From Prauserella salsuginis (GTDB lineage Bacteria > Actinomycetota > Actinomycetes > Mycobacteriales > Pseudonocardiaceae), in NCBI RefSeq assembly GCF_024648885.1, contig NZ_JANBBF010000008.1:124001-188000 (forward strand): DNA of 64,000 bases, in the 5' to 3' direction. A program made the position numbers and the translations under genes. Below, in pieces: positions 1 through 64,000 of the stretch (positions are counted from its first letter, which is position 1; each line of letters opens with the position of its first letter). The notes under the pieces were generated by a model, which saw nothing but the letters and a program-made list of their open reading frames with translations, did no database searches and was not told the origin of the DNA.

Positions 1-626
1 AGCTGAAGGACACGTTCAAGGCGGCGCAGGCCCTCCCGCTGACGCTCGGCTTCCTCGGCGCATATCTCGTCTACACCGACGGCATCAACACCGTGGTCAG
101 CGTGTCTGCGCAGTACGGCACGGAGGAGCTCGGGTTCAGCGACCAGGTGCTGATCGCGACGGTGCTGGTCATCCAGTTCGTGGCCTACATCGGCGGTATG
201 TTGCACGGCTTCGCGGCTCGCAGATTCGGAGCGAAGAAGGTGATCCTGGCGAGCCTGGCCGTGTGGGTGCTGGTGCTGGTGTTCGCCTACTTCGTCGAGG
301 AGGGCCAGGCGATGCAGTTCTACGCGCTGGCCGTCGGGATCGGCCTGGTTCTCGGCGGCACGAACGCGCTGTCGCGATCGCTGTACAGCCAGCTCATCCC
401 GGCGGGCAAGGAAGCGCAGTTCTATTCGCTCTACGAGGTCGGTGAGCGTGGCACGTCGTGGCTGGGGCCGCTCGTGTTCGCGGGCGTGGGCCAGGCGACG
501 GGGTCGTTCCGGTACGCGATCATCGCCCTGGTGATCTTCTTCGTGGCCGGCTTCGTCCTCGTGGCGCTGGTGCCTGTGAGAAGGGCCATCGCGGCGGCCG
601 GCAACGAGGAGCCTAAGGTGCTGTAG
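1..626 (+). CDS. MFS permease, UMF1/Atg22-like (3' part)
   Basis: This is the carboxy-terminal part of a major facilitator permease; the start lies before the window, and the reading frame is open from base 3 to the TAG at 624-626. About 207 residues are visible with five or six hydrophobic segments, including a PGKEAQFYSLYEVGERGTSW-type stretch shared with UMF1 family transporters (related to the fungal vacuolar effluxer Atg22). It ends in a short basic/acidic cytoplasmic tail. The substrate cannot be told from sequence. The next gene starts 27 bases downstream but has its own promoter-like box, so it need not be an operon partner. Confidence 0.8.
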   Translation, partial: LKDTFKAAQALPLTLGFLGAYLVYTDGINTVVSVSAQYGTEELGFSDQVLIATVLVIQFVAYIGGMLHGFAARRFGAKKVILASLAVWVLVLVFAYFVEEGQAMQFYALAVGIGLVLGGTNALSRSLYSQLIPAGKEAQFYSLYEVGERGTSWLGPLVFAGVGQATGSFRYAIIALVIFFVAGFVLVALVPVRRAIAAAGNEEPKVL

Positions 627-639
627 CGTCGCCGGCCGC

Positions 640-653
640 TAGGGTTCTCCGGC
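640..653 (+). promoter_or_regulatory. -10 box of a leaderless thymidine kinase mRNA
   Basis: TAGGGT at 640-645 is followed by 8 nt and then the GTG at 654, with no Shine-Dalgarno sequence. This is the commonest leaderless layout in this window and argues for the GTG at 654 over the in-frame GTG at 732. Confidence 0.5.
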
Positions 654-1559
654 GTGACAGCGCTCGAGAGCCCCGGAGCAGACCCGACCGACGCTCTTTC
701 CCCGGTCCCCGCCTGGGGTTCGCGCCGCGAGGTGCCGAACGTCGGAAAGATCAAGTTCTCGTACGGTCCGATGGACTGCGGGAAATCGACCCTCGCGCTG
801 CAGATCGATCACAATCTGGCGCGGCAGGGCAGACAGGGACTGCTGCTGGTGAGCAACGACCGCTCCGGGCCCGGCCAGATCACGAGCCGGATCGGGATCA
901 CGCGGGAGGCACTCGAACTGGACGTGGGCACGGATCTGCGCAGCGTGGTGCGGCAGGCGTGGGAACAGGGCACGCACGTCGACTACCTGATCGTCGACGA
1001 GGCGCAGTTCCTCTCCCCTGCCCAGGTCGAACAACTTGGCGAGCTCGCCGACGAGGCCACGATCGACGTGTACTGCTTCGGCATCGCGACCGACTTCCGC
1101 AGCAGGCTGTTCCCCGGCGCGCGGCGGCTGTTCGAACTCGCGGACGAGCTGCAGCCGGTGCAGGTGGAGGTGCTGTGCTGGTGTGGACTGCCCGGCCGGT
1201 TCAACGCGCGGGTGTACGGCGACGAAGTGCAGCGCACGGGTGACACGGTGGTCGTCGCAGACACGGCAGACGTGACCGAGGACGCGCAGCCGCTGCACGA
1301 GACCGCCGGCGACACACACGCCCCCGGCGCGGACGGCGCCACGCCGAACCCGCCGGGCGCTCCCCTGACCGTGTCACCCGCGGTGGCCCACACCTCGGAC
1401 GACGACGGCGAGGTGTCCATCGCGGAGGTGAATCGGACGACACCACCCTCGCAGACCGACAGCACTACGGTGCGTTACCAAGTACTGTGTCGGCGGCATT
1501 ACCGCCTCGGAGATCTCGGACCTGCCGGTTCCGGCCACGGTCAGCTGCGGCTGACCTGA
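654..1559 (+). CDS. tdk: Thymidine kinase with a long insertion in the zinc domain
   Basis: The protein phosphorylates thymidine to dTMP in the salvage pathway. Seen: a P-loop GPMDCGKST at residues 38-46, the DEAQF Walker B motif at 115-119, a GQITSRIG segment at 74-81, and a zinc ribbon with CWC at 175-177 and C279/H282. It is 301 residues against roughly 190-220 for the family. The excess is a Pro/Thr/Asp-rich stretch at about residues 206-271, placed between VVVADT and the conserved VRYQVLCRRH end of the ribbon. The insertion has no predicted hydrophobic or catalytic motif and looks disordered. The first 28 residues are also extra; GTG at 732 is an alternative start. A hairpin follows the stop codon. 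Confidence 0.85.
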   Translation: MTALESPGADPTDALSPVPAWGSRREVPNVGKIKFSYGPMDCGKSTLALQIDHNLARQGRQGLLLVSNDRSGPGQITSRIGITREALELDVGTDLRSVVRQAWEQGTHVDYLIVDEAQFLSPAQVEQLGELADEATIDVYCFGIATDFRSRLFPGARRLFELADELQPVQVEVLCWCGLPGRFNARVYGDEVQRTGDTVVVADTADVTEDAQPLHETAGDTHAPGADGATPNPPGAPLTVSPAVAHTSDDDGEVSIAEVNRTTPPSQTDSTTVRYQVLCRRHYRLGDLGPAGSGHGQLRLT

Positions 1560-1571
1560 CGATCGGCTCGG

Positions 1572-1601
1572 CCCCGCACCCGCGGGGTCCCCCGTGCGGG
1601 G
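1572..1601 (+). terminator. Hairpin after tdk
   Basis: CCCCGCAC (1572-1579) pairs with GTGCGGGG (1594-1601) around a 14-nt G/C loop, just after the tdk stop. There is no T tract, as is usual for terminators in this GC range. Confidence 0.5.
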
Positions 1602-1735
1602 GTGTGTCCGAGAAGCGCGCCATCGGAGCGTCATACGAGCGCGGCTGCCGTCTCCCTTTCGGGAGAAGACCGTTGTCCCGGCGCGATTCGTCGCGGCGGG
1701 TGTACCGAGTGCCGTGGGTTACGATCCGGCGTACG

Positions 1736-1763
1736 GGGAATGAACCCGGCGGCGGCGTTCGTT
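1736..1763 (+). promoter_or_regulatory. SigR/SigH-type promoter of rbpA
   Basis: GGGAAT at 1736-1741 is followed by exactly 18 nt and CGTT at 1760-1763. This matches the GGAAT-N18/19-GTT consensus of the thiol-oxidative-stress sigma factors SigR (Streptomyces) and SigH (mycobacteria). rbpA is a known SigR target in Streptomyces, so position and family knowledge agree. The 5' leader would be about 50 nt. Confidence 0.75.
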
Positions 1764-1817
1764 GCACTCGGTGAGCATGACCCGGGCTCCGCCAGGAGCC
1801 GACTGAAAGGACTCATC

Positions 1818-2159
1818 ATGGCCGACCGTGTTCTCCGTGGCAGCAGGTTGGGAGCGGTTAGCTACGAGACCGACCGCAATCACGACCTCGCTCCGCGGCG
1901 TAGCGTGCGCTACGCGTGCCCCAAGGGCCACGAGTTCGAGGTTCCGTTCTCCGACGACGCCGAGATCCCCGCGACGTGGGAATGCCGACTGCACGGCAGT
2001 GAGTCGGACATCATCGAGGGCGGTCAGACGGAGCAGAAGGAGGTCAAGCCTCCGCGTACGCACTGGGACATGCTCCTGGAACGCCGGTCGGTGCCGGAAC
2101 TCGAGGAACTGCTCAACGAGCGCCTCGAGGAGCTGAAGGCCCGCCGGGGCCGCGCGTGA
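1818..2159 (+). CDS. rbpA: RNA polymerase-binding protein RbpA
   Basis: RbpA binds RNA polymerase and group I/II sigma factors, stabilises the open complex and alters rifampicin sensitivity; it is restricted to Actinobacteria. The 113-residue protein shows the typical MADRVLRGSRLGAVSYE start, the central zinc-type core with YACPKGHEF and TWECRLHG, and the sigma-interaction helix near the end (WDMLLERRSVPELEELL). The ATG at 1818 is chosen because family members begin with this sequence and GAAAGGA lies 7-8 nt upstream; the frame is open further upstream but that part is not conserved. It is monocistronic, bounded by a SigR-type promoter and a strong hairpin. Confidence 0.97.
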   Translation: MADRVLRGSRLGAVSYETDRNHDLAPRRSVRYACPKGHEFEVPFSDDAEIPATWECRLHGSESDIIEGGQTEQKEVKPPRTHWDMLLERRSVPELEELLNERLEELKARRGRA

Positions 2160-2233
2160 CGCGGCGTCGCTGACGGCCCCGCCGAGGCGAGGCTCGTCCG
2201 GGTCGTCGGCCGGAGATTCCGCTCCCACCACAT

Positions 2234-2273
2234 CGTTGGCGCCCGCATCTCATTTGAGGTGCGGGCGCCAACG
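2234..2273 (+). terminator. Strong hairpin after rbpA
   Basis: An 18-bp stem (2234-2251 with 2256-2273, one G-T pair) closes a 4-nt loop. It begins CGTTGGCGCC and ends GGCGCCAACG, 75 nt after the rbpA stop codon. Confidence 0.8.
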
Positions 2274-2311
2274 TCTGTCCGGGTCCGTTCGCTCCCCTGC
2301 CACCGCCCGAC

Positions 2312-2355
2312 CCGAGCTCGTCGCACCGGCCCGAGCTCGTCGCACCGGCCCGAGC
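2312..2355. repeat. 19-bp tandem repeat, 2.3 copies
   Basis: The unit CCGAGCTCGTCGCACCGGC occupies 2312-2330 and 2331-2349 and starts a third time at 2350-2355. It lies in the noncoding stretch between rbpA and the VOC gene. No function can be read from it. Confidence 0.8.
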
Positions 2356-2427
2356 CGTCACCGCGGCCGCGAGCAGCGCCTCCGATTTCTCCAAGCCAAC
2401 CGCACGGCGGCATGCGATCGTGCGTGC

Positions 2428-2781
2428 ATGATCAAGAGAGTCATTCCCTACGCAGACGGTGACGATCTTCCGGCGTCCCGGGAGTTCTACGTCGCGGTGT
2501 TCGGGTTCGAGGTCGTCATGGAAGAGCCGGTCCTGGGCTTGGCGTCGCCTGCCGATCCCTCCGACCAGGTCCTGATCCCTCCACGAGGGATGGAGAACCC
2601 TTCGCCGCACTTCGGGATCGACGTGGGCGAGCCTGCGGCCGTCGACGCGGCGCACGCCGAGGTGATGCGGCGAGGTCTGCGTGTCGTCTATCCGCTGACC
2701 GACGAGCCGTGGGGTGTGCGCCGCTTCTTCGTGGAGGATCCCGGCGGCACGGTCGTGAACGTGGTCGCCCATCTGAGCTGA
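2428..2781 (+). CDS. VOC-fold (glyoxalase/bleomycin resistance-like) protein
   Basis: A 117-residue single VOC module: a beta-alpha-beta half beginning with IPYADGDDLPASREFYVAVFGFEV, and a second half ending in RRFFVEDPGGTVVNVVAH, the usual FxDPxGxxxN signature. Proteins of this fold are dioxygenases, lyases, epimerases or drug-binding proteins. The typical metal ligands are not all obvious, so a binding or resistance role is as likely as catalysis. The start is the ATG at 2428; no ribosome binding site is visible. It stands alone on the plus strand, convergent with the MFS gene that ends at 2916. Confidence 0.8.
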   Translation: MIKRVIPYADGDDLPASREFYVAVFGFEVVMEEPVLGLASPADPSDQVLIPPRGMENPSPHFGIDVGEPAAVDAAHAEVMRRGLRVVYPLTDEPWGVRRFFVEDPGGTVVNVVAHLS

Positions 2782-2915
2782 TCGCCCACATCGAGGCCGA
2801 ACTTCCCGGGACCGGCCATGCGGACTGAGATCCTCCTCGTCGTGACGGTGCGGGCAGAGCGTCAGCGACGCAGGCCGGAGTGGTCGCGGCCGGTGCATCG
2901 CCGGATCCGGCCGCA

Positions 2916-4355
2916 CTATGCCCCCTGCGCGGCCCCCTGCGCGCGGCTCCGCCGGCCGAGCACGACGGCCGCCGCACCGAACCCGAGTGCACCGGCGATG
3001 TTGATCACAGCGACCACGCCGAACGCGGTGTCGAACCCCGAGGTCGCCGCGATCGTGGTCAGCAGCCCGCCCAGAGTGGCCACACCGATCGCTACGCTCG
3101 CCTGTTGCATCGTCGAGAACAGTCCGCCAGTGAGACCGGCGATCTCCTTCGGCACCGCGTCCATCACGACACCGAGCAACGGTCCGAACTCCAACGCCAG
3201 CACCACGCCGTAGACGGTTCCCGGCACTTGGAACCACAACTCCCACGACCAGCGCCCGGCGGGGCCGACGAACGAGATCGTGGCCATGACCGCCAGCAGC
3301 ACGGCCTGGGCCAACGCCGCCGCGGCCAGGACACGCGGACCGCCGAACCGGCCGACCACCCGCGGCGTGAGCCGCATGCCGACGACGAAGGCGACGCAGC
3401 ACAACAGCAGCGCAGCACCCGATTCCAGCACGGACAGGCCGTGGCCTCGCTGGGTGATGAGCGCGAAGTCGAACATGAACGCCCCGAAACCCACAAAGAA
3501 GATCACCACCATCGCGAGACCGATCCGCATGGCAGGCATGCCCAGCACCGACGGGGGAAGGACCGGCTCGCCGCCCCGCCGTTCGAGCCGCCACTGGTGG
3601 ACGCCGAGCGCGGTGAACGCGACCACGGCCAGGCCCAGCACGGCGAGCACGTCCCCGGACCAGTCCCGGCCCGGACCCAGTGACAGGCCCACGATCAGCG
3701 TGAACAGTCCGACGGCCAGTAGGACCGTGCCGGTGTGGTCGAGGGTGCCGGGTGCATTGCTCCGGGTCTCCGGCACCCGGCGCGACCCGAACCAGCCGAG
3801 GCCGGCGAACACGGCGAAGGCCAGGAACGACGCCCGCCACCCACTGGCCGTGCCCAGCGCGTCGACCAGCACGCCACCCGTGGCCAGTCCGCCGATGGTG
3901 CCGAAGCCGGAGGACGCGCCGTACCACCCGATCGCCCGCGCCCGGGCGGCTCCGTCGAAGGTGTGCTGGATCGTCGCCAGCACCTGCGGCAGCGTGACCG
4001 CCGCAGCGGCACCCAGAACGAACCGGGCAGCCACGAGGACCGGCACGCTCGGTGCGAAGGCCACGAGCACGCAGGCGACCGCGATCGACGCGATGCCGCT
4101 GCGGAACAGGAGCCTGCGCCCGATGCGGTCGCCGAGTCGGCCGGCGAAAACCAGGCCGGACGCGAAGGCGGCGCCCAGCGCGGCGGTCGCCAGGGCGAGT
4201 TCGGAATCCGTGGCGCCGAGCGCGGCCTGCGTAGCCGGAGCGACCGTGTTGGACAGCGCCATCAGTGATGTGGAGAAGAACGAGCCGAGGTAGAGCGGCC
4301 ACAGGGCCGCGATGCCGACCTCGGGGTCGGCCGGAGGTGCATCGGTGGTTGTCAT
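2916..4355 (-). CDS. MFS drug/proton antiporter (DHA2-like)
   Basis: A 479-residue permease with about 14 hydrophobic segments, typical of the EmrB/QacA (DHA2) branch. Visible signatures include GRLGDRIGRR between the second and third segments (motif A) and a region after TM5 rich in Gly/Pro (motif C-like). The ATG at 4355 is used because the sequence upstream of it is not membrane-like. It is divergently transcribed from an XRE/MmyB-type regulator 100 bp away, which suggests local control by that protein. The substrate is unknown; export of a toxic small molecule is the usual role of the family. Confidence 0.88.
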   Translation of the reverse strand: MTTTDAPPADPEVGIAALWPLYLGSFFSTSLMALSNTVAPATQAALGATDSELALATAALGAAFASGLVFAGRLGDRIGRRLLFRSGIASIAVACVLVAFAPSVPVLVAARFVLGAAAAVTLPQVLATIQHTFDGAARARAIGWYGASSGFGTIGGLATGGVLVDALGTASGWRASFLAFAVFAGLGWFGSRRVPETRSNAPGTLDHTGTVLLAVGLFTLIVGLSLGPGRDWSGDVLAVLGLAVVAFTALGVHQWRLERRGGEPVLPPSVLGMPAMRIGLAMVVIFFVGFGAFMFDFALITQRGHGLSVLESGAALLLCCVAFVVGMRLTPRVVGRFGGPRVLAAAALAQAVLLAVMATISFVGPAGRWSWELWFQVPGTVYGVVLALEFGPLLGVVMDAVPKEIAGLTGGLFSTMQQASVAIGVATLGGLLTTIAATSGFDTAFGVVAVINIAGALGFGAAAVVLGRRSRAQGAAQGA

Positions 4356-4431
4356 GCCTCGAGCGTGCGGGCGGGCACCTCGCGCGCCCAGTGTGTCGGC
4401 ATGCTGGTGGCGCGAGCACCACCCTCGGTGA

Positions 4432-4458
4432 CATGCCGGGACGCATAATCGGGGCATG
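4432..4458. promoter_or_regulatory. Inverted repeat over promoter and start codon of the XRE regulator
   Basis: CATGCC at 4432-4437 and GGCATG at 4453-4458 form an inverted repeat separated by 15 nt. Between them lies CATAAT (4444-4449), a good -10 box 6 nt before the ATG at 4456, which suggests a leaderless mRNA. The repeat would be well placed as an autoregulatory operator; that is inference. Confidence 0.4.
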
Positions 4459-5361
4459 GCCACGAGTAGCGAGGAGCTCGGCGTGTTCCTCAAGAGCCGG
4501 CGCGCATGTGTCACACCGGCCGAGGTCGGATTGCCGCCAGGCACCCGGCGGCGGGTTCCCGGGCTGCGCAGGGAGGAAGTGGCGGTGCTCGCGAACGTCG
4601 GAACCACCTGGTACACGTGGCTGGAACAGGGCCGCCGCGTGCAGCCGTCGATCACCGTGCTCGAATCGATCGCCGACGCGCTGCTGCTGAGCCACGCCGA
4701 ACGTGCCCATCTGTTCCGGCTGGCGGGCTACACCGCCGCGGCCGACCACGCGGGCGAATCGGCGATCTCGGACCGGCTCCGCACCACGCTCGACCAGCTG
4801 TCGCCCTTTCCCGCCATGGTGACCGACTCGCAGTACTTCCTGCGCGCGTACAACCAGTCCTACCGCTACCTGGTGCACGACATCGAGTCCTACGCCCCGG
4901 AGGACCGCAACAACGTCCTGCTGACTCTCGCCGATCCACACTGGAGGGCCGCATTCGTCAACGTCGACGACTACGCGACCGCACTCGTGGCGAGAATGCG
5001 CGGGGTCTACGGCACCACTCTCACGGACCCTGCCTGGCCGCCGCTGCTGGAGCGGCTGCGCACCGTCCCCCGGTTCGTCGACCTCTGGGACTCCGGTGCC
5101 GTGGGCGTCGAATCCCGCTGCCAGCCGCAGATCAGAAATCCCTACGTCGGCACCCTGATGCTCCACACTCTCGGGTTCACGGTCGCCGAGAACACGCGCC
5201 TGACCCTCCGGGTGTTCCAACCTGCCGACAACACCACTCAGGCACGGCTCGAGACGCTGCAGAACCTCATCGAGACCGGGCGGATCGAGACCGGGCAGCA
5301 GGCCCGGCGGCATCTGACTGCGGTCACGGCCGACGACGACCGCGGCATCGTCGCGGGGTGA
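4456..5361 (+). CDS. XRE-family regulator with MmyB-type ligand domain
   Basis: The 301-residue protein has an amino-terminal helix-turn-helix (LRREEVAVLANVGTTWYTWLEQGR, roughly residues 36-60), then an MmyB-like PAS-related ligand-binding domain (about 105-275) containing MVTDSQYFLRAYNQSYR and GTLMLHTLGF. This architecture is abundant in actinomycetes, where some members bind fatty acids and regulate neighbouring genes. It is divergent from the MFS exporter, the likely target. The 3' end of the gene holds a 12-bp tandem duplication encoding IETGRIETG, a recent slippage product. Confidence 0.88.
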   Translation: MATSSEELGVFLKSRRACVTPAEVGLPPGTRRRVPGLRREEVAVLANVGTTWYTWLEQGRRVQPSITVLESIADALLLSHAERAHLFRLAGYTAAADHAGESAISDRLRTTLDQLSPFPAMVTDSQYFLRAYNQSYRYLVHDIESYAPEDRNNVLLTLADPHWRAAFVNVDDYATALVARMRGVYGTTLTDPAWPPLLERLRTVPRFVDLWDSGAVGVESRCQPQIRNPYVGTLMLHTLGFTVAENTRLTLRVFQPADNTTQARLETLQNLIETGRIETGQQARRHLTAVTADDDRGIVAG

Positions 5362-5392
5362 ACACCGGCGTCGTGCGGCGCGGGCTGCGGTG

Positions 5393-5782
5393 TCAGGCGC
5401 CGGGACCGTTGATCGCGATGACCAGCACGTCGAGGGCGAGCAGCATGCTGACGGGCGTCTGGACGATGCGTTCGCGCCGGCTGCGCGAGATCGCGTTCAG
5501 CGCGATGCTGCTCGCGCAGTAGGCGAACAGCACCCAGGTGGCCGCCGTGATCGCCGTGGTGTCGCCACCGTGCAGGACGCCGGCTCGGCTCAGCAGCAAG
5601 AGAGCGAACCCGGCGTACAACACGACGGCGACCACGGCCGCCTGCCGCAGGCGGGGTGTCGCCACTCGGTGCTGGCCTCCCCACGCGTACTCCCCGAGCG
5701 GTCGGCCGCCGATGAGCAGGAGCTGCATCACCGTGAGTCCGGCCAGCACGGCGAGCGCCAGCCCGAGCGCCAGGATCGTCAT
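5393..5782 (-). CDS. Small four-helix membrane protein of unknown function
   Basis: The 129-residue protein has four predicted membrane segments: about residues 2-24, 46-66, 79-97 and 108-126, with a basic loop (SRSRRERIVQ) before the last. I do not recognise the family. The ATG at 5782 gives a protein that begins directly with the first hydrophobic segment. It lies alone between the XRE regulator and the dehydratase gene, on the opposite strand to the regulator, with 198 bp of noncoding sequence upstream. Confidence 0.65.
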   Translation of the reverse strand: MTILALGLALAVLAGLTVMQLLLIGGRPLGEYAWGGQHRVATPRLRQAAVVAVVLYAGFALLLLSRAGVLHGGDTTAITAATWVLFAYCASSIALNAISRSRRERIVQTPVSMLLALDVLVIAINGPGA

Positions 5783-5980
5783 CGTCCGTGCCCTCCCGCC
5801 TGCGCCGCCTCGCGTGATCGTAGCTCGCTCGGCGCCGGCCGATGTCCGGAATGGTCGACCTGCCGAGGACGACGCGGGCCGATCACGCCGGAGGCCTCCG
5901 AGCGACGGTCTCCGGGCGACGGGTCTTGCACCGCATCCCCGGCGTTCCCTGGGACCGCCGGGGACTGCGCCGCGGAACGG

Positions 5981-6943
5981 TCAGACGAGATCCGACAGGT
6001 CGGTGTTGGCGCCGCACAGCACGACGGCGACGCGCTCGCCTGCGACAGGCCGGTAGGCGCCCGCCAGCAGGGCCGCCGGTGCCGCCGCGGTTCCGTGCTC
6101 GACGGCGATGCGGTACTCGCGCCACAGCAGCGTCCGTGCCGCGACGATGTCGGCGTCGTCGACCAGGACCGAGGCGACACCGGTGCGCACGGCGACCTCG
6201 TGGGCGATCTCGCCGAGGCGGGTGGCGCCGAGCGAGTCGGCCGCGACGCCCGAGACGTCGACGTCCACCGGGGTGCCCTCGGCGAGCGCCGTGTGCAGCG
6301 TGGGGATCGTCTGGGGTTCGACACCGACGACGTGGGCCCGCCCCTCGGTCGCCGCGGCGATGCCGGCCAGCAGCCCGCCGCCGCCGACCGCGACGAGGAT
6401 CGTGTCGACGCCACCGGTCTGCTCCAGCAGTTCCGCACCCAGTGTGCCCTGTCCGGCGCAGATCTCTGGCTGGTCGTAGGCGTGGCAGAACAGCGCGCCC
6501 GTCTCGGCGACGTCGGCCGTCGCGGCGTCGTAGGCGTCGGCGTACTTGGTCCCGGTGGCCACGACGGTGGCGCCGAGGTCCGCGAGCTTGGCCTGTTTCA
6601 CCGCCGGTGCCGTTTCGGGCACGTACACGCGTGCGGGCACGCCCTGCCGGGCGGCGGCGTGTGCGACGGCCAGGCCCGCGTTGCCACCCGAGGCCGCCAC
6701 GACACCGGCCTCGGTCAGTTGCCCGTCGGCGGCCGCCGCGAGGATGCGGTTGTACGCGCCCCGGGCCTTGAACGACCCGGTGTGCTGCAGCTGTTCGAGT
6801 TTGAGCCACACGGTGGCCGCCGCGTCGGCGTGCGGCGGGGAGTCCCGGTGCAGCGAGGCGGTGTCGGCCTGCAGCAGCGGCGTGGTGCGGATGTGGCCGC
6901 GGATCCGGTCACGGGCGGCGGCCACGTCGGCTGGGGTGAGCAT
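5981..6943 (-). CDS. PLP-dependent threonine/serine dehydratase
   Basis: A fold-type II PLP enzyme of 320 residues that probably deaminates threonine or serine to the 2-oxo acid. Seen: the Schiff-base lysine in TGSFKARG (K59), the phosphate/substrate loop ASGGNAGLA, and the glycine-rich cofactor loop VGGGGLLAG. There is no carboxy-terminal ACT domain, so it resembles the catabolic or biodegradative class rather than allosteric IlvA. The ATG at 6943 is 2 nt after the stop codon of the upstream mannosyltransferase gene, so the two are translationally coupled. A serine racemase-type activity is an alternative. Confidence 0.85.
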   Translation of the reverse strand: MLTPADVAAARDRIRGHIRTTPLLQADTASLHRDSPPHADAAATVWLKLEQLQHTGSFKARGAYNRILAAAADGQLTEAGVVAASGGNAGLAVAHAAARQGVPARVYVPETAPAVKQAKLADLGATVVATGTKYADAYDAATADVAETGALFCHAYDQPEICAGQGTLGAELLEQTGGVDTILVAVGGGGLLAGIAAATEGRAHVVGVEPQTIPTLHTALAEGTPVDVDVSGVAADSLGATRLGEIAHEVAVRTGVASVLVDDADIVAARTLLWREYRIAVEHGTAAAPAALLAGAYRPVAGERVAVVLCGANTDLSDLV

Positions 6944-6945
6944 GG

Positions 6946-7710
6946 TCAGCGCCGGGTCACCAGCCGGCGCAACTGGCCCAGCCTCCGTCGCAGGCCCCAC
7001 TGGGCGACGCGCAGCATGGCCTCACCGACGATCGAGCCGTTCATCTTCGACGTGCCGATCTCCCGCTCGGTGAACGTGATCGGCACCTCGACGATGTCGA
7101 ACCCGGCCTCGGCCGTGCGCAGCGTCAGGTCGATCTGGAAGCAGTAGCCAGCGGAGACGACCTCGCCGAGCGGCAGTGCGGCCAGCACCGGCGCGCGGTA
7201 GGCGCGGAACCCGGCTGTCATGTCGTTGACCGGCACGCCGAGCGCTATCCGCGAATAGAGGTTGGCGCCGCGCGAGAGCGCCTCGCGGTGCTTCGGCCAG
7301 TTGACCAACGCTCCGCCCGGCACGTAACGCGAACCGATGACCAGGTCGGACTCGTCGAGTGCGGCGAGCAGCCGCGGCAGGTCCTCCGGGGCGTGGGAGC
7401 CGTCGGCGTCCATTTCGACGAGTGTGCGGTAGCCGTGGTCGAGTCCCCAGTGGAAACCGGCGATGTAGGCGGCTCCGAGCCCGGACTTCTCCGTGCGGTG
7501 CAGCACGTGGACGCGGTCGTCGGAGGCGGCGAACTTGTCGGCGAGCTCGCCGGTGCCGTCCGGGCTGCCGTCGTCGACGACGAGCGCGTGCACCTCGGGC
7601 AGCGCGTCGTGGAGACGTTGCAGGAGTGGCGTGAGGTTCTCCCGCTCGTTGTAGGTCGGGACGATCACCAGCACAGGATCGATCTCGCCGGCGTGCGCGC
7701 CCTCCGCCAT
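6946..7710 (-). CDS. ppm1: Polyprenol monophosphomannose synthase
   Basis: A family 2 glycosyltransferase of 254 residues that makes polyprenol-phosphate-mannose from GDP-mannose, the mannosyl donor for lipoglycans and protein O-mannosylation. Seen: [36 protein letters not shown] with the metal-binding DxD, and GSRYVPGG, all characteristic of the DPM1/Ppm1 family. The start at 7710 is supported by GGGGAG five bases upstream. The membrane acyltransferase gene lnt lies directly upstream. In M. tuberculosis these two activities are fused in one protein, whereas here they are separate. Confidence 0.92.
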
Positions 7711-7847
7711 GTCGCTCCCCTGTCTCCCCTGTGTCGGTTGCGGCGTCACCGGCATCCGGTGCGCCGTGGTTCACCGGCCACCGCATCGTGGCCGCGCCGG
7801 GCTCTCACCCGGTTCTGCCTCCGTGACGTGTGCCCGGACGGCCGGCG

Positions 7848-9491
7848 TCAGCCGACACGGCCGGTGGTCTGCACCGCACGGCGCCGCAGGACGAGTCCCG
7901 CCAGCACCGCGCAGACACCCGCGCCGAGCATCACGCGTTCGGTCCACGGTCCGAACCGGTCCGCCAGCGTAGTCGTTTCCCGCAGCGGCACGTCGGCGAC
8001 CAGCGAATCGGCCGTGTACATCTCCGTCTGCTGCGCGACGGTACCGTCCGGCCGGACGACGGCGCTCACGCCACTGGTCGCGGCGACGACGACGGCGCGG
8101 CCATGCTCGACCGCGCGCAGCCTGGCCATCGCGAGCTGCTGGTAGGTCATCTCACCGTCGCCGAACCACGCGTTGTTCGTGGGCAGCACGATCATGCGGG
8201 CACCGGCGTCGGCCGCGTCGCGCGACGGATAGTCGTAGGCGGCCTCGTAGCAGATCGCGGTACCGACGCGTGTGCCCGCGATGTCGAACACACCGGGCTC
8301 GCCGCCCCAGCGCATGTCCCGCGTGTTGCCGACGAACGGGGTGAACCAGGCGGCGATCTGCCGCATCGGCACGTACTCCGAGAACGGCACGAGCTCCTGT
8401 TTGGTGTACCGCTCCCCCGGGCCCTCGCCGGGTCGCCAGGCGACGACGGCGTTGTCGGTCTTGCCGTCGTCGGTGCGGTACAACGATCCGACGAGCGTCG
8501 GCAAGCCGAGTTCGTCCACCGCGGCGGTGACGTCGGCGTCCCTGCCGCCGACGACGTCAACGGTGGTCTCCGGCCACACGACGAGGTCCGGCCGGGGCAC
8601 CTCGCCGCGGTCGATCCCGGTGGCGAGCCGGTCACTCTCGGCCAGCGCACCTGCGCGGATGGTCTCGCGCTCGCCCAACAGGCCGATGCCGGCGTTCGGT
8701 GCGTTGCCCTGCACGACGGCCACGGTGCGGCTGCCGGCCTCCGCTCCGGTGCCGACAGCGGGCCAGAGCGCCAGGCCGGCCAGCGGCGGCACGAGGGCGC
8801 AGGCCGCGGCGGGTGCGAGACCGGTCCACGGCGTGGCGCCGTCGCGGCGGAGGCGCACGATCAGCCATGCGAGGCCGAAACCGGATGTCAGGACTGCGAA
8901 GCCGACCAACGGTGCGCCGCCGATTGCCGCGAGCGGGGTGTAGGCGCCCTCGGGCTGGCTGAACCCGACCCTGCCCCACGGGAAGCCGTTGGCGGGCCAG
9001 CGGGAGCGGGCGTACTCCTGCAGCAGGAACACGACCGCCAGCCACACCGGCGCCGCGGGCAGCCGGCCTGCCAGCGGCATGATCGCGGCGGCGACCGCGA
9101 CGTAGAGCGCCATGACCCCCGACAGCGCCAGCCACGGGCCGGGTCCGAACTCCGCGCCGAGGAAGTCCTCGATCCACAGCAGGTGCAGCAGGTTGAACGT
9201 GAGGCCGAACACGAGGCCGTAGCCCGCCGCGCCCCACAGCCGCCTGCCGTGCAGTGCGAGCCCGAAACCGGCGAACGCGAAGGGAGCCAGCCACCACAGC
9301 GGGCGCGGTGCGAACGCCAGGAACAACACGACCCCGGAGGCTGCGGCGAGCGCGAGCCTGCCCAGCACGGGCCGTAGCCGTTCCCACCGGGTTCCGGTCC
9401 CGTTCGGAGCCCCATCGCCCACGCCGGGCGGTGTGTCCCCGGCGACCGGGTGGGCGGCCGAGGTGGCCGTCTGCTGCTTCGGCTCAGTCAC
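7848..9491 (-). CDS. lnt: Apolipoprotein N-acyltransferase
   Basis: Lnt adds the third acyl chain to the amino-terminal cysteine of lipoproteins. The 547-residue protein has six to eight membrane segments in the first 240 residues, then a nitrilase-fold domain. The Glu-Lys-Cys triad is visible in VVWPETT, TKQELVPFSEYVP and TAICYEAAY. The GTG at 9491 overlaps the stop of the upstream amidohydrolase by 8 bases (GTGACTGA), indicating coupled translation. The first 30 residues are polar and probably cytoplasmic. The gene sits just upstream of ppm1. Lipoproteins such as those at 27862 and 45822 would be its substrates. Confidence 0.92.
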   Translation of the reverse strand: MTEPKQQTATSAAHPVAGDTPPGVGDGAPNGTGTRWERLRPVLGRLALAAASGVVLFLAFAPRPLWWLAPFAFAGFGLALHGRRLWGAAGYGLVFGLTFNLLHLLWIEDFLGAEFGPGPWLALSGVMALYVAVAAAIMPLAGRLPAAPVWLAVVFLLQEYARSRWPANGFPWGRVGFSQPEGAYTPLAAIGGAPLVGFAVLTSGFGLAWLIVRLRRDGATPWTGLAPAAACALVPPLAGLALWPAVGTGAEAGSRTVAVVQGNAPNAGIGLLGERETIRAGALAESDRLATGIDRGEVPRPDLVVWPETTVDVVGGRDADVTAAVDELGLPTLVGSLYRTDDGKTDNAVVAWRPGEGPGERYTKQELVPFSEYVPMRQIAAWFTPFVGNTRDMRWGGEPGVFDIAGTRVGTAICYEAAYDYPSRDAADAGARMIVLPTNNAWFGDGEMTYQQLAMARLRAVEHGRAVVVAATSGVSAVVRPDGTVAQQTEMYTADSLVADVPLRETTTLADRFGPWTERVMLGAGVCAVLAGLVLRRRAVQTTGRVG

Positions 9492-11121
9492 GGGAGTGGA
9501 TGACCTCACCGGCGCGGACGGTGCGCAGGCACCTGGGCAGCGGCGTCTCGGGTTCGAGCGGCGGCAGCCCGGGGACCTGGGCGCGTGGGTCGGTCGACCA
9601 CCGCTGCACCCGGCTGTCCGGTGCGGCGACGACCAGCTCCACCGGCTCCCAGACCGCGTAGTGGGCGGGCGCGCCCGGCACGAGCGAACCGGTGATGCCG
9701 TCGGCCACACCCGCGGCGCGGTGCCCACCGCGGGTGTGGGCGTTGAAGGCGGCGCGGGGCGAGATGCCGGAGCCCGGGGTGCGATGGTGCACGGCGGCCC
9801 GCACGCTTTCCCACGGCGCGAGCGGGGTGACAGGCACGTCCGACCCGAACGCGAGCGGCACGCCGGCGGCGGCCAGCGTCGCGAACGGGTTCAGCCCGGC
9901 GGCACGGTCGGCGCCCAGCCGGGTCGCGTACATGCCCTCGCGGCCGCCCCAGTTCCCGTCGAACAGCGGCTGCATCGACGCGGCCACGTTGTAGCCGGCG
10001 AGCACGTCGGCCTGGTCGGCATCGATCATCTCGACGTGCTCGAGCCGGTGCCCCGCACCCGCGAGTGCTCGCCGGCCGACCTGTTTCTCCGCCAGCCGGA
10101 AGCCCTCGACCACCTCGCTGACGCCGGCGTCGCCGATGACGTGGAATCCGGCCTGCAGGCCCGCGTCGGTGCACAGTGCGATGTGGTCGGCGATCTCGTG
10201 GGCCTCGAGGTAGCGGTTTCCGGTGGTGTCGGCGTCGGCGTACGGCGCGTGCAGCGCCGCGGTGCGGGAGCCGAGCGAGCCGTCGACGAGCAGGTCGCCC
10301 GCCAGGCCGCGGGCGCCGAGCCTGCGGGCCGTGTCGACGGCGTCCTGTCCGCTTGCGCCCCAATAGCCGACGACCTCGGGCAGCCCGGGGTCGTCGGCCA
10401 GCTCGAGCAGTCCGCGCAGGTCCTCCTCGCTCGAGATGCCGGGGGCGGCGTTCTCGTGCACCGCAACGATTCCGCGGGCGGCGGCCTCCCGCAGGAAGGT
10501 CTCCTGTACCCGATGTCGGTGCTCCGGGGTGAGCGCGCTGCGGGACGCGGTGATCGCGGCGCTGTGCGCCTCCCTGGTCACCGGCCCGTCGTCGGACCAG
10601 CCGGACAGCTGCCGGATTCCCGGGGCGAGGTCGACGAGCGCGCTCGACACGAGCGCGGAGTGCACGTCCACGCGGCTCAGATACACGGGCGCGCCGCCCG
10701 CCGCCTCGTCGAGCTCGGTCCGGCTCGGCAACCGCGGCTCGGTCCACCGCGTCTCGTCCCAACCGTGCGCGATCAGCACCTCGCCTGGCCTGGCGGCGCT
10801 CCGGACCGCGGCGAGCAGCTGGCCCGCGTCGCTCACGCGGGCCAGGTCGATGCCGGCCAGGTGCAGGCCTGCGTTGGTGGCGTGCACGTGCGCGTCGACG
10901 AATCCGGGGGTGACGAACGCACCGTCGAGGTCGATCACCTCGGCGTCCGGGTGCAGTGCCCGTCCCGGCCCGTCCTGCCCGACCCACACGACGGTGCCGT
11001 CGGTGACGGCCATCGCCGTGGCACCACTGGAGGCCGGCGTGTGGACGTGCCCGCCGAGCAGCAGTGTGGTGCGGGCAGTCGTGCTGTGGGGACCTGCGGA
11101 TCCAGCGGAAGAACTCGTCAC
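9484..11121 (-). CDS. Amidohydrolase, YtcJ-like
   Basis: A 545-residue metal-dependent hydrolase of the amidohydrolase 3 (YtcJ/imidazolonepropionase-like) group. Seen: the metal motif PGFVDAHVHATN near residue 73, an HVIGDAG segment with the third ligand region, and a late AFGSDVPVTPLAPW stretch carrying the conserved aspartate. Such enzymes act on amide or carbamate bonds of small molecules; the substrate cannot be inferred. GTG at 11121 is preceded, 7 nt away, by CACACT, so leaderless expression is possible. It is translationally coupled to lnt. Confidence 0.85.
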   Translation of the reverse strand: MTSSSAGSAGPHSTTARTTLLLGGHVHTPASSGATAMAVTDGTVVWVGQDGPGRALHPDAEVIDLDGAFVTPGFVDAHVHATNAGLHLAGIDLARVSDAGQLLAAVRSAARPGEVLIAHGWDETRWTEPRLPSRTELDEAAGGAPVYLSRVDVHSALVSSALVDLAPGIRQLSGWSDDGPVTREAHSAAITASRSALTPEHRHRVQETFLREAAARGIVAVHENAAPGISSEEDLRGLLELADDPGLPEVVGYWGASGQDAVDTARRLGARGLAGDLLVDGSLGSRTAALHAPYADADTTGNRYLEAHEIADHIALCTDAGLQAGFHVIGDAGVSEVVEGFRLAEKQVGRRALAGAGHRLEHVEMIDADQADVLAGYNVAASMQPLFDGNWGGREGMYATRLGADRAAGLNPFATLAAAGVPLAFGSDVPVTPLAPWESVRAAVHHRTPGSGISPRAAFNAHTRGGHRAAGVADGITGSLVPGAPAHYAVWEPVELVVAAPDSRVQRWSTDPRAQVPGLPPLEPETPLPRCLRTVRAGEVIHSRD

Positions 11122-11219
11122 GTCCGGCAGTGTGCCACGACGAAGCTGACGAGAATGTTTGCATCTAATGATCGATATGACAGGATATTTTCAACGTATC
11201 CGCGATTTGAGGAGCAGAT

Positions 11220-12641
11220 GTGACTGCGACCCAGGAGCCTGCTACCGGCACACACCCGTCCGCGCCCGCCGCCGACCAGGCAGGGCAGCACGGTGTCGAA
11301 CAGCCATACGAGTACCGGCGCGCCGAGCTGGTCGAACCGGACTGGCGCCGGTTCCCCGGCTGGCGTGACGTGACCGAGGCCCAATGGCGCGACGCCCAGT
11401 GGCAGCGGGTCCACTGCGTCCGCAACCTCAAGCAGCTCCGCTCCGTGCTGGGGGATCTGGTCGAGGACCGGTTCTTCGACGACCTGGCCGCCGACCAGCG
11501 GGACATGGCGACCATGTCGATGCTGCTCCCGCCGCAGATGCTCAACACGATGGCGCCGCACGCGGACACCGACCCACGCCGGTTCACCGATGCGCTGTAC
11601 GCCGATCCGATCCGGCGCTACATGCTGCCGGTGCGCAGTGACCGCGACCCCGAGTGGCCGAGCCATCCGCACTCGGAGCGCGACTCGCTGCACGAGGCGG
11701 AGATGTGGGTCGTCGAGGGGCTGACCCACCGCTACCCCACCAAGGTGCTCGCCGAACTGCTGTCGACCTGCCCGCAGTACTGCGGCCACTGCACCCGCAT
11801 GGACCTCGTCGGCAACTCGACCGAGCAGATCGACAAGCACAAGCTCGAGCTCAAACCGGTCGACCGGCAGGACCAGATCGTCGACTACCTCAACCGCACC
11901 CCGGGCGTGCGCGACGTCGTGGTCTCCGGCGGCGACGTGGCGAACGTGCCGTGGCACCAGCTCGAGGCGTTCCTCATGCGGCTGCTGGACATCGAGACGG
12001 TGCGCGACATCCGGCTCGCCACCAAGGCGCTCGCGGGCCTGCCGCAGCACTGGCTGCAGCCCAAGGTCGTCGAAGGACTCGAACGCGTCGCGGGCACGGC
12101 ACGACGGCGCGGGGTCAACCTGGCGATCCACACGCACGTCAACCACGCGCAGTCGGTGACCCCGCTCGTCGCCGAGGCCGCCAGGACGGCCCTCGAAGTG
12201 GGTGTGCGGGACGTGCGCAACCAGGGCGTGCTCATGCGCGGGGTGAACGACACGCCCGCATCGCTGCTCGACCTGTGCTTCGCGCTGCAGGGCGAGGCGA
12301 ACATCCTGCCGTACTACTTCTACATGTGCGACATGATCCCCAACGCCGAGCACTGGCGGCTCTCGGTCGCCGAGGCGCAGCACCTGCAGCACGCGATCAT
12401 GGGCTATCTGCCCGGGTACGCCACGCCGCGCATCGTGTGCGACGTGCCCTACGTCGGGAAGCGCTGGGTGCACCAGCTCGCCGAGTACGACCGCGAACGC
12501 GGTATCTCGTACTGGACGAAGAACTACCGCACCGGCATCGAACTCGACGACCCCGAGGCGCTGGAACGGCGCTATCCGTACTACGACCCGATCTCGACCC
12601 TGCCCGAGGCGGGCCGGGCCTGGTGGGCCGAGCACGGCTGA
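11220..12641 (+). CDS. kamA: Lysine 2,3-aminomutase-like radical SAM enzyme
   Basis: A PLP- and 4Fe-4S-dependent radical SAM enzyme of 473 residues that would convert L-lysine to beta-lysine. The cluster motif CPQYCGHC (CxxxCxxC) is present. The two aspartates that bind the lysine side chain in characterised KamA proteins appear conserved, in MRGVND and YMCDMIPNAEHW. That favours lysine over glutamate as substrate. GTG at 11220 is preceded by GAGGAG at the right distance, with an out-of-frame ATG two bases earlier. No beta-lysine acetyltransferase (AblB) or lysine fermentation gene lies nearby, so the pathway is unclear. The 60 bp upstream are unusually AT-rich. Confidence 0.85.
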   Translation: MTATQEPATGTHPSAPAADQAGQHGVEQPYEYRRAELVEPDWRRFPGWRDVTEAQWRDAQWQRVHCVRNLKQLRSVLGDLVEDRFFDDLAADQRDMATMSMLLPPQMLNTMAPHADTDPRRFTDALYADPIRRYMLPVRSDRDPEWPSHPHSERDSLHEAEMWVVEGLTHRYPTKVLAELLSTCPQYCGHCTRMDLVGNSTEQIDKHKLELKPVDRQDQIVDYLNRTPGVRDVVVSGGDVANVPWHQLEAFLMRLLDIETVRDIRLATKALAGLPQHWLQPKVVEGLERVAGTARRRGVNLAIHTHVNHAQSVTPLVAEAARTALEVGVRDVRNQGVLMRGVNDTPASLLDLCFALQGEANILPYYFYMCDMIPNAEHWRLSVAEAQHLQHAIMGYLPGYATPRIVCDVPYVGKRWVHQLAEYDRERGISYWTKNYRTGIELDDPEALERRYPYYDPISTLPEAGRAWWAEHG

Positions 12642-12650
12642 GCCGCTCGC

Positions 12651-12693
12651 CGGGCCGGGGCGGCCGCGCGACCCGCGTCGCCGCCCCGGCCCG
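12651..12693. terminator. Convergent terminator hairpin
   Basis: CGGGCCGGGGCGGC (12651-12664) pairs perfectly over 14 bp with 12680-12693. It serves the convergent kamA and aldolase genes. Confidence 0.75.
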
Positions 12694-12697
12694 CCGG

Positions 12698-13582
12698 TCA
12701 CCCGTCGACGACGGCTTCCAGTTCCCGCAGCCGCGGCAGCGCGCGGTCGGTCAACCGCTCCCTGCGCACGTCGCCGGAGATCGACAGGCTGTCCTTCCAC
12801 AGCGAACGGCCCGCCATCGCACCGCTCGCGCCGCCGTCGACCGCGACCTTCACCTGGCCGATGAACGTCTCGTGATCCACCCCCGCAGAGAGCACGGCCC
12901 ACGGCACGCCCGCGGCCGCCTCGGTCACCGCGGCGCATGCCTCGGCCGATCCGGGGTACTGCAGCTTGAGCACCTTGGCACCGCACTCGACGGCCAGCCG
13001 GGCCCCATCGGCCACGAGCTTCGGGAACGCGGCGGCGTAGTCCTCTTCGGACTCGCCGTCCAGGCGGTAGGTCAGCAGCTCGACGATCAGCAGCACGCCC
13101 TCCTCGGCACAGGAACGCACCAGCTCGCGGATCTGATCGGCCACGGCCGAGTCCGGGCCCTGCCGGTCGGGGCGGGTGTAGAACAGCATCTTCGCCACGT
13201 CACCACCGAGGTCCCGCACGGTGCGCGCGGTCACGCCCGGCACGTACCGCGTGTAGCGCAACCCGTCGACCGTCTCGTAGCCCGACGCGTCCATCCCCAC
13301 GACCAGGCCCGTGTCCCGTGCCAACGTGCCGTCGTCGACGACCTTCGGCAGTGCGACCTCGGCGTCCAGCAGGATCGCGGGCGCCTGATTGGCCAGATGC
13401 GCCACGAGGTCGCTCTTCGCCGCGGCCAACTCGTCCGTGCTGATCCCGGACGGCCCTTCGGGTGCATCGTCCATGGCCTTCTTCATGCCGTTGCGCTGGT
13501 CGGCGGCGACGATCAGCATCCGCCCTGCCGGGGTGGAGATCGCGGCGAGACCGCGGCGTTCGGACGTGGTCAGGGTGTTCAT
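12698..13582 (-). CDS. LacD-like class I aldolase (tagatose-1,6-bisphosphate aldolase family)
   Basis: A 294-residue TIM-barrel aldolase related to LacD and to sulfofructose-1-phosphate aldolase YihT. It begins SERRGLAAISTPAGRMLIVAADQRNGM, as those proteins do, and carries VLKLQYPG, where the Schiff-base lysine region is expected. It would split a phosphorylated ketose into two three-carbon units. The ATG at 13582 has an excellent AGGAGG upstream. It is the second gene after the FGGY kinase, 59 bp downstream of it, in an operon opposite the P-loop/HAD gene. The substrate could be tagatose-, psicose- or sulfofructose-phosphate; no sulfosugar-specific gene is seen. Confidence 0.8.
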   Translation of the reverse strand: MNTLTTSERRGLAAISTPAGRMLIVAADQRNGMKKAMDDAPEGPSGISTDELAAAKSDLVAHLANQAPAILLDAEVALPKVVDDGTLARDTGLVVGMDASGYETVDGLRYTRYVPGVTARTVRDLGGDVAKMLFYTRPDRQGPDSAVADQIRELVRSCAEEGVLLIVELLTYRLDGESEEDYAAAFPKLVADGARLAVECGAKVLKLQYPGSAEACAAVTEAAAGVPWAVLSAGVDHETFIGQVKVAVDGGASGAMAGRSLWKDSLSISGDVRRERLTDRALPRLRELEAVVDG

Positions 13583-13641
13583 TCTTTCCTCCTGTGTTCT
13601 GGTGCGGTCTCGGGTTGGTGTGCGGTCTCCCGGCACGGGCC

Positions 13642-14985
13642 TCAGTGGGCCGGGGCGGGCAACAGACCGGCGGCGACACGCGCTGCACCGAACGCGGTTT
13701 CCTGTGCCCTGCCGGACACGGCCAACTGCGGCAGCACCTCCGCGCGGGCGCGCTGCACGCTGCGCATGCCCGCCCAACCGCCGGTGAGCGTCGCCGACGT
13801 CGCAGGCGGCACTTCCCGGTCGAGCGCGGCGACGAGCGTCCGGATCTCGTCGTTGCTGTGGCGCAGCACGGCGCCGAACACCTCGGCCGGTCCGGCACCG
13901 TCGGTCCGTACGGTCACCGCGAGGTCGCCGTCGTCGTTGCGCGCACCCGAGACCTCCAGCCCGCCCGCGGGCAGCTCGCCCTCATAAGGCAGCGCCATCA
14001 CGGCCTCGTCGAGCCGGTCGCGCCCGGCGCGGTCGGTGATGCCGAACGTCTGCATCGCGCGTCGCAGCAACAAACCGGTCTTCACGCCGGCGACGAGCAC
14101 GTGCTTGCCGTCCGCGACATGACGCACCTCGTTGATCAACCGTCCGGCGAGCCGGGTGCGAGCCTCGTAGCCGAGCGGTTCGTCGATCACCCGCAGCAGT
14201 ACCTCCGCCGTGCCCATCGACACGTGGTAGTTGCCGGGTCGGATCGGGCCGTCGGCCTCGGCGGCGACCAGGTGGTCGTGGCCCGCGACGGCGATCCGGG
14301 CTCCTGCCACGGTCGCCGGGAAGTCGCCCGACACCGCCCCGAGGTCGGTGCCCGCGGGCTCGATCGGCGCCAGTAGGCCGTCATCCGCGCCCAGCTCGGC
14401 GAGCATCGCGGGCCACGGCTCGCCGGTGTCCTGGTCGAGCAGTCCGGTGCGCGAGGCGAGTGACGCCTCCAGCGACGGACGGCCACCCAGCACGGTCGCG
14501 GCGAACTCGGGCAGGTTGAGCCACCGGAGCCCGGCCAGCCGCTGTCCACCGTCACGCAGGTACGCCAGCTTCGCCGCCGACGTCTGCGCCCCCAACGGCA
14601 AGCCCGTCCGTCCGGCGAACTCGGTGCGGATCTCCGCGGGGAACGCCGCGATCTGCTCGCCGCCGCGCGGGTCGAACCACGCGAATGCCGGCGCGACGGC
14701 ACGGCCGGTGCGGTCGAGCAGCACGCCGCTCTCCCCCATACCGGACACCGCGACGGCGTCGATCCGCCGTTCCGTGACCGCGGCCAGCCGCTCGACCGCA
14801 CCGTCGACGAGCCGGTGCAGCGCGGCGTGCAGCCGGTCGGCGGGCAGGTCGGTCGTGCCGTCCGGTCCGTGCCGCCACGGCGTCGGTATCTGCTCGAGCG
14901 CCAGCTCCGTTCCGTCCTCGCCGACCACCAGCATCTTGACGGTGGTGCTCCCGAGGTCGATCCCCGCCACGAGGCCGCCGCTCAT
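13642..14985 (-). CDS. FGGY-family carbohydrate kinase
   Basis: A 447-residue sugar kinase of the actin-like ATPase fold. Seen: the first phosphate loop AGIDLGSTTVKMLV, the VAVSGMGES region, the second-domain HDHLVAAEADG and VSMGTAE, and an adenosine-site GGWAGMRS near residue 400. FGGY kinases phosphorylate ketoses or polyols such as xylulose, ribulose and glycerol. Paired with a LacD-like aldolase, the product is probably a ketose 1- or 6-phosphate. Transcription starts close to the tandem LacI operator pair at 15012-15055, so expression should respond to the repressor encoded at 16339-17322. Confidence 0.88.
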   Translation of the reverse strand: MSGGLVAGIDLGSTTVKMLVVGEDGTELALEQIPTPWRHGPDGTTDLPADRLHAALHRLVDGAVERLAAVTERRIDAVAVSGMGESGVLLDRTGRAVAPAFAWFDPRGGEQIAAFPAEIRTEFAGRTGLPLGAQTSAAKLAYLRDGGQRLAGLRWLNLPEFAATVLGGRPSLEASLASRTGLLDQDTGEPWPAMLAELGADDGLLAPIEPAGTDLGAVSGDFPATVAGARIAVAGHDHLVAAEADGPIRPGNYHVSMGTAEVLLRVIDEPLGYEARTRLAGRLINEVRHVADGKHVLVAGVKTGLLLRRAMQTFGITDRAGRDRLDEAVMALPYEGELPAGGLEVSGARNDDGDLAVTVRTDGAGPAEVFGAVLRHSNDEIRTLVAALDREVPPATSATLTGGWAGMRSVQRARAEVLPQLAVSGRAQETAFGAARVAAGLLPAPAH

Positions 14986-15011
14986 CGACCCACCCCTTCC
15001 CGAAGTCCGCT

Positions 15012-15055
15012 TATGACTCCGGTGACATGACTGTCCATGACACCGGTGACGTACG
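15012..15055. promoter_or_regulatory. Tandem LacI-type operators between the kinase and P-loop/HAD genes
   Basis: Two copies of an 18-bp imperfect palindrome with a central CG: TATGACTCCGGTGACATGA (centre 15020/15021) and CATGACACCGGTGACGTAC (centre 15044/15045). Their centres are 24 bp apart. The second overlaps the -35 region of the plus-strand promoter; the first would cover the minus-strand promoter. The same pair with the same spacing is found at 17486-17528. Confidence 0.8.
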
Positions 15056-15065
15056 CGGCTATCAT
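15037..15065 (+). promoter_or_regulatory. Promoter of the P-loop/HAD gene
   Basis: ATGACA (15037-15042), a 17-bp spacer and TATCAT (15060-15065), with the ATG at 15073 seven bases after the -10 box. This gives a leaderless transcript. The -35 lies inside the downstream operator. Confidence 0.6.
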
Positions 15066-15072
15066 CAGGAGC

Positions 15073-16314
15073 ATGGCGTCGCATTGTCAAACCGCCCGGC
15101 CGCTCGCGGTCGGCGTATCGGGACCGGCCGGGAGCGGGAAGACGACCCTCGGCCGGCATCTCGCCGCCGCGCTCGGAGCGCCGTTGCTGGACCTGGATTC
15201 GCTCACGACGCCGCTGCTCGACCGGATGCACGGGCCGGTCTTCGCCGAGCACTGGCTCGCCCCTCCGCACCGCGACACGATCCGCGACGCCCGCTACGCG
15301 GCGCTGCGCGCCACCGCCACCGACGTCGTGGCGACCGCGGGCACCGCGGTGCTCGTCGCGCCGTTCACCGCCGAGCTCGCAGGCGGGCGCGCCTGGCGGG
15401 AGCTCACCGAGGCGCTCGCTCCCGCCGAGCTGCGGATGGTGCACATGCGCGGAGCTCCCGAGCTGTTCGCGCGCCGACGGGCCGGCCGCGGCGCAGCCCG
15501 CGACTCGCACCGGCCCGCCGACTCACCCTCCGCTCCGCCCGCCGTCCCGCACACCGGTGTCGACGCGGAGCTGACGCCGCAGCAGCAGTGTTTCCGGGTG
15601 CGACGCGCGCTGGGCCACCGCGTTCCGATCAACCCCGACGCCCCGGTGTTCGACCGGCCTTTCGACGCAGTGCTGTTCGATGTGGACGGTGTACTGGTGG
15701 ATTCGACCGCGTCGGTACTGCGGTCCTGGGAACGACTCGCCGGCGACCTCGACATCCCGCCGGCCACGGTCGAGCAGAACCACGGCCGCCCGGCCCGTGC
15801 TCTCCTCTCCCAGTTCCTGCCCGCAGCGCGCGTGGCCGAGGGGATGCGGCACATCGAACGACTCGAGGTCGACGACGCGCCCACGGTCACCGAGGTGCCG
15901 GGAGCCCACGCCCTCCTCGATGCGCTCCCAGCGACGCGGTACGGGCTGGTGACCTCCGGTACGCCCGCGATCGCCCGCGCGCGACTGGCCGCCGCCGGGA
16001 TCACCCCACCTCCGGTGCTGGTCACGGCCGACGACGTGCACGCCGGCAAGCCCGACCCCGAGCCCTATCGCCTCGCGGCGCAGCGGCTGAGTGTCGCGCC
16101 GGAACGATGCCTGGTCGTCGAGGACGCACCGGCCGGGGTCGCCGCCGCCCGCGCAGCCGGATGCGCGGTGATCGGGATGCTCGGCACGGTCGCTCCCGGC
16201 GAGCTGGCTACGGCGGACGTGCTCGTGGACGGCCTGGACCGGCTCACAGTCTCTGCCGACGAGTCGGGCGTCGGCCTGACACCGACGCCGGGCGCCAACT
16301 CGGGCCCGGGCTGA
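15073..16314 (+). CDS. Fusion of a P-loop kinase-like domain and a HAD sugar phosphatase
   Basis: The 413-residue protein joins two domains. Residues 1-185 form a P-loop NTPase resembling uridine/gluconate kinases, with GVSGPAGSGKTT (15-26) and a DLDSL Walker B-like turn at 40-44. Residues 195-390 are a HAD-IA phosphatase/phosphoglucomutase-like domain with FDVDGVLVDS (D203, D205), VTSGT (293-297), K326 in AGKPDPEPY, and VVEDAP (348-353). It may phosphorylate and dephosphorylate related sugars or recycle dead-end sugar phosphates. The ATG at 15073 is preferred over the one at 15037, which lies in the operator; AGGAG is only one base upstream, consistent with leaderless initiation. It is convergent with lacI. 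Confidence 0.8.
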   Translation: MASHCQTARPLAVGVSGPAGSGKTTLGRHLAAALGAPLLDLDSLTTPLLDRMHGPVFAEHWLAPPHRDTIRDARYAALRATATDVVATAGTAVLVAPFTAELAGGRAWRELTEALAPAELRMVHMRGAPELFARRRAGRGAARDSHRPADSPSAPPAVPHTGVDAELTPQQQCFRVRRALGHRVPINPDAPVFDRPFDAVLFDVDGVLVDSTASVLRSWERLAGDLDIPPATVEQNHGRPARALLSQFLPAARVAEGMRHIERLEVDDAPTVTEVPGAHALLDALPATRYGLVTSGTPAIARARLAAAGITPPPVLVTADDVHAGKPDPEPYRLAAQRLSVAPERCLVVEDAPAGVAAARAAGCAVIGMLGTVAPGELATADVLVDGLDRLTVSADESGVGLTPTPGANSGPG

Positions 16315-16338
16315 GACACCGCACCGGCCGCGGCCCGG

Positions 16339-17322
16339 TCACCGGCGCACGGCGCAGGATTCGCGTTCGATGAGGCGCACCGGCAGCACCGTTCTCCTCC
16401 GGTAGCGCCGTTTCGGATTGTCCAGCCGGTCGAACACACGCCGGGCCGCGTGGTCGCCGAGTAGCGCGGGATCCTGGTCGATCACCGTCATCGCAGGCGT
16501 GACCATGTCCGCCATCGGGAAGTCGCCGAATCCGACCACCGCGAAGCGGCCGTCCCGGAGTTGGGGCACCAGCGCCATGCTGCTGCGGGCGTTCGACGAG
16601 AAGATCGCGGTCGGCGGCTCCGGCAGCGCGGTCAGCCTCGCGACGGCCGTAGCCGCACTCTCCCTGTCGACGACGCCGAAAACCTCGCAGGATTCGTCGC
16701 GCTCGATGCCGTGCTCGGCCAGCGCCGCGCGATAGCCGCGCAGCCTGCTCCTGCCGGTCGGCACATCGGAGATGTCGGCCACGAACGCGATCCGCTCGTG
16801 GCCGCGTTCCAACAGATGGGTCACGCCCATCCGCGCGCCGCCTTCGTCGTCCTCCAGAAAGGCGTCGGCGGCAACGCCACCGGGAGCGCGGTCCACGAAC
16901 ACGATGGGAAGCCGGTCCGACCACCGCGTCAGGTACGAGTTGTCCGTCGCGACCGGTGCGATCACCAGGCCGCTGAGTGACTGTGACAGCAGCCGCCCGA
17001 CGAGTGTGCCCTCCTGCTCGGCATCCTCGCCGATCGTGGTGACCATCGTGGACATTCCGTGTTCCACGGCCACGTGGTTCACCGCTTCGGCCACGGCGGC
17101 GAAGAACGGGTCGAGCAGGTCGGGCACGACGACACCGACGACGGGAGCCCTGCCGTTGCGGAACGTGGTGGCCACCGCATTCGGGACGTAGCTCAGCTCC
17201 CGCATGGCGAGCTCGACCCGTGTCCTGGTCTCCGGTAACACGTGCTCGTCGTTGTTGAACACACGCGACACGGTCTTCGCGCTCACTCCGGCGAGCGCGG
17301 CGACATCTCGCATCGTGGTCAT
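16339..17322 (-). CDS. LacI-family transcriptional repressor
   Basis: A 327-residue regulator with the canonical amino-terminal DNA-binding domain (MRDVAALAGVSAKTVSRVFN, residues 4-23, then a hinge helix PNAVATTFR) and a periplasmic-binding-protein-like effector domain ending in the FGDFPMADMVTPAMTVIDQDP dimer region. It lies between the sugar enzymes and the sugar porter. Four copies of a central-CG palindrome, the form of site this family binds, flank those genes. I infer that it represses both transcription units and is induced by the imported sugar or its phosphate. Its own start is 164 bp from the nearer operator, so autoregulation is uncertain. Confidence 0.92.
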   Translation of the reverse strand: MTTMRDVAALAGVSAKTVSRVFNNDEHVLPETRTRVELAMRELSYVPNAVATTFRNGRAPVVGVVVPDLLDPFFAAVAEAVNHVAVEHGMSTMVTTIGEDAEQEGTLVGRLLSQSLSGLVIAPVATDNSYLTRWSDRLPIVFVDRAPGGVAADAFLEDDEGGARMGVTHLLERGHERIAFVADISDVPTGRSRLRGYRAALAEHGIERDESCEVFGVVDRESAATAVARLTALPEPPTAIFSSNARSSMALVPQLRDGRFAVVGFGDFPMADMVTPAMTVIDQDPALLGDHAARRVFDRLDNPKRRYRRRTVLPVRLIERESCAVRR

Positions 17323-17485
17323 GAGATTCGGGCGGACCTTTCGACGAGGGGACGCGCTGGACGCATCGGCTTCGAGCGCAGTGTATCGATTCCGGGCACC
17401 GGTGCTCGGAACCTCGGAGCCCGGCGTCGGTGCCGGTCGGGATCCGAGGAGCTGACGGGCGGCAACGCGCCACGCGTCGTCCCAC

Positions 17486-17528
17486 TATGACACCGGTGAC
17501 GTATCCGAGCTTGACATCGGTGACATGA
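17486..17528. promoter_or_regulatory. Tandem LacI-type operators upstream of the sugar porter
   Basis: TATGACACCGGTGACGTAT (17486-17504, centre 17494/17495) and TTGACATCGGTGACATGA (17511-17528, centre 17518/17519) are spaced 24 bp centre to centre. The downstream site overlaps the TTGACA -35 hexamer. In both operator pairs the downstream centre falls 7 bases after the first base of the -35. Confidence 0.8.
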
Positions 17529-17539
17529 CGCCGTCTACT
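17511..17539 (+). promoter_or_regulatory. Promoter of the sugar porter gene
   Basis: A consensus -35 TTGACA (17511-17516), a 17-bp spacer and TCTACT (17534-17539). The transcript would have a leader of about 105 nt before the ATG at 17651. Confidence 0.65.
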
Positions 17540-17650
17540 GTCCCGGTGCGGCCGCCGTCACGCAGCCGTATGCCTCCGGGTGGGAATCCACCCGGCCCTG
17601 AGCCGTCGCGGATCATCGCGATGCGGGAACGAGACAACGGGAGTCGACAG

Positions 17651-19042
17651 ATGAACGACAACGCTGTCGTCGGCAGCGCCCGTCCGCGCAAGGGCGCGGG
17701 CATGGGCGCCACGGTGATCGCGGCATTCGGTGGCCTACTGTTCGGTTACGACACCGGCATTATCTCCGCGGCACTGCTGTACATCGGGCCGGAGTTCGGC
17801 CTCAGCGACCAGGCCAAGGAATTCGTCGTCGCGTCACTTCTCGTCGGCGCGATCATCGGCGTCGCGGCGGGCGGTGCGATCATGGACCGGCTCGGCAGGC
17901 GCCGGACATTGCTCGCGGTCGCTGTGCTGTTCCTCGCCGGTGCAATCGCCTCCGGAGTGGCGGCGTCGACGACGATCCTCCTGCTGGCACGCATCGTGCT
18001 GGGCCTGGCGATCGGTGCGGCCTCGGTCGCGGTTCCCGCCTACATCGCCGAGATCGCGCCTGCCCATCTGCGCGGCCGGCTGGTGTCGGTGAATCAGTTG
18101 ATGATCTCGTCCGGAATCCTGATCTCGTACATCACCGGGTACGTGCTGTCCGATGCGCAGGCGTGGCGCTGGATGCTCGCCGTCGCGGCCGTGCCGGCCG
18201 TGATCATGCTGGCGGCGTTGCCGATGCTGCCGGAGAGTCCGCGCTGGCTGCTGTCGCAAGGCCGGGAGCAGGAGGCGCGCGCACTGCTGCGGCGCACTCG
18301 TTCCGCGGACGCCGTCGACGACGAGGTCGCCGAGATCACCTCTGCGATGCACGCCGAGAACCGTCACACCTTCCGGGACCTGCTCTCGTCCCGGTTCCGG
18401 CCCGGCATCATTCTCGGCGTCGGCGTCGCCGCGACGAACCAGCTGGTCGGCGTCAACGCCGTCACCTACTACACCCCGACCCTGCTCACCGGCTCGGGCT
18501 TCGGTGACTCCGCGGCGATCCTGTCCTCGGTCGGCCTCGGCATCGCCAACGTCGGCTTCACCCTCGTCGGGCTGCTGCTCGTCGACCGGATCGGCAGACG
18601 CCCGCTGGTGCTCGGCGGCACCGCGCTCGTGGTGCTGTCACTGGTCGTGATCGGCGCCGTGTACGCCTTCACCGACCTCAGCGGCGTGTGGGCGGGCGTG
18701 CTGCTGACGTTCCTCATGATCTACCAGGCGTCCTTCTCGGCGAGCCTCGGCCTGGCGATGTGGCTGGTCAACAGCGAGGTGTTCCCGACAGAGGTGCGCG
18801 GCAAGGCCGGAAGCGCGGGCCTGGCCACGCACTGGATCCTGAACCTCCTGATCTCGGTCACCGTGCTGACGACCATCAACGCGCTGTCGCCCAGTGGGCT
18901 GTTCTGGCTCTACGCGGTCCTCGGCGGACTCGGTCTGCTGTTCCTCCACCGGCGGTTGCCCGAGACCCGCGGGCGCACGCTCGAGGAGGTCGACGCCCAG
19001 CTCAACGGCGGCCCCGCAGCACGCACCTCGGTCGCGAGCTGA
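17651..19042 (+). CDS. Sugar porter (MFS, SP family)
   Basis: A 463-residue, 12-segment proton-sugar symporter. Signatures seen: GGLLFGYDTGIISAAL in the first segment, DRLGRRRT, the PESPRWLLSQGR loop after segment 6, NQLVGVNAVTYYTPT in segment 7, DRIGRRPLVLGG, and a final PETRGRTLEEVD. These are the full set for the GLUT/XylE/GalP group. The ATG at 17651 follows CGGGAG. It is controlled by the operator pair upstream, placing it in one regulon with the FGGY kinase and aldolase, so it probably imports their substrate. Confidence 0.93.
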   Translation: MNDNAVVGSARPRKGAGMGATVIAAFGGLLFGYDTGIISAALLYIGPEFGLSDQAKEFVVASLLVGAIIGVAAGGAIMDRLGRRRTLLAVAVLFLAGAIASGVAASTTILLLARIVLGLAIGAASVAVPAYIAEIAPAHLRGRLVSVNQLMISSGILISYITGYVLSDAQAWRWMLAVAAVPAVIMLAALPMLPESPRWLLSQGREQEARALLRRTRSADAVDDEVAEITSAMHAENRHTFRDLLSSRFRPGIILGVGVAATNQLVGVNAVTYYTPTLLTGSGFGDSAAILSSVGLGIANVGFTLVGLLLVDRIGRRPLVLGGTALVVLSLVVIGAVYAFTDLSGVWAGVLLTFLMIYQASFSASLGLAMWLVNSEVFPTEVRGKAGSAGLATHWILNLLISVTVLTTINALSPSGLFWLYAVLGGLGLLFLHRRLPETRGRTLEEVDAQLNGGPAARTSVAS

Positions 19043-19050
19043 CCCGCGAG

Positions 19051-19089
19051 CGGTGCGCGTGGTCGAGCCCCGCTCGGCCACGCGCACCG
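19051..19089. terminator. Terminator after the sugar porter
   Basis: An 18-bp stem with one G-T pair (19051-19068 with 19072-19089) and a 3-nt loop, between convergent genes. Confidence 0.8.
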
Positions 19090-19103
19090 GTGGGCCACGG
19101 GCT

Positions 19104-19679
19104 TCACCCGGTGCCGGGCGGTCCGTCGAGCACGGTGGGGACGTATTCGAGCAGCTGGAGTCCGCCCTCGAAGGTGCGCTGCGCGATCAGTTCGAGCGTG
19201 ACATCGGGGTACCCGTCGAAGATCCGGTCCCGGCCGCTCGCACCCGTGATGACGGGGAACACGACGAGCCGGAACCGGTCCACCACCCCGGCCCGCAACA
19301 GCGATCGGCACAGGCTGATGCTGCCGAGCGTGCGCAGGGACCTGCCGTCGCCGTCCTTCCGCTCGCGCACCGTGTCCACAGCCTCGTCGGCGACGAGCTC
19401 GGTGTTGTCCCACGACAGCGGAGCCTGCAGCGTCGAGGAGAACACCACTTTCGGAGTCGCGGTCAGCTGCGCCATACCGGGGTCGCCGCGCGCGTCGGCC
19501 GCGAACCCGGACATCAGCCGGTACGTCGTCGCACCCATGAGCAGGGTGCAGTCGGCTGTTCCGTCCTCGTCGAGCCAGGCGAGATACTCCGGTGATTCCA
19601 TGCCCCAGAACCCCGGCCAGCCCTCGGCGGCGCCATAGCCGTCGAGCGAGATAATGAAGTCGACCATCAGATCCGGCAT
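19104..19679 (-). CDS. RibD C-terminal/dihydrofolate reductase-like protein
   Basis: A 191-residue protein of the RibD carboxy-terminal fold, which uses NADPH in characterised members. Seen: VDFIISLDGYGA at the start, LLMGATTYRLM (the conserved GRxTY-like loop), STPKVVFSSTL-type beta strand (ATPKVVFSSTLQ), and a final LGSISLCRSLLRAGVVDRFRL segment. Proteins like this are common and mostly uncharacterised; the reaction is unknown. The ATG at 19679 is chosen; a GTG one codon upstream and an ATG five codons downstream are alternatives. It is divergent from the ABC exporter permease, 80 bp away. Confidence 0.8.
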   Translation of the reverse strand: MPDLMVDFIISLDGYGAAEGWPGFWGMESPEYLAWLDEDGTADCTLLMGATTYRLMSGFAADARGDPGMAQLTATPKVVFSSTLQAPLSWDNTELVADEAVDTVRERKDGDGRSLRTLGSISLCRSLLRAGVVDRFRLVVFPVITGASGRDRIFDGYPDVTLELIAQRTFEGGLQLLEYVPTVLDGPPGTG

Positions 19680-19759
19680 CACGCGCTCATTTCGCTCCCC
19701 GGGGACGATCCTGGGAATTCTCCCGTAACCCGAGCCCGAACGCACTACAGTTCCCGCTC

Positions 19760-22357
19760 ATGCGGCGACGACGGCGGCCAGGACTGCTCCGCATGCCCCT
19801 GGCGTGGCGGACCGCGCCGAAGGCCGCCCTGTCGAGCCCGCTGGTCGCGCTCGTCACCGCGGCCACCGCCCTGCTCACCTGTTTCCTCGCCACGGCCACC
19901 CCGCTGCACACCTCGGCCTCCGCGGGCGCGGCGATCGCGGGCCGTGCCGAGAGCGTGTGCGAGGACCAGTACGGCCCGTTCTTCAACGCCCGCTCGCTCT
20001 CGCGGTCCGACGCGCAGCTGGTGTCCGACACCGTCCGCGCCCGCGCCGGCGAGCACGGCTTCGGCCGGCCGATGGTCGGCATGTACACGCCGGTGGGTGC
20101 CGCCGAGTTCGACGGCGAGACGTTCGACTACCGACTCGCCTACCGCGACGGGGGCGTGGACGATCTCGAACTGCTCCGCGGCACCAGCGCGTCCGGGCTG
20201 TGGCTGGGCACCGAGCTCGCCGACGCCGAGAACATCCCGCTCGGCACCCGTGGAGCCGGCGGCGCGCTGCCGCCCGCGACCGGCGTCTACCGGGACCTGC
20301 ACCTGCCCGCACCCGGCCCGTGGTGTTCGGTCCGCGACATGACGGTCACCAACCGGCTCGTCGACCACATCGAGACCGGCGCCATCGTCTTCGCCACCGA
20401 CCAGCGGGCGTTCGACCGAGCCGTCCGCCAGTTCGACCGGTTGGAACGCGCGGTCGTCAGCTTCCGGCTGCCACCACCTGCCACGCTCGCCGAGGCCGAG
20501 GACCGCGCCGCCCGTGCCCGCGCCCTGATCGCCGACGTCGAGGCCGACCTGCAGGCGGGCGGTCATGCCGGCCTGGTGCACGGCTCCGTCCCGTTCCAGC
20601 GATCCATCGACCTCGCGAACCGCGCGGAGACCAACGTGGGCCTGTCGATCCTGCCGTTGGCGATTCTGGCGGTCCTCGTCGGCTGCGCCGGGGCAGGCAC
20701 GCTCGCCGTGCAGTGGTACCAGCGCCGGCATGCGCGGATCAGACTTCTCTCCTCCCGCGGGTACGGGCCCGGGGCGCTCGGTCTGCTGGCGCTCGCCGAA
20801 CTGGGGCTGCCCATGGCGTTCGGCGGTGTGGCAGGCGTCCTGCTGGCCCGCGGATTGCTCCCCGCCTACGGCCCACCCGGCGAAATGGACCCGGCCGAGT
20901 TCTGGACGGCGGCGGGATACGGCACCGGAGCACTGGTGCTGTCGCTGGCGCTGCTGGTGTCGGTCGTGGCGGTGCGGGCGCACCGGGAGTTCCAACAGGG
21001 CCGTGCCTCGGGCAGACGGGCCCGGCGCCGGCTGGCGGCCTACCTGCCGTGGGAACTCGCCACCGCTGCCGTGGCCTGCGCGGGCTGGCTGCGCCTGGCC
21101 GAGTACGGCGGCACGTCCCGGCTCGGCGATCCGCTCCCCCAGGTCGATCCGCTGGCTCTGACCTACCCCGTCGCGGTGGTACTCACGGTCGGGATCGTCG
21201 TGGCGCGGCTGACCTTCCTCGCGCTGCGGCTCTCGCACCGGGCCCGGCTGTGGTCGCGGCCCGCGTTGCAGCTCGCGATCCGCCGCCTCGCCGGTGCCCG
21301 CGCCGCCGTGGTCGGCGTGCTGGTGATCGCGATGCTCGCCGTCGGCACCCTCGCGGTCGGGACCGGCGTGGCCGAGGGGCAGCGGAGTGCGCTAGAGAAC
21401 AAGACGGGCATGTACGTCGGAGCCGAGTCCTCCGTGGACGTCGAGCGCACCGTCGGCACCGGGGAGACAGCCCTGCCCGAAGGTGCGCGGGCCGGCACCT
21501 CGCTCATCGGCCGGTTCAACTACACGGCGGGCGAGCCCACCGTCGCCGTCGTCGACCCGGACACGTTCCTCGACGCCGCCTGGACCGGCACGTTCGACGA
21601 CACCCGGATCGGCGAGGTGCTGCAACGCGTTTCCGCGCCGGCCGAAGGGACCGTGCCCGCCATCAGCATCGGTGCGGCAGGCGCGGCACCTCCCACGGTG
21701 ACCGGCCTGCCGCCGCTGGAGGTCACGGCCCGGCTCGACGCCTTCCCGCTGCTCGGCGGCGAGCCCGGCTACGTCGTCTCCCGGACAGCCCTCACCGACG
21801 CCCAGCTGGCGGAGGTTCCGCAGTGGACGGTGCTGTCGTCGGGGCCGCTCCAGGAGCTGACGACAGCCTTCCGGGACGCCGGCCTGGTGCATCCGAACGC
21901 CGAGAGCCGCGCCGACGTGCTCGACGCGCTGCCGTTCCACGTCGTCGAGTGGACGTTCTCGTTCGTGACGCTGCTGGGCATCGTCCTCGCCGTGGTGGCC
22001 GTGCTGATCCTGGTGGTGGCGGTCGAGACCCGTCGCAGGCAGAACGCACTCGCCGCCACGCTGCTGGTGCGGATGGGGATGCGCCCGGCCGCGCTGTTGC
22101 GCAGCCATCTGGCCGAACTCGGTGCGATCGGCGGGCTCGCCACCGTGGCCGGCGTGGCGAGCGGCGTGACCGTGGCCGCGGTCTCCGTGCGCCAGTTCGA
22201 TCCGGTCCGCTGGCTCGCGCCGGTTCCCCAGCTGCCCGACCTCACCGGTTTGATCGTGACCGTGGTCGGCGTGAGCACCGTCGTGGTGCTGCTGACCGCA
22301 CTGCTCGCGGTGCGCTCCGCGCGTACCGCCGTCCCCGCGGAGCTGCTACGTGCCTGA
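19760..22357 (+). CDS. Large FtsX/MacB-type ABC transporter permease
   Basis: An 865-residue permease with an early signal-anchor helix (about 25-48), a large extracytoplasmic region, then membrane helices near residues 295-315, 345-370, 390-415, a middle group, a second large extracytoplasmic region, and three helices at the end (about 735-760, 790-815, 835-858). This is the duplicated FtsX layout of type VII ABC systems, which do mechanotransmission or lipoprotein/peptide handling at the outer face of the membrane. ATG at 19760 follows TACAGT by 8 nt, so a leaderless message is likely. It overlaps the first ATPase gene by 8 bases. Confidence 0.85.
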   Translation: MRRRRRPGLLRMPLAWRTAPKAALSSPLVALVTAATALLTCFLATATPLHTSASAGAAIAGRAESVCEDQYGPFFNARSLSRSDAQLVSDTVRARAGEHGFGRPMVGMYTPVGAAEFDGETFDYRLAYRDGGVDDLELLRGTSASGLWLGTELADAENIPLGTRGAGGALPPATGVYRDLHLPAPGPWCSVRDMTVTNRLVDHIETGAIVFATDQRAFDRAVRQFDRLERAVVSFRLPPPATLAEAEDRAARARALIADVEADLQAGGHAGLVHGSVPFQRSIDLANRAETNVGLSILPLAILAVLVGCAGAGTLAVQWYQRRHARIRLLSSRGYGPGALGLLALAELGLPMAFGGVAGVLLARGLLPAYGPPGEMDPAEFWTAAGYGTGALVLSLALLVSVVAVRAHREFQQGRASGRRARRRLAAYLPWELATAAVACAGWLRLAEYGGTSRLGDPLPQVDPLALTYPVAVVLTVGIVVARLTFLALRLSHRARLWSRPALQLAIRRLAGARAAVVGVLVIAMLAVGTLAVGTGVAEGQRSALENKTGMYVGAESSVDVERTVGTGETALPEGARAGTSLIGRFNYTAGEPTVAVVDPDTFLDAAWTGTFDDTRIGEVLQRVSAPAEGTVPAISIGAAGAAPPTVTGLPPLEVTARLDAFPLLGGEPGYVVSRTALTDAQLAEVPQWTVLSSGPLQELTTAFRDAGLVHPNAESRADVLDALPFHVVEWTFSFVTLLGIVLAVVAVLILVVAVETRRRQNALAATLLVRMGMRPAALLRSHLAELGAIGGLATVAGVASGVTVAAVSVRQFDPVRWLAPVPQLPDLTGLIVTVVGVSTVVVLLTALLAVRSARTAVPAELLRA

Positions 22358-23081
22358 ATCCCCTACCGGCCGCGCCACCTACCGGCTCCGATCCGTGTGC
22401 GTCGACTACGCGACCCCGGCCGGGCCGGTGGCAGGCGCGCGGGACATCACCCTCGACGTGCCGGCCTCCGGCATGACCGTGCTCGCCGGCCCTTCGGGGT
22501 CCGGCAAATCGACACTGTTGCGGGTGCTCGGGCTGGTCGAACGTCCCGACCGGGGAACCGTGGAACTGGACGGCACGGACGTCGCCGGGCTCTCACACCG
22601 GCGCAGGCGCGCACTGCGCCGCGACCGGATCAGCCTCGTGTTCCAGAACCCGGTGGACAACCTGCTGCCCCAGCTGTCGGTGACCGGCAATCTCCGCGCG
22701 GCCGCCGAGTCCGCAGGCCACGACCACACCACCGACGACGACATCCTCGGCGAGCTCGGACTCGACGGCACCGGCGACTGGAGCGTGTCGGCACTGTCGG
22801 GCGGGCAGCAACAGCGGCTCGCGTTCGGCTGCGCACTGGCCCGCCGCACCCCGGTGATCCTCGCGGACGAACCGACGTCGCAGTTGGACGACGTGTCGGC
22901 CGAGCGCGTGCTGGACGTGCTGCGCCGGCTCGCCGACCACGACCTCACGATCGTGGTCACCTCCCACGACGGCCGCCTCATCGACCTGGCCACCCACCTC
23001 GTCCGGCTGCGGGACGGCGCGCTGCACGACGTTCCCCCCGCGGGCGATACGCGGACGCCGAAGGGAGTCGACACCCCATGA
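22350..23081 (+). CDS. ABC transporter ATPase, LolD/MacB-like
   Basis: A 243-residue nucleotide-binding protein: Walker A GPSGSGKST (47-55), Q-loop VFQNP near 98, signature LSGGQQQR (149-156), Walker B VILADE (169-174), D-loop SQLD and H-loop SHD. The GTG start overlaps the permease stop, and its own stop overlaps the next ATPase start (ATGA), so the three genes form one tightly coupled operon. It probably energises the large permease, together with the second ATPase as a heterodimer. Confidence 0.9.
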   Translation: MPESPTGRATYRLRSVCVDYATPAGPVAGARDITLDVPASGMTVLAGPSGSGKSTLLRVLGLVERPDRGTVELDGTDVAGLSHRRRRALRRDRISLVFQNPVDNLLPQLSVTGNLRAAAESAGHDHTTDDDILGELGLDGTGDWSVSALSGGQQQRLAFGCALARRTPVILADEPTSQLDDVSAERVLDVLRRLADHDLTIVVTSHDGRLIDLATHLVRLRDGALHDVPPAGDTRTPKGVDTP

Positions 23082-23806
23082 CGGCCACGGACCTCACGGC
23101 GGGCTCCGGGAGCGCAGACGGACTTCGGGCCACCGGCCTGCGCCGCAGCTTCCCGCACCCCGGCGGGGACGTCGACGTGCTCCGCGGCGTCGACGTCACG
23201 GTCGGGGCGGGCGAACTGGTGACGATCGCGGGCCGTTCGGGTTCGGGCAAGAGCACACTGCTGGCACTGCTGTCCGGTTTCGACACGGCCGACGCCGGTT
23301 CGGTGCTGATCGCGGGCGAACCCGTCACCGCGGACGTGCCGTGGCAGCGGTGCGCCTTGCTGCCGCAGGCGCTCGGCTTGGTGCAGGAGCTCACCGCCGG
23401 CGAGAACGTGGCCCTGCCGCTGCGGTTGAGGCACGTTCCGGACTCCGAGGTCATCGCCACGACGACGGAGCTGCTGGCGGCACTGCGCCTCGACGGGCTC
23501 TCCGACCGCTACCCGCCCGAGCTGTCGTTCGGACAGCAGCAGCGCGTCGCGCTGGCCAGAGCACTCGCGCCGCACCCGACCGTCCTCGTCGCGGACGAAC
23601 CAACCGCCCACCTCGACGCGGGCACGGTACCTGCGGTGCTGTCGGTGCTGCGCGCTCATGCCGACGGCGGCGGCGCGGTGCTCGTCGCGACCCACGACGA
23701 CGCCGTGCACGCCATCGCCGACCGCCGGCTCGATCTCACCGGCGGTGTCATCGCCCGAGTCCCGGACACCCACGGTGGCACCGTCGCCGAGAACGTCCTC
23801 CGGTGA
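23078..23806 (+). CDS. Second ABC transporter ATPase with variant signature
   Basis: A 242-residue paralogue of the preceding ATPase. Walker A is GRSGSGKST (52-60) and Walker B VLVADE (169-174), followed by AHLD and a THDD H-loop. The signature reads LSFGQQQR (149-156) instead of LSGGQ, a change at a residue that contacts ATP. The Q-loop segment is LLPQALGL. The variant could leave one of two composite ATP sites less active, as in several heterodimeric ABC proteins; that is inference. ATG at 23078 overlaps the previous stop codon. Confidence 0.9.
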   Translation: MTATDLTAGSGSADGLRATGLRRSFPHPGGDVDVLRGVDVTVGAGELVTIAGRSGSGKSTLLALLSGFDTADAGSVLIAGEPVTADVPWQRCALLPQALGLVQELTAGENVALPLRLRHVPDSEVIATTTELLAALRLDGLSDRYPPELSFGQQQRVALARALAPHPTVLVADEPTAHLDAGTVPAVLSVLRAHADGGGAVLVATHDDAVHAIADRRLDLTGGVIARVPDTHGGTVAENVLR

Positions 23807-23903
23807 GACCACACCCGGCACGGCAGCGGTGACCGGACGGCCCGGCCCGAATCGGGACACCACCGTATCCGGACGAAACGTCGACGACCGTAGAATCACC
23901 GCG

Positions 23904-24983
23904 ATGGCCAGATCTCGCTGGTGGCTCGGTGCATGTGCACTGGCCGGGGTTGTCCTGCTCGTCGCGGTGTTCGCGCTGATGACGGCCGACCGACAACCCG
24001 ACGACCTCACCGGCCCGCCCGGTCGCGGACCACTCACCGTGGTCTCGATCGGTGACAGCACCGTCTCCGGCGAGGGCACGGGCGACTACACCGCTGCCAC
24101 CGACGGCACGGACGGCAACTGGTGTCACCGCTCCCCCCGCGCGCTGGTCAACCACATCGAGTTGCGGGGCGTCACCGAACACGTCAACCTGGCCTGTTCC
24201 GGAGCGGCGTCGAAGCACATCCGCCTCGGCGACGAGAAACAGTGGACCGAGCCGTCACAAGCGCAGCAGCTGCGGGAACTGGTGACCGACCACCGGGTCG
24301 CGGCCGTGGTCGTGGGTATCGGAGCGAACGACGAGCCGCAGTTCTCCCGCCTGATCTCGCAGTGCTTTACCGCGTGGTTCTCCGACGAGGCCGCGCCGTG
24401 CAACGAGAACATCCGGTCCGACTGGCAGCAGCGCATCGACACGATGGTGCCGAAGGTCGCCCGGGCCCTGAACGACATCCAGACGGTCCTGCGCGAGGCC
24501 GGCTATCAGCGTGACGACTACCAGCTCGTGCTGCAGTCGTACGCGTCACCGATCGGACCGGACATGCCGGAGAGCCTTCGCAACCTCGACGGCTGCCCGT
24601 TCCGCAAGGCCGACCTGCGCTGGGTTCGCGACACCGGCGCCGTCGACCTGGCCGCGGGCCTGCGCCGCGCGGCACAGCAAGCCGGCGCGAGATTCCTCGA
24701 CCTGTCCCGCGCGGCGCTGGGCCACGAGGCGTGCAGCGGCGGCGACGACAAGAACTCGGAATGGTTCACCCGGTTCACCGTCCGCTGGTCCGACCTGGAA
24801 CACACCGACCGTGCGAGCCATGCGATTCAGGAGTCGTTCCACCCCAACGCCCGCGGGCACCGGCAGTTCGCACGCTGCCTGAGCGAGTTCCTCGCGTCCA
24901 CAGAGGACTCCGCCGCCTGTCTCTCGGGCGACGACGGAAACCTCCACCCCGCGGCATCGGTGAGAGCCGAACACGGCCGGTGA
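23904..24983 (+). CDS. Membrane-anchored SGNH/GDSL hydrolase
   Basis: A 359-residue protein with one amino-terminal membrane segment (about 7-27) and an extracytoplasmic SGNH esterase domain. Seen: VVSIGDSTVSGEG with the nucleophile S52, a VVVGIGANDEP block carrying the conserved Asn, and FHPNARGHRQFARC with the catalytic His near the end. Six or more cysteines (for example CPFRK, ACSGG, ARCLSEF) suggest disulfides, as expected outside the cell. Likely substrates are lipids or acylated glycans. The ATG at 23904 is 7 nt after TAGAAT (23891-23896), another leaderless layout. It follows the ABC operon by 97 bp. Confidence 0.85.
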   Translation: MARSRWWLGACALAGVVLLVAVFALMTADRQPDDLTGPPGRGPLTVVSIGDSTVSGEGTGDYTAATDGTDGNWCHRSPRALVNHIELRGVTEHVNLACSGAASKHIRLGDEKQWTEPSQAQQLRELVTDHRVAAVVVGIGANDEPQFSRLISQCFTAWFSDEAAPCNENIRSDWQQRIDTMVPKVARALNDIQTVLREAGYQRDDYQLVLQSYASPIGPDMPESLRNLDGCPFRKADLRWVRDTGAVDLAAGLRRAAQQAGARFLDLSRAALGHEACSGGDDKNSEWFTRFTVRWSDLEHTDRASHAIQESFHPNARGHRQFARCLSEFLASTEDSAACLSGDDGNLHPAASVRAEHGR

Positions 24984-24996
24984 CGCGGGCGGCCCG

Positions 24997-25473
24997 TCAC
25001 AGGGTCGGCGAGCGTCCTTCGAACGGCGTGGACAGCACGACCGTCGTCCGCGTCGACACCTTCGCGACCTCCCGGATGCGCCGCAGCAGGTCCTCCAGCC
25101 CCAACGGGGACGGCACCCGCACCAGCAGGATGTACGACTCATCGCCCGCCACCGAGTAGCACGACTCGATCTCGGCGATGTGCTCCAGCCGCTGCGGGTA
25201 GTCGTCGGGTGCCGCCGGGTCGTTGGGGGTGAGCGAGATCAGCGCCGTCAGCGGGAGGCCGATCTGCTCGCCGTCGAGCTTGGCTGTGTAGCCGCGGATG
25301 ACGCCTCGCTGTTCGAGCCTGCGCACCCGCTGGTGGACCGCCGACACCGACAGGCCCACCCGCTCGGCGAGGTCGGTGAAGCTGCGCCGCCCGTCGGCCG
25401 ACAGCTCCGCCACGATCGCCTTGTCCAGTGGCTCCAACCCGGCGCCCGGCGTGCTTGCCCCGGATGCCGTCAT
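24997..25473 (-). CDS. Lrp/AsnC-family regulator
   Basis: A 158-residue feast/famine regulator: winged helix-turn-helix (LDKAIVAELSADGRRSFTDLAERVGLSVSAVHQRVRRLE, about residues 16-54) followed by an RAM/AsnC effector domain ending in TTVVLSTPFEGR. Family members sense amino acids. The start overlaps the stop codon of the upstream Xaa-Pro peptidase by 4 bases (ATGA), so the regulator is co-translated with a peptidase that releases amino acids. A role in amino acid or peptide response fits this context. Confidence 0.9.
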   Translation of the reverse strand: MTASGASTPGAGLEPLDKAIVAELSADGRRSFTDLAERVGLSVSAVHQRVRRLEQRGVIRGYTAKLDGEQIGLPLTALISLTPNDPAAPDDYPQRLEHIAEIESCYSVAGDESYILLVRVPSPLGLEDLLRRIREVAKVSTRTTVVLSTPFEGRSPTL

Positions 25474-26615
25474 GAGTCGAGCACGACCAGCTCGTGGGGG
25501 CGCGTGTTGAGCGGTTCGGCCCCGTCCGCGGTCACCACGACGATGTCCTCGATCCGCGCGCCCCAGTGCCCGGCCGTGTAGATGCCGGGTTCGATACTGA
25601 AGGCCATGCCCTCTTCGAGCGGCAGATCGTTGCCCGCGACGATGTAGGGCTCCTCGTGCACGTCCAGGCCGATGCCGTGGCCGGTGCGGTGGATGAACCG
25701 GTCGCCGAATCCGGCGTCGGCGATGATGTCCCGGGCCGCCGCGTCGACCGATTCGGCGCTGACCCCGGGGCGCACCGCGTCGACCGCGGCCTGCTGGGCC
25801 CGCTGCAGGACCGCGTAGGTCGCCGCGACATCGGGGGCCTTGGGCTCGCCGACGGCGTACGTGCGCGTGGAGTCCGAGTTGTAGCCCTCCGGGATCGGAC
25901 CGCCGATGTCGACGACCACGACATCACCCGGCTCGATGACCCGGTCCGACACGTCGTGGTGCGGGCTCGCGCCGTTGGGCCCGGAGCCGACGATAACGAA
26001 TTCGGCCGAGGTGTGGCCCTCCTCGACGATCGCCGCGGTGATGTCGGCACCCACCTCGGCCTCGGTGCGGCCGGGGCGCAGCCACTCGCCCATCCGCGCG
26101 TGCACGCGGTCGATCGCGGCGCCCGCCGCGCGGAGTGCGGCGATCTCGGCGGCGTCCTTGCGCATCCGCAGCTCACGCAGCACCTGCCCGGCCAGCACCT
26201 GCTCGGCACCCGGCACCGCCCGGCGCACGCCCAGCACGTGCAGCGCGGCCATCATGTCGCTCACGGCGACCCGGCCCGCGGCCCCGACCCGGTCCGCGAC
26301 GAGGCGGTACGGGTCGTCGCCGTCGACCCAGGTGACGACGTCGATGCCCAGCTCGTCGGTCGGCACGTCGGAATAACCGGGCAGCTCGAGCTTCGGCACG
26401 ACCAACGCGGGCGGGGCGTCGCCCGCGGGCACCACGAGCGTGGTCAGCCGCTCGAACGAACCGCCCGCCTGACCCACGAGATAGCGCAGGTCCGAACCGG
26501 GCGCGATGAGCAGCGCGTCGGTACCGGCATCGGCGGCGGCCTTGCCGGCACGGTCGAGGCGGGACCGCAGCGTGGCGGCGTCGGGCGCGGGATTGTGCAG
26601 CGATCGGCGGGACAT
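25470..26615 (-). CDS. pepE: Xaa-Pro dipeptidase/aminopeptidase (M24)
   Basis: A 381-residue cytoplasmic metallopeptidase that releases the residue before proline. The creatinase amino-terminal domain covers about 1-145. The pita-bread domain has all five metal ligands: VVDIGG, NSDSTRT, HRTGHGIG, SIEPGIY and ARIEDIV. The ATG at 26615 lies 7 nt after TATTGT (minus strand, 26623-26628), consistent with leaderless expression. It is the likely orthologue of M. tuberculosis pepE (Rv2089c), next to the same exonuclease gene. It is coupled to the Lrp gene. Confidence 0.9.
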   Translation of the reverse strand: MSRRSLHNPAPDAATLRSRLDRAGKAAADAGTDALLIAPGSDLRYLVGQAGGSFERLTTLVVPAGDAPPALVVPKLELPGYSDVPTDELGIDVVTWVDGDDPYRLVADRVGAAGRVAVSDMMAALHVLGVRRAVPGAEQVLAGQVLRELRMRKDAAEIAALRAAGAAIDRVHARMGEWLRPGRTEAEVGADITAAIVEEGHTSAEFVIVGSGPNGASPHHDVSDRVIEPGDVVVVDIGGPIPEGYNSDSTRTYAVGEPKAPDVAATYAVLQRAQQAAVDAVRPGVSAESVDAAARDIIADAGFGDRFIHRTGHGIGLDVHEEPYIVAGNDLPLEEGMAFSIEPGIYTAGHWGARIEDIVVVTADGAEPLNTRPHELVVLDS

Positions 26616-26750
26616 GAGCCCGACAATACCCAGCGGGCCCGGGACGGGTCGTGGTCGGTCGAACAGGCGCGTTCCCATCTCGCCCGTTTCGGGCGACACC
26701 CCCGCGCATGGCGTACCGGCCAGCGAAGCGGGACGTGGGAAGCTGTGGGG

Positions 26751-27704
26751 GTGAGCACCGGTCCCGTGGCGCTGCTCGACGCGGCGAGCCTGTATTTCCG
26801 TTCGTACTTCGCCCTGCCCGAGTCGATGACGGCTCCCGACGGCACGCCCGTGAACGCGGTCCGCGGGTTCGCCGACACCGTGGCGCGCATCCTCACCGAC
26901 CGCAGGCCCGCCCGGCTCGTGGCGTGTCTCGACGCGGACTGGCGACCGCAGTTCCGCGTGGACGCGCTGCCGAGCTACAAGGCGCACCGGGTCGCCGAGG
27001 AGGTCGAAACCGGTTCGGACGTCGAGGAAGTGCCCGACACGCTGACTCCGCAGGTGCCGATCATTCTCGAACTGCTCGACGCGGCGGGTCTCGCCGTGGC
27101 CGAAGCTCCCGGGTACGAGGCCGACGATGTGATCGGCACGTTGACCGCGCGCGAGACCGAGGGCGCCGTCGAGGTGATCACCGGCGACCGGGACCTGTTC
27201 CAGCTTGTGCGGACCGAGCCCACCCCGGCCTCGGTGATCTACGTCGGCAAGGGCTGGGCCAAGGCCGAGATCCTCGACCCTCAGGCCCTCGCCGGGCGAT
27301 ACGGAGTCCCGGCCGAGCGTGCCGGTGCGGCCTACGCGGACATGGCGATGCTCCGCGGCGATCCCTCCGACGGACTGCCGGGCGTCGCCGGTATCGGCGA
27401 GAAGACCGCCGCCAAGCTCATCACCCAGTTCGGCTCGTTCGAGGCGCTGGTCGAGGCCGCCCGCGCCGAGAGCCCGGACCTGCCGGTCAAGACCCGCGCC
27501 CGGCTCAACGACGCCGCCCAGTACCTCTCTGCAGCGCCGACGGTGGTGCGCGTCGCGGCCGATGCGCCGGTCACGCTGTCCGGCGCGGACGTCGTGCCCG
27601 CCGGCGCCGCGGACGAACCGCGGGTCCGGGACCTGGCCGAACGCTGGAACCTCGGCGGATCGGCCACCCGGCTGCTGGACGCGCTCGCGACCTACCGCAC
27701 CTGA
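26751..27704 (+). CDS. 5'-3' exonuclease (Pol I N-terminal-like)
   Basis: A 317-residue flap/5'-3' exonuclease without a polymerase domain. Seen: LLDAASLYFRSYFALP, an acidic cluster in ACLDADWRPQFR, EADDVIGTLTARE, ITGDRDLFQLV, and the helix-hairpin-helix GDPSDGLPGVAGIGEKTAAKLI. Such proteins remove RNA primers or flaps. The GTG at 26751 is used because it precedes the conserved VALLDAASLYF strand; no strong ribosome binding site is seen. Orthologue of M. tuberculosis Rv2090 by position and length. Confidence 0.9.
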   Translation: MSTGPVALLDAASLYFRSYFALPESMTAPDGTPVNAVRGFADTVARILTDRRPARLVACLDADWRPQFRVDALPSYKAHRVAEEVETGSDVEEVPDTLTPQVPIILELLDAAGLAVAEAPGYEADDVIGTLTARETEGAVEVITGDRDLFQLVRTEPTPASVIYVGKGWAKAEILDPQALAGRYGVPAERAGAAYADMAMLRGDPSDGLPGVAGIGEKTAAKLITQFGSFEALVEAARAESPDLPVKTRARLNDAAQYLSAAPTVVRVAADAPVTLSGADVVPAGAADEPRVRDLAERWNLGGSATRLLDALATYRT

Positions 27705-27710
27705 CGGGCG

Positions 27711-27747
27711 CCGCCGCTCGGGCAGGCAGGCTGCCGCGGAGCGGCGG
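27711..27747 (+). terminator. Hairpin after the exonuclease gene
   Basis: CCGCCGCTC (27711-27719) pairs with GAGCGGCGG (27739-27747) over 9 bp, directly after the stop codon. Confidence 0.5.
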
Positions 27748-27861
27748 GCCGGGAGGACCCGAGGCCGGTACGAGCCGTTCCGGATGAGTGCCGCTCCGCG
27801 GCGTGTCAATCCGGCGCCGTCATCCTGGCGCTGTCGTTCCGGCGCTACTACTCGGGCGTTG

Positions 27862-28278
27862 TTACTCGGGAGCGCCGACCCGGTACCGGCCCTGCTCGTT
27901 CTGGACGGTGATCGTCACCGTGCGCTCGCCTGCGGCCAGCTCGATGTAGCACGTGAACGACGCGCCGACCTCGACCGGCTCGTTGCGTGGGCAGGACACC
28001 TCGCGCACCTGTTCCAGGCCGTAGTCCTCGGCCACCACACGACGCACGTCGGCGTTCATCCGGTTCACGTCGAAGAACCGCACCGTCTCGGTCGGGCTCG
28101 GCACCGGCGACGAGCCGGTCGCGCCGTCGTCGGTGCTCTCCGTCGTCGCGGCCGAGGTCGGCTCGGCGTCCGAGCCGGTTCCCGACCCCGACTCCTCGTC
28201 GCCCGCCGACTGGTTGCACGCCGTCAGCAGGCCCAGGCACACGATTCCCGCGAGTACCGCAAGCGGACGTCTCCCCAC
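27862..28278 (-). CDS. DUF4333 lipoprotein
   Basis: A 138-residue secreted lipoprotein: a signal peptide ending in the lipobox LLTAC (C21), a Ser/Thr/Asp-rich linker (22-65), then a DUF4333 domain with two cysteines (VSCPRNEP and FTCYIEL) and a final VTITVQNEQGRYRVG strand. The domain is shared with the protein at 29595-30383, which is held in the membrane by a transmembrane helix instead. Function is unknown; DUF4333 proteins are typical of actinobacterial envelopes. GTG at 28278 starts directly at the signal peptide. Confidence 0.85.
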   Translation of the reverse strand: MGRRPLAVLAGIVCLGLLTACNQSAGDEESGSGTGSDAEPTSAATTESTDDGATGSSPVPSPTETVRFFDVNRMNADVRRVVAEDYGLEQVREVSCPRNEPVEVGASFTCYIELAAGERTVTITVQNEQGRYRVGAPE

Positions 28279-28310
28279 GAGCCCTCACCTCGGTGTTGAT
28301 CTGTTGTGGG

Positions 28311-29513
28311 CTAGAAGAACGTACCGCACCACGGTGGCGTTGCGGTCGACAACAGCCGGTCCGCCCGTTCCGCGGCACCCGGCGCGGTCTCCCGGACACG
28401 GCCCGTGTCGACCAGTTGCGACGGCCGCCACGCTCCGAGGTGAATCATCGCGAGCGTGTCCACAGACAGCTGCAGCTCGGCCGGTTGGTCGGTGCGCACC
28501 GCCCCGTCGGGGCCGAGGCGGTAGCAGCCCTCGTTGCCGGGCAGCACCGGATCGGTCACCTCGAGCACGACGGGCTCGCCGTCGTAGGTGCGCATCGCGA
28601 GCGCCGCCGGCACGTCGACGAGCCGCACCCACAGGTCGTCGAACTGCCCGGTGGTCGACACCGCGCGAGGGTCGGTCAGCAGCAGTTCGAGCGGATCGTC
28701 GAGGGGACGTACCGACGCGGTGACCTCGTGGACGAGGTCGACCGACAGCAGGTAACGCCACACTCCGCAGAACGCCTCCGGGCCGGCCGCCTGCATCTCG
28801 ATCAGGTTCAACGTCGCCGAACCGGGTCGGGGCCGATCCACGGAGTAGACGGCGAATCCGTCGACCCCGCCGGTGCCCTCGTGCGTCACGGCGGTGACCG
28901 GGCCTTCCTCCCTGGCCAGATGGCTTCGCAGTCCGGCCCACCACTCGTCGGGGCGGGCCAGCATGCCCGGCCGCGTCGCCATCGCCGGATACGCCGCCGC
29001 CCACCGTTCCATCGCGGAATCGAGGTTCTCGATGTTCACGCGTCCGCCGGCTGGCGCGTCCTGCCGCACCTTCGCCCTGCGGACGTCCACTGTGTAGTCG
29101 CGCGCCCGGGTGGCGATGCCGTACCCGAACCGGCCGTAGATCGCCGATTCCGACGCGTGCAGCCCCGCCGCCACGAGCCCGCGGTCGGCGAACTCGCGCA
29201 GCTGAGCATGCATGAGCTCGGTGAGCACCCCGCGCCGCGTGCAGTCGGCGCGCACGCCAACGCTGGTGACGGCGCCGAGCGGCACATCACCCCCGCCGGG
29301 CACCGTGATCGCCGAGTCGAACGACCGCGCGGTCCCGATCAGCGCGCCGGAATCGACCTCGTGAACCCCGAGCGAGCGCGCCGGCTGCAGCGAGGCCCGC
29401 ACGCTCGGCCACTGGTCGTCGGTGAGCGGTTTGACGTGCAGCGTGGCACGGAACAGGTCTTGCGAGGCGCGCAGCTCGTCATCGGTCAGGGTCCGGACAA
29501 CGTGATCGGTCAT
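28311..29513 (-). CDS. Eis-type GNAT acetyltransferase
   Basis: A 400-residue acetyltransferase of the Eis/RRNA-methyltransferase-independent aminoglycoside-modifying type: an amino-terminal GNAT domain with VTSVGVRADCTRRGVLTELM (acetyl-CoA loop), a second GNAT-like domain, and a carboxy-terminal SCP2-like domain. The last residues are GTFF; in Eis the terminal carboxylate acts in catalysis. Family members acetylate amines of aminoglycosides, polyamines or peptides. The ATG at 29513 (MTDHVVRTL) is preferred to one four codons upstream. It sits between two DUF4333 paralogues, all on the minus strand. Confidence 0.88.
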   Translation of the reverse strand: MTDHVVRTLTDDELRASQDLFRATLHVKPLTDDQWPSVRASLQPARSLGVHEVDSGALIGTARSFDSAITVPGGGDVPLGAVTSVGVRADCTRRGVLTELMHAQLREFADRGLVAAGLHASESAIYGRFGYGIATRARDYTVDVRRAKVRQDAPAGGRVNIENLDSAMERWAAAYPAMATRPGMLARPDEWWAGLRSHLAREEGPVTAVTHEGTGGVDGFAVYSVDRPRPGSATLNLIEMQAAGPEAFCGVWRYLLSVDLVHEVTASVRPLDDPLELLLTDPRAVSTTGQFDDLWVRLVDVPAALAMRTYDGEPVVLEVTDPVLPGNEGCYRLGPDGAVRTDQPAELQLSVDTLAMIHLGAWRPSQLVDTGRVRETAPGAAERADRLLSTATPPWCGTFF

Positions 29514-29594
29514 GGCACCGATCATTTCCGACGTCTCGACATGCCCGCCACCGGATTACGCTGTGACGAACCCAGAACCCGGCGCCGCGGGCGG

Positions 29595-30383
29595 TTACTG
29601 CAGCCTGCCGACCTGGTACCGGGCGTCCTCGCTCTTCACCGTGATCGTGACCTGCCGCGTCTCACCGTCGACGTTGACGTCGCAGGTGAACGTCTCGTCG
29701 ACGGTCACCGGCTGGTCCTCCGGGCACGACACGCTCTGCACGCCTTCGACACCGTAGTTCTCGGCGAGCACCCGCTGCACGTCCTGGTTCATGGCCTCGG
29801 CGTCGAAGACCTTCTGCACCAGAAAGCCCGGGATCCAGAACAGCACGACCGCCGCGGCGGCAACGACCACGACCGCGGCGCCGAGCCCGATCCACATGCC
29901 CTTGCCGGAGCTGTTCTTCGGCTTCTGCGGGGCGGGCCCCGCAGCGCCCATGCCGGGCGGCGGCCCGTACGGCTGTCCGGGCGGCGGGGTCTGGCCGGGC
30001 TGGGTGAACTGGCCGGGCTGCTGACCCGGCTGCGTGTACGACGCGGTGCCGTGACCGCCCGCCTGCGGCGCCTGTCCCGGTTGGGTGAACTGCCCCGGCT
30101 GGCCGGGCTGCCCCGGTGGCATCGGCTGTCCGGGCGGCGGGGTCGGCGCAGGCTGTCCCGGTGGCGGCTGCTGGCCCGGCGGATACCCCTGGGGCTGGCC
30201 GTACCCCGGCTGCCCCTGCGGACCGGGTTGGCCCGGCTGCTGCGGATAGCCGGGCTGCGGAGGCGGCTGCTGCCCCGGGTACTGGCCGTAGCCCGGCTGT
30301 CCCGGGAACCCGCCGGACGGCGGACCCGGAGGCGGTTGCTGGCCCCACTGCTGCGGGTCGTTGCCTCCGTACGGCGTGCTCAT
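29595..30383 (-). CDS. Pro/Gly/Gln-rich membrane protein with DUF4333 domain
   Basis: A 262-residue protein with three parts: a cytoplasmic low-complexity region of Pro, Gly, Gln and Tyr (1-150), one membrane helix (about 164-184), and an external DUF4333 domain (about 190-262) with cysteines in VSCPEDQP and FTCDVNV. The domain is a clear paralogue of that in the lipoprotein at 27862-28278, including [15 protein letters not shown]. The ATG at 30383 is preceded by GGAGG. Position next to helY matches M. tuberculosis Rv2091c, also a membrane protein. Function unknown. Confidence 0.85.
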
Positions 30384-30561
30384 CGTCCTGCCTCCGCCAA
30401 TCACCACCCGGCCGCCACGTCACCTGCGCGACCGGTCCCCGGGCATTCTCGTCCATGCGTCGCGTGTGATCCAACCACAACGTCGTGTGGCGGGTGTGTG
30501 AAGGTCGACGGCCACGCGCCGCCGCTGCAACCGGTACGTGCCGCGGCTGGCCGCGGCCGCC

Positions 30562-33375
30562 TCACACCTCGCCCGCGGCGACGACACCGCGCCGCAGGGC
30601 CCGTACCGCTTTGGCCGCGGTGCCGCCCACCGGGTGCTCCTTCCCGAGCACGACCCGCAGCTGGTCGAGGAGGTCGATCACCTGGCGCGCCCAGCGGACG
30701 AAGTCACCGGCCGTGAGTTCCTGCCCGTTGGCCTCCGAAGTCGTGAGGACGCGTTCGAGCGATTCGCCCCGTGCCCACCGGTACACCGGCCAGGCGAAAC
30801 CGGCGTCCGGTTCGCGGGTGCGGTCGAGCCGGTGCCTGCGTTCGTCCTCGGTCAGCTCACTCCAGATCGTCACCGTGTCCTGCCACGCCTTCGACACGGC
30901 GCCCTGTGGCAGTTTCGGCTCGGCCATCGCGTCCCGCCGCGCCTCGTAGACCAGCGCCGACACGACCGCGGCGAGTTCCGGTGCCGCCAGGCCGTGCCAG
31001 ACGTGCCTGCGCACGCACTCGGCGGCCAGCAGGTCGGACTCGCTGTAGATCCGGGCCAGCAGCATGCCGTCCTCGGTCACCCGGTCGTTGTCGGTATCCC
31101 CGGTTTCGGCGTCCCCGGCATCCGTGTTCCCGGTGGATCCATCGCGTTCGAGGTAGCCGCGTTCGGCCAGCAGTGCGCAGATCCGGTCGAACGAACGGGC
31201 CAGCGAGTGTGTGGTCGCCGCGACCTTGCGTTCGAGTTGTTGCGTCTCGGCCTGCAGTCGCTGATAGCGCTCGACCCAGCGCAGGCTGGCCTCGCGGTCG
31301 GCCAACCCGTGCACGGGGTGCCGGCGTAACTGCTGCCGCAGGTCCGCCAGCTCCTCGTCGTCGTTCGCCCCCGACCGTTTGCGTTGCGCGGACGGCTTCT
31401 CGATGCCGGTGTTCCGCAGTGACGAGGCGATGTCGCGCCGTACCTTCGGCGACCGCAGCTCGACGTGTTTGGGCAGCTTGACGCGTCCCAGCGACTCCAC
31501 GGCGGACGGGAAGTCGGCGGCCGACAGGGTGCCAGACCACCGATCCTCGGTGACGACCACCGGACGCGGTTCGTGCAGCGGGTCGACGCCCGGGTCGATC
31601 ACGACGGCCAGTCCCGATCTGCGGCCGGACGGCACAAGGATGACGTCGCCCTTGCGCAGCTTCTCCAGTGACCGGGCGGCCTCGGCCCGCCGGTGCTGAC
31701 TGTTCTGCTTGGCGAGGTACTTCTCGCGGTCCGAGACCTTCTTGCGCAGCTCGACGTACGACAGCAGCTCGTCGAAGTCGCCGGACACGGCTTCGGCGTA
31801 GCCGGCGAGCGCTTCCTTGTTGCGCTCGATCCGCTTGGCCGTGCCGACGACGGCACGGTCCGCCTGGAACTGCGCGAACGACTGTTCCAGCAGCTCCCGG
31901 GCCGACTGGGCGCCGAACTGGCCCACCAGGTTGATGGCCATGTTGTACCCGGGCCGGAACGACGACTTGAGCGGGTAGGTCCGCGTCGAGGCCAGCCCGC
32001 CCACGTGGCGCGGGTCGACCCCGGGTTGCCACAGCACGACGGCGTGGCCTTCGACGTCGATCCCCCGGCGGCCGGCGCGACCGGTCAGCTGCGTGTACTC
32101 GCCGGGCGTGAGGTCGACGTGCGCCTCGCCGTTGTACTTGACCAGCCGTTCCAGCACGACGGTCCGCGCAGGCATGTTGATACCGAGCGCGAGGGTCTCG
32201 GTGGCGAACACGACCTTCACCAGACCGCGGACGAACAGCTCCTCGACGGTCTCCTTGAACGCGGGCAACAGCCCGGCGTGGTGTGCCGCGACGCCGTGTT
32301 CGAGCCCGTCGCGCCACTCCCAGTAGCCCAGCACGGCCAGGTCCGACTCGGGCAGGTCGGCGGTGCGTTCGTCGACGATCCGGCGGACCTCGGCGATCTC
32401 CTCGGGGCTGTTGAGCCGCACCCCGGCGTGTACGCACTGGCCCACGGCGGCGTCGCACCCGGCACGGGAGAAGATGAATGTGATCGCGGGCAGCAGCCCG
32501 GCACGGTCCAGCCGGTCGATGACGTCGACCCGCGACGGCGGCCGGAACCGCGGCATCCGCGATTTGCCCCGGTCACGGCCACGCTTGCCCCGCCCACCGC
32601 CGAAGGCGGCCGGTGCGTGCATCCGCGCGACCTCTTCGACACGGCGCAACAGCTGCCGGTTGATCTTCGGTTCGTCGCCGTGCTCCTCGCCGACGAACAG
32701 GTCCATGAGCCGGTTCCCGACCATCATGTGCTGCCACAGCGGCACGGGCCGGTGCTCGTCCACCACCACCGCCGTGTCGCCGCGGACGGCGACCAGCCAC
32801 TCGCCGAACTCCTCGGCGTTGCTGACCGTGGCCGACAGCCCGACCACACGCACGTACTCGGGCAGGTGCAGGATGACCTCCTCCCACACCGCGCCGCGGA
32901 ACCGGTCGGCGAGGTAGTGCACCTCGTCCATGACGACGTAACCCAGTTCGTCGAGCGCGGCCGACCCGGCGTACAGCATGTTGCGCAGGACCTCGGTGGT
33001 CATGACGACGACCTGCGCGTTGCCGTTCACGGCGGTGTCGCCGGTCAGCAGGCCCACCGCGTCGGAGCCGTACCGTTCGACCAGGTCGGCGTACTTCTGG
33101 TTCGACAGCGCCTTGATGGGCGTCGTGTAGAAGCACTTCCGGCCTTCGGCCAGCGCGAGGTGCACGGCGAACTCGCCGACAACGGTCTTACCGGCACCGG
33201 TGGGCGCGCACACGAGCACGCCGTGACCGTCCTCGAGCGCCTCACACCCGCGCACCTGGAAGTCGTCGAAGTCGAAGGCGAGATCGGCCGCGAACCGGGC
33301 CAGCTGCGGGTAGTCGCTGCGCCGGCGGGCTGCGGCGTACGCCTCGGCCGGGCTGGGAGAGGCGGATGAGTCCAC
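30562..33375 (-). CDS. helY: Ski2/MTR4-like RNA helicase HelY
   Basis: A 937-residue superfamily 2 helicase. Seen: Walker A APTGAGKT (57-64), TTPIKALSNQK (motif Ia), MDEVHYLAD (149-157, DEVH box), GLSATVSN (motif III), a helicase C domain with FATETLALGINMPART and the TGRAGRRGID motif VI, then a long DSHCT-related carboxy-terminal half. It probably unwinds structured RNA in decay. GTG at 33375 begins MDSSASPSPAEAY, as in relatives. It is downstream of the tatA-tatC genes as in mycobacteria. Confidence 0.95.
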   Translation of the reverse strand: MDSSASPSPAEAYAAARRRSDYPQLARFAADLAFDFDDFQVRGCEALEDGHGVLVCAPTGAGKTVVGEFAVHLALAEGRKCFYTTPIKALSNQKYADLVERYGSDAVGLLTGDTAVNGNAQVVVMTTEVLRNMLYAGSAALDELGYVVMDEVHYLADRFRGAVWEEVILHLPEYVRVVGLSATVSNAEEFGEWLVAVRGDTAVVVDEHRPVPLWQHMMVGNRLMDLFVGEEHGDEPKINRQLLRRVEEVARMHAPAAFGGGRGKRGRDRGKSRMPRFRPPSRVDVIDRLDRAGLLPAITFIFSRAGCDAAVGQCVHAGVRLNSPEEIAEVRRIVDERTADLPESDLAVLGYWEWRDGLEHGVAAHHAGLLPAFKETVEELFVRGLVKVVFATETLALGINMPARTVVLERLVKYNGEAHVDLTPGEYTQLTGRAGRRGIDVEGHAVVLWQPGVDPRHVGGLASTRTYPLKSSFRPGYNMAINLVGQFGAQSARELLEQSFAQFQADRAVVGTAKRIERNKEALAGYAEAVSGDFDELLSYVELRKKVSDREKYLAKQNSQHRRAEAARSLEKLRKGDVILVPSGRRSGLAVVIDPGVDPLHEPRPVVVTEDRWSGTLSAADFPSAVESLGRVKLPKHVELRSPKVRRDIASSLRNTGIEKPSAQRKRSGANDDEELADLRQQLRRHPVHGLADREASLRWVERYQRLQAETQQLERKVAATTHSLARSFDRICALLAERGYLERDGSTGNTDAGDAETGDTDNDRVTEDGMLLARIYSESDLLAAECVRRHVWHGLAAPELAAVVSALVYEARRDAMAEPKLPQGAVSKAWQDTVTIWSELTEDERRHRLDRTREPDAGFAWPVYRWARGESLERVLTTSEANGQELTAGDFVRWARQVIDLLDQLRVVLGKEHPVGGTAAKAVRALRRGVVAAGEV

Positions 33376-33512
33376 GCCGCCAGGGTTTCACATCGGCGGT
33401 CACACCCGCATGAGGCGCTCCGTGGCAGATCCGGTGTCGGCGGATCCGCGGCCGACCGCCGTGCGGACACCGGCGGCGGCGATTGTCGGTGGGTGGCGCT
33501 ACCGTCCGCATC

Positions 33513-33926
33513 ATGACCCCGGACCGGCTGAAGGCGGCGTGTCTGGCGTTCACCGGCGCCGGCGAGGAGTTCCCGTTCGACGAGCACCTGAGCGTGTTCA
33601 AGGTGGGCGGGAAGATGTTCGCGTTGTCGGCGCTCGGGCGCACGCCGCTGAGCGTGAACCTCAAATGCGACCCGGAGCTCGCGTTGCAGTTGCGGGCCTC
33701 GTATCCGGCTGTCCGGCCCGGGTGGCACATGAACAAGCGGCACTGGAACACGGTGGTGCTCGACGACGGGACGCTTCCCGAGCAACTGATCCTCGACCTC
33801 ATCGAGGACTCCTACGACCTCGTGGTCGCCAAGCTGCCGCGGGACATGCGGGAACGGCTCGGGTGGAGGGCGCTCGCCGAGGAGAACGTCAGGCGAGGAC
33901 CGTCAGGGCCCGCGGGACGCAACTGA
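33513..33926 (+). CDS. MmcQ/YjbR-like protein
   Basis: A 137-residue CyaY-like-fold protein of the YjbR/MmcQ family, with EEFPFDEHLSVFKVGGKMFAL, the core strand VNLKCDPELA and the YPAVRPGWHMNKRHWNTV segment typical of the family. Proposed DNA-binding; role unknown. ATG at 33513 is 7 nt after TACCGT (33500-33505), with no ribosome binding site. Its 3' end overlaps the convergent lipid kinase gene by 38 bases, so the two messages can pair. Confidence 0.85.
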   Translation: MTPDRLKAACLAFTGAGEEFPFDEHLSVFKVGGKMFALSALGRTPLSVNLKCDPELALQLRASYPAVRPGWHMNKRHWNTVVLDDGTLPEQLILDLIEDSYDLVVAKLPRDMRERLGWRALAEENVRRGPSGPAGRN

Positions 33927-34794
33927 TCGACACGGGCAGCGTGCCGAGCGGGTCGCCGTCGGCGAACACCGGCCAGTCCGCCCCACCGGCCCGGCCGACG
34001 TCGGCCACCTCGACCGTCCGTGCCCGCAGCGTCGTGACCGCCGGGTGCTCGACGTGCCTGCCGGTGCGCAGGCGCGGCAGTACCCGGGCCAGTTCGCGGT
34101 AACCGACCTTGCCGACGACGGTCACGTCGAGCAGTCCGTCGGTGGGGTCGGCGCCGGGACAGACCGGGATGCCTGCGCCATACCAGGGCGTGTTACCGAC
34201 GGCGACGAGCATCGCGGGCGCCGTGAGCGTCTCGCCGTCGGCGGTCACGCGGATGTCTCGCGCGCGGAAGGACGCGATCTCCGCGGCGATCGCGACGTCG
34301 TATCGACGCGGACCGCGGGGCCATCGGAGCCGGTTGGCTCTGTCGTTGACCGCGGCGTCGAAACCGCTGCACAGCACGGTGCCGTACCAGGTGTCGCCGG
34401 CTCTGCCGAGGTCGAGTCGGCGCCGGTGGCCGGTGCGCAGCGCGTGGGCGAGCGAGTCCACGGCCGCGGCGGGATCACCGGGTACGTCCAGGGCGCGGGC
34501 GAGGTCGTTGCCGGTGCCCGACGGGACGAGGCCGAGCGCGACGGGCGTACCGGCGCAGAATTGCACGGCCAGGTGCGCCGCGCCGTCACCACCGACGACG
34601 ACCAGCGCGTCGAGCCCGGATTCGCGGGCCGCCTCCAGTCGTTGCCGTGCGCCCTCGACGGTGTCGGCATCGATCACGTCGAGCCGCGCGACGTGCGGCC
34701 GGAGCCGCGAAGCGACGGCCCCGGCCAACCGCGCCGCTGCTCCCCTGCCGGATCCGGGGTGGAACGCCAGGGCTACGCGAGGACCTCCGGTCAC
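33889..34794 (-). CDS. Diacylglycerol kinase-family lipid kinase
   Basis: A 301-residue lipid kinase of the DgkB/YegS type, acting on a diacylglycerol-like lipid at the membrane face. Seen: ALAFHPGSGRG, VVVGGDGAAHLA (GGDG at 68-71, with Ala where Thr is usual), and VPSGTGNDLARAL. The GTG at 34794 overlaps the tatC stop (GTGA), so it is translationally coupled to tatC. A second lipid kinase domain is present in the fusion protein at 40071-41573. Confidence 0.88.
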   Translation of the reverse strand: MTGGPRVALAFHPGSGRGAAARLAGAVASRLRPHVARLDVIDADTVEGARQRLEAARESGLDALVVVGGDGAAHLAVQFCAGTPVALGLVPSGTGNDLARALDVPGDPAAAVDSLAHALRTGHRRRLDLGRAGDTWYGTVLCSGFDAAVNDRANRLRWPRGPRRYDVAIAAEIASFRARDIRVTADGETLTAPAMLVAVGNTPWYGAGIPVCPGADPTDGLLDVTVVGKVGYRELARVLPRLRTGRHVEHPAVTTLRARTVEVADVGRAGGADWPVFADGDPLGTLPVSISCVPRALTVLA

Positions 34795-35747
34795 GTGATG
34801 TCGTCGGTGCCGCTGCGCCGGCCGCCGTCGGTGTCGTCGTCGTTCACGGTGCTCGGGGTGTATTCGAACGGAGCCGGCTCGTCGTCGGCCAGCTCGTCCC
34901 AACCCTCGGTGCCGCGTTGGCGATCGAGCTTGCGGTCGTGGAAGCGCGTGATCTGCAACGAGATCTCGAACAGGATGCACAGCGCACCGGCCAGGCCGAT
35001 CATGGAGAACGGGTCCGCGGGCGTCACGAACGCCGCGAACACGAACATGATCATGATGATGCCGCGGCGCCACTTCTTGAGCATCTGATAGCGCACCACG
35101 CCGACCCGGTTCAGCATGATGATCAGCAGCGGCAGCTCGAAGCTCACCCCGAAGATGAGCAACAGCGACAGCACGAACGAGATGTACTTGTCACCGGTGA
35201 ACCACGTGGCGAACTCGCCCGCACCGAAGGTCGTGAGGATCTCGAGCGCGTGCGGGGCCATGAAGTAGGCCAGCAGTGCACCGCCCGCGAACAGCAGGGA
35301 CGCGATGCCGACGAACGTCATCGCGTACTTGCGTTCCTTGGAGTACAGCCCGGGCGCGATGAACGCCCACAGCTGGTACAGCCACAGCGGCGAGAACAGC
35401 ACGGCCCCGGCGCTGAGGCCGACCTTCATCTGGATCATGAACGCTTCGAACGGGACCGTCTGCAACAGCTGACAGTCCCCACCCTTGGGGTAGCGCTGCT
35501 CCTGCGGAATGGCGCAATAGGGCTCGGTGACCAGGTCGCCGAGTGTCGGGATCGGGCCGATGCTGTGGCCGAACCACAGAAACCCGACGATCCCGCCCGC
35601 AACCAGGGCGAGCAGCGCGTAGCCGAGGCGGCGGCGGAACTCGTAGATGTGCTCGACGAGCGACATCGTGCCGTCGGGGTTGTGCCGACGACTCCGAGCC
35701 TTCCGTTTACCGCCTCGTCCCTCGCGCTGTGCGGAGGTGTCTCCCAC
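34791..35747 (-). CDS. tatC: Sec-independent translocase TatC
   Basis: The 318-residue core of the twin-arginine export receptor, with six membrane helices. Seen: MSLVEHIYEFRRRL at the amino end after a basic stretch, VPFEAFMIQMKVG, YQLWAFIAPGLYSKERK, and FGVSFELPLLI. The acidic carboxy-terminal tail (about 60 residues) is longer than in E. coli, as often in actinobacteria. It follows tatA by 32 bp, and together with TatA (and probably a TatB encoded elsewhere) exports folded proteins. Confidence 0.95.
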   Translation of the reverse strand: MGDTSAQREGRGGKRKARSRRHNPDGTMSLVEHIYEFRRRLGYALLALVAGGIVGFLWFGHSIGPIPTLGDLVTEPYCAIPQEQRYPKGGDCQLLQTVPFEAFMIQMKVGLSAGAVLFSPLWLYQLWAFIAPGLYSKERKYAMTFVGIASLLFAGGALLAYFMAPHALEILTTFGAGEFATWFTGDKYISFVLSLLLIFGVSFELPLLIIMLNRVGVVRYQMLKKWRRGIIMIMFVFAAFVTPADPFSMIGLAGALCILFEISLQITRFHDRKLDRQRGTEGWDELADDEPAPFEYTPSTVNDDDTDGGRRSGTDDIT

Positions 35748-35779
35748 GAAAGCGTCCGTTCTCGATCCGTGCGGTGTGG

Positions 35780-36142
35780 TCAGCCGTTCTTCTGTGCCTG
35801 TTCGGCGGACTGCTGCTGCTTGAGCTCGTCGAGCTGGCGCTGCAGCTGTTCCACCTGGTCACTGGTCGGGTCGGCCGACTTGCTGTCGGCGACCTCGGCG
35901 TCGGCTTTGACCGTCGTCGCCGGGATCTGCTTGGCGTCCGCCGCCATCGTGGTGGAGCTGGTCGTCTCGGACTCGGCGGAGTCCTGCTCCGACTGGTCGC
36001 CACGCAGGTCCTTGGTCTCGGCCTTGAAGACCTTCATGGATTTGCCGACCGAGCGGGCCGCATCCGGCAGGCGCTTGGCGCCGAACAGCACCACGACGAC
36101 GAGCACGAGGATGATCAAGTGCCACGGCTGAAAGGCGTTCAT
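35780..36142 (-). CDS. tatA: Sec-independent translocase TatA
   Basis: A 120-residue TatA: short periplasmic start, one membrane helix (about 7-22), the [21 protein letters not shown] hinge and amphipathic helix, then a long charged, Gln-rich tail predicted as coiled coil at 93-116. GGGAGG lies upstream of the ATG. Transcribed with tatC, probably from the promoter at the end of pafC together with the small membrane protein gene. Confidence 0.95.
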
Positions 36143-36156
36143 ATTGGGTGGCCTCC

Positions 36157-36414
36157 CTATTCGTTCAGGCCCGATCGTACTGGCTCGGATGCCGATTCCG
36201 AACCGATTCGGACACGTCGGGTACGAAGGTCGCGAACGGCGACGCCGACCGCGGCCGCGCGGGCGCGGAGCATGCCCAGGCGGGATTCCACGTCCGACCG
36301 CATGACCTCGGCAGCGCGGCCGAATCCTCTCGCCGCACCCGCCAATCGGACCAGTGCGAGGACGAGCACGATGAGCCCGGCCCCTGCCACGGCGGCACTC
36401 AGCACGTAGAACAC
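36157..36414 (-). CDS. Small membrane protein between pafC and tatA
   Basis: An 85-residue protein: one membrane helix (about 2-26) and a basic cytoplasmic part with [19 protein letters not shown], probably helical. I do not recognise it. The GTG at 36414 is 7 nt after TAGGCT (minus strand, 36422-36427), and the first three bases of that -10 box are the pafC stop codon. This would give the tat genes their own leaderless transcript, separate from paf. It ends 14 bp before tatA. Confidence 0.65.
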
Positions 36415-36424
36415 GCCCGTAAGC

Positions 36425-37405
36425 CTACTGCCCGCCGGTGATCGACAGGTGACGTGCTCGTGCCAACCCGGCGGCGGCACGGCGCCGCACGGCCACCGCG
36501 AGTTCACCCGGCCGTTCGACCGTCGCGCGGCCACCCAGCCCCAGCACGAGCCTGACCATCCACGATTCGTCGCCGTAGCGCATCCGGACCCGCAGCCGGC
36601 CGCCCTCGAGCTCAGCCAGTTCCTCGCACGGGTAGTACTCGGCGACCCACCGCGCATCGGGTTCGAGCACCAGGTCGGCCTCGGGGTAGCTCTCGTGTGC
36701 CGAGAACACGCCGTCGGAGACGTCGGAGTGGCGGGCGTGGGGCGGCGGCGCCGCCAGCTCGTCGAGCACGTCCAGCTCGTCGATCCGGTCGAGGCGGAAC
36801 AACCGCACGTCCTCGGCGCGGCGACACCAGCCCTCCAGGTAGCTGTGTGCCTGCACGATCAGCAGCCGCATCGGGTCGACCGTGCGCTCGGTGATCCGGT
36901 CGTTGGAGGCCGCGTAGTACCGCATCCGCACCGCACGCCCGAACTGCAGCGCCTCGCGGACGATCTCGCGCGTGCGCGCCGTCGTCTCGTGTTCGCGGAC
37001 GCCGTTGCCGACGACGACTCCGGCCGGCTCGGCGGCGCCCGCCGCGGCTTCGATCTTCGCGATCGCACGGCCGACGGCGTCGGTGTCGACCACACCGGGC
37101 GTCTCGGCGAGCGCCTTCAGCGCGATGACCAGCGCACTCGCCTCACCTCCGGTCAGCCGCAACGGCCTGCGCATCCCCGCATCGAACGTCACCGACACGG
37201 TGTCGCCGTCGAACGAGAGGTCGATCAGATCGCCGGGGCCGTACCCGGGCAGCCCACACAACCACAGCAGTTGCAGGTCCTTGCGCAGCTGCTTCGGCGT
37301 GACGTCGAAGTCCTGTGCCGCCTGGTCGATCCTGATCCCGGGCCTGGCCAGCAGGTACGGCACCAGAGCCAGCAGCCTCGGCATCCGGTCGGTGGCCGCG
37401 CTCAT
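36425..37405 (-). CDS. pafC: WYL-domain regulator PafC
   Basis: A 326-residue regulator that with PafB forms a heterodimer activating DNA damage genes independently of LexA in mycobacteria. Amino-terminal winged helix (ALVPYLLARPGIRIDQAAQDFDV, about 14-40), central WYL domain with AHSYLEGWCRRAEDVRLFRLDRI, and a WCX carboxy-terminal domain. The ATG overlaps the pafB stop (ATGA). Confidence 0.93.
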   Translation of the reverse strand: MSAATDRMPRLLALVPYLLARPGIRIDQAAQDFDVTPKQLRKDLQLLWLCGLPGYGPGDLIDLSFDGDTVSVTFDAGMRRPLRLTGGEASALVIALKALAETPGVVDTDAVGRAIAKIEAAAGAAEPAGVVVGNGVREHETTARTREIVREALQFGRAVRMRYYAASNDRITERTVDPMRLLIVQAHSYLEGWCRRAEDVRLFRLDRIDELDVLDELAAPPPHARHSDVSDGVFSAHESYPEADLVLEPDARWVAEYYPCEELAELEGGRLRVRMRYGDESWMVRLVLGLGGRATVERPGELAVAVRRRAAAGLARARHLSITGGQ

Positions 37406-38385
37406 CGCATCCCTCCCCCACCCGCGGCGACCCGTTCGAGCCGGTCCGCCACGGCCTTGGCCAGCACGTCGGGCGCCAGCACGACCGCGTCCGGGCCGTG
37501 GCCGGCGATCCAGTCCGCGGCGCCCTCCGGATGCTGCAGCTCGATCTCGACGACGTCGCCGTCCTCACCGTCGACCGAGCGGTGCTCCAGCACCTGCGCG
37601 TGCCTGCGGATTCCGGTGGCCCTGCCTTCGGCGAGCCACAACCGGGCCGTCGTGGCAGCCGAGCCGTCGTCGCTCACGGACGTGCCCGCCACGAAGTCGA
37701 GCAGCTTCGCATCCTCCGGCCGCCGCACGACCGCCCGCTCCCCGGTCGTCACGACCTCGCCGCTGATGCGCGAGAGCCGGAAACACCGCGGCGCTTCGCG
37801 GTCCCGGTCATGACCGACGACGTACCAGCGCCCCCGCCACGACACCACACCCCACGGTTCGAGGGTGCGCGTGCGCCGCTCGGGCGAGTCCGACCGCCGA
37901 TAGTCGAACCGCACCGTCTCACCTGCCTGCACGGCCGCCAACAGCGGCGCGAACGCCGGTTCGGTGTGCACCCGCGGTTCGACCATGGCGTGCGCCCGGT
38001 CGTCGACTTCGACGCCCGCGGCGCGCAGCTTCACCAGTGCACCGTGCGCCTGCCCCGTCAGGTCCGGCGAGTCCCACAGCCGCGCCGCGAGCGCGACGGC
38101 GGTCGCTTCGTCGGGTGCGAGGTCGATGTCGCCGAGCTCGTAGTCGCGGCGCGCGATCCGATACCCCTCGGGGTCGAATGCCGAATTGGTGCCCGTCTCC
38201 AGCGGAATCCCCAGCTCACGCAGCTCGGCCTTGTCGCGTTCGAACATGCGGAAGAACGCCTCGGTGCTCGCCGCGTCCGCGTAGCCGGGCACGATGCCCC
38301 GAATTCGCTCGGCCGGCAGGTACTGCCGGGTGGACAGCAGCGCCAGCACCAGGTTGACCAGGCGTTCTGCACGGGCGGTGGACAC
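37402..38385 (-). CDS. pafB: WYL-domain regulator PafB
   Basis: A 327-residue partner of PafC with the same layout: helix-turn-helix (VLALLSTRQYLPAERIRG), WYL domain with WGVVSWRGRWYVVGHDRDR, and WCX end. GTG at 38385 lies 7 nt after TAGGGT (38393-38398, minus), so a leaderless message starts here although pafA is upstream; 226 bp separate it from the pafA stop. Together with PafC it senses DNA damage, probably through single-stranded DNA. Confidence 0.93.
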   Translation of the reverse strand: MSTARAERLVNLVLALLSTRQYLPAERIRGIVPGYADAASTEAFFRMFERDKAELRELGIPLETGTNSAFDPEGYRIARRDYELGDIDLAPDEATAVALAARLWDSPDLTGQAHGALVKLRAAGVEVDDRAHAMVEPRVHTEPAFAPLLAAVQAGETVRFDYRRSDSPERRTRTLEPWGVVSWRGRWYVVGHDRDREAPRCFRLSRISGEVVTTGERAVVRRPEDAKLLDFVAGTSVSDDGSAATTARLWLAEGRATGIRRHAQVLEHRSVDGEDGDVVEIELQHPEGAADWIAGHGPDAVVLAPDVLAKAVADRLERVAAGGGGMR

Positions 38386-38611
38386 CTCACCAACCCTAGC
38401 TCGCCCCGATCGGCGCGTCCGGGAGGTCTCCCCTGCGCGCCCCGCACTCCTCGCGACGGGTGCGGTCGGCAGGCCGCCCTGCTGGTGCTGTTCGCCCTGC
38501 CGACCGCACTGGGAACCGTCGCGTCATGCCTGGTCAGCCGGTCGCCGTCCGGAACCGTGTCGCTGTTGGCGACGGCCACCCACGGCCCCAGCCGGACCCG
38601 AGCCGCCCGGT

Positions 38612-39970
38612 CTACAACGAGTTGATCAACCGGTCGACCCGTTCGTCCACGGCGCGGAACGGGTCCTTGCACAGCACCGTCCGCTGCGCCTGGTCGTTCA
38701 GCTTCAAGTGCACCCAGTCCACGGTGAAGTCGCGGCCCGCCTGCTGCGCCGCGGCGATGAAGTCGCCACGCAGCTTCGCCCGCGTCGACTGCGGCGGCGT
38801 GTCCTTGGCGGCCTCGATCTCGCCGTCATCGGTCACCCGCTGCACCAGGCCCTTGCGCTGCAGCAGATCGAACACACCGCGGCCCCGTCGGATGTCGTGG
38901 TAAGCCAGGTCCAGCTGCGCCACCCGCGGGTCCGACAGGTCGAGATTGTGCTTGGCCCGGTACCGCTCGACGAACCGGTGCTTGATCGCCCAGTCGATCT
39001 CGGTGTCCACCAGGGAGAAGTCCTGCTGCTCGATCGCATCGAGCGCGCGGCCCCACAGATCGACCACCCGATGCATCAACGGGCTCGCGTCGGTCGCCTC
39101 GACGTGCTGCACCGCCCGCGCGTAGTACTCCCGCTGAATCTCCAGCGCCGAGGCCTCCCGGCCCCCGGCGAGGCGCACCTGCCTACGGCCCGTCATATCG
39201 TGGCTGATCTCCCGGATCGCACGGATCGGGTTGTCCAGACTGAAATCCCGGAACTGCACCCCCTGCTCGATCATCTCCAGCACCAGGTGCGCCGTGCCGA
39301 CCTTCAGCAACGTCGTCGGCTCCGCCATGTTCGAGTCGCCGACGATCACGTGCAGCCTGCGGTACCGCTCGGCGTCGGCGTGCGGCTCGTCGCGGGTGTT
39401 GATGATGGGCCGGGACCGCGTCGTCGCGCTCGACACGCCCTCCCAGATGTGCTCGGCCCGCTGCGACAGGCAGTACACCGCGCCCCTCGGCGTCTGCAGC
39501 ACCTTGCCCGCGCCGCAGATCAGCTGCCGCGTCACCAGGAACGGCAACAGCACGTCCGCGATCCGCGAGAACTCGCCCGCGCGCGTGACCAGATAGTTCT
39601 CGTGACAACCGTACGAGTTGCCCGCCGAGTCGGTGTTGTTCTTGAACAGGAAGATGTCGCCGCCGATGCCCTCGTCGGCCAACCTGCGCTCGGCGTCCAC
39701 CAGCAGGTCCTCGAGAATCCGCTCCCCTGCCTTGTCATGCGTGACCAGCTGGGTCAGGTCATCACACTCGGCCGTCGCGTACTCCGGATGCGACCCCACG
39801 TCGAGGTAGAGCCGTGACCCGTTGGACAGGAAGACGTTCGACGACCGGCCCCACGACACGACACGCCGGAACAGATACCGCGCCACCTCGTCGGGCGAGA
39901 GCCTGCGCTGCCCGTGGAACGTGCAGGTCACTCCGAACTCGGTTTCGATCCCAAAGATCCGCCGCTGCAT
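38612..39970 (-). CDS. pafA: Pup-protein ligase PafA
   Basis: A 452-residue carboxylate-amine ligase that joins the carboxyl end of Pup to substrate lysines. Seen: the glutamine synthetase-like start [14 protein letters not shown] with the metal-binding Et[22 protein letters not shown], and [28 protein letters not shown]. Length fits the family. The ATG lies 6 nt after TACCCT (39977-39982, minus), another leaderless layout. The Pup it uses ends in GGE and can be ligated without deamidation. Confidence 0.96.
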
Positions 39971-40070
39971 CCCTCAAGGGTAGGCGGTCAGCGCCAGGAA
40001 CTGGGGAACGAAATCGCCGCCGATCGGACGCCAACGCCACCTTCAAGCGCCGTACGGCAGCATATCCGCC

Positions 40071-41573
40071 ATGACTCCGCCCCTGCTCCGACGCGTCGCC
40101 GCACTTCAGCGCGTCGGTCGCCCCGACCGCCGGCTGATGGCCCGCAGCGCCGCACTGCCCCGCACCCGCGCCGACGACCTGCTGACCATGATCACCCGGT
40201 CGGCGGACAAGGCGGTTCTGTGGTGGGTCGTCGCGGGCGTCCTCGCCGCCAGGGGCGGAGCATCCCGGAGGGCCGCCCTGCGCGGCATCGGCAGCGTCGG
40301 GTTCGCGAGCCTGAGCGCCAGCTTCGTCGCCAAGGAACTCCTGCCACGGCGCCGTCCCGCAGCCTCCGCCGTCCCGCAACACCGCAGGCTGGACCGGCGG
40401 CCCGCCTCGTCGTCGTTCCCCTCCGGCCACGCCGCCTCCGCGGCGGCATTCATCACCGGCGCATTCCAGGAGTCACCCGCCACCGGCGTGGCGCTGTTGC
40501 CGCTCGGCGCGGCCGTCGCCTACTCACGCGTTCACACCGGGGTGCACTGGCCCACCGACGTCGGTGCCGGCGCAGCCCTCGGCGTCGCCGCCTCGTTCGC
40601 CACCCGCCACTGGTGGCCCGTCCACGACGACCGGCCCGGCCGCACGGCCCACCGGGCCGACGCACCCCTCATGGTCGACGGCGAGGACATGCTCGCCGTC
40701 GTCAACCCGGCCTCGGGCGATCCCGCCGACGACCCGACCCCCGAAGTCCGCTTCGCCTGGCCGAAAGCCGACCTGCTCTACCCCGACCCCGACACCGACC
40801 TGCGCAGCCAGATCACCGCCGAGATCGCCCGCCGCACCGACACAGGACCCGCCGTCCGCGCCCTCGGCGTCGCGGGCGGTGACGGCACCGTGGCCGCCGT
40901 CGCCTCGGTCGCCGCCGACACCGGCCTGCCGCTCGCGCTCATCCCCGCGGGCACGCTCAACCACTTCGCCCGCGACGTCGGTGTCCGCTCCATGCCCGAC
41001 GCCGACGTCGCGACCGAACACGGCTCGGCGGTCGGCATCGACCTCGGCGAGGTGTCGGTGCACGGGCCGAGCGGCACGCACCGACGATGGTTCGTCAACA
41101 CCGCAAGCCTCGGCGGCTACCCGGAAATGGTGCGGCTGCGCGAAAAAATCGAACAGCGGCATCCCAAATGGCCGTCGGCGGTCATCGCGATGATCCGTGT
41201 CCTCCGCCGGGCCAAACCGTTCCCGGTGCGCCTGGGCGGCAAACGAGCACTCGTGTGGCTCGTGTTCGTGGGCAACGGCACCTACGCGCCCAAGGGATTC
41301 TGGCCCAACCGCAGGCCCGCACTCGACACCGGCCTGCTCGACGTGCGGTACCTGCGCGCCGACGTCCCGTATTCGAGGGCACGGTTCGTGCTGTCGGTCG
41401 TCACCAAGACACTGCACGCCAGCCGTGTCTACCGGCAGCGCGACCTGCCGGCTCTCGACGTCGAACTGCTCGACGGCTACCGCAGGCTCGCCACCGACGG
41501 CGAAATCGGGCCGCTGGGCCGCGAATTCCGGTTCCGGTCCCGGCCCAGTGCGCTGACGATCTACCGGAGATGA
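40071..41573 (+). CDS. Fusion of PAP2 phosphatase and lipid kinase
   Basis: A 500-residue membrane-linked enzyme. The first half is a PAP2 lipid phosphatase with its three motifs: KELLPRRRP (88-96), PSGH (117-120), and SRVHTGVHWPTD (152-163). The second half is a diacylglycerol kinase catalytic domain with VAGGDGTVAAV (267-277), PAGTLNHFARD and FVGNGTYAPKG. The two opposing activities could exchange phosphate between lipids, or remodel undecaprenyl or diacylglycerol phosphates. It is on the opposite strand to the proteasome genes on both sides, so it interrupts that cluster. Confidence 0.9.
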   Translation: MTPPLLRRVAALQRVGRPDRRLMARSAALPRTRADDLLTMITRSADKAVLWWVVAGVLAARGGASRRAALRGIGSVGFASLSASFVAKELLPRRRPAASAVPQHRRLDRRPASSSFPSGHAASAAAFITGAFQESPATGVALLPLGAAVAYSRVHTGVHWPTDVGAGAALGVAASFATRHWWPVHDDRPGRTAHRADAPLMVDGEDMLAVVNPASGDPADDPTPEVRFAWPKADLLYPDPDTDLRSQITAEIARRTDTGPAVRALGVAGGDGTVAAVASVAADTGLPLALIPAGTLNHFARDVGVRSMPDADVATEHGSAVGIDLGEVSVHGPSGTHRRWFVNTASLGGYPEMVRLREKIEQRHPKWPSAVIAMIRVLRRAKPFPVRLGGKRALVWLVFVGNGTYAPKGFWPNRRPALDTGLLDVRYLRADVPYSRARFVLSVVTKTLHASRVYRQRDLPALDVELLDGYRRLATDGEIGPLGREFRFRSRPSALTIYRR

Positions 41574-41580
41574 CCGGCCG

Positions 41581-41634
41581 CGCGGGTGCGGCCCGGCCGC
41601 ACCCGCGCCCCACGCCTGCCGGGGCGTGGGGCGC
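41581..41634. terminator. Double hairpin between convergent genes
   Basis: Two adjacent perfect stems: CGCGGGTGCGG region 41581-41607, and GCGCCCCACGCC (41605-41616) with 41623-41634. They lie between the PAP2 fusion gene and the end of prcA and would stop transcription from both sides. Confidence 0.75.
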
Positions 41635-41642
41635 GAACCCGG

Positions 41643-42437
41643 TCAGTTGTCGGACTTCTCGGAGCCTTCGGAGCCTTCGGAGCCCGAATCGCTGCTGTCG
41701 GCCGCCTCCGTACGCGCGGGCAGCAGCGCATCGAGCGCAGCCCCGGTGATACGGCGGAACTTCCGGCCCGGCCGCTCACGCTCCAGCACGGCGACCTCCA
41801 GCTTGCTCGGCTCACCCTCCTGCGCCGAACCCGACGAGCTGCTGCCGTTCGTCCCGCTGCCCGACGACGTCGACGGGCGGAAAGCCTCCGCCGCCACCCG
41901 CACCGCGTCGGACAGCTCCATGCCGTCGGAGAAGGTCTCCTTCAGCTTCGTGTTGATCGCGTCCGTCTGACCGCCCATCACCACGAACTGCGGCTCGTCG
42001 ACGATCGACCCGTCGTAGGTCAGCCGGTACAACTCGTCCTCGTTGGCGTTCGCCCCGACCTGCGCCACACAGATCTCGACCTCGAACGGCTTGAGCTGCT
42101 CGGTGAAGATCGTGCTCAAGGTCTGGGCATATACGTTCGCCAGCGCCCGTGCGCTGACGTCCCGCCGGTCGTACTGGTATCCCTGCAGGTCCACGTGCCG
42201 GATACCACCCCGGCGCAGGCTCTCGAACTCGCTGTAGCGGCCGACCGCGGCGAAACCGATGCGGTCGTAGATCTCCGACACCTTGTGCAGCGTGGGCGAC
42301 GGATTCTCCGCCACGAACAGGACTCCGCCCCGGTATTTGAGCACCACGACGCTCCGACCGCGGGCAATACCCTTCCGCGCGAGTTCGGAACGCTCCCGCA
42401 TCAACTGTTCGGGCGAGGCGTACAGCGGCATCGACAC
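41643..42437 (-). CDS. prcA: Proteasome alpha subunit
   Basis: The 264-residue outer-ring subunit of the 20S core. It begins like other PrcA proteins ([22 protein letters not shown]), forming the gate, and has [25 protein letters not shown]. The carboxy-terminal 70 residues are Ser/Gly/Glu-rich, ending in acidic repeats ([15 protein letters not shown]). GTG at 42437 has AGCGGAG upstream; an ATG two codons on is an alternative. Gene order prcB-prcA after pup is conserved. Confidence 0.95.
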
Positions 42438-42533
42438 TTGCGTTGGCTCCGCTCTGTTCGGGGATGGGAAGCTGACGAGTGGGGACCCGGGCGAACCGGT
42501 CCGGTGCCGGGCCGCGTCGGCCCGGCACTCGGA

Positions 42534-43394
42534 TCAGCTGCGCCAGTCCTGCTGGGCCGCACGGTCGGCCACGACGGCCTCCGCGATGGTCGAGGTCTCC
42601 TCCGTGGGCAACTCCACGGCGCCGTGCTCCGCCGTGATCGTGACGACGCTCGGATAGATCTTCCGCGCGACATCCGGGCCACCGGTCGCCGTGTCGTCGT
42701 CGGCGGCGTCGTAGAGCGACTCGATCGCCGCCCGCACCGCGGCGTCCTGATCGGCCTCGGGGTCGTAGAGCTTCTTCATCGCCGACTTGGCGAACACCGA
42801 CCCGGAACCGATCGCGTGGAAACCCGCGTTCTCCTCGTACCGGCCGCCCGTGACGTCGAAGGACACGATGCGCCCCGCCCGCTTCGGATCGGACGCCTCG
42901 ATGTCGTAACCGACGAACAGCGGGACCACTGCGAGGCCCGCCATCGCGACGTCGAGATTGCCCCGCACCATCGTCGCGAGCTTGTTCGACTTACCGTCGA
43001 GCGAGAGCGACACGCCCTCGATCTTCTCGTAGTGCGCCAGCTCCACGGTGTAGAGCCGGACGAGCTCGAGAGCGATGCCCGCCGTACCCGCGATGCCCAC
43101 GGCCGAATAGGCGTCGGTCACGTAGACCTTGTCCATGTCACGGGTCGCAATGAGGTTGCCGCTCGTCGCACGCCGGTCACCCGCGATCAGCACCCCGCCG
43201 TTGAACGTCGAGGCCACGATCGTCGTGCCGTGCGGCGCGTCGAGATCGCCACCCGAGGTGCCCATGCCCGCGGACCGCTTGCTGGGCAGCAGATCCGGCG
43301 CCTCGGCACGCAGGAAATCGGCGAAGGACGACGTCGTCGACGACAGGTAGGCGGAGGGCAGCGCGAAGCCCGAGTTGCGCGGAATCTGTTCCAT
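42534..43394 (-). CDS. prcB: Proteasome beta subunit
   Basis: The 286-residue catalytic subunit. A propeptide of 56 residues ends in APHG, and the nucleophile is T57 of the TTIVAST start of the mature protein; the GDRRATSG loop and a late catalytic-fold region [19 protein letters not shown] are conserved. It assembles with PrcA into four seven-membered rings. Downstream of pup by 79 bp. Confidence 0.96.
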
Positions 43395-43473
43395 GCGTGC
43401 TCGTAGTTCCCATCGACGAAAGGGACAGTACCGAAATGTTGATCAGCGAGCCTATGTCACGCGAGCGCCTGCG

Positions 43474-43668
43474 TCACTCGCCGCCCTTCTGCACGTAGGC
43501 CCGCACGAAGTCCTCGGCGTTCTCCTCGAGGACGTCGTCGATCTCGTCGAGGATCGTGTCGACGTCCTCGCCCATCTGCTCACGACGTTCCTGACCGGCC
43601 GGGGCTGCGCCTTCGGCCTCGTCCTCGGAGTCGCCGCCGCCGTGCTTCTCGACCTTCTCCTGAGCCAT
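43474..43668 (-). CDS. pup: Prokaryotic ubiquitin-like protein Pup
   Basis: A 64-residue, largely disordered tag that marks proteins for the proteasome. Seen: MAQEKVEKHGGGD, the Mpa-binding helix region EDVDTILDEIDDVLEENAEDFVRAYVQ, and the ending KGGE. The last residue is encoded as Glu (GAG), not the Gln found in mycobacteria, so it needs no deamidation by Dop before ligation. GGGAGG precedes the ATG. It lies between dop and prcB. Confidence 0.97.
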   Translation of the reverse strand: MAQEKVEKHGGGDSEDEAEGAAPAGQERREQMGEDVDTILDEIDDVLEENAEDFVRAYVQKGGE

Positions 43669-43763
43669 TGCCGCCTCCCGGTGTGACCGATGAGCTTCCT
43701 GCGCCCAGCCTACCCAGAGGAAGGGCGATTCGGGACGATCGTTGTCGGAGTGGTGATCTTCGG

Positions 43764-45266
43764 CTACTCCGATCCGGTCAGCGCCTCGACCAGTTCCTCC
43801 GCCGTCTCGGCCCGGTCCAGCAACGCGCCGACGTGCGCCTTCGTGCCCCGCAGCGGCTCGAGCGTCGGGATTCGCACCAGCGAATCCCTGCCCACGTCGA
43901 AGATGACCGAGTCCCACGACGCCGCGGCGATCGAGCTGGCGTACTTCTCCAGCGTGCGACCGCGGAAGTAGGCCCGCGTGTCCTCCGGCGGCGTCGTGAC
44001 CGCCCGCTGCACCTCGTCCTCGCCGACGAGGCGTTTCATGGACCCGCGCGTCACGAGGCGGTTGTACAGGCCCTTGTCGAGGCGCACATCCGAGTACTGC
44101 AGGTCGACCAGGTGCAACCGCGGCGCAGCCCACCCGAGCTGATCACGTTCGCGATAGGCCTCGACCAGCCGCAGCTTCGCGGGCCAGTCCAGCCGGTCGG
44201 CCGCGTCCATGGGGTCCTTCGCGAGCGTGTCGAGCACCTCGCCCCACACCCGCAGTACCTCCTTGGACTGCTCGTCCCCGCCGGTCCGCTCGACGTGCGC
44301 CGAGGCCAGCTCGTGGTAGGCGAACTGCAGGTCGAGCCCCGTGTACTTGCGGCCGCCCGCGACATCCACCGTCGTCTTCAGTGACGGATCGTGACTGATC
44401 TCGTGCACCGCGCGCACCGGCTCGTCGAGCTTGAGGTCGTCGAACCGCACCCCCGCCTCGATCATGTCGAGCACCAGCGCGGTGGTGCCGACCTTCAGGT
44501 ATGTCGAGTACTCGGCCAGGTTCGCGTCGCCGATGATGACGTGCAGCCTGCGGTACTTGTCCGCGTCGGCGTGCGGTTCGTCGCGCGTGTTGATGATGCC
44601 GCGCTTGAGCGTGGTCTCCAGCCCGACCTCGACCTCCACGTAGTCCGAACGCTGGGACAGCTGGAACCCTGGCTCCTCGCCCTGGGGCCCGATCCCCACG
44701 CGGCCCGAACCGGTGACCACCTGGCGCGACACGAAGAACGGCGTCAGCCCCGTGATGACGGACGTGAACGGCGTCGCCCTGTCCATCAGGTAGTTCTCGT
44801 GCGTGCCGTACGAAGCGCCCTTGCCGTCCACGTTGTTCTTGTACAGCTGCAGTTGCGGCTGGCCGGGCACGGTGGCGGCGCGCATCGCGGCCTGCTCCAT
44901 GACCCGTTCCCCGGCCTTGTCCCACACCACGGCATCCCGCGGATTGGTCACCTCGGGAGCCGAGTACTCCGGGTGCGCGTGGTCGACGTACAGCCGCGCG
45001 CCGTTGGTGAGGATGACGTTGGCCGCGCCGAGGTCTTCGACGTCGTTGTCCTGCGTGGGCTGGCTGGGGCCGGTGAGATCGAAGCCCCGCGCGTCACGCA
45101 ACGGTGACTCGACCTCGTAATCCCAGCGCGCCCGCCGGGCGCGCGGAATGTCGGCCGCCGCCGCGTAGGCCAGCACGACCTGGGTGGAAGTCAGCACCGG
45201 GTTGGCGGTGGCATCGCCCGGGACCGCGATCCCGTATTCCACCTCTGTTCCCATGATCCGCCGCAT
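43764..45266 (-). CDS. dop: Depupylase/Pup deamidase Dop
   Basis: A 500-residue relative of PafA that removes Pup from substrates (and deamidates GGQ Pup in species that have it). Seen: [17 protein letters not shown], the Dop-specific loop after [12 protein letters not shown] (about 55-80), [21 protein letters not shown], and [25 protein letters not shown]. The ATG lies 6 nt after TAGGGT (45273-45278, minus). As Pup here ends in Glu, the deamidase role is dispensable and depupylation should be its main job. Confidence 0.96.
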
Positions 45267-45303
45267 GCCACCACCCTACGGCGCCTCGTGCCACGATCAC
45301 CTC

Positions 45304-45813
45304 ATGGGCGGTGACGAGCGCGTTGCGATCTACGACGCACAGGCACGCGCCGTCGGCGCCACGACCAGGGCCGATGTGCGCAGCCGCGGGCTGTGGCACG
45401 CCGCTGCCGTCGTACTGGTGCGTTCGGGTGACGGTCAGTCCGTGTACCTCCACCGCCGGACAGCCACCAAGGACGTGTACCCGTCCGCACTCGACTGCTG
45501 GGCGGGCGGCGTGGTCGCGGCGGGTGAATCGCCGGACGAGTGCGCGGCGCGCGAACTGGCCGAGGAGCTCGGCATCGGCGGCGTGACGCCGCGGCCGCTG
45601 TTCACGTGGACATTCACCGCCGGCTCCGTGCGCTGCCACAACTTCACCTACGAGGTGCGATGGGACGGCCCCGTGGTGCACCAGCCCGAGGAGGTGGCCG
45701 ACGGCTGGTGGATCCCGCTGCCGCTGCTGCGGCGGCGACTGGCCGACGACGACGGCACGTTCGTGCCCGACGGGCGCCTCGGCGCCCTCGAATGGTTCCG
45801 ACGCTACGGCTGA
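45304..45813 (+). CDS. NUDIX hydrolase
   Basis: A 169-residue pyrophosphohydrolase with a full NUDIX box (GGVVAAGESPDECAARELAEELG) at about residues 61-83; an IDI-like HRRTATKDVYPSALDCWAGG precedes it, and a WWIPL-type stretch follows. This resembles the NUDIX proteins YfcD/IPP-isomerase-like group. Only 37 bp separate its ATG from the dop start on the other strand, so the two promoters are back to back. A weak CACGAT lies 6 nt before the ATG. Confidence 0.88.
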   Translation: MGGDERVAIYDAQARAVGATTRADVRSRGLWHAAAVVLVRSGDGQSVYLHRRTATKDVYPSALDCWAGGVVAAGESPDECAARELAEELGIGGVTPRPLFTWTFTAGSVRCHNFTYEVRWDGPVVHQPEEVADGWWIPLPLLRRRLADDDGTFVPDGRLGALEWFRRYG

Positions 45814-45821
45814 CGGCCGGT

Positions 45822-46496
45822 TCAGGCGTACTTGCCGACGGCGAGCGGCGCAAGACGGTGAATGGCCTCCGTGGCGCTGCCCTGGTCGGCGGCCCGCACC
45901 TCGACGGTCGAGAGCGTGTCCTCGGCCGCGATGACGACGGTGCAGGTCGCCGCCTGGCACCACGCGTGCGTCTCGACGTCTTCCGGGGCACCGCTGACGG
46001 GGAGCTCCTCGCCGCCGCATGCGACCTGCCCCGCCAGCGCGTCGGCGGCCGGCCGGTCCTCGTAGCGCGTCACGAGGTGGTGCAGCGTCGAGCCCGTGGG
46101 GTAACGCCACGCACGCTCCTGGACCTCCGCGGCCCCGGACTGCTGGGCGATCGTCGCGAGACACGTCGGCGCAGCGGGATCCGCGCCCACCGTCGACGGC
46201 GCGATCGGCACGACACCCTCCTCCCGGACGTCCTCGGCGGTGAGGAGGACACGCTGGCCGGCGGGTTGCTCGGGGCCCGCGTCCGCGCTCCCTTCGCCCT
46301 GCCGCGTCGCCTCGTCCTGGGAATCGCCGTCGGACCGCGGCGCCGCTTCGGCGTCGTCGGAGCGCTCACCCGTCGCGGGCCTGTCGTCGTAGTACGTGTC
46401 CAGGTCGTTCTCGCGGTCGGCGCAACCGGCCACGACCGTCAGCAGCGTGATCGCCACGGGCAGACCGGCCATGGTGGTCGTTCGTGCGCGTCGCAC
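45822..46496 (-). CDS. Secreted lipoprotein, sensor-like
   Basis: A 224-residue lipoprotein: signal peptide with lipobox VVAGC (C25), a charged Asp/Glu/Ser linker (26-85), then a globular domain of about 135 residues with cysteines in TCLATIA, VACGGEEL and HAWCQAATCTVV that probably pair. It resembles the extracellular sensor domains (PknH-like) of actinobacterial envelope proteins, though identity is weak. It is convergent with the NUDIX gene and separated from the AKR gene by 48 bp. Confidence 0.7.
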   Translation of the reverse strand: MRRARTTTMAGLPVAITLLTVVAGCADRENDLDTYYDDRPATGERSDDAEAAPRSDGDSQDEATRQGEGSADAGPEQPAGQRVLLTAEDVREEGVVPIAPSTVGADPAAPTCLATIAQQSGAAEVQERAWRYPTGSTLHHLVTRYEDRPAADALAGQVACGGEELPVSGAPEDVETHAWCQAATCTVVIAAEDTLSTVEVRAADQGSATEAIHRLAPLAVGKYA

Positions 46497-46544
46497 CTGT
46501 GTCTCGTCCTCTCCGACTCGCTCACTGGGCGCTCGCGACAGTAG

Positions 46545-47483
46545 TCACTCCCACACGAGCTGCGACCGGCGGGCCCAGTATTCACGCGGGTTCTCGCGCA
46601 GCTCGGCGAGGTTCTCCAGGTCATCGTCATTCAGCCGCAGGGCGGCTGCCGCCAGGTTCGTGTCGAGCTGCGTGACCCCGGCCGGGCCGAGCAGCACGAC
46701 GTCGGCCCAGTCCTCGGCATACGCCGCCGCGAGCGCCACGACGTCCGGCGTCGTGCCGTGGGCCCGCGCGATGTCGGCGACGACGTCCGGCGGGTCGACG
46801 GCGAGTCTGCCGTTGGCCAGCGTCTCCTTCAGTTGGACCAACACCCCTGCCCGGTGCGCCTCGGCCAGCGCCAGCCCGGCCGACGATTCGAGCACGTTCC
46901 ACGTCGACTGCACGGCCGTGAACAGGTGCCTGCCGTCCACGGTCAGTTCCAGCGCCCGCCGGATCGTGTCGGCCTGCGCAGGCCCCGACGTCGAAAACCC
47001 CACCCGCACCCCGGTGTCGACGAGTTCGGCGAGCGCCACCTGCAGTTCCCGGTCGTCGAACAGTGCGCTGTCGGGGGTCAGCGAATGCACCTGGTAGAGC
47101 GCCGGCGCGGTGGGCAGCGTGTCTCGGGTCTCGGCCCACTGCTGCCGGAACCGCGCGAGCGAGTGCTCCTTGACCTCGTGGACCGGGGCGTCCGTCCGCC
47201 AGTCGCCGACGTAGGCGTATCCCCACTTGCTGGACACCGTTACGTCGGAGCGCCCCCTGTCGGACAGCCACGCGGCGAGGAACTCCTCCGCCCTGCCGTA
47301 GGAGCGCGCGACGTCGACCCGGCGGACCCCCGCGTCGTAGGCGCGGTCGAGCACGGCGAAGGTCGCGTCGCGCATCGCGGCGACCGTGCGATCCGCGGGC
47401 AGTTCGGATTCCCGGCCGAGGTTGATGTACGCGGGCCGCCCCAACGAGGCGAGACCCACCGCCGTCCGTGCGATGTTGTCCAT
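46545..47483 (-). CDS. Aldo/keto reductase
   Basis: A 312-residue TIM-barrel NADPH-dependent oxidoreductase. The catalytic tetrad is visible: D57, Y62 (VDVARSYGRAE), K86 (SSKWGY) and H133 (YQVHS). The ATG at 47483 lies 7 nt after TACCGT (47491-47496, minus), which favours it over the GTG three codons upstream. Its promoter region contains one of two identical 18-bp sites (47534-47551) that also mark the promoter of the small HTH gene upstream; the reductase is probably controlled by that protein. Substrate unknown. Confidence 0.85.
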   Translation of the reverse strand: MDNIARTAVGLASLGRPAYINLGRESELPADRTVAAMRDATFAVLDRAYDAGVRRVDVARSYGRAEEFLAAWLSDRGRSDVTVSSKWGYAYVGDWRTDAPVHEVKEHSLARFRQQWAETRDTLPTAPALYQVHSLTPDSALFDDRELQVALAELVDTGVRVGFSTSGPAQADTIRRALELTVDGRHLFTAVQSTWNVLESSAGLALAEAHRAGVLVQLKETLANGRLAVDPPDVVADIARAHGTTPDVVALAAAYAEDWADVVLLGPAGVTQLDTNLAAAALRLNDDDLENLAELRENPREYWARRSQLVWE

Positions 47484-47533
47484 GACGGGCACGGTAGCGG
47501 GCGCGTGCGAGGAGGGCCGCTACCGTGCCCGTC

Positions 47534-47551
47534 CGTATAGGTCATTATACA
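47534..47551. promoter_or_regulatory. 18-bp operator candidate, copy 1
   Basis: CGTATAGGTCATTATACA, with GTATA/TATAC arms. It lies about 60 bp upstream of the reductase start and overlaps the last codon and stop of the HTH gene. It is identical to the copy at 47944-47961. Confidence 0.65.
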
Positions 47552-47934
47552 GTTGGTTCGCTCGCACGCCGCCGCATCAGCTCGAGGAACTGATCGGCCG
47601 ACAGCACCTCGCGATGCAGCTTCTCCAATCGCGCCGCCGGTGCGCGGACGTACCCCTTGCCGAACACCGGCGCGATCTGCCGCAGACTGGCACCGGCCTC
47701 ACGAGCCGCGAGCAGTGTCCAGTCCGACGCGTTCGCACACGCCGTCGACGCCTGTCGCAACTCCCCGAGCAGCGCGATCAGCTCCTCGGCCGCCAACTCC
47801 CCTGCGGCCACGGCCTCCGCGGTTTCCTCGAGCCACGCGAGCACCGCAGCGGCCGTAATGGGAGCGGCTACGTGGCGCTCCCCTGCTTCCGTCAGCGGGT
47901 CCGGCGGATCAACGGGAGGCATCTCGTCACTCAT
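47545..47934 (-). CDS. Small predicted helix-turn-helix protein
   Basis: A 129-residue protein I cannot assign to a named family. It has an acidic Pro-rich start (1-24), helices rich in Ala/Glu/Leu (27-66), and a region WTLLAAREAGASLRQIAPVF (72-91) that has the spacing of a helix-turn-helix, then a basic helix (101-109). The ATG at 47934 is 7 nt after TACGAT (47942-47947, minus). An identical 18-bp site lies in its own promoter and in that of the downstream reductase, so it may repress itself and regulate the reductase. Low-AT neighbours make the AT-rich sites stand out. Confidence 0.65.
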   Translation of the reverse strand: MSDEMPPVDPPDPLTEAGERHVAAPITAAAVLAWLEETAEAVAAGELAAEELIALLGELRQASTACANASDWTLLAAREAGASLRQIAPVFGKGYVRAPAARLEKLHREVLSADQFLELMRRRASEPTV

Positions 47935-47943
47935 AGGCCGGAT

Positions 47944-47961
47944 CGTATAGGTCATTATACA
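47944..47961. promoter_or_regulatory. 18-bp operator candidate, copy 2
   Basis: The same CGTATAGGTCATTATACA, overlapping the -10 region of the HTH gene; its centre is about 18 bp upstream of the expected transcription start, a repressor position. Confidence 0.65.
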
Positions 47962-48003
47962 ATCCGGGTGCTGCGACATGCCCGAGAACGACATGTCCGA
48001 GAA

Positions 48004-48050
48004 CGTGCGAACGGCCCGCCCCGACATCGCCGGAGCGGGCCGTTCGCACG
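48004..48050. terminator. 16-bp perfect hairpin after mpa
   Basis: CGTGCGAACGGCCCGC (48004-48019) pairs perfectly with 48035-48050 around a 15-nt loop. It lies 40 bp after the mpa stop, separating mpa from the HTH/reductase genes. Confidence 0.85.
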
Positions 48051-48090
48051 TATCCGCTACAACACCGCGTCTGTCACGACAACGAGGCCG

Positions 48091-49905
48091 TCACAGGTAC
48101 TGGCCGGTGTTGGTCGCTGTGTCGATCACCCTGCCGGAGTCCTGATTCTTGCCGGTGACGAGCGTGCGGATGTAGACGATCCGCTCCCCCTTCTTGCCGG
48201 AGATCCGGGCCCAGTCGTCCGGGTTGGTCGTGTTCGGCAGGTCCTCGTTCTCCGCGAACTCGTCCACGATCGCGTCCAGCAGATGCTGCACCCGGAGACC
48301 CGACTGATCGGTCTCCAGCACCGACTTGATCGCGGCCTTCTTCGCCCGGTCCACGATGTTCTGAATCATCGCGCCCGAGTTGAAGTCGCGGAAGTAGAGC
48401 ACCTCCTTGTCCCCGTTGGCGTAGGTCACCTCCAGGAACCGGTTCTCGTCGGACTCCTCGTACATCCGCTCGACGGTGTGCTGGATCATCGCATCCAACG
48501 TGGCCTGCGAGTCACCGGCGAACTCGAGCAGATCGTCGGCGTGGATCGGGAGATCCGCCGTCAGGTACTTCGAGAAGATGTCCTTCGCGCCCTCGGCGTC
48601 CGGCCGCTCGATCTTGATCTTCACGTCGAGCCTGCCGGGACGCAGGATCGCCGGGTCGATCATGTCCTCACGGTTCGAGGCACCGATGACGATGACGTTC
48701 TCGAGCCCTTCGACGCCGTCGATCTCCGCCAGCAACTGCGGCACGATCGTCGTCTCGACGTCCGACGACACTCCGCTGCCACGGGTGCGGAAGATCGACT
48801 CCATCTCGTCGAAGAAGACGATGACCGGCGTTCCCTCGGACGCCTTCTCCCGAGCCCGCTGGAAGATCATCCGGATGTGCCGCTCGGTCTCGCCGACGAA
48901 CTTGTTCAGCAGCTCGGGGCCCTTGACGTTCAGGAAGTACGACTTCGCATCGGCCGCGTCACCGGACACCTTCTTGGCCAGCGAATTCGCCACCGCCTTG
49001 GCGATCAGCGTCTTACCGCACCCGGGCGGGCCGTACAGCAGGACACCCTTCGGCGGCTGCAGTTGGTACTGCCGGAACAGATCCGCGTGCAGGAACGGGA
49101 GCTCGACGGCGTCCCGGATCTGCTCGATCTGCCCGAAGAGGCCGCCGATGTCCTCGTACGCGACGTCCGGCACCTCCTCCAGCACGAGGTCCTCGACCTC
49201 CGCCTTGGGCACCCGCTCGTAGGCGTACCCGGCCTTGGAGTCGACCAGCACCGAGTCCCCGGACTTCAGTTCCTCCGCCGCGAGGGGGTCCGAGAGCCAC
49301 ACGACACGTTCCTCGTCGGCGTGCCCGACGATGAGACCGCGGGCGCTGCCGCCCTCGGTCTCCGGGGAGAGCACCTCACGCAACGTGCACACCTCGCCGG
49401 TGCGCTCGAAGCCTCCGCTCTCGACGACCGTGAGTGCCTCGTTCAACCGCAGGGTCTGCCCGCGTTGCAACGACTCGACCTCGACGTTCGGCGACACGGC
49501 GACGCGCATCTTCCTGCCGGACGTGAACACGTCCACCGTGTTGTCCTCGTAGGCCTCGACAAAGACGCCGTACCCGCTCGGCGGCTGCGCGAGCCGGTCG
49601 ACCTCCTCGCGGAGCGTCAGCAGCTGGCTCCGGGCCTCACGCAACGTTTCGACGAGCTTCTCGTTCCGCTCGGTGAGCTGTTCGACGCGCTCGGTCGCCT
49701 CGGCGAGGCGTTGCTCGAGAACGCGGTTCTGCCGCGGCGAGTCGGTCAGTTTCCGGCGCAGCAGTGCGACTTCTTCTTCCAGCTGCCGGATCTGGCTCGC
49801 CTCGTCGCCGGCGGGGGTTTCCGCGGGAGACCCCGCGCTGGTCGCTCCGTTCGGTTCTGAAGAGTCGGCCTCCTCGTGCCGACCACCGGGAAGGTCGTGT
49901 TGCAT
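48091..49905 (-). CDS. mpa: Proteasomal AAA ATPase Mpa/ARC
   Basis: The 604-residue hexameric unfoldase that feeds pupylated proteins to the 20S core. Coiled coil at about 36-106 (Pup binding), double OB domain (110-240), AAA domain with GPPGCGKT (292-299), FFDEMESIF and arginine-finger region, and the GQYL end that docks into the alpha ring. The ATG at 49905 is chosen for GAGGAGGTG nine bases upstream; further open frame upstream is not conserved. It is split from dop by the four-gene insertion described above. Confidence 0.97.
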
Positions 49906-50480
49906 TTCGGCACCTCCTCGGAATGCATGTGCTTCCACGGTACCGGCGATCACCGACAAGAAAAGCCTTCGGCACGTTACGGAATCGGTGCGTCGCGCGG
50001 GCCCGACCGACTACCCACAGCTCCGTGCAGGGATGCAGAACTCCGCCGCACTGCGCATTTTCCACCGAACGGCCGCACAGCCCGCGCGCGTCGCGATCCG
50101 GCCGGACTCCCTGACGTGGACCGGACAACCGCAGCACCGCGCCACCGCCGCCCGGGCCGCGATCGACGGGCACCACGGGGCGGCGGGCCCACATCGCCGC
50201 AGCTCACCGCGTCCACGAGACCGGTACCGCCCACTGCGGGTCAGTACCGCCCGTGCCGGCACGCCGCCGCCGGTCGTACTCGACGGCGCCCGCGGTGTGA
50301 ACACGACACGGCCGCGAGACCCGGCGGAGCCGTCCTCGCCCGACCGGTGCGGCCGAGGTCACGGCCGACATCGATGTGACCGACCGTGGTACACGGGTGG
50401 ATGAGCGGCCGGAATCTGCGCGGATACGATCAGGTCCCACTGAGGGGGCCACAGTTCGCGCCGATGGTAAGGGGACCCGC
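49906..50480. other. 575-bp region without a convincing gene
   Basis: No reading frame here has both a plausible start and family-like sequence. It must hold the mpa promoter (minus) and that of the gene at 50481. TACGAT at 50425-50430 is a possible -10 box for the latter, about 50 bp before the start. No repeat or clear structured RNA was seen by eye. Confidence 0.5.
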
Positions 50481-51242
50481 ATGACCTATCCGCCACAGCA
50501 ACCCGGTCAGCCGGGCCAGCCGGACCCGTACGGCCAGCAGCCCGGCCAGTACGGGCAACCCGGACCTCAGCAGTACGGGCAACAACCGCCCCACCCCGGC
50601 CCGTACGGTCAGCAGGACCCCTACGGTCAGCAGCCCTATGGTCAGCCCTACGGCGGCCAGCAGTTCGGGCAACAGCCCTACGGCGCCCACCCCGGCGGTC
50701 CGGGAGGCCCCGGCGGTGAACCGCCCAAGAAGAAGACCGGCCTCATCGTCGGCATCTCCCTCGGCGGCGTCGTCCTGCTCGCAGGCGTGTTCGCCTTCCT
50801 CGCGTGGGTCGCGCCCGGATTCCTGCTCGACGACGAGGACGACTCGGGCGACAGCGGCCAGAACGCCTCGCCCGCGACGAGCCAGTCCAGCGAGCCGACC
50901 ACCTCCGAGTCGCAGGCCTCACCCGAGACCAGCGAGAGCGCGCCGAGCGACCAGCGCGCGCCCGGGGCGCAGGGCACCCCCGAGGCCACCGCCGAGGCCA
51001 TCGTGGCGGGCTTCAACTCGGGCGACCGGCAGGCCGTCGCCGACACGATCTGCCTGAGCAACCCGCAGGAGGTGCCCGCGATCCCCGACAACGTGTCCAT
51101 CAGGATCGCCGGTTCCGCCGAGGTCACGGGCGACGCCGCGAAGGTCCCTGCACAGAACACCGCCCAGGACCGGGACTACTACATCGTCCTCAAGAACGAG
51201 GGCGGCGGCTGGTGCTACATGGGTGACCAGCTCACGTCCTGA
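50481..51242 (+). CDS. Pro/Gln/Tyr-rich single-pass membrane protein
   Basis: A 253-residue protein with a cytoplasmic low-complexity region rich in Gly-Gln, Gln-Tyr-Gly and Pro (1-84), one membrane helix (about 88-110), an acidic Ser/Glu/Thr linker (115-170), and an external domain of about 80 residues with two cysteines (TICLSNPQ and GWCYMGD). The external part resembles small DUF4878/NTF2-like modules. The layout repeats that of the DUF4333 protein at 29595 but the external domain differs. AAGGGG precedes the ATG. Function unknown. Confidence 0.75.
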   Translation: MTYPPQQPGQPGQPDPYGQQPGQYGQPGPQQYGQQPPHPGPYGQQDPYGQQPYGQPYGGQQFGQQPYGAHPGGPGGPGGEPPKKKTGLIVGISLGGVVLLAGVFAFLAWVAPGFLLDDEDDSGDSGQNASPATSQSSEPTTSESQASPETSESAPSDQRAPGAQGTPEATAEAIVAGFNSGDRQAVADTICLSNPQEVPAIPDNVSIRIAGSAEVTGDAAKVPAQNTAQDRDYYIVLKNEGGGWCYMGDQLTS

Positions 51243-51269
51243 GCGAGGCCTCCACGAGGTTCCCGATCG

Positions 51270-51313
51270 CGTTCGTGCCAGGGCACCGGCCACGGCCGTC
51301 CCCGGCACGAACG
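51270..51313. terminator. Convergent hairpin
   Basis: CGTTCGTGCC (51270-51279) pairs with GGCACGAACG (51304-51313), a 10-bp stem between the gene ending at 51242 and trmI. Confidence 0.6.
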
Positions 51314-51341
51314 TCGGCGGGCCCGCCCGGGCCGTGCCCGG

Positions 51342-52238
<897 letters not shown>

Positions 52239-53381
52239 TCAGCGGGTGCGGCGGCCCCCGGACAACGCCGCGCGCAGATCGTCACGGTGCAACACGCCCG
52301 CGGGCCTGCCCTCGTCGTCGACCACGAGGAACTGCCACGCGGCGACCTCCGCAACCCGTTCGATCACGGCGTCGCCCGCCTCGGATTCGAGCAGCACGGT
52401 CTCCGCGCGGATCGGCTCGGCCGCCAGTTCGGCGGGCGCACGCGGTGATTCGGCCGCGAGCTGCTCGGCCGCGGCCTCGTCGAGCAGTCCCGCCGCGACC
52501 CCGTCGGCTCGCACGAGCACCACTCCCCTGCCCGCCGACGCCGACAGCGCCGATTCCACCGGACTCTCGGCCGGCAGCTGCAGCACCGGCCGTGTCAGAT
52601 CCCCCAGCACGAGGCCGGCGGGCCAGCTGCGCCGCTGTTCGGCGGCCATCTCACCGGTGGCGCCGGTGACGACGAACCACGCCGTCACCACACAGACCCC
52701 GAGCCGCAGCCAGCGGTCGTCGCTGCCCTCCGCGAGGCCCCACAGCGCCCACACCAGCAGAGCCAACGCGACCAGACCGCCGCCGAACACGGCCGCACGC
52801 GTGCCCGACGCACGGTTGCCCGTGAGCGACCACACCCCGGCCCGGAGCATGCGCCCGCCGTCGAGGGGCAGGCCCGGCAACAGGTTGAACACACCGACCG
52901 CCAGGTTGGCCACCGCACACTGGGCGACGAGCAGCCACACCGCGCCGCCCGGCGGAACCGCCACCAGCAGGAGTCCGCAGAACACCGCGAGCAGCACCGA
53001 CACGATCGGGCCCGCCGCCGCGACCAGCCCCTCCTGTTTCGGCTTGTCCGGGCTGCGCGCCACCTCGGACAGGCCGCCGAGCAGGAACAGTCGCAGCCTG
53101 CGCACGGGTATCCCCAGACGCAGTGCGACGAGGACGTGGCCGAGCTCGTGGGCCAGCACCGACAGCCCCAGCAGCACCGCGAATGCGCCGGCCAGCGCCC
53201 ACGACACGCCCGGACCCGCGCCCGGCAGCAACCTGCCCACCAGCGGGCTGTACAGCACGACGATGAGCAGCGACCCGACCCACCAGGAGGGGGAGAGCAG
53301 CACGGGCACCCCGTCGACGCGGAACAGCAGCAGTCCGCCGTCGGTGACGGTCCCGCGCCGGGACCGGCTCGTCGTGTTCAC
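52239..53381 (-). CDS. Site-2 protease-like M50 metalloprotease
   Basis: A 380-residue membrane protease: HELGH zinc motif (78-82), LLPGLPLDGGRM with the third ligand D174, about six helices, then a cytoplasmic carboxy-terminal region (about 255-380) with two CBS-like halves including VVDDEGRPAGVLHRDDL. CBS domains usually bind adenine nucleotides, so proteolysis may respond to energy state. The GTG at 53381 is 6 nt after TACCCT (53388-53393, minus). Candidate substrates are membrane-bound anti-sigma factors. Confidence 0.87.
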   Translation of the reverse strand: MNTTSRSRRGTVTDGGLLLFRVDGVPVLLSPSWWVGSLLIVVLYSPLVGRLLPGAGPGVSWALAGAFAVLLGLSVLAHELGHVLVALRLGIPVRRLRLFLLGGLSEVARSPDKPKQEGLVAAAGPIVSVLLAVFCGLLLVAVPPGGAVWLLVAQCAVANLAVGVFNLLPGLPLDGGRMLRAGVWSLTGNRASGTRAAVFGGGLVALALLVWALWGLAEGSDDRWLRLGVCVVTAWFVVTGATGEMAAEQRRSWPAGLVLGDLTRPVLQLPAESPVESALSASAGRGVVLVRADGVAAGLLDEAAAEQLAAESPRAPAELAAEPIRAETVLLESEAGDAVIERVAEVAAWQFLVVDDEGRPAGVLHRDDLRAALSGGRRTR

Positions 53382-53512
53382 GAGGCGAGGGTAGAACGCG
53401 CCGTGTACGAGCACCGTTACCGCCGCGCCCGGCTCCGCATCGTTCCCCCGACCTGCGCCGCGCCGGTAGCCGTGATCGGTTCCTGTCGGCAGCGCTCGTT
53501 AGGGTGCCGGGC

Positions 53513-53536
53513 ATGACCGAGGGCACGCATGACTGA
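53513..53536 (+). CDS. Possible seven-residue leader ORF before the RecB-like gene
   Basis: An ATG at 53513 lies 7 nt after TAGGGT (53500-53505), the leaderless layout used by many genes here. It would encode MTEGTHD and stops at 53534-53536, inside the start of the next gene (ATG at 53529). GAGGG within it is a suitable ribosome binding site for that ATG. It may act by translational coupling, or may be chance. Confidence 0.35.
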   Translation: MTEGTHD

Positions 53537-54479
53537 CACGACGGCCTCCGCCACGCCCACCGACACCGCGCCCACCGACACCACGCAGCCCACCGACACC
53601 GCGCAGCCCGCCGGTGACTCCGGAGCGCCACGCCGGCGGCCCGCGCTCTCGCCGTCGCGCGCGGGCGATTTCAAGCAGTGCCCACTGCTCTACCGGTTCC
53701 GGGCGATCGACCGGATTCCCGAGCCACCCACGAAGGCTCAGGTCCGCGGCACGCTCGTGCACTCGGTGTTGGAGCGGCTGTTCGCACTCCCCCGCGGCGA
53801 CCGCAGCCCCGAGCGCGCGCACGAGCTGCTCGCGCCGACGTGGGAGGAGCTCTCCCAGCAGAGCCCCGAGTGGGCGGAGCTGTTCGCCGAGGACGAAACG
53901 GGCCCGGACGGTCACGCGGCCGGGTGGCTCGACGGTGCCGGCAAGCTGCTCGACGCGTACTTCGGCCTCGAGGACCCGAACCGCCTCGAACCGGAGGCAT
54001 GCGAGCTGCACGTCGAAACCGAGCTCGGCTCGGGCGTGCGGCTGCGCGGCTACGTCGACCGCCTGGACGTCGCGCCGACCGGTGAGATCCGGGTCGTCGA
54101 TTACAAGACGGGCGCCGCGCCCCGCGCGATCGGCGAGGCCAAGGCGCTGTTCCAGATGAAGTTCTACGCCGTGGTGCTGTGGCGCACCCGCGGCGTCGTG
54201 CCCCGGCAACTCAAGCTGATGTACCTGCGCGACGGGCAGGACCTGGCCTACACCCCCGACGAGGACGAACTGGCGCGGTTCGAGCGCACGCTCGAGGCGA
54301 TCTGGTCGGCCATCCTCGCCGCGGGCAGGACCGGCGATTTCCGTCCCAGCCCGAGCAAGCTGTGCGACTGGTGCGCCCACCAGTCGTTGTGCCCGGCGTT
54401 CGGTGGCACGCCGCCCGAGTACCCCGGCTGGCCCGAGCCGACCGGCGGCGAGGAGTCCGCGCTCGACCGCGCGGATTGA
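53529..54479 (+). CDS. RecB-family PD-(D/E)XK nuclease with Fe-S cysteines
   Basis: A 316-residue nuclease. The nuclease motif is RGYVDRLDVAPTGEIRVVDYKTG; the pattern C51 plus C279, C282, C288 (CDWCAHQSLC) matches the 4Fe-4S staple of AddB/Cas4-type nucleases. The first 30 residues are a Thr/Asp/Pro repeat. Orthologue of M. tuberculosis Rv2119 by position. It is probably a DNA repair or end-processing enzyme. It is divergent from the site-2 protease. Confidence 0.9.
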   Translation: MTDTTASATPTDTAPTDTTQPTDTAQPAGDSGAPRRRPALSPSRAGDFKQCPLLYRFRAIDRIPEPPTKAQVRGTLVHSVLERLFALPRGDRSPERAHELLAPTWEELSQQSPEWAELFAEDETGPDGHAAGWLDGAGKLLDAYFGLEDPNRLEPEACELHVETELGSGVRLRGYVDRLDVAPTGEIRVVDYKTGAAPRAIGEAKALFQMKFYAVVLWRTRGVVPRQLKLMYLRDGQDLAYTPDEDELARFERTLEAIWSAILAAGRTGDFRPSPSKLCDWCAHQSLCPAFGGTPPEYPGWPEPTGGEESALDRAD

Positions 54480-54592
54480 CCCCGTCGCGAGCCGTGACAG
54501 GATCGACCGGCACGCCGGGCGCGATCAGCGCCGCACGCGAGTGCTGATCGACTAGTCTGTTCCCGGCAATCGAGATCCAGGAGCGGCGCACA

Positions 54593-55522
54593 GTGCAGAT
54601 CACCTCGGTGGTCAATCAGAAGGGCGGGGTCGGCAAGACCGCGCTGAGTGTCGGCGCCGCCGCCGCACTCGCGGAGCGGGGCCGCCGCGTTCTTCTCATC
54701 GACCTGGACCCGCAAGGGCACGCCACGACGGAGATGCTCGGCCTGCCCGAGATTCCGGCCGACCGGCCCAGCCTCGCCAAGGCGCTCACCAAGACGTGGC
54801 GCGGCCCGGTCGAGGAGCTCGTCGTCCCGCATCCGCGCAGCAACGTCGGCCGGGGCGGGGCGTTCGACGTCATCCCCACCTCGCCCGGCATGTTCGACCT
54901 GGTCCGCAGACTCGACCAGTTCCGGGTCCCGGGATGGCAGCTGGCACGCGTGATCCAGTTCGCCAACTACGACCATGTGGTCATCGACTGTCCGCCCGCG
55001 CTCGACGTGCTGACCAACAACGCGCTCGTGGCCACCAGTGGGCTGCTCGTGCCCGTGCAGCCGGACCGCACCAGCATCCGTGCGCTCCGGCTCATGCAGG
55101 AGCAGATCCGCCACTTGGAAACCATGGTCGAGCGGCCGCCGATCGACTACTACGGCCTCGTGCCGGGGCTGTACCGGCGGCCCATCTCGGGCTACGCCGT
55201 CACGGCGTTGCGGGAGCTGGAACAGTTCGGTATCCCCGTGCTGCCGCACGTGCCGCTGGGAGTGGTGATGAACGAAGCAGCGGCGCGCGGTATGCCGGTC
55301 ACGACGTTCGCGCCGGAGACCACGCACGCCGCGGCGTTCCGCGAGATCGCCCGTACGCTGGACGAATCACCGGGCACGGCCCCGCAGGCGCCCGCGGCAC
55401 CGGAGCAGGACTTCGACTTCGAGGACTTCATCACCGACGTGGCGCACACCCGCAACGCCAACGACAACGGCGCGCGCAAGAAGCTTTACGACCTGCTGCC
55501 GAAACGCAGCAAGGACCACTGA
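54593..55522 (+). CDS. Orphan ParA/Soj-family ATPase
   Basis: A 309-residue deviant Walker A ATPase (NQKGGVGKTA, residues 8-17, DLDPQGHATT, and VVIDCPPALDVLTNNAL). No parB or parS is nearby, so it is probably not the chromosome segregation protein; orphan ParA proteins position other cargo such as septum or chemoreceptor complexes. The carboxy-terminal 50 residues (acidic FDFEDFITDV, then basic RKKLYDLLPKRSKD) are outside the ParA fold and could be a cargo-binding tail. GTG start with CAGGAG upstream. Confidence 0.87.
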   Translation: MQITSVVNQKGGVGKTALSVGAAAALAERGRRVLLIDLDPQGHATTEMLGLPEIPADRPSLAKALTKTWRGPVEELVVPHPRSNVGRGGAFDVIPTSPGMFDLVRRLDQFRVPGWQLARVIQFANYDHVVIDCPPALDVLTNNALVATSGLLVPVQPDRTSIRALRLMQEQIRHLETMVERPPIDYYGLVPGLYRRPISGYAVTALRELEQFGIPVLPHVPLGVVMNEAAARGMPVTTFAPETTHAAAFREIARTLDESPGTAPQAPAAPEQDFDFEDFITDVAHTRNANDNGARKKLYDLLPKRSKDH

Positions 55523-55637
55523 GCCTGCGGCACGGGCGGACGTCCCGTCGCTTTCGGCCTCGCCGCGATGACGGCGGCCCGGTAATGTCCCGATTCGCGC
55601 AGGTTTGAGGTCGCACCACCGCACGGAAGGCTGCGTC

Positions 55638-56126
55638 GTGAAGCAGGCGAAGGTGAGCGCCACCCGGTCGGCCGCCGCATCCGTCGAGACCGTCTTCGCG
55701 GTGCTGGCGGACCCGACGACACACGCCGCGATCGATGGCACCGGCTGGGTGCAGGAACCGATCGATCAGGCAACGTTGACCGAGGTGGGGCAGATCTTCC
55801 GGATGGCCATGTATCACCCCGACGCCCGAGACGGTTACTACGAGGTGGCCAACAAGATCCACGTCCTCGATCCACCGCGCGCGATCGGGTGGCTGACAGG
55901 ACACGACCCGCAGGGTGACGGCAACCTCGAGTTCGGCGGCTGGTCCTGGCGCTATGACCTGGCGTCCTCCGGCCCGTCGGAGACCGAGGTCACGCTCACC
56001 TACGACTGGTCGGCAGTACCGGAGTCCGTCCGGTCGTACCTCCGGTTCCCGCCGTTCGGCCCGGAGCATCTCCCCAACTCACTGCGTCACCTCGCCGACC
56101 TCGCCGCGCGGACCTCCCGGATGTGA
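55638..56126 (+). CDS. SRPBCC-fold protein
   Basis: A 162-residue START/SRPBCC protein (polyketide cyclase/dehydrase-like family), with SAAASVETVFAVLADPTTHAAIDGTG at the start and LTYDWSAVPE near the middle. Such proteins bind hydrophobic ligands. The GTG at 55638 follows GGAAGG. It stands alone, convergent with hisG. Confidence 0.82.
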   Translation: MKQAKVSATRSAAASVETVFAVLADPTTHAAIDGTGWVQEPIDQATLTEVGQIFRMAMYHPDARDGYYEVANKIHVLDPPRAIGWLTGHDPQGDGNLEFGGWSWRYDLASSGPSETEVTLTYDWSAVPESVRSYLRFPPFGPEHLPNSLRHLADLAARTSRM

Positions 56127-56193
56127 AAGCCTCACGCCGAGGACCCGGCGGCCGGCCCGATCCTGGTGCGCGGCACGCAATCCGCCGACGCAG

Positions 56194-56232
56194 CTCGGGG
56201 CACGGCAGCGCCATACGCCGTCGTGCCCCGAG
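56194..56232. terminator. Terminator between SRPBCC and hisG genes
   Basis: CTCGGGGCACG (56194-56204) pairs with CGTGCCCCGAG (56222-56232), an 11-bp perfect stem. Confidence 0.75.
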
Positions 56233-56262
56233 TTGTGTGTTGTCGTGTGCTGCGCCGGAGTT

Positions 56263-57108
56263 CTACAGCCGGCAGGAGCGAATGTCCGAGGCGAGGATCG
56301 CCTTCGCCCCGACGGCGGCGAGCTCGTCCATCACGGCGTTGACCTTCTTGCGCGACACCATCGCCCGCACGGCCACCCAGTCCGGATCGGCGAGCGGCGC
56401 CACGGTGGGCGATTCGAGGCCTGGCGTGATCGCGGCGGCCTGCTCCAGCAACGACCTCGGGCAGTCGTAGTCGAGCATCATGTAGTGCTGGGCGAACACC
56501 ACGCCCTGCAACCGGGCCGTGAGCTGTTCGACCGCGGGGGTCTTGCCGTTTCCGCTGTGTTCGATCAGTACCGCCTCGGAGACGCAGATCGGGTCGCCGA
56601 ACGCCACGAGGTCGTGCTGGCGCAGGGTTCGGCCGGAACCGACCACGTCGGCGATCGCCTCGGCGACGCCGAGCTGCACCGAGATCTCGACGGCCCCGTC
56701 GAGGGGGATGACGTCGGCCTCGACGCCCTGCCGGGCCAGGTCGTCCCGCACCAGCCGCGGATAGGACGTGGCGAGCCGTTTGCCGTGCAGGTCCGCCACG
56801 GTCCAGTCCCGGTCGGCCGGTCCCGCGTAGCGGAACGTCGAGCCGCCGAACCCGAGGCCCAGCTTCTCCTGCACGTCCGCGCCCGAGTCCAGCGCGAGGT
56901 CGCGGCCGGTGATGCCCAGGTCGAGTTCGCCCGAACCGACGTAGATCGGGATGTCCTTCGGCCGGAGGAAGAAGAACTCCACGTCGTTGACCGGGTCGAG
57001 CACGGTCAGGTCCCGCTGTTCATGTCGCTTGCGGTAGCCCGCTTCACCGAGCATCTCCGACGAGGGTCCGGCGAGCGCACCCTTGTTCGGCACCGCGACA
57101 CGCAGCAT
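56263..57108 (-). CDS. hisG: ATP phosphoribosyltransferase, long form
   Basis: The 281-residue first enzyme of histidine biosynthesis, condensing ATP and PRPP. It is the long, HisZ-independent form with a carboxy-terminal regulatory domain (about 210-281, including [14 protein letters not shown]) that binds histidine. Seen: [39 protein letters not shown] (PRPP loop). Downstream of hisE by 17 bp. Confidence 0.95.
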
Positions 57109-57125
57109 CTGACGTCCTCTCTCGC

Positions 57126-57410
57126 TCACAGGTACCGGTAGACGTCGTCCATCGGGACGCCCCGGCCGATCATCAGCACCTGAACCCGGTAGAGCAGCTG
57201 CGAGACCTCTTCGGCCAGCCGCTCGTCGGATTCGTGCTCGGCGGCGATCCACACCTCGCCAGCCTCTTCCAGCACCTTCTTACCCTGCGCATGCACCCCG
57301 GCGTCCAGCGCGGCGACGGTGCCCGAATCCGCGGGTCGGGTGCGGGCGCGCTCGGTCAGCTCGGCGTACAGCTCATCGAAGGTCTTCACGCGGAGAATCT
57401 TGTCATCCAC
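57126..57410 (-). CDS. hisE: Phosphoribosyl-ATP diphosphatase
   Basis: A 94-residue MazG-fold enzyme, step two of histidine biosynthesis. Seen: [27 protein letters not shown] and [12 protein letters not shown] with the acidic metal ligands. GTG start. Forms an operon with hisG; the HAD gene 42 bp upstream may be cotranscribed. Confidence 0.94.
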
Positions 57411-57452
57411 GTCGCAGCGACCTTCGAGCGGCCTGGCCCGTGATGTCGCAGG

Positions 57453-58154
57453 TCACCGGCTCCGGATCAGCCGGGAGAATTCACCGGGGTCGACCCCCAC
57501 CAGGGACGGGCGGAACGTCCGGCCCGGACCGCGCTCGACGGATACGTCCGCCTCGACGACCAGCACAGCGCAGCCCGCCGCCTCCGCCGAGGCCGCGCCC
57601 ACCGGCGAGTCCTCGACGGCCACGCACGCCGCCGGGTCCACGCCGAGCAGCCGCGCGGCCCGCAGGTACGGCTCGGGATGCGGCTTGTTCTTCCCGTCGA
57701 CCTCGTCCCCGCACACCGTGGCGGCGAAGAACTCTCGCCCGATCGTGTTCAGCGCGAGTTCGGTCAGTCCCCGCTCGGTCGACGTCACCAGCGCACACGG
57801 CACGTCCGCCGCGCGCAGCGCCTCGAGGGCCTCCCGGGCGCCCGGCCGCCACGGCAGCGCACCGGAGAACAGCTCCGCCGTGCGTCCCCGCATCCAGTCG
57901 GCGACCTCGTCCGCGGCCTCGTCGGTCACCGCGCGCCCCGCGAGCTCGAGGAGCCGACGGGATGTGGCGGCCATGTTGGATCCGACGAGCGCCGTGCGTT
58001 CCGCGGCGGTCAGTTCCCCGACCATGCGCTGCGCTCCCTCGGCGAGCACCACGTCCCAGAGCTTCTCTGAGTCGACCAGGGTGCCGTCCATGTCCCACAA
58101 CACGGCGGCCGGACCGCCTTCACCGGGGTCGGAGGACGGATCGATCACGGGCAT
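57453..58154 (-). CDS. HAD-IA phosphatase
   Basis: A 233-residue haloacid dehalogenase-type phosphatase with a helical cap: WDMDGTLVDSEKLW (motif I), LVTSTERG (motif II), K in GKNKPHPEPYLRA, and VAVEDSPVGAASA (motif IV). The best assigned activities in this group are phosphoglycolate, sugar phosphate or nucleotide hydrolysis. ATG at 58154 touches its GAGGAG; the GTG two codons later (58148) has better spacing and may be the true start. It is upstream of hisE-hisG and might supply a histidinol phosphatase, but sequence does not prove it. Confidence 0.82.
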   Translation of the reverse strand: MPVIDPSSDPGEGGPAAVLWDMDGTLVDSEKLWDVVLAEGAQRMVGELTAAERTALVGSNMAATSRRLLELAGRAVTDEAADEVADWMRGRTAELFSGALPWRPGAREALEALRAADVPCALVTSTERGLTELALNTIGREFFAATVCGDEVDGKNKPHPEPYLRAARLLGVDPAACVAVEDSPVGAASAEAAGCAVLVVEADVSVERGPGRTFRPSLVGVDPGEFSRLIRSR

Positions 58155-58245
58155 CTCCTCGGGTCGGCGAGCGCACCGCGGGCCGCGGCGGCCCGTCCAG
58201 CCTACGGTGGCGGGCCACTCCGACGACGGGACGTACGCTGGGCGG

Positions 58246-59148
58246 GTGAGCACGCCCTTCAACGACTTCACCGACGGCGACACCGGTGGCGACGAGACCC
58301 GGCAGCGCCGCGGCCCTGTCATGATCGCCTGTTTCGACGGCTGGAACGACGCGGGCGACGCCGCCAGTACCGCCATCGAGCATCTCGCGCTGAACTGGGA
58401 CGCGACACCGCTGGCCGAGCTCGAACCGGACGACTACTACGACTTCCAGGTCGCCCGGCCGACGGTGCGGATGGTGGACGGGGTGACCCGCCGCGTCGAG
58501 TGGCCGACGACGCGGCTGTCGGTGTGCCGGCCCGCGGGCGCCGATCAGGATGTCGTGCTGGTGCAGGGCCCCGAACCGAGCATGCGGTGGCGGGCGTTCT
58601 GCGCCGAGCTCCTCGAACACGTCGAACAGCTCGGGGTGCAGACCGTGATCACGATCGGTGCGCTGGTCGGTGACACCGCCCACACCCGGCCGATCCCGGT
58701 GACCGGCACGGCCTACGACGCGGAGGCCGCGAAACGGTTCGGGCTCGAACGCGAGCGGTACCAGGGCCCGACCGGGATCGTCGGCGTGTTCCAGGACCTG
58801 TGCGTCAAGGAAGGTGTGCCCGCGGTGTCCCTCTGGGCGGTCGTGCCGCACTACGTGTCGCACCCGCCCTCGCCGAAGGCCACGATCGCACTGCTGAACA
58901 AGCTCGAGGACATCCTCGACGTCGGCATTCCGCTGGGCGCGCTGCCGGAGCAGGCCGAGGACTGGCAGAAGACCGTCAGCGAGATGGCCGACGAGGACGA
59001 GGAGATCTCCGAGTACGTGCGCTCCCTCGAGGAGCGGGGCGACGCGGAGATCGACCTCGAAGGCGCGAGCGGCGACATGATCGCCGCCGAGTTCGAGCGC
59101 TACCTCCGGCGGCGCAGGAACGACGGACCCGGCCCCGCAGGCCGGTGA
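58246..59148 (+). CDS. PAC2-family protein
   Basis: A 300-residue protein of the PAC2 (proteasome assembly chaperone-like) family, with VMIACFDGWNDAGDAAS near the start, a conserved VITIGALVGDTAHTRP and SLWAVVPHYVSHPPSPKA. The archaeal/eukaryotic namesake helps build 20S particles; in actinobacteria a role is not established. GTG at 58246 lies 6 nt after TACGCT (58234-58239). It overlaps the next gene by 4 bases (GTGA). The proteasome genes are about 8 kb away. Confidence 0.88.
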   Translation: MSTPFNDFTDGDTGGDETRQRRGPVMIACFDGWNDAGDAASTAIEHLALNWDATPLAELEPDDYYDFQVARPTVRMVDGVTRRVEWPTTRLSVCRPAGADQDVVLVQGPEPSMRWRAFCAELLEHVEQLGVQTVITIGALVGDTAHTRPIPVTGTAYDAEAAKRFGLERERYQGPTGIVGVFQDLCVKEGVPAVSLWAVVPHYVSHPPSPKATIALLNKLEDILDVGIPLGALPEQAEDWQKTVSEMADEDEEISEYVRSLEERGDAEIDLEGASGDMIAAEFERYLRRRRNDGPGPAGR

Positions 59149-60287
59149 CCGCGGCGGCCGCAGGCGATGCGCCCGCCGCGCGCGCAGGGCTCCAGCTGGG
59201 CGCGCTGCTCGGCCCGTTCGGCGGCGGGGTCGTCGCGGCAGTCCTGCCCGAGATCGGGGCCAGCTTCGGCGTGTCCGCGCAGGCTGCGGCGTCGTCACTG
59301 ACCGTGTACCTGCTGCCGTTCGCGGCGCTGATGCTCGTGTCGGGCACGCTCGGCCAGCGGTGGGGACCCGCCCGCACCATCCGGCTCGCCTACGTCGCGT
59401 ACGCCGTGTTCACCCTCGCAGCCGCCGTGGCGCCGTGGTTCTGGTTGTTCCAGGTCAGCCGCGGGCTGCAGGGATGCGCCAATGCGTTCACGACGCCGCT
59501 GCTGATGGCGCGGCTGGCTGCGATGACCCCGCCGGATCGGCTGGGCAGGGCACTCGGGGTGTTCGGGGCGATGCAGGCCGTGGGCCAGACGTCGGCTCCG
59601 CTGGTGGGCGGTCTCGCGGCCGAGGCGTCGTGGCGGTGGGCCTTCGCCGGTATCGCGCTGGTCGGCGCCGTTCTGGCGACATGGCCGCTGCCGGCCGACG
59701 ACGAGGCCGGTCCGGACACCGCGGCTCGGCTCCGCGACCCGTGGCGTGCATCAGTCCTGCTTCCGGGCCTGGCCGCGCTGGCGGCGTGGGGGTGCATGGC
59801 GGGGCTCTCGTTCCTCTTCGCGCTGCGCATGCAGGACGCGTTCGGTTTCGGCGCGGGGATGCGCGGCCTGCTGCTGACCGGGTTCGGCGTCGCCGGGTTT
59901 CTGGCCGCCCGGTTCGCCGGCGCCGCCGCGGACCGCTTCGGCGGCCGCCTCACCGCACTCATCGGCCTGCTCACCGGTGCCGCACTGGTGTTGGTCATCG
60001 GCGCGACCGGGGTGGCACCCGTGGCCGTGGCAGCGTGGGCGGCGGCGGGCGTGTGCAGTCAACTGGTGCTCGTCGCGGTGAACACGACCGTGCTGTCGGC
60101 CGACGGCCCCGGGCGCAGCGGCGCGATCTCGGTGGTCCAGGCGATGCGGTTCCTCGGGATGGCCGCAGCACCGGCCGTGTTCACAGCGCCGTACCACGCC
60201 GACCCGCTGCTGGGCTTCGCGTTGCCCGCCGCGGTACTGCTCGCCGCGGTCCCGCTCACGGCAACCCTGACGCGCGCCCGCACGTGA
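59145..60287 (+). CDS. MFS transporter
   Basis: A 380-residue permease with 12 hydrophobic segments and a typical DHA1-like layout (LGQRWGPARTIRLAY after the second segment). The GTG at 59145 overlaps the PAC2 stop codon, so the two proteins are made together. Substrate unknown. It is convergent with the metallophosphoesterase gene. Confidence 0.85.
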   Translation: MTAAAAGDAPAARAGLQLGALLGPFGGGVVAAVLPEIGASFGVSAQAAASSLTVYLLPFAALMLVSGTLGQRWGPARTIRLAYVAYAVFTLAAAVAPWFWLFQVSRGLQGCANAFTTPLLMARLAAMTPPDRLGRALGVFGAMQAVGQTSAPLVGGLAAEASWRWAFAGIALVGAVLATWPLPADDEAGPDTAARLRDPWRASVLLPGLAALAAWGCMAGLSFLFALRMQDAFGFGAGMRGLLLTGFGVAGFLAARFAGAAADRFGGRLTALIGLLTGAALVLVIGATGVAPVAVAAWAAAGVCSQLVLVAVNTTVLSADGPGRSGAISVVQAMRFLGMAAAPAVFTAPYHADPLLGFALPAAVLLAAVPLTATLTRART

Positions 60288-60299
60288 GCCCGCGACGCG

Positions 60300-61133
60300 T
60301 CAGTCGGACGTCAGCACCTGCCGGAACGCCACCGGCCCACGGGCACGCCTGCGCCACTCACGCGGATAGCCCAACGACACCTCTTCGAAGCGCACGCCGT
60401 CGGCATACGTGGTGCGCGGGATGTGCAGGTGCCCGTACACCGCGAGCCGGGCGCGGAACCGGAGGTGCCAGTCCTCGGTCCGGGTCGTGCCGCACCACAT
60501 GGCGAACTCCGGGTAGTACAGCGGCGCGGTGGGGTGCCGGTGCAGCGGCCAGTGCGACAGCAGCACCGTCTCGTGGTCGGCGGGGATCTCCGCCAGGCGC
60601 TTCTCGCTCAGCGTCAGCCGGTCCTCGCACCACTCCGCGCGGCCCGCGTACGGCTCGTGGCCGAGCAGGTACTCGTCGGTGCAGACCACGCCGGCTTCCC
60701 TGGCCTGCCGCAGCGCCTCCGCCAGCGACGCCCCCTGCGCCGACGGCGTCCGCCAGCTGTAGTCGTACAGCACGAACAGTGGCGCGATCGTCAGCGGACG
60801 GTCGGCGTAGGGCCACACGGGGAACTCGTCCTCGGGGGTGAGCACCCCGATCTCCCGGCAACGGCGGACCAGCTCGTCGTAGCGGGGGCGGCCGGAGGCC
60901 TGGTCGGGGTCCTTCGCCGTGGTCCACAACTCGTGGTTGCCGGGAACCCACACGACCGTGGCGAACCTCCGGCGCAGCTGCGCCAGGGTGTCGACCACGG
61001 TGTTCAGGCGCTCGCCGACGTCACCGGCCACCAGCAGCCAGTCCTCCGGGATGTCCGGCCGGATCACGTCGACGTGCGCCTCGTTACCGGTGTGGGTGAC
61101 GTGCAGGTCGCTCGTGGCGTAGAGAGTTGGCAC
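60300..61133 (-). CDS. Calcineurin-like metallophosphoesterase
   Basis: A 277-residue enzyme with all metal motifs: TSDLHVTH, LLVAGDVGE, WVPGNHELW, LLSHWPLH and VYGHLHIPRT. The GTG at 61133 lies 7 nt after TACCGT (61141-61146, minus). It follows mshC by 22 bp on the same strand, so they may be cotranscribed, but it also has this own start signal. Substrate unknown; possible nucleotide or phosphodiester hydrolysis. Confidence 0.87.
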   Translation of the reverse strand: MPTLYATSDLHVTHTGNEAHVDVIRPDIPEDWLLVAGDVGERLNTVVDTLAQLRRRFATVVWVPGNHELWTTAKDPDQASGRPRYDELVRRCREIGVLTPEDEFPVWPYADRPLTIAPLFVLYDYSWRTPSAQGASLAEALRQAREAGVVCTDEYLLGHEPYAGRAEWCEDRLTLSEKRLAEIPADHETVLLSHWPLHRHPTAPLYYPEFAMWCGTTRTEDWHLRFRARLAVYGHLHIPRTTYADGVRFEEVSLGYPREWRRRARGPVAFRQVLTSD

Positions 61134-61155
61134 GCGGCCCACGGTATCGCCCGTG

Positions 61156-62406
61156 CTACAGAGCGACACCGAGCAGCGCGTCCACCGCCGTGCGGATCGC
61201 CGTGGGTGCGTCCTCGTCACCGCCGGAGCCGTGCCCGCCGCCCCGCAGCGCCTCGTCGGCCCACGCATCGAGGGCGGCGAGCGCACGGGGGGTGTCGAGG
61301 TCGTTGGCCAGATGCTCGCGAAGGCGGGCGATCGTGTCGTCGGCGGCGGGCCCCGCGGGCAGCCGCACGGCCTCCCGCCACCGGGCGAGCCGCTGCTGGG
61401 CCGTCGCGAGCACTTCGTCGGTCCATGCGCGGTCGTCCCGGTAGTGGCCCGCGAACAGCCCCAGCCGGATGGCGGCCGGTTCGACGTCGGCGGCCCGCAG
61501 CCGGGACACGAACACCAGGTTGCCCTTCGACTTGGACATCTTCTCGCCGTCGAGCCCGATCATCCCGGCGTGCACATAGTGCCGCGCGAACGGATGGTCG
61601 CCCGCGAGCGCCTCGGCATGTGCGGCGCTGTACTCGTGGTGCGGGAACGCCAGGTCCGAACCGCCGCCCTGCACGTCGAAACCGACACCGAGCTGGTCGA
61701 GGGCGATCACGCTGCACTCGATGTGCCAACCGGGCCTGCCGTGGCCGAGCTCGGACTCCCAGTACGGCTCCCCCGGCCGCTGGGCCCGCCACAGCAGCGC
61801 GTCGAGCGGGTCGCGTTTGCCGGGCCGCTCGGGATCGCCGCCCCGCTCGGCGAAGAACCGGGCCATCGTCTCGGCGTCGTAGCCCGACTCGTAGCCGAAC
61901 CGGCCGGTGTACGAGCGGTCGAAGTAGATGTCCGGGTACTCCGGGTCATCCACCCGGTAGGCCGCGCCGGAAGCCAGCAGCTTCCCGATGACCTCCACGA
62001 TGCGCGGAATGGTCTCGACGGCGCCGATGAAGTCGCGAGGCGGCACCACCCGCAGCGCCTCCATGTCCTCGCGGAACAGCGCCGTTTCGCGCATCGCGAG
62101 CACGACCCAGTCGTCCTGGTCCCGCTCGGCGCGTTCGAGCAGCGGATCGTCGATGTCGGTGACGTTCTGGACGTAGTGCACCTCGTGCCCGGCGTCGAGC
62201 CACAGCCGGTGCACCAGGTCGAACGCGAGATACGTCGCGGCGTGACCCAGATGCGTGGCGTCGTACGGCGTGATGCCGCAGACGTACATCCGGGCGATCC
62301 GGCCGGGTGAGACGGGGCGGATGTCGCCGGATGCCGTGTCGTACAGCCGCAGCGGGCGGGACTCTCCGGGGACACGGGGCACGGCGACCGAGGACCAAGT
62401 CTGCAT
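61156..62406 (-). CDS. mshC: Mycothiol ligase MshC
   Basis: The 416-residue ligase that joins cysteine to GlcN-Ins in mycothiol synthesis. It resembles cysteinyl-tRNA synthetase but lacks the carboxy-terminal tRNA-binding domain. Seen: [16 protein letters not shown], the zinc-binding [13 protein letters not shown] and [11 protein letters not shown], and [12 protein letters not shown]. Family signature [10 protein letters not shown] at the start. The ATG lies 6 nt after TAGGGT (62413-62418, minus). Confidence 0.95.
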
Positions 62407-62415
62407 GCCTCAACC

Positions 62416-63027
62416 CTATGTGCGCCCGGACGTATCGTTCCCGTCTGGTGGGAAGGACGCCGACCACAATGTCGCCAGACCGGCGAGCAGGTCGTCGGGT
62501 GTGGGCACACCGTCCGGGTCGACCAGCGACTGGACGGCGAGCCCGTCGCAGACTGCCACGACGAAGCTCGCGACGGCCCGGCACCGGGGATCGTCACCGC
62601 GCGTTCCGTCGCCCAGCGACTCGGCGACCAAGCCGGCCACCCGCACCCGGCAGGTGCGGTACAGCTCGGCCAGTTGCCTGCGCAGGTCCGGCGCGCGTTC
62701 GGCCTGGGCGAGCGCCTCGATGTACGAGACGAGCAGCCGGCGTTTGCCCGCCAGCCCCGCCAGCCACGCTGCCCAGGTCACGTGGCCGCGTTCGATCGGC
62801 GAGGCTGTCGGATCGGCCATGGCGAGTTCGGCGAGCTGATCGGTCCACTCCTCGAACACGGTCGCGATCGCCGCGTTCAACAGGCCGGCCTTCGAGCCGA
62901 AGTGATAGCCGATGGACGCCAGGTTCGTGCCGGACGCCGCGACGAGGTCACGCGCGGTGATGTGCGCGTAGCCCTTGTCCTCGAGCAGCGTTCGCGCCGC
63001 GGCGAGCAGGTCGTCCCGGTGGCTCAC
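62416..63027 (-). CDS. TetR-family repressor
   Basis: A 203-residue regulator: HTH region ITARDLVAASGTNLASIGYHFGSKAGLL at about 23-50, then a helical ligand domain (TetR_C family). GTG at 63027 lies 7 nt after TACGCT (63035-63040, minus). A 14-bp palindrome in the promoter of the divergent P450 gene is its likely operator. The mshC start is only 9 bp beyond its stop, but mshC has its own start signal. Confidence 0.9.
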   Translation of the reverse strand: MSHRDDLLAAARTLLEDKGYAHITARDLVAASGTNLASIGYHFGSKAGLLNAAIATVFEEWTDQLAELAMADPTASPIERGHVTWAAWLAGLAGKRRLLVSYIEALAQAERAPDLRRQLAELYRTCRVRVAGLVAESLGDGTRGDDPRCRAVASFVVAVCDGLAVQSLVDPDGVPTPDDLLAGLATLWSASFPPDGNDTSGRT

Positions 63028-63099
63028 GCCGAGCAGCGTACTGCCCGCCGCCCCCGTGGACCGGATCGCGGCCGCCGGCGGCCACCGCGGTCGTCAAGG

Positions 63100-63128
63100 T
63101 GGACAGCGAATCTATACGGGCGTATAAA
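63100..63128 (+). promoter_or_regulatory. P450 promoter with embedded TetR operator
   Basis: TGGACA (63100-63105), a 17-bp spacer and TATAAA (63123-63128) form a near-consensus promoter. The palindrome TATACGGGCGTATA (63113-63126) covers the spacer and overlaps the -10 box, a textbook repressor site for the divergent TetR gene. The leader to the ATG is about 80 nt. Confidence 0.75.
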
Positions 63129-63213
63129 TCGGCTCAAGGAGCAGACACCGGCTCGGACGGCCGCCACCGCGCCCGCCACCGGTGCGACCACCTCCGCGCA
63201 AAGGAGCGCGCCC

Positions 63214-64000
63214 ATGACGACGACCGAGTCAGCCGCAGCCACCGCACAGCACACGGCAGTGCGTATCGACGACGTCACCGCGACCGCCCTGCCTCCGGGC
63301 CCGCGCCTGCCGCAGGCGATCCAGACCCTGCTGTTCGGTTCGTACCGGCATCAGTGGTTGCCCCGGTTGCGCCGCCGCCACGGCGACGTGTTCCGGCTCC
63401 GGCTCTTCCCCGAGCGGGACGTCGTGCAGCTGGCGAACGTCGAGCACATCCGCGCGGTGTTCGGCGGCCCGGCCGAGGTGTTCCACGCCGGGGAGGGAAA
63501 CGTCATCCTCAAGCCCGCGATGGGCCGCCACTCGGTCCTGCTCACCGACGAGGAGGTGCACCTGCGGGCCCGCAAACTGCTCATGCCCGCGTTCAACGGT
63601 GCCTCCCTGCGCGGTTACCGCGACCTGATCACCGAGCTCGCCGAGGCCGAGGTCGACGGCTGGCGACCGGGCCCGCTGCGCTCGCACGAGCGGATGCAGG
63701 CCGTGACGCTCGAGATCATCCTGCGCGTGGTGTTCGGTGTCGCCGAAGGGCCGCGACTCGACCGCCTGCGCGCGCTGCTGCGGCGCATCGTCGACATCGG
63801 CCCGGTCGACATCCTCGGCTGGCACCAGCCGAAACTGCAGCGTTTCGGTGTGTGGAAACGGGACGCCGAGGTGCGCAGGACCGCCGACGAGCTGATCTAC
63901 GCCGAGATCGCCGACCGCAGGCGCGCCGGAGATCTCGCCGACCGACGTGACGTGCTCTCCCGGCTATTGGCCGTCGGCAACGGCGCCGACACCGACGGGC
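63214..64000 (+). CDS. Cytochrome P450 (5' part)
   Basis: The first 262 residues of a cytochrome P450; the gene runs past the window. It starts at the ATG at 63214, with AAGGAG 7 nt upstream. Seen: PPGPRLPQAIQTLLFG and KYGDVFRLR-like RHGDVFRLRLF, and the helix C pattern LTDEEVHLRARKLLMPAFNG (His and Arg contact haem propionates). The I helix and haem-binding Cys are outside the window. It is of the class with a membrane-associated-type Pro-rich start found in soluble bacterial P450s. Probably TetR-repressed; substrate unknown. Confidence 0.88.
   Translation, partial: MTTTESAAATAQHTAVRIDDVTATALPPGPRLPQAIQTLLFGSYRHQWLPRLRRRHGDVFRLRLFPERDVVQLANVEHIRAVFGGPAEVFHAGEGNVILKPAMGRHSVLLTDEEVHLRARKLLMPAFNGASLRGYRDLITELAEAEVDGWRPGPLRSHERMQAVTLEIILRVVFGVAEGPRLDRLRALLRRIVDIGPVDILGWHQPKLQRFGVWKRDAEVRRTADELIYAEIADRRRAGDLADRRDVLSRLLAVGNGADTDG

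Follow-up and report, generated by a model that had tools for sequence, protein, structure and literature searches.

Which genes are controlled by a LacI-family repressor whose presumed operators come in pairs, and which sugar might such a circuit serve? The question is raised by a stretch of 64,000 nucleotides from Prauserella salsuginis (hereafter the window), in which a LacI-family gene lies among genes for a carbohydrate kinase, an aldolase, a P-loop kinase-phosphatase fusion and a sugar porter. Paired LacI operators as such are already known, since a survey of LacI regulons, in the part considered here, reports tandem sites before 1118 operons (PMC4052901). The same part gives spacing peaks of 13, 22 and 32 bp and more than one site in about 20 percent of regulated operons, it names RafR and ScrR as regulators whose sites are all double, and it calls the actinobacterial phylum under-represented in the survey's own data (PMC4052901). 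No description of the present regulon was found by title or abstract start in the open-access papers searched. From sequence comparison we consider it well supported, with a probability of roughly 0.87, that the locus would form a local LacI sugar regulon with paired operators, including the proposed repression, import and catabolic steps, because the operator footprint is kept in four Prauserella genomes, matrix matches occur in 30 of 32 related loci, and the motif matches one LacI clade. This agrees with what the initial annotation had proposed. The locus offers a regulon that is open to testing, and its motif is met again in several families of actinobacteria.

Genes of the locus

The features of the locus are collected in Table 1. 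Family membership of the repressor is clear from both of its domains (PF00356, 69.7 bits against a cut-off of 27; PF13377, 92 bits against 26.5), and the kinase belongs to the FGGY family, scoring 61.1 bits with PF00370 against a gathering score of 28.8. When the kinase, the aldolase and the P-loop/HAD protein were compared with family models and solved structures, no equivalog scored above its cut-off. The kinase reached no NCBIfam cut-off in the profile search, its score with the xylulokinase XylB model (TIGR01312) being 75.2 bits against 380, and a plasmid search with it returned no match at E 1e-60. For the aldolase, the best NCBIfam model was PRK12858 (NF009498) with 154 bits, below the cut-off of 184, and the tagatose-bisphosphate aldolase model LacD (TIGR01232) gave 51.5 bits against 432. 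The enzyme is thus like the LacD and YihT class I aldolases in its DeoC/LacD Pfam family, but differs from them in lying below every NCBIfam cut-off listed. Lys203, Lys206 and a GRSLWK motif are unchanged in 12 aligned rows, and we take these regions to contain the Schiff-base lysine and a phosphate site.

Table 1. Genes, candidate promoters and predicted operators of the locus (positions in the window).
Feature	Position	Strand	Remarks
DeoC/LacD-family class I aldolase, 294 aa	12698..13582	-	PF01791
FGGY-family carbohydrate kinase, 447 aa	13642..14985	-	PF00370
Operator O1 (predicted)	15013..15028	+	ATGACTCCGGTGACAT; centre 15020.5; exact core; matrix score 26.3
Operator O2 (predicted)	15037..15052	+	ATGACACCGGTGACGT; centre 15044.5, 24 bp from O1; exact core and matrix match
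Candidate P-loop/HAD promoter	15037..15065	+	ATGACA-17-TATCAT
Kinase/aldolase promoter	15061..15090	-	-35 TTGACA 15090-15085, 18 bp, -10 GATGAT 15066-15061
P-loop kinase domain fused to HAD-IA phosphatase, 413 aa	15073..16314	+	PF13671, PF00702 and PF13419 above cut-off
LacI-family repressor, 327 aa	16339..17322	-	PF00356, PF13377; recognition helix SAKTVSRVFN
Operator O3 (predicted)	17487..17502	+	ATGACACCGGTGACGT; centre 17494.5; exact core and matrix match
Operator O4 (predicted)	17511..17526	+	TTGACATCGGTGACAT; centre 17518.5, 24 bp from O3; exact core and matrix match
Candidate sugar porter promoter	17511..17541	+	-35 TTGACA; read by eye
MFS sugar porter, 463 aa	17651..19042	+	TIGR00879, 374 bits against cut-off 238; PF00083

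Operators and promoters

Exact copies of TGACNYCGGTGAC occur four times in the window, all on the forward strand, at 15014, 15038, 17488 and 17512, and form two pairs whose centres are both 24 bp apart, just as the initial annotation had reported. A symmetric matrix, built on 16 Prauserella sites with the four window operators among them, returned exactly these four sites at a score of at least 14, with values of 24.8-26.3. The sites have the form of LacI-type operators, being even palindromes with a central CG near the promoters that they would regulate; all 24 sites in six loci are imperfect palindromes with a central CG, a dinucleotide that the site-picking pattern itself holds.

The start of the kinase/aldolase transcript, estimated from the -10 element, lies near 15054, which would give the operators positions near +10 and +34, and the -35 element overlies codons 5-6 (Cys-Gln) of the divergent P-loop/HAD gene. 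Cys-Gln beneath the opposite -35 is present in 8 of the 10 aligned P-loop/HAD rows, in an alignment where the row of locus L061 begins downstream of the N terminus. The candidate P-loop/HAD promoter has a -10 element overlapping the kinase -10 of the opposite strand and is predicted to yield a leaderless or nearly leaderless mRNA; counted from the estimated starts, the centre of O2 would lie near -28 of this promoter and near +10 of the kinase one. The hexamers of the P-loop/HAD promoter are invariant in four Prauserella genomes, two of which have a spacer of 17 bp and the other two one of 18 bp, and it is less clear outside the genus. A consensus promoter scan found none in the region upstream of the porter. 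The candidate read there by eye, whose -35 lies within O4, has two alternative -10 elements, TCTACT (17534-17539, 17-bp spacer) or TACTGT (17536-17541, 19-bp spacer), and its TTGACA and GTCTACTGT are invariant in four Prauserella genomes.

The downstream operator centre had been noted to fall 7 bases past the first base of the -35 in both pairs, and this holds for both forward-strand promoters (-35 at 15037 and 17511). The operator half-site (A/T)TGACA is the -35 hexamer itself at these two promoters, so the offset is no independent evidence. The promoters assigned to the two pairs stand for the P-loop/HAD gene and the porter, whose -35 elements the operators overlap, but the reverse-strand promoter of the kinase/aldolase operon had been missed, and the operators lie downstream of its start, not at its -35. 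In E. coli the main lac operator is centred near +10 of its promoter, like the operator near +10 here; the second lac operator is distant, whereas the second operator of the window is 24 bp away.

Conservation of the sites

The closest named relatives of the kinase are those of P. alba (96 percent), P. isguenensis (91 percent) and P. rugosa (87 percent). All three species retain the two pairs, each spaced by 24 bp, and the locus shows the hallmark of tandem operators, at least two sites per promoter region kept in orthologues. Across the four Prauserella genomes with the locus, the operator bases are mostly invariant while the intervening bases drift, and the O1 core is unchanged in all of them. 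In P. isguenensis, one core base is changed in O3, the upstream porter operator, with the spacing kept, and an extra, weaker third site lies deeper in the kinase leader. Three of the six other Prauserella genomes searched, one of these three being 91 percent complete, have no close kinase homologue, so the genes do not occur throughout the genus.

The wider sample comprised 35 loci with a related kinase, and the 32 of them outside Prauserella served as the test set for the Prauserella-trained matrix. At a score of at least 16, 90 sites were found in 30 of the 32 loci, with no such site in L068 and L080, against 2 sites in 2 of the 32 loci for the reversed sequences, 1, 1 and 0 matches in three block-shuffle controls, and 1 match in 23 short loci from relatives with weaker FGGY matches. 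The motif-bearing families are the Pseudonocardiaceae, Streptomycetaceae, Micromonosporaceae, Nocardiaceae, Microbacteriaceae, Demequinaceae and Cellulomonadaceae.

The promoter form recurs as well. Ten of the 35 loci (L046-L052, L065, L069 and L071; six named genera and one Microbacteriaceae genome) have TTGACA-N18 with a LacI1-type operator centred at 0 to +12 in front of the kinase, and 9 of these were also recovered by a promoter script. Twelve of the 35, from Rhodococcus and kin, carry another palindrome, AGACAACGTTGTCT, at +4 of the same promoter form (spacer 18 bp in all but L068, where it is 17 bp), followed by a second LacI gene and then by the kinase and the aldolase; 8 of these 12 were also read separately. 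The criteria applied revealed no such combination of promoter form and operator in the remaining 13, and one L067 match of the promoter script was left uncounted, its palindrome at +22 being unlike either motif.

Repressor clades and operator specificity

Among the 31 LacI proteins at least 45 percent identical to that of the window, 30 fall into one clade (100/99), with L045 outside. The second Rhodococcus LacI type, with SFKTVSRV, forms a separate clade of 12 (100/100) and the KTAS type a clade of 9 (96/88), in a tree from which the fragment L068 (208 aa) was left out and for which the program warned that some long branches, including L073_11287, could be in the wrong place. The recognition helix S-x-KTVSRV is retained throughout the window-type group, where the residue before the shared lysine is A, S, P, L, V or I; in the second type it is F. 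Since these SFK-type paralogues share KTVSRV, this motif alone is no proof of specificity. The second type pairs with AGACAACGTTGTCT in Rhodococcus and Williamsia, and the motif of the window follows one LacI clade, a clade-palindrome pairing that supports the repressor assignment. Two LacI types and two palindromes on one promoter form in Rhodococcus and kin offer a natural experiment in operator specificity.

In the regulation that we propose, the LacI-family protein of the window would bind ATGWCAYCGGTGWCAT, and in the absence of inducer, dimers at O1 and O2 would shut both divergent promoters, that of the kinase/aldolase operon and that of the P-loop/HAD gene, and those at O3 and O4 would shut off the sugar porter. 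Repression of the kinase promoter would act from operators just downstream of its start, and that of the P-loop/HAD and porter promoters through a proximal operator containing the -35 element. Induction would follow when an imported sugar, or its phosphate, frees the repressor from DNA. The closest operator lies upstream of the LacI start and begins 165 bp from it, and for this reason the repressor is probably not autoregulated in Prauserella, unlike more than three-fourths of local LacI regulators according to the part of the survey considered here (PMC4052901). The locus resembles the surveyed local regulons with tandem operators in its even palindromes with central CG and its local control of sugar genes, but differs, as far as that part of the survey goes, in a kinase promoter that overlaps the start of a divergent gene and in a spacing of 24 bp instead of 13, 22 or 32 bp (PMC4052901).

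Spacing of the paired operators

With both sites scoring at least 16, the spacings in the 32 loci were 23 bp (7), 24 (6), 25 (1), 34 (3), 36 (9), 37 (2), 44 (1), 45 (3) and 47 (1), counts that are not independent, as many loci are near-copies (Rhodococcus, Plantibacter, Demequina). Spacings of 23-25 bp belong to Saccharopolyspora, Streptomyces, Actinoplanes, Demequina and Cellulomonas, 34 bp to Plantibacter, 36-37 bp to Rhodococcus and Williamsia, and 44-47 bp to loci with a third site. Some loci, such as L050, have single sites only. A universal 24-bp rule is ruled out by this variety among the other lineages. Weaker sites (at least 8) add spacings of 9, 12, 13, 27, 32, 38 and 42 bp. The 13-bp pair among them is a single case, from Cellulomonas, and 13 bp is a peak of the survey.

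A spacing of 24 bp amounts to about 2.29 turns, which is about 100 degrees off the same helix face. The same-face tandem binding suggested at first for cooperative repression is therefore not borne out, and other lineages have 36-37 bp. Cooperativity could take another form, in which two dimers bind next to each other, turned by about 100 degrees around the helix. We give this tentative reading just short of even odds: 24 bp is precisely kept while the spacer sequence drifts, and the survey interprets spacings of 22 and 32 bp between tandem LacI sites in terms of cooperativity, yet the peaks in its considered part are 13, 22 and 32 bp, with none at 24 (PMC4052901). Moreover, among the pairs in the 32 test loci in which each site scores at least 16, none is spaced by 22 or 32 bp, and the 36-37 bp pairs would place the dimers on nearly opposite faces.

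The paired sites may instead be independent, one for each divergent promoter, their spacing set by promoter geometry or common descent without contact between dimers, a reading that is tenable though somewhat below an even chance. The position of O1 and O2 between divergent genes fits it, as do the lineage-specific spacings (23-25, 34, 36-37 and 44-47 bp) and the kinase promoters with a single operator (L050 and L069). It accounts less readily for the recurrence of precisely 24 bp in the two pairs of each of the four Prauserella genomes and likewise in both pairs of Saccharopolyspora, for a porter pair that keeps this distance though it starts 165 bp from the LacI gene, and for the reappearance of 24 bp in Actinoplanes and Cellulomonas, and of 24 and 25 bp in Streptomyces.

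The proposed pathway

Under the sugar regulon that we favour, a ketose would be imported, phosphorylated by the FGGY kinase and cleaved by the class I aldolase, in this presumed order. The substrate is perhaps a ketohexose, possibly derived from a polyol in those lineages that have a neighbouring dehydrogenase. In loci with an SDR dehydrogenase and a sugar ABC transporter, motif sites lie between or before them (L054, L069 and L071), and in Demequina L064 sites lie between an SDR and a group with mannitol-dehydrogenase-family and D-mannose-isomerase-like proteins, both of which score below the NCBIfam cut-offs. The SDR of the other lineages, standing beside the operators, resembles L-xylulose reductase and sorbitol dehydrogenase, which suggests a route from polyol to ketose and on through kinase and aldolase. 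No SDR closely similar to that of Rhodococcus was found in the P. salsuginis genome, the best match being 44 percent, a point against the model.

A stronger proposition would be an undescribed actinobacterial ketohexose or polyol route, combining an FGGY kinase, a class I aldolase of neither LacD nor YihT type and a P-loop kinase-HAD fusion, under a LacI clade whose dimers would bind next to each other, turned by about 100 degrees, on operators that closely follow a promoter with its -35 inside the coding sequence of the divergent gene; as a whole we hold this combination to be unlikely. Far less probable is that the genes serve sulfoglycolysis, with sulfoquinovose as substrate and an aldolase resembling sulfofructosephosphate aldolase. 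That enzyme is indeed the second-best solved-structure match of the aldolase (7ag1, E 2e-18), but the best is a DUF2090-domain protein (8tnf, E 2e-23), and the five cluster proteins include no sulfoquinovosidase and no PfkB-type or sulfofructose kinase, the kinase being of the FGGY type.

Genome-wide distribution of the motif

Loose matches to the motif are common: with up to two mismatches to TGACNYCGGTGAC the window contains 43, where shuffles give 24 +/- 4.5, and 55 of 60 relatives have single exact matches to the 13 bases. That the paired sites are a chance or compositional artefact of GC-rich DNA, as such numbers might suggest, is nevertheless negligibly probable given 90 matrix matches against 2 in reversed and 0-1 in shuffled sequence, the conserved footprint and the match of LacI clade to motif. 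Abundance without regard to promoters, in hundreds of copies, had been named initially as grounds for abandoning the regulon; these grounds fall away, as the full scan found 14 exact copies of TGACNYCGGTGAC in 5.64 Mb, 4 of them at this locus, and 1 match for the pattern read backwards.

The exact and a relaxed pattern together gave 17 distinct other places in the genome, and for the 10 of these covered here the matrix scores were 3.0-18.2. A genome-wide regulon is unsupported among these 10, nine of which, to judge from open frames and codon-position GC, fall within DNA that is probably coding. The highest-scoring of the 10, at 18.2, is in coding DNA and counts against the regulon model. The tenth place (L084) lies upstream of a lipoprotein gene, with a matrix score of 13.5.

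Apparent Regulator Exchange at the Kinase/Aldolase Promoter

A second type of LacI protein, carrying the motif SFKTVSRV, occurs in a group of the loci with a related kinase, and its likely operator, AGACAACGTTGTCT, is located on the same TTGACA-N17/18 promoter form, 5′ of the kinase/aldolase genes. The regulator appears to have been exchanged on a shared promoter form.

In the window, the opposite-strand −35 hexamer TTGACA falls on the Cys-Gln codons near the start of the P-loop/HAD gene, and these two residues are present in eight of the ten aligned rows; selection on the promoter may perhaps have led to their retention in the protein. Lineages differ in whether the P-loop kinase domain is fused with a HAD phosphatase or forms a separate protein.

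Coordinates of the features compared
Feature	Locus	Position	Score
P-loop kinase domain fused with HAD phosphatase	window	15073-16314	
P-loop kinase domain	L065	7353-7889	
P-loop kinase domain	L054	6330-6839	
Cys-Gln codons/opposite-strand −35	window	15085-15090	
SFKTVSRV LacI and likely operator AGACAACGTTGTCT	L053-L061, L066, L068, L079	about 6880-6935 (L053 coordinates)	
Third operator-like site, P. isguenensis	L047	7966.5	19.0
Single site, own genome	L084 (C5:304422)	1500-1515	13.5
Conserved block 5′ of LacI gene	window	17378-17393	

Other Sites and Repeats

A third, weaker operator-like site in P. isguenensis lies within the kinase leader, 61 bp past the operator pair. One weaker site elsewhere in the genome of P. 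salsuginis, 5′ of a solute-binding lipoprotein gene, is possibly an extra target or a chance occurrence. The block conserved 5′ of the LacI gene in the four Prauserella compared includes TACACT on the minus strand, approximately 100 bp from the operators, a candidate −10 element of the repressor's own promoter. In a relative's genome (G017), contigs C807 and C988 carry a tandem array of the 9-bp unit TGACATCGG, apparently unrelated to the operators.
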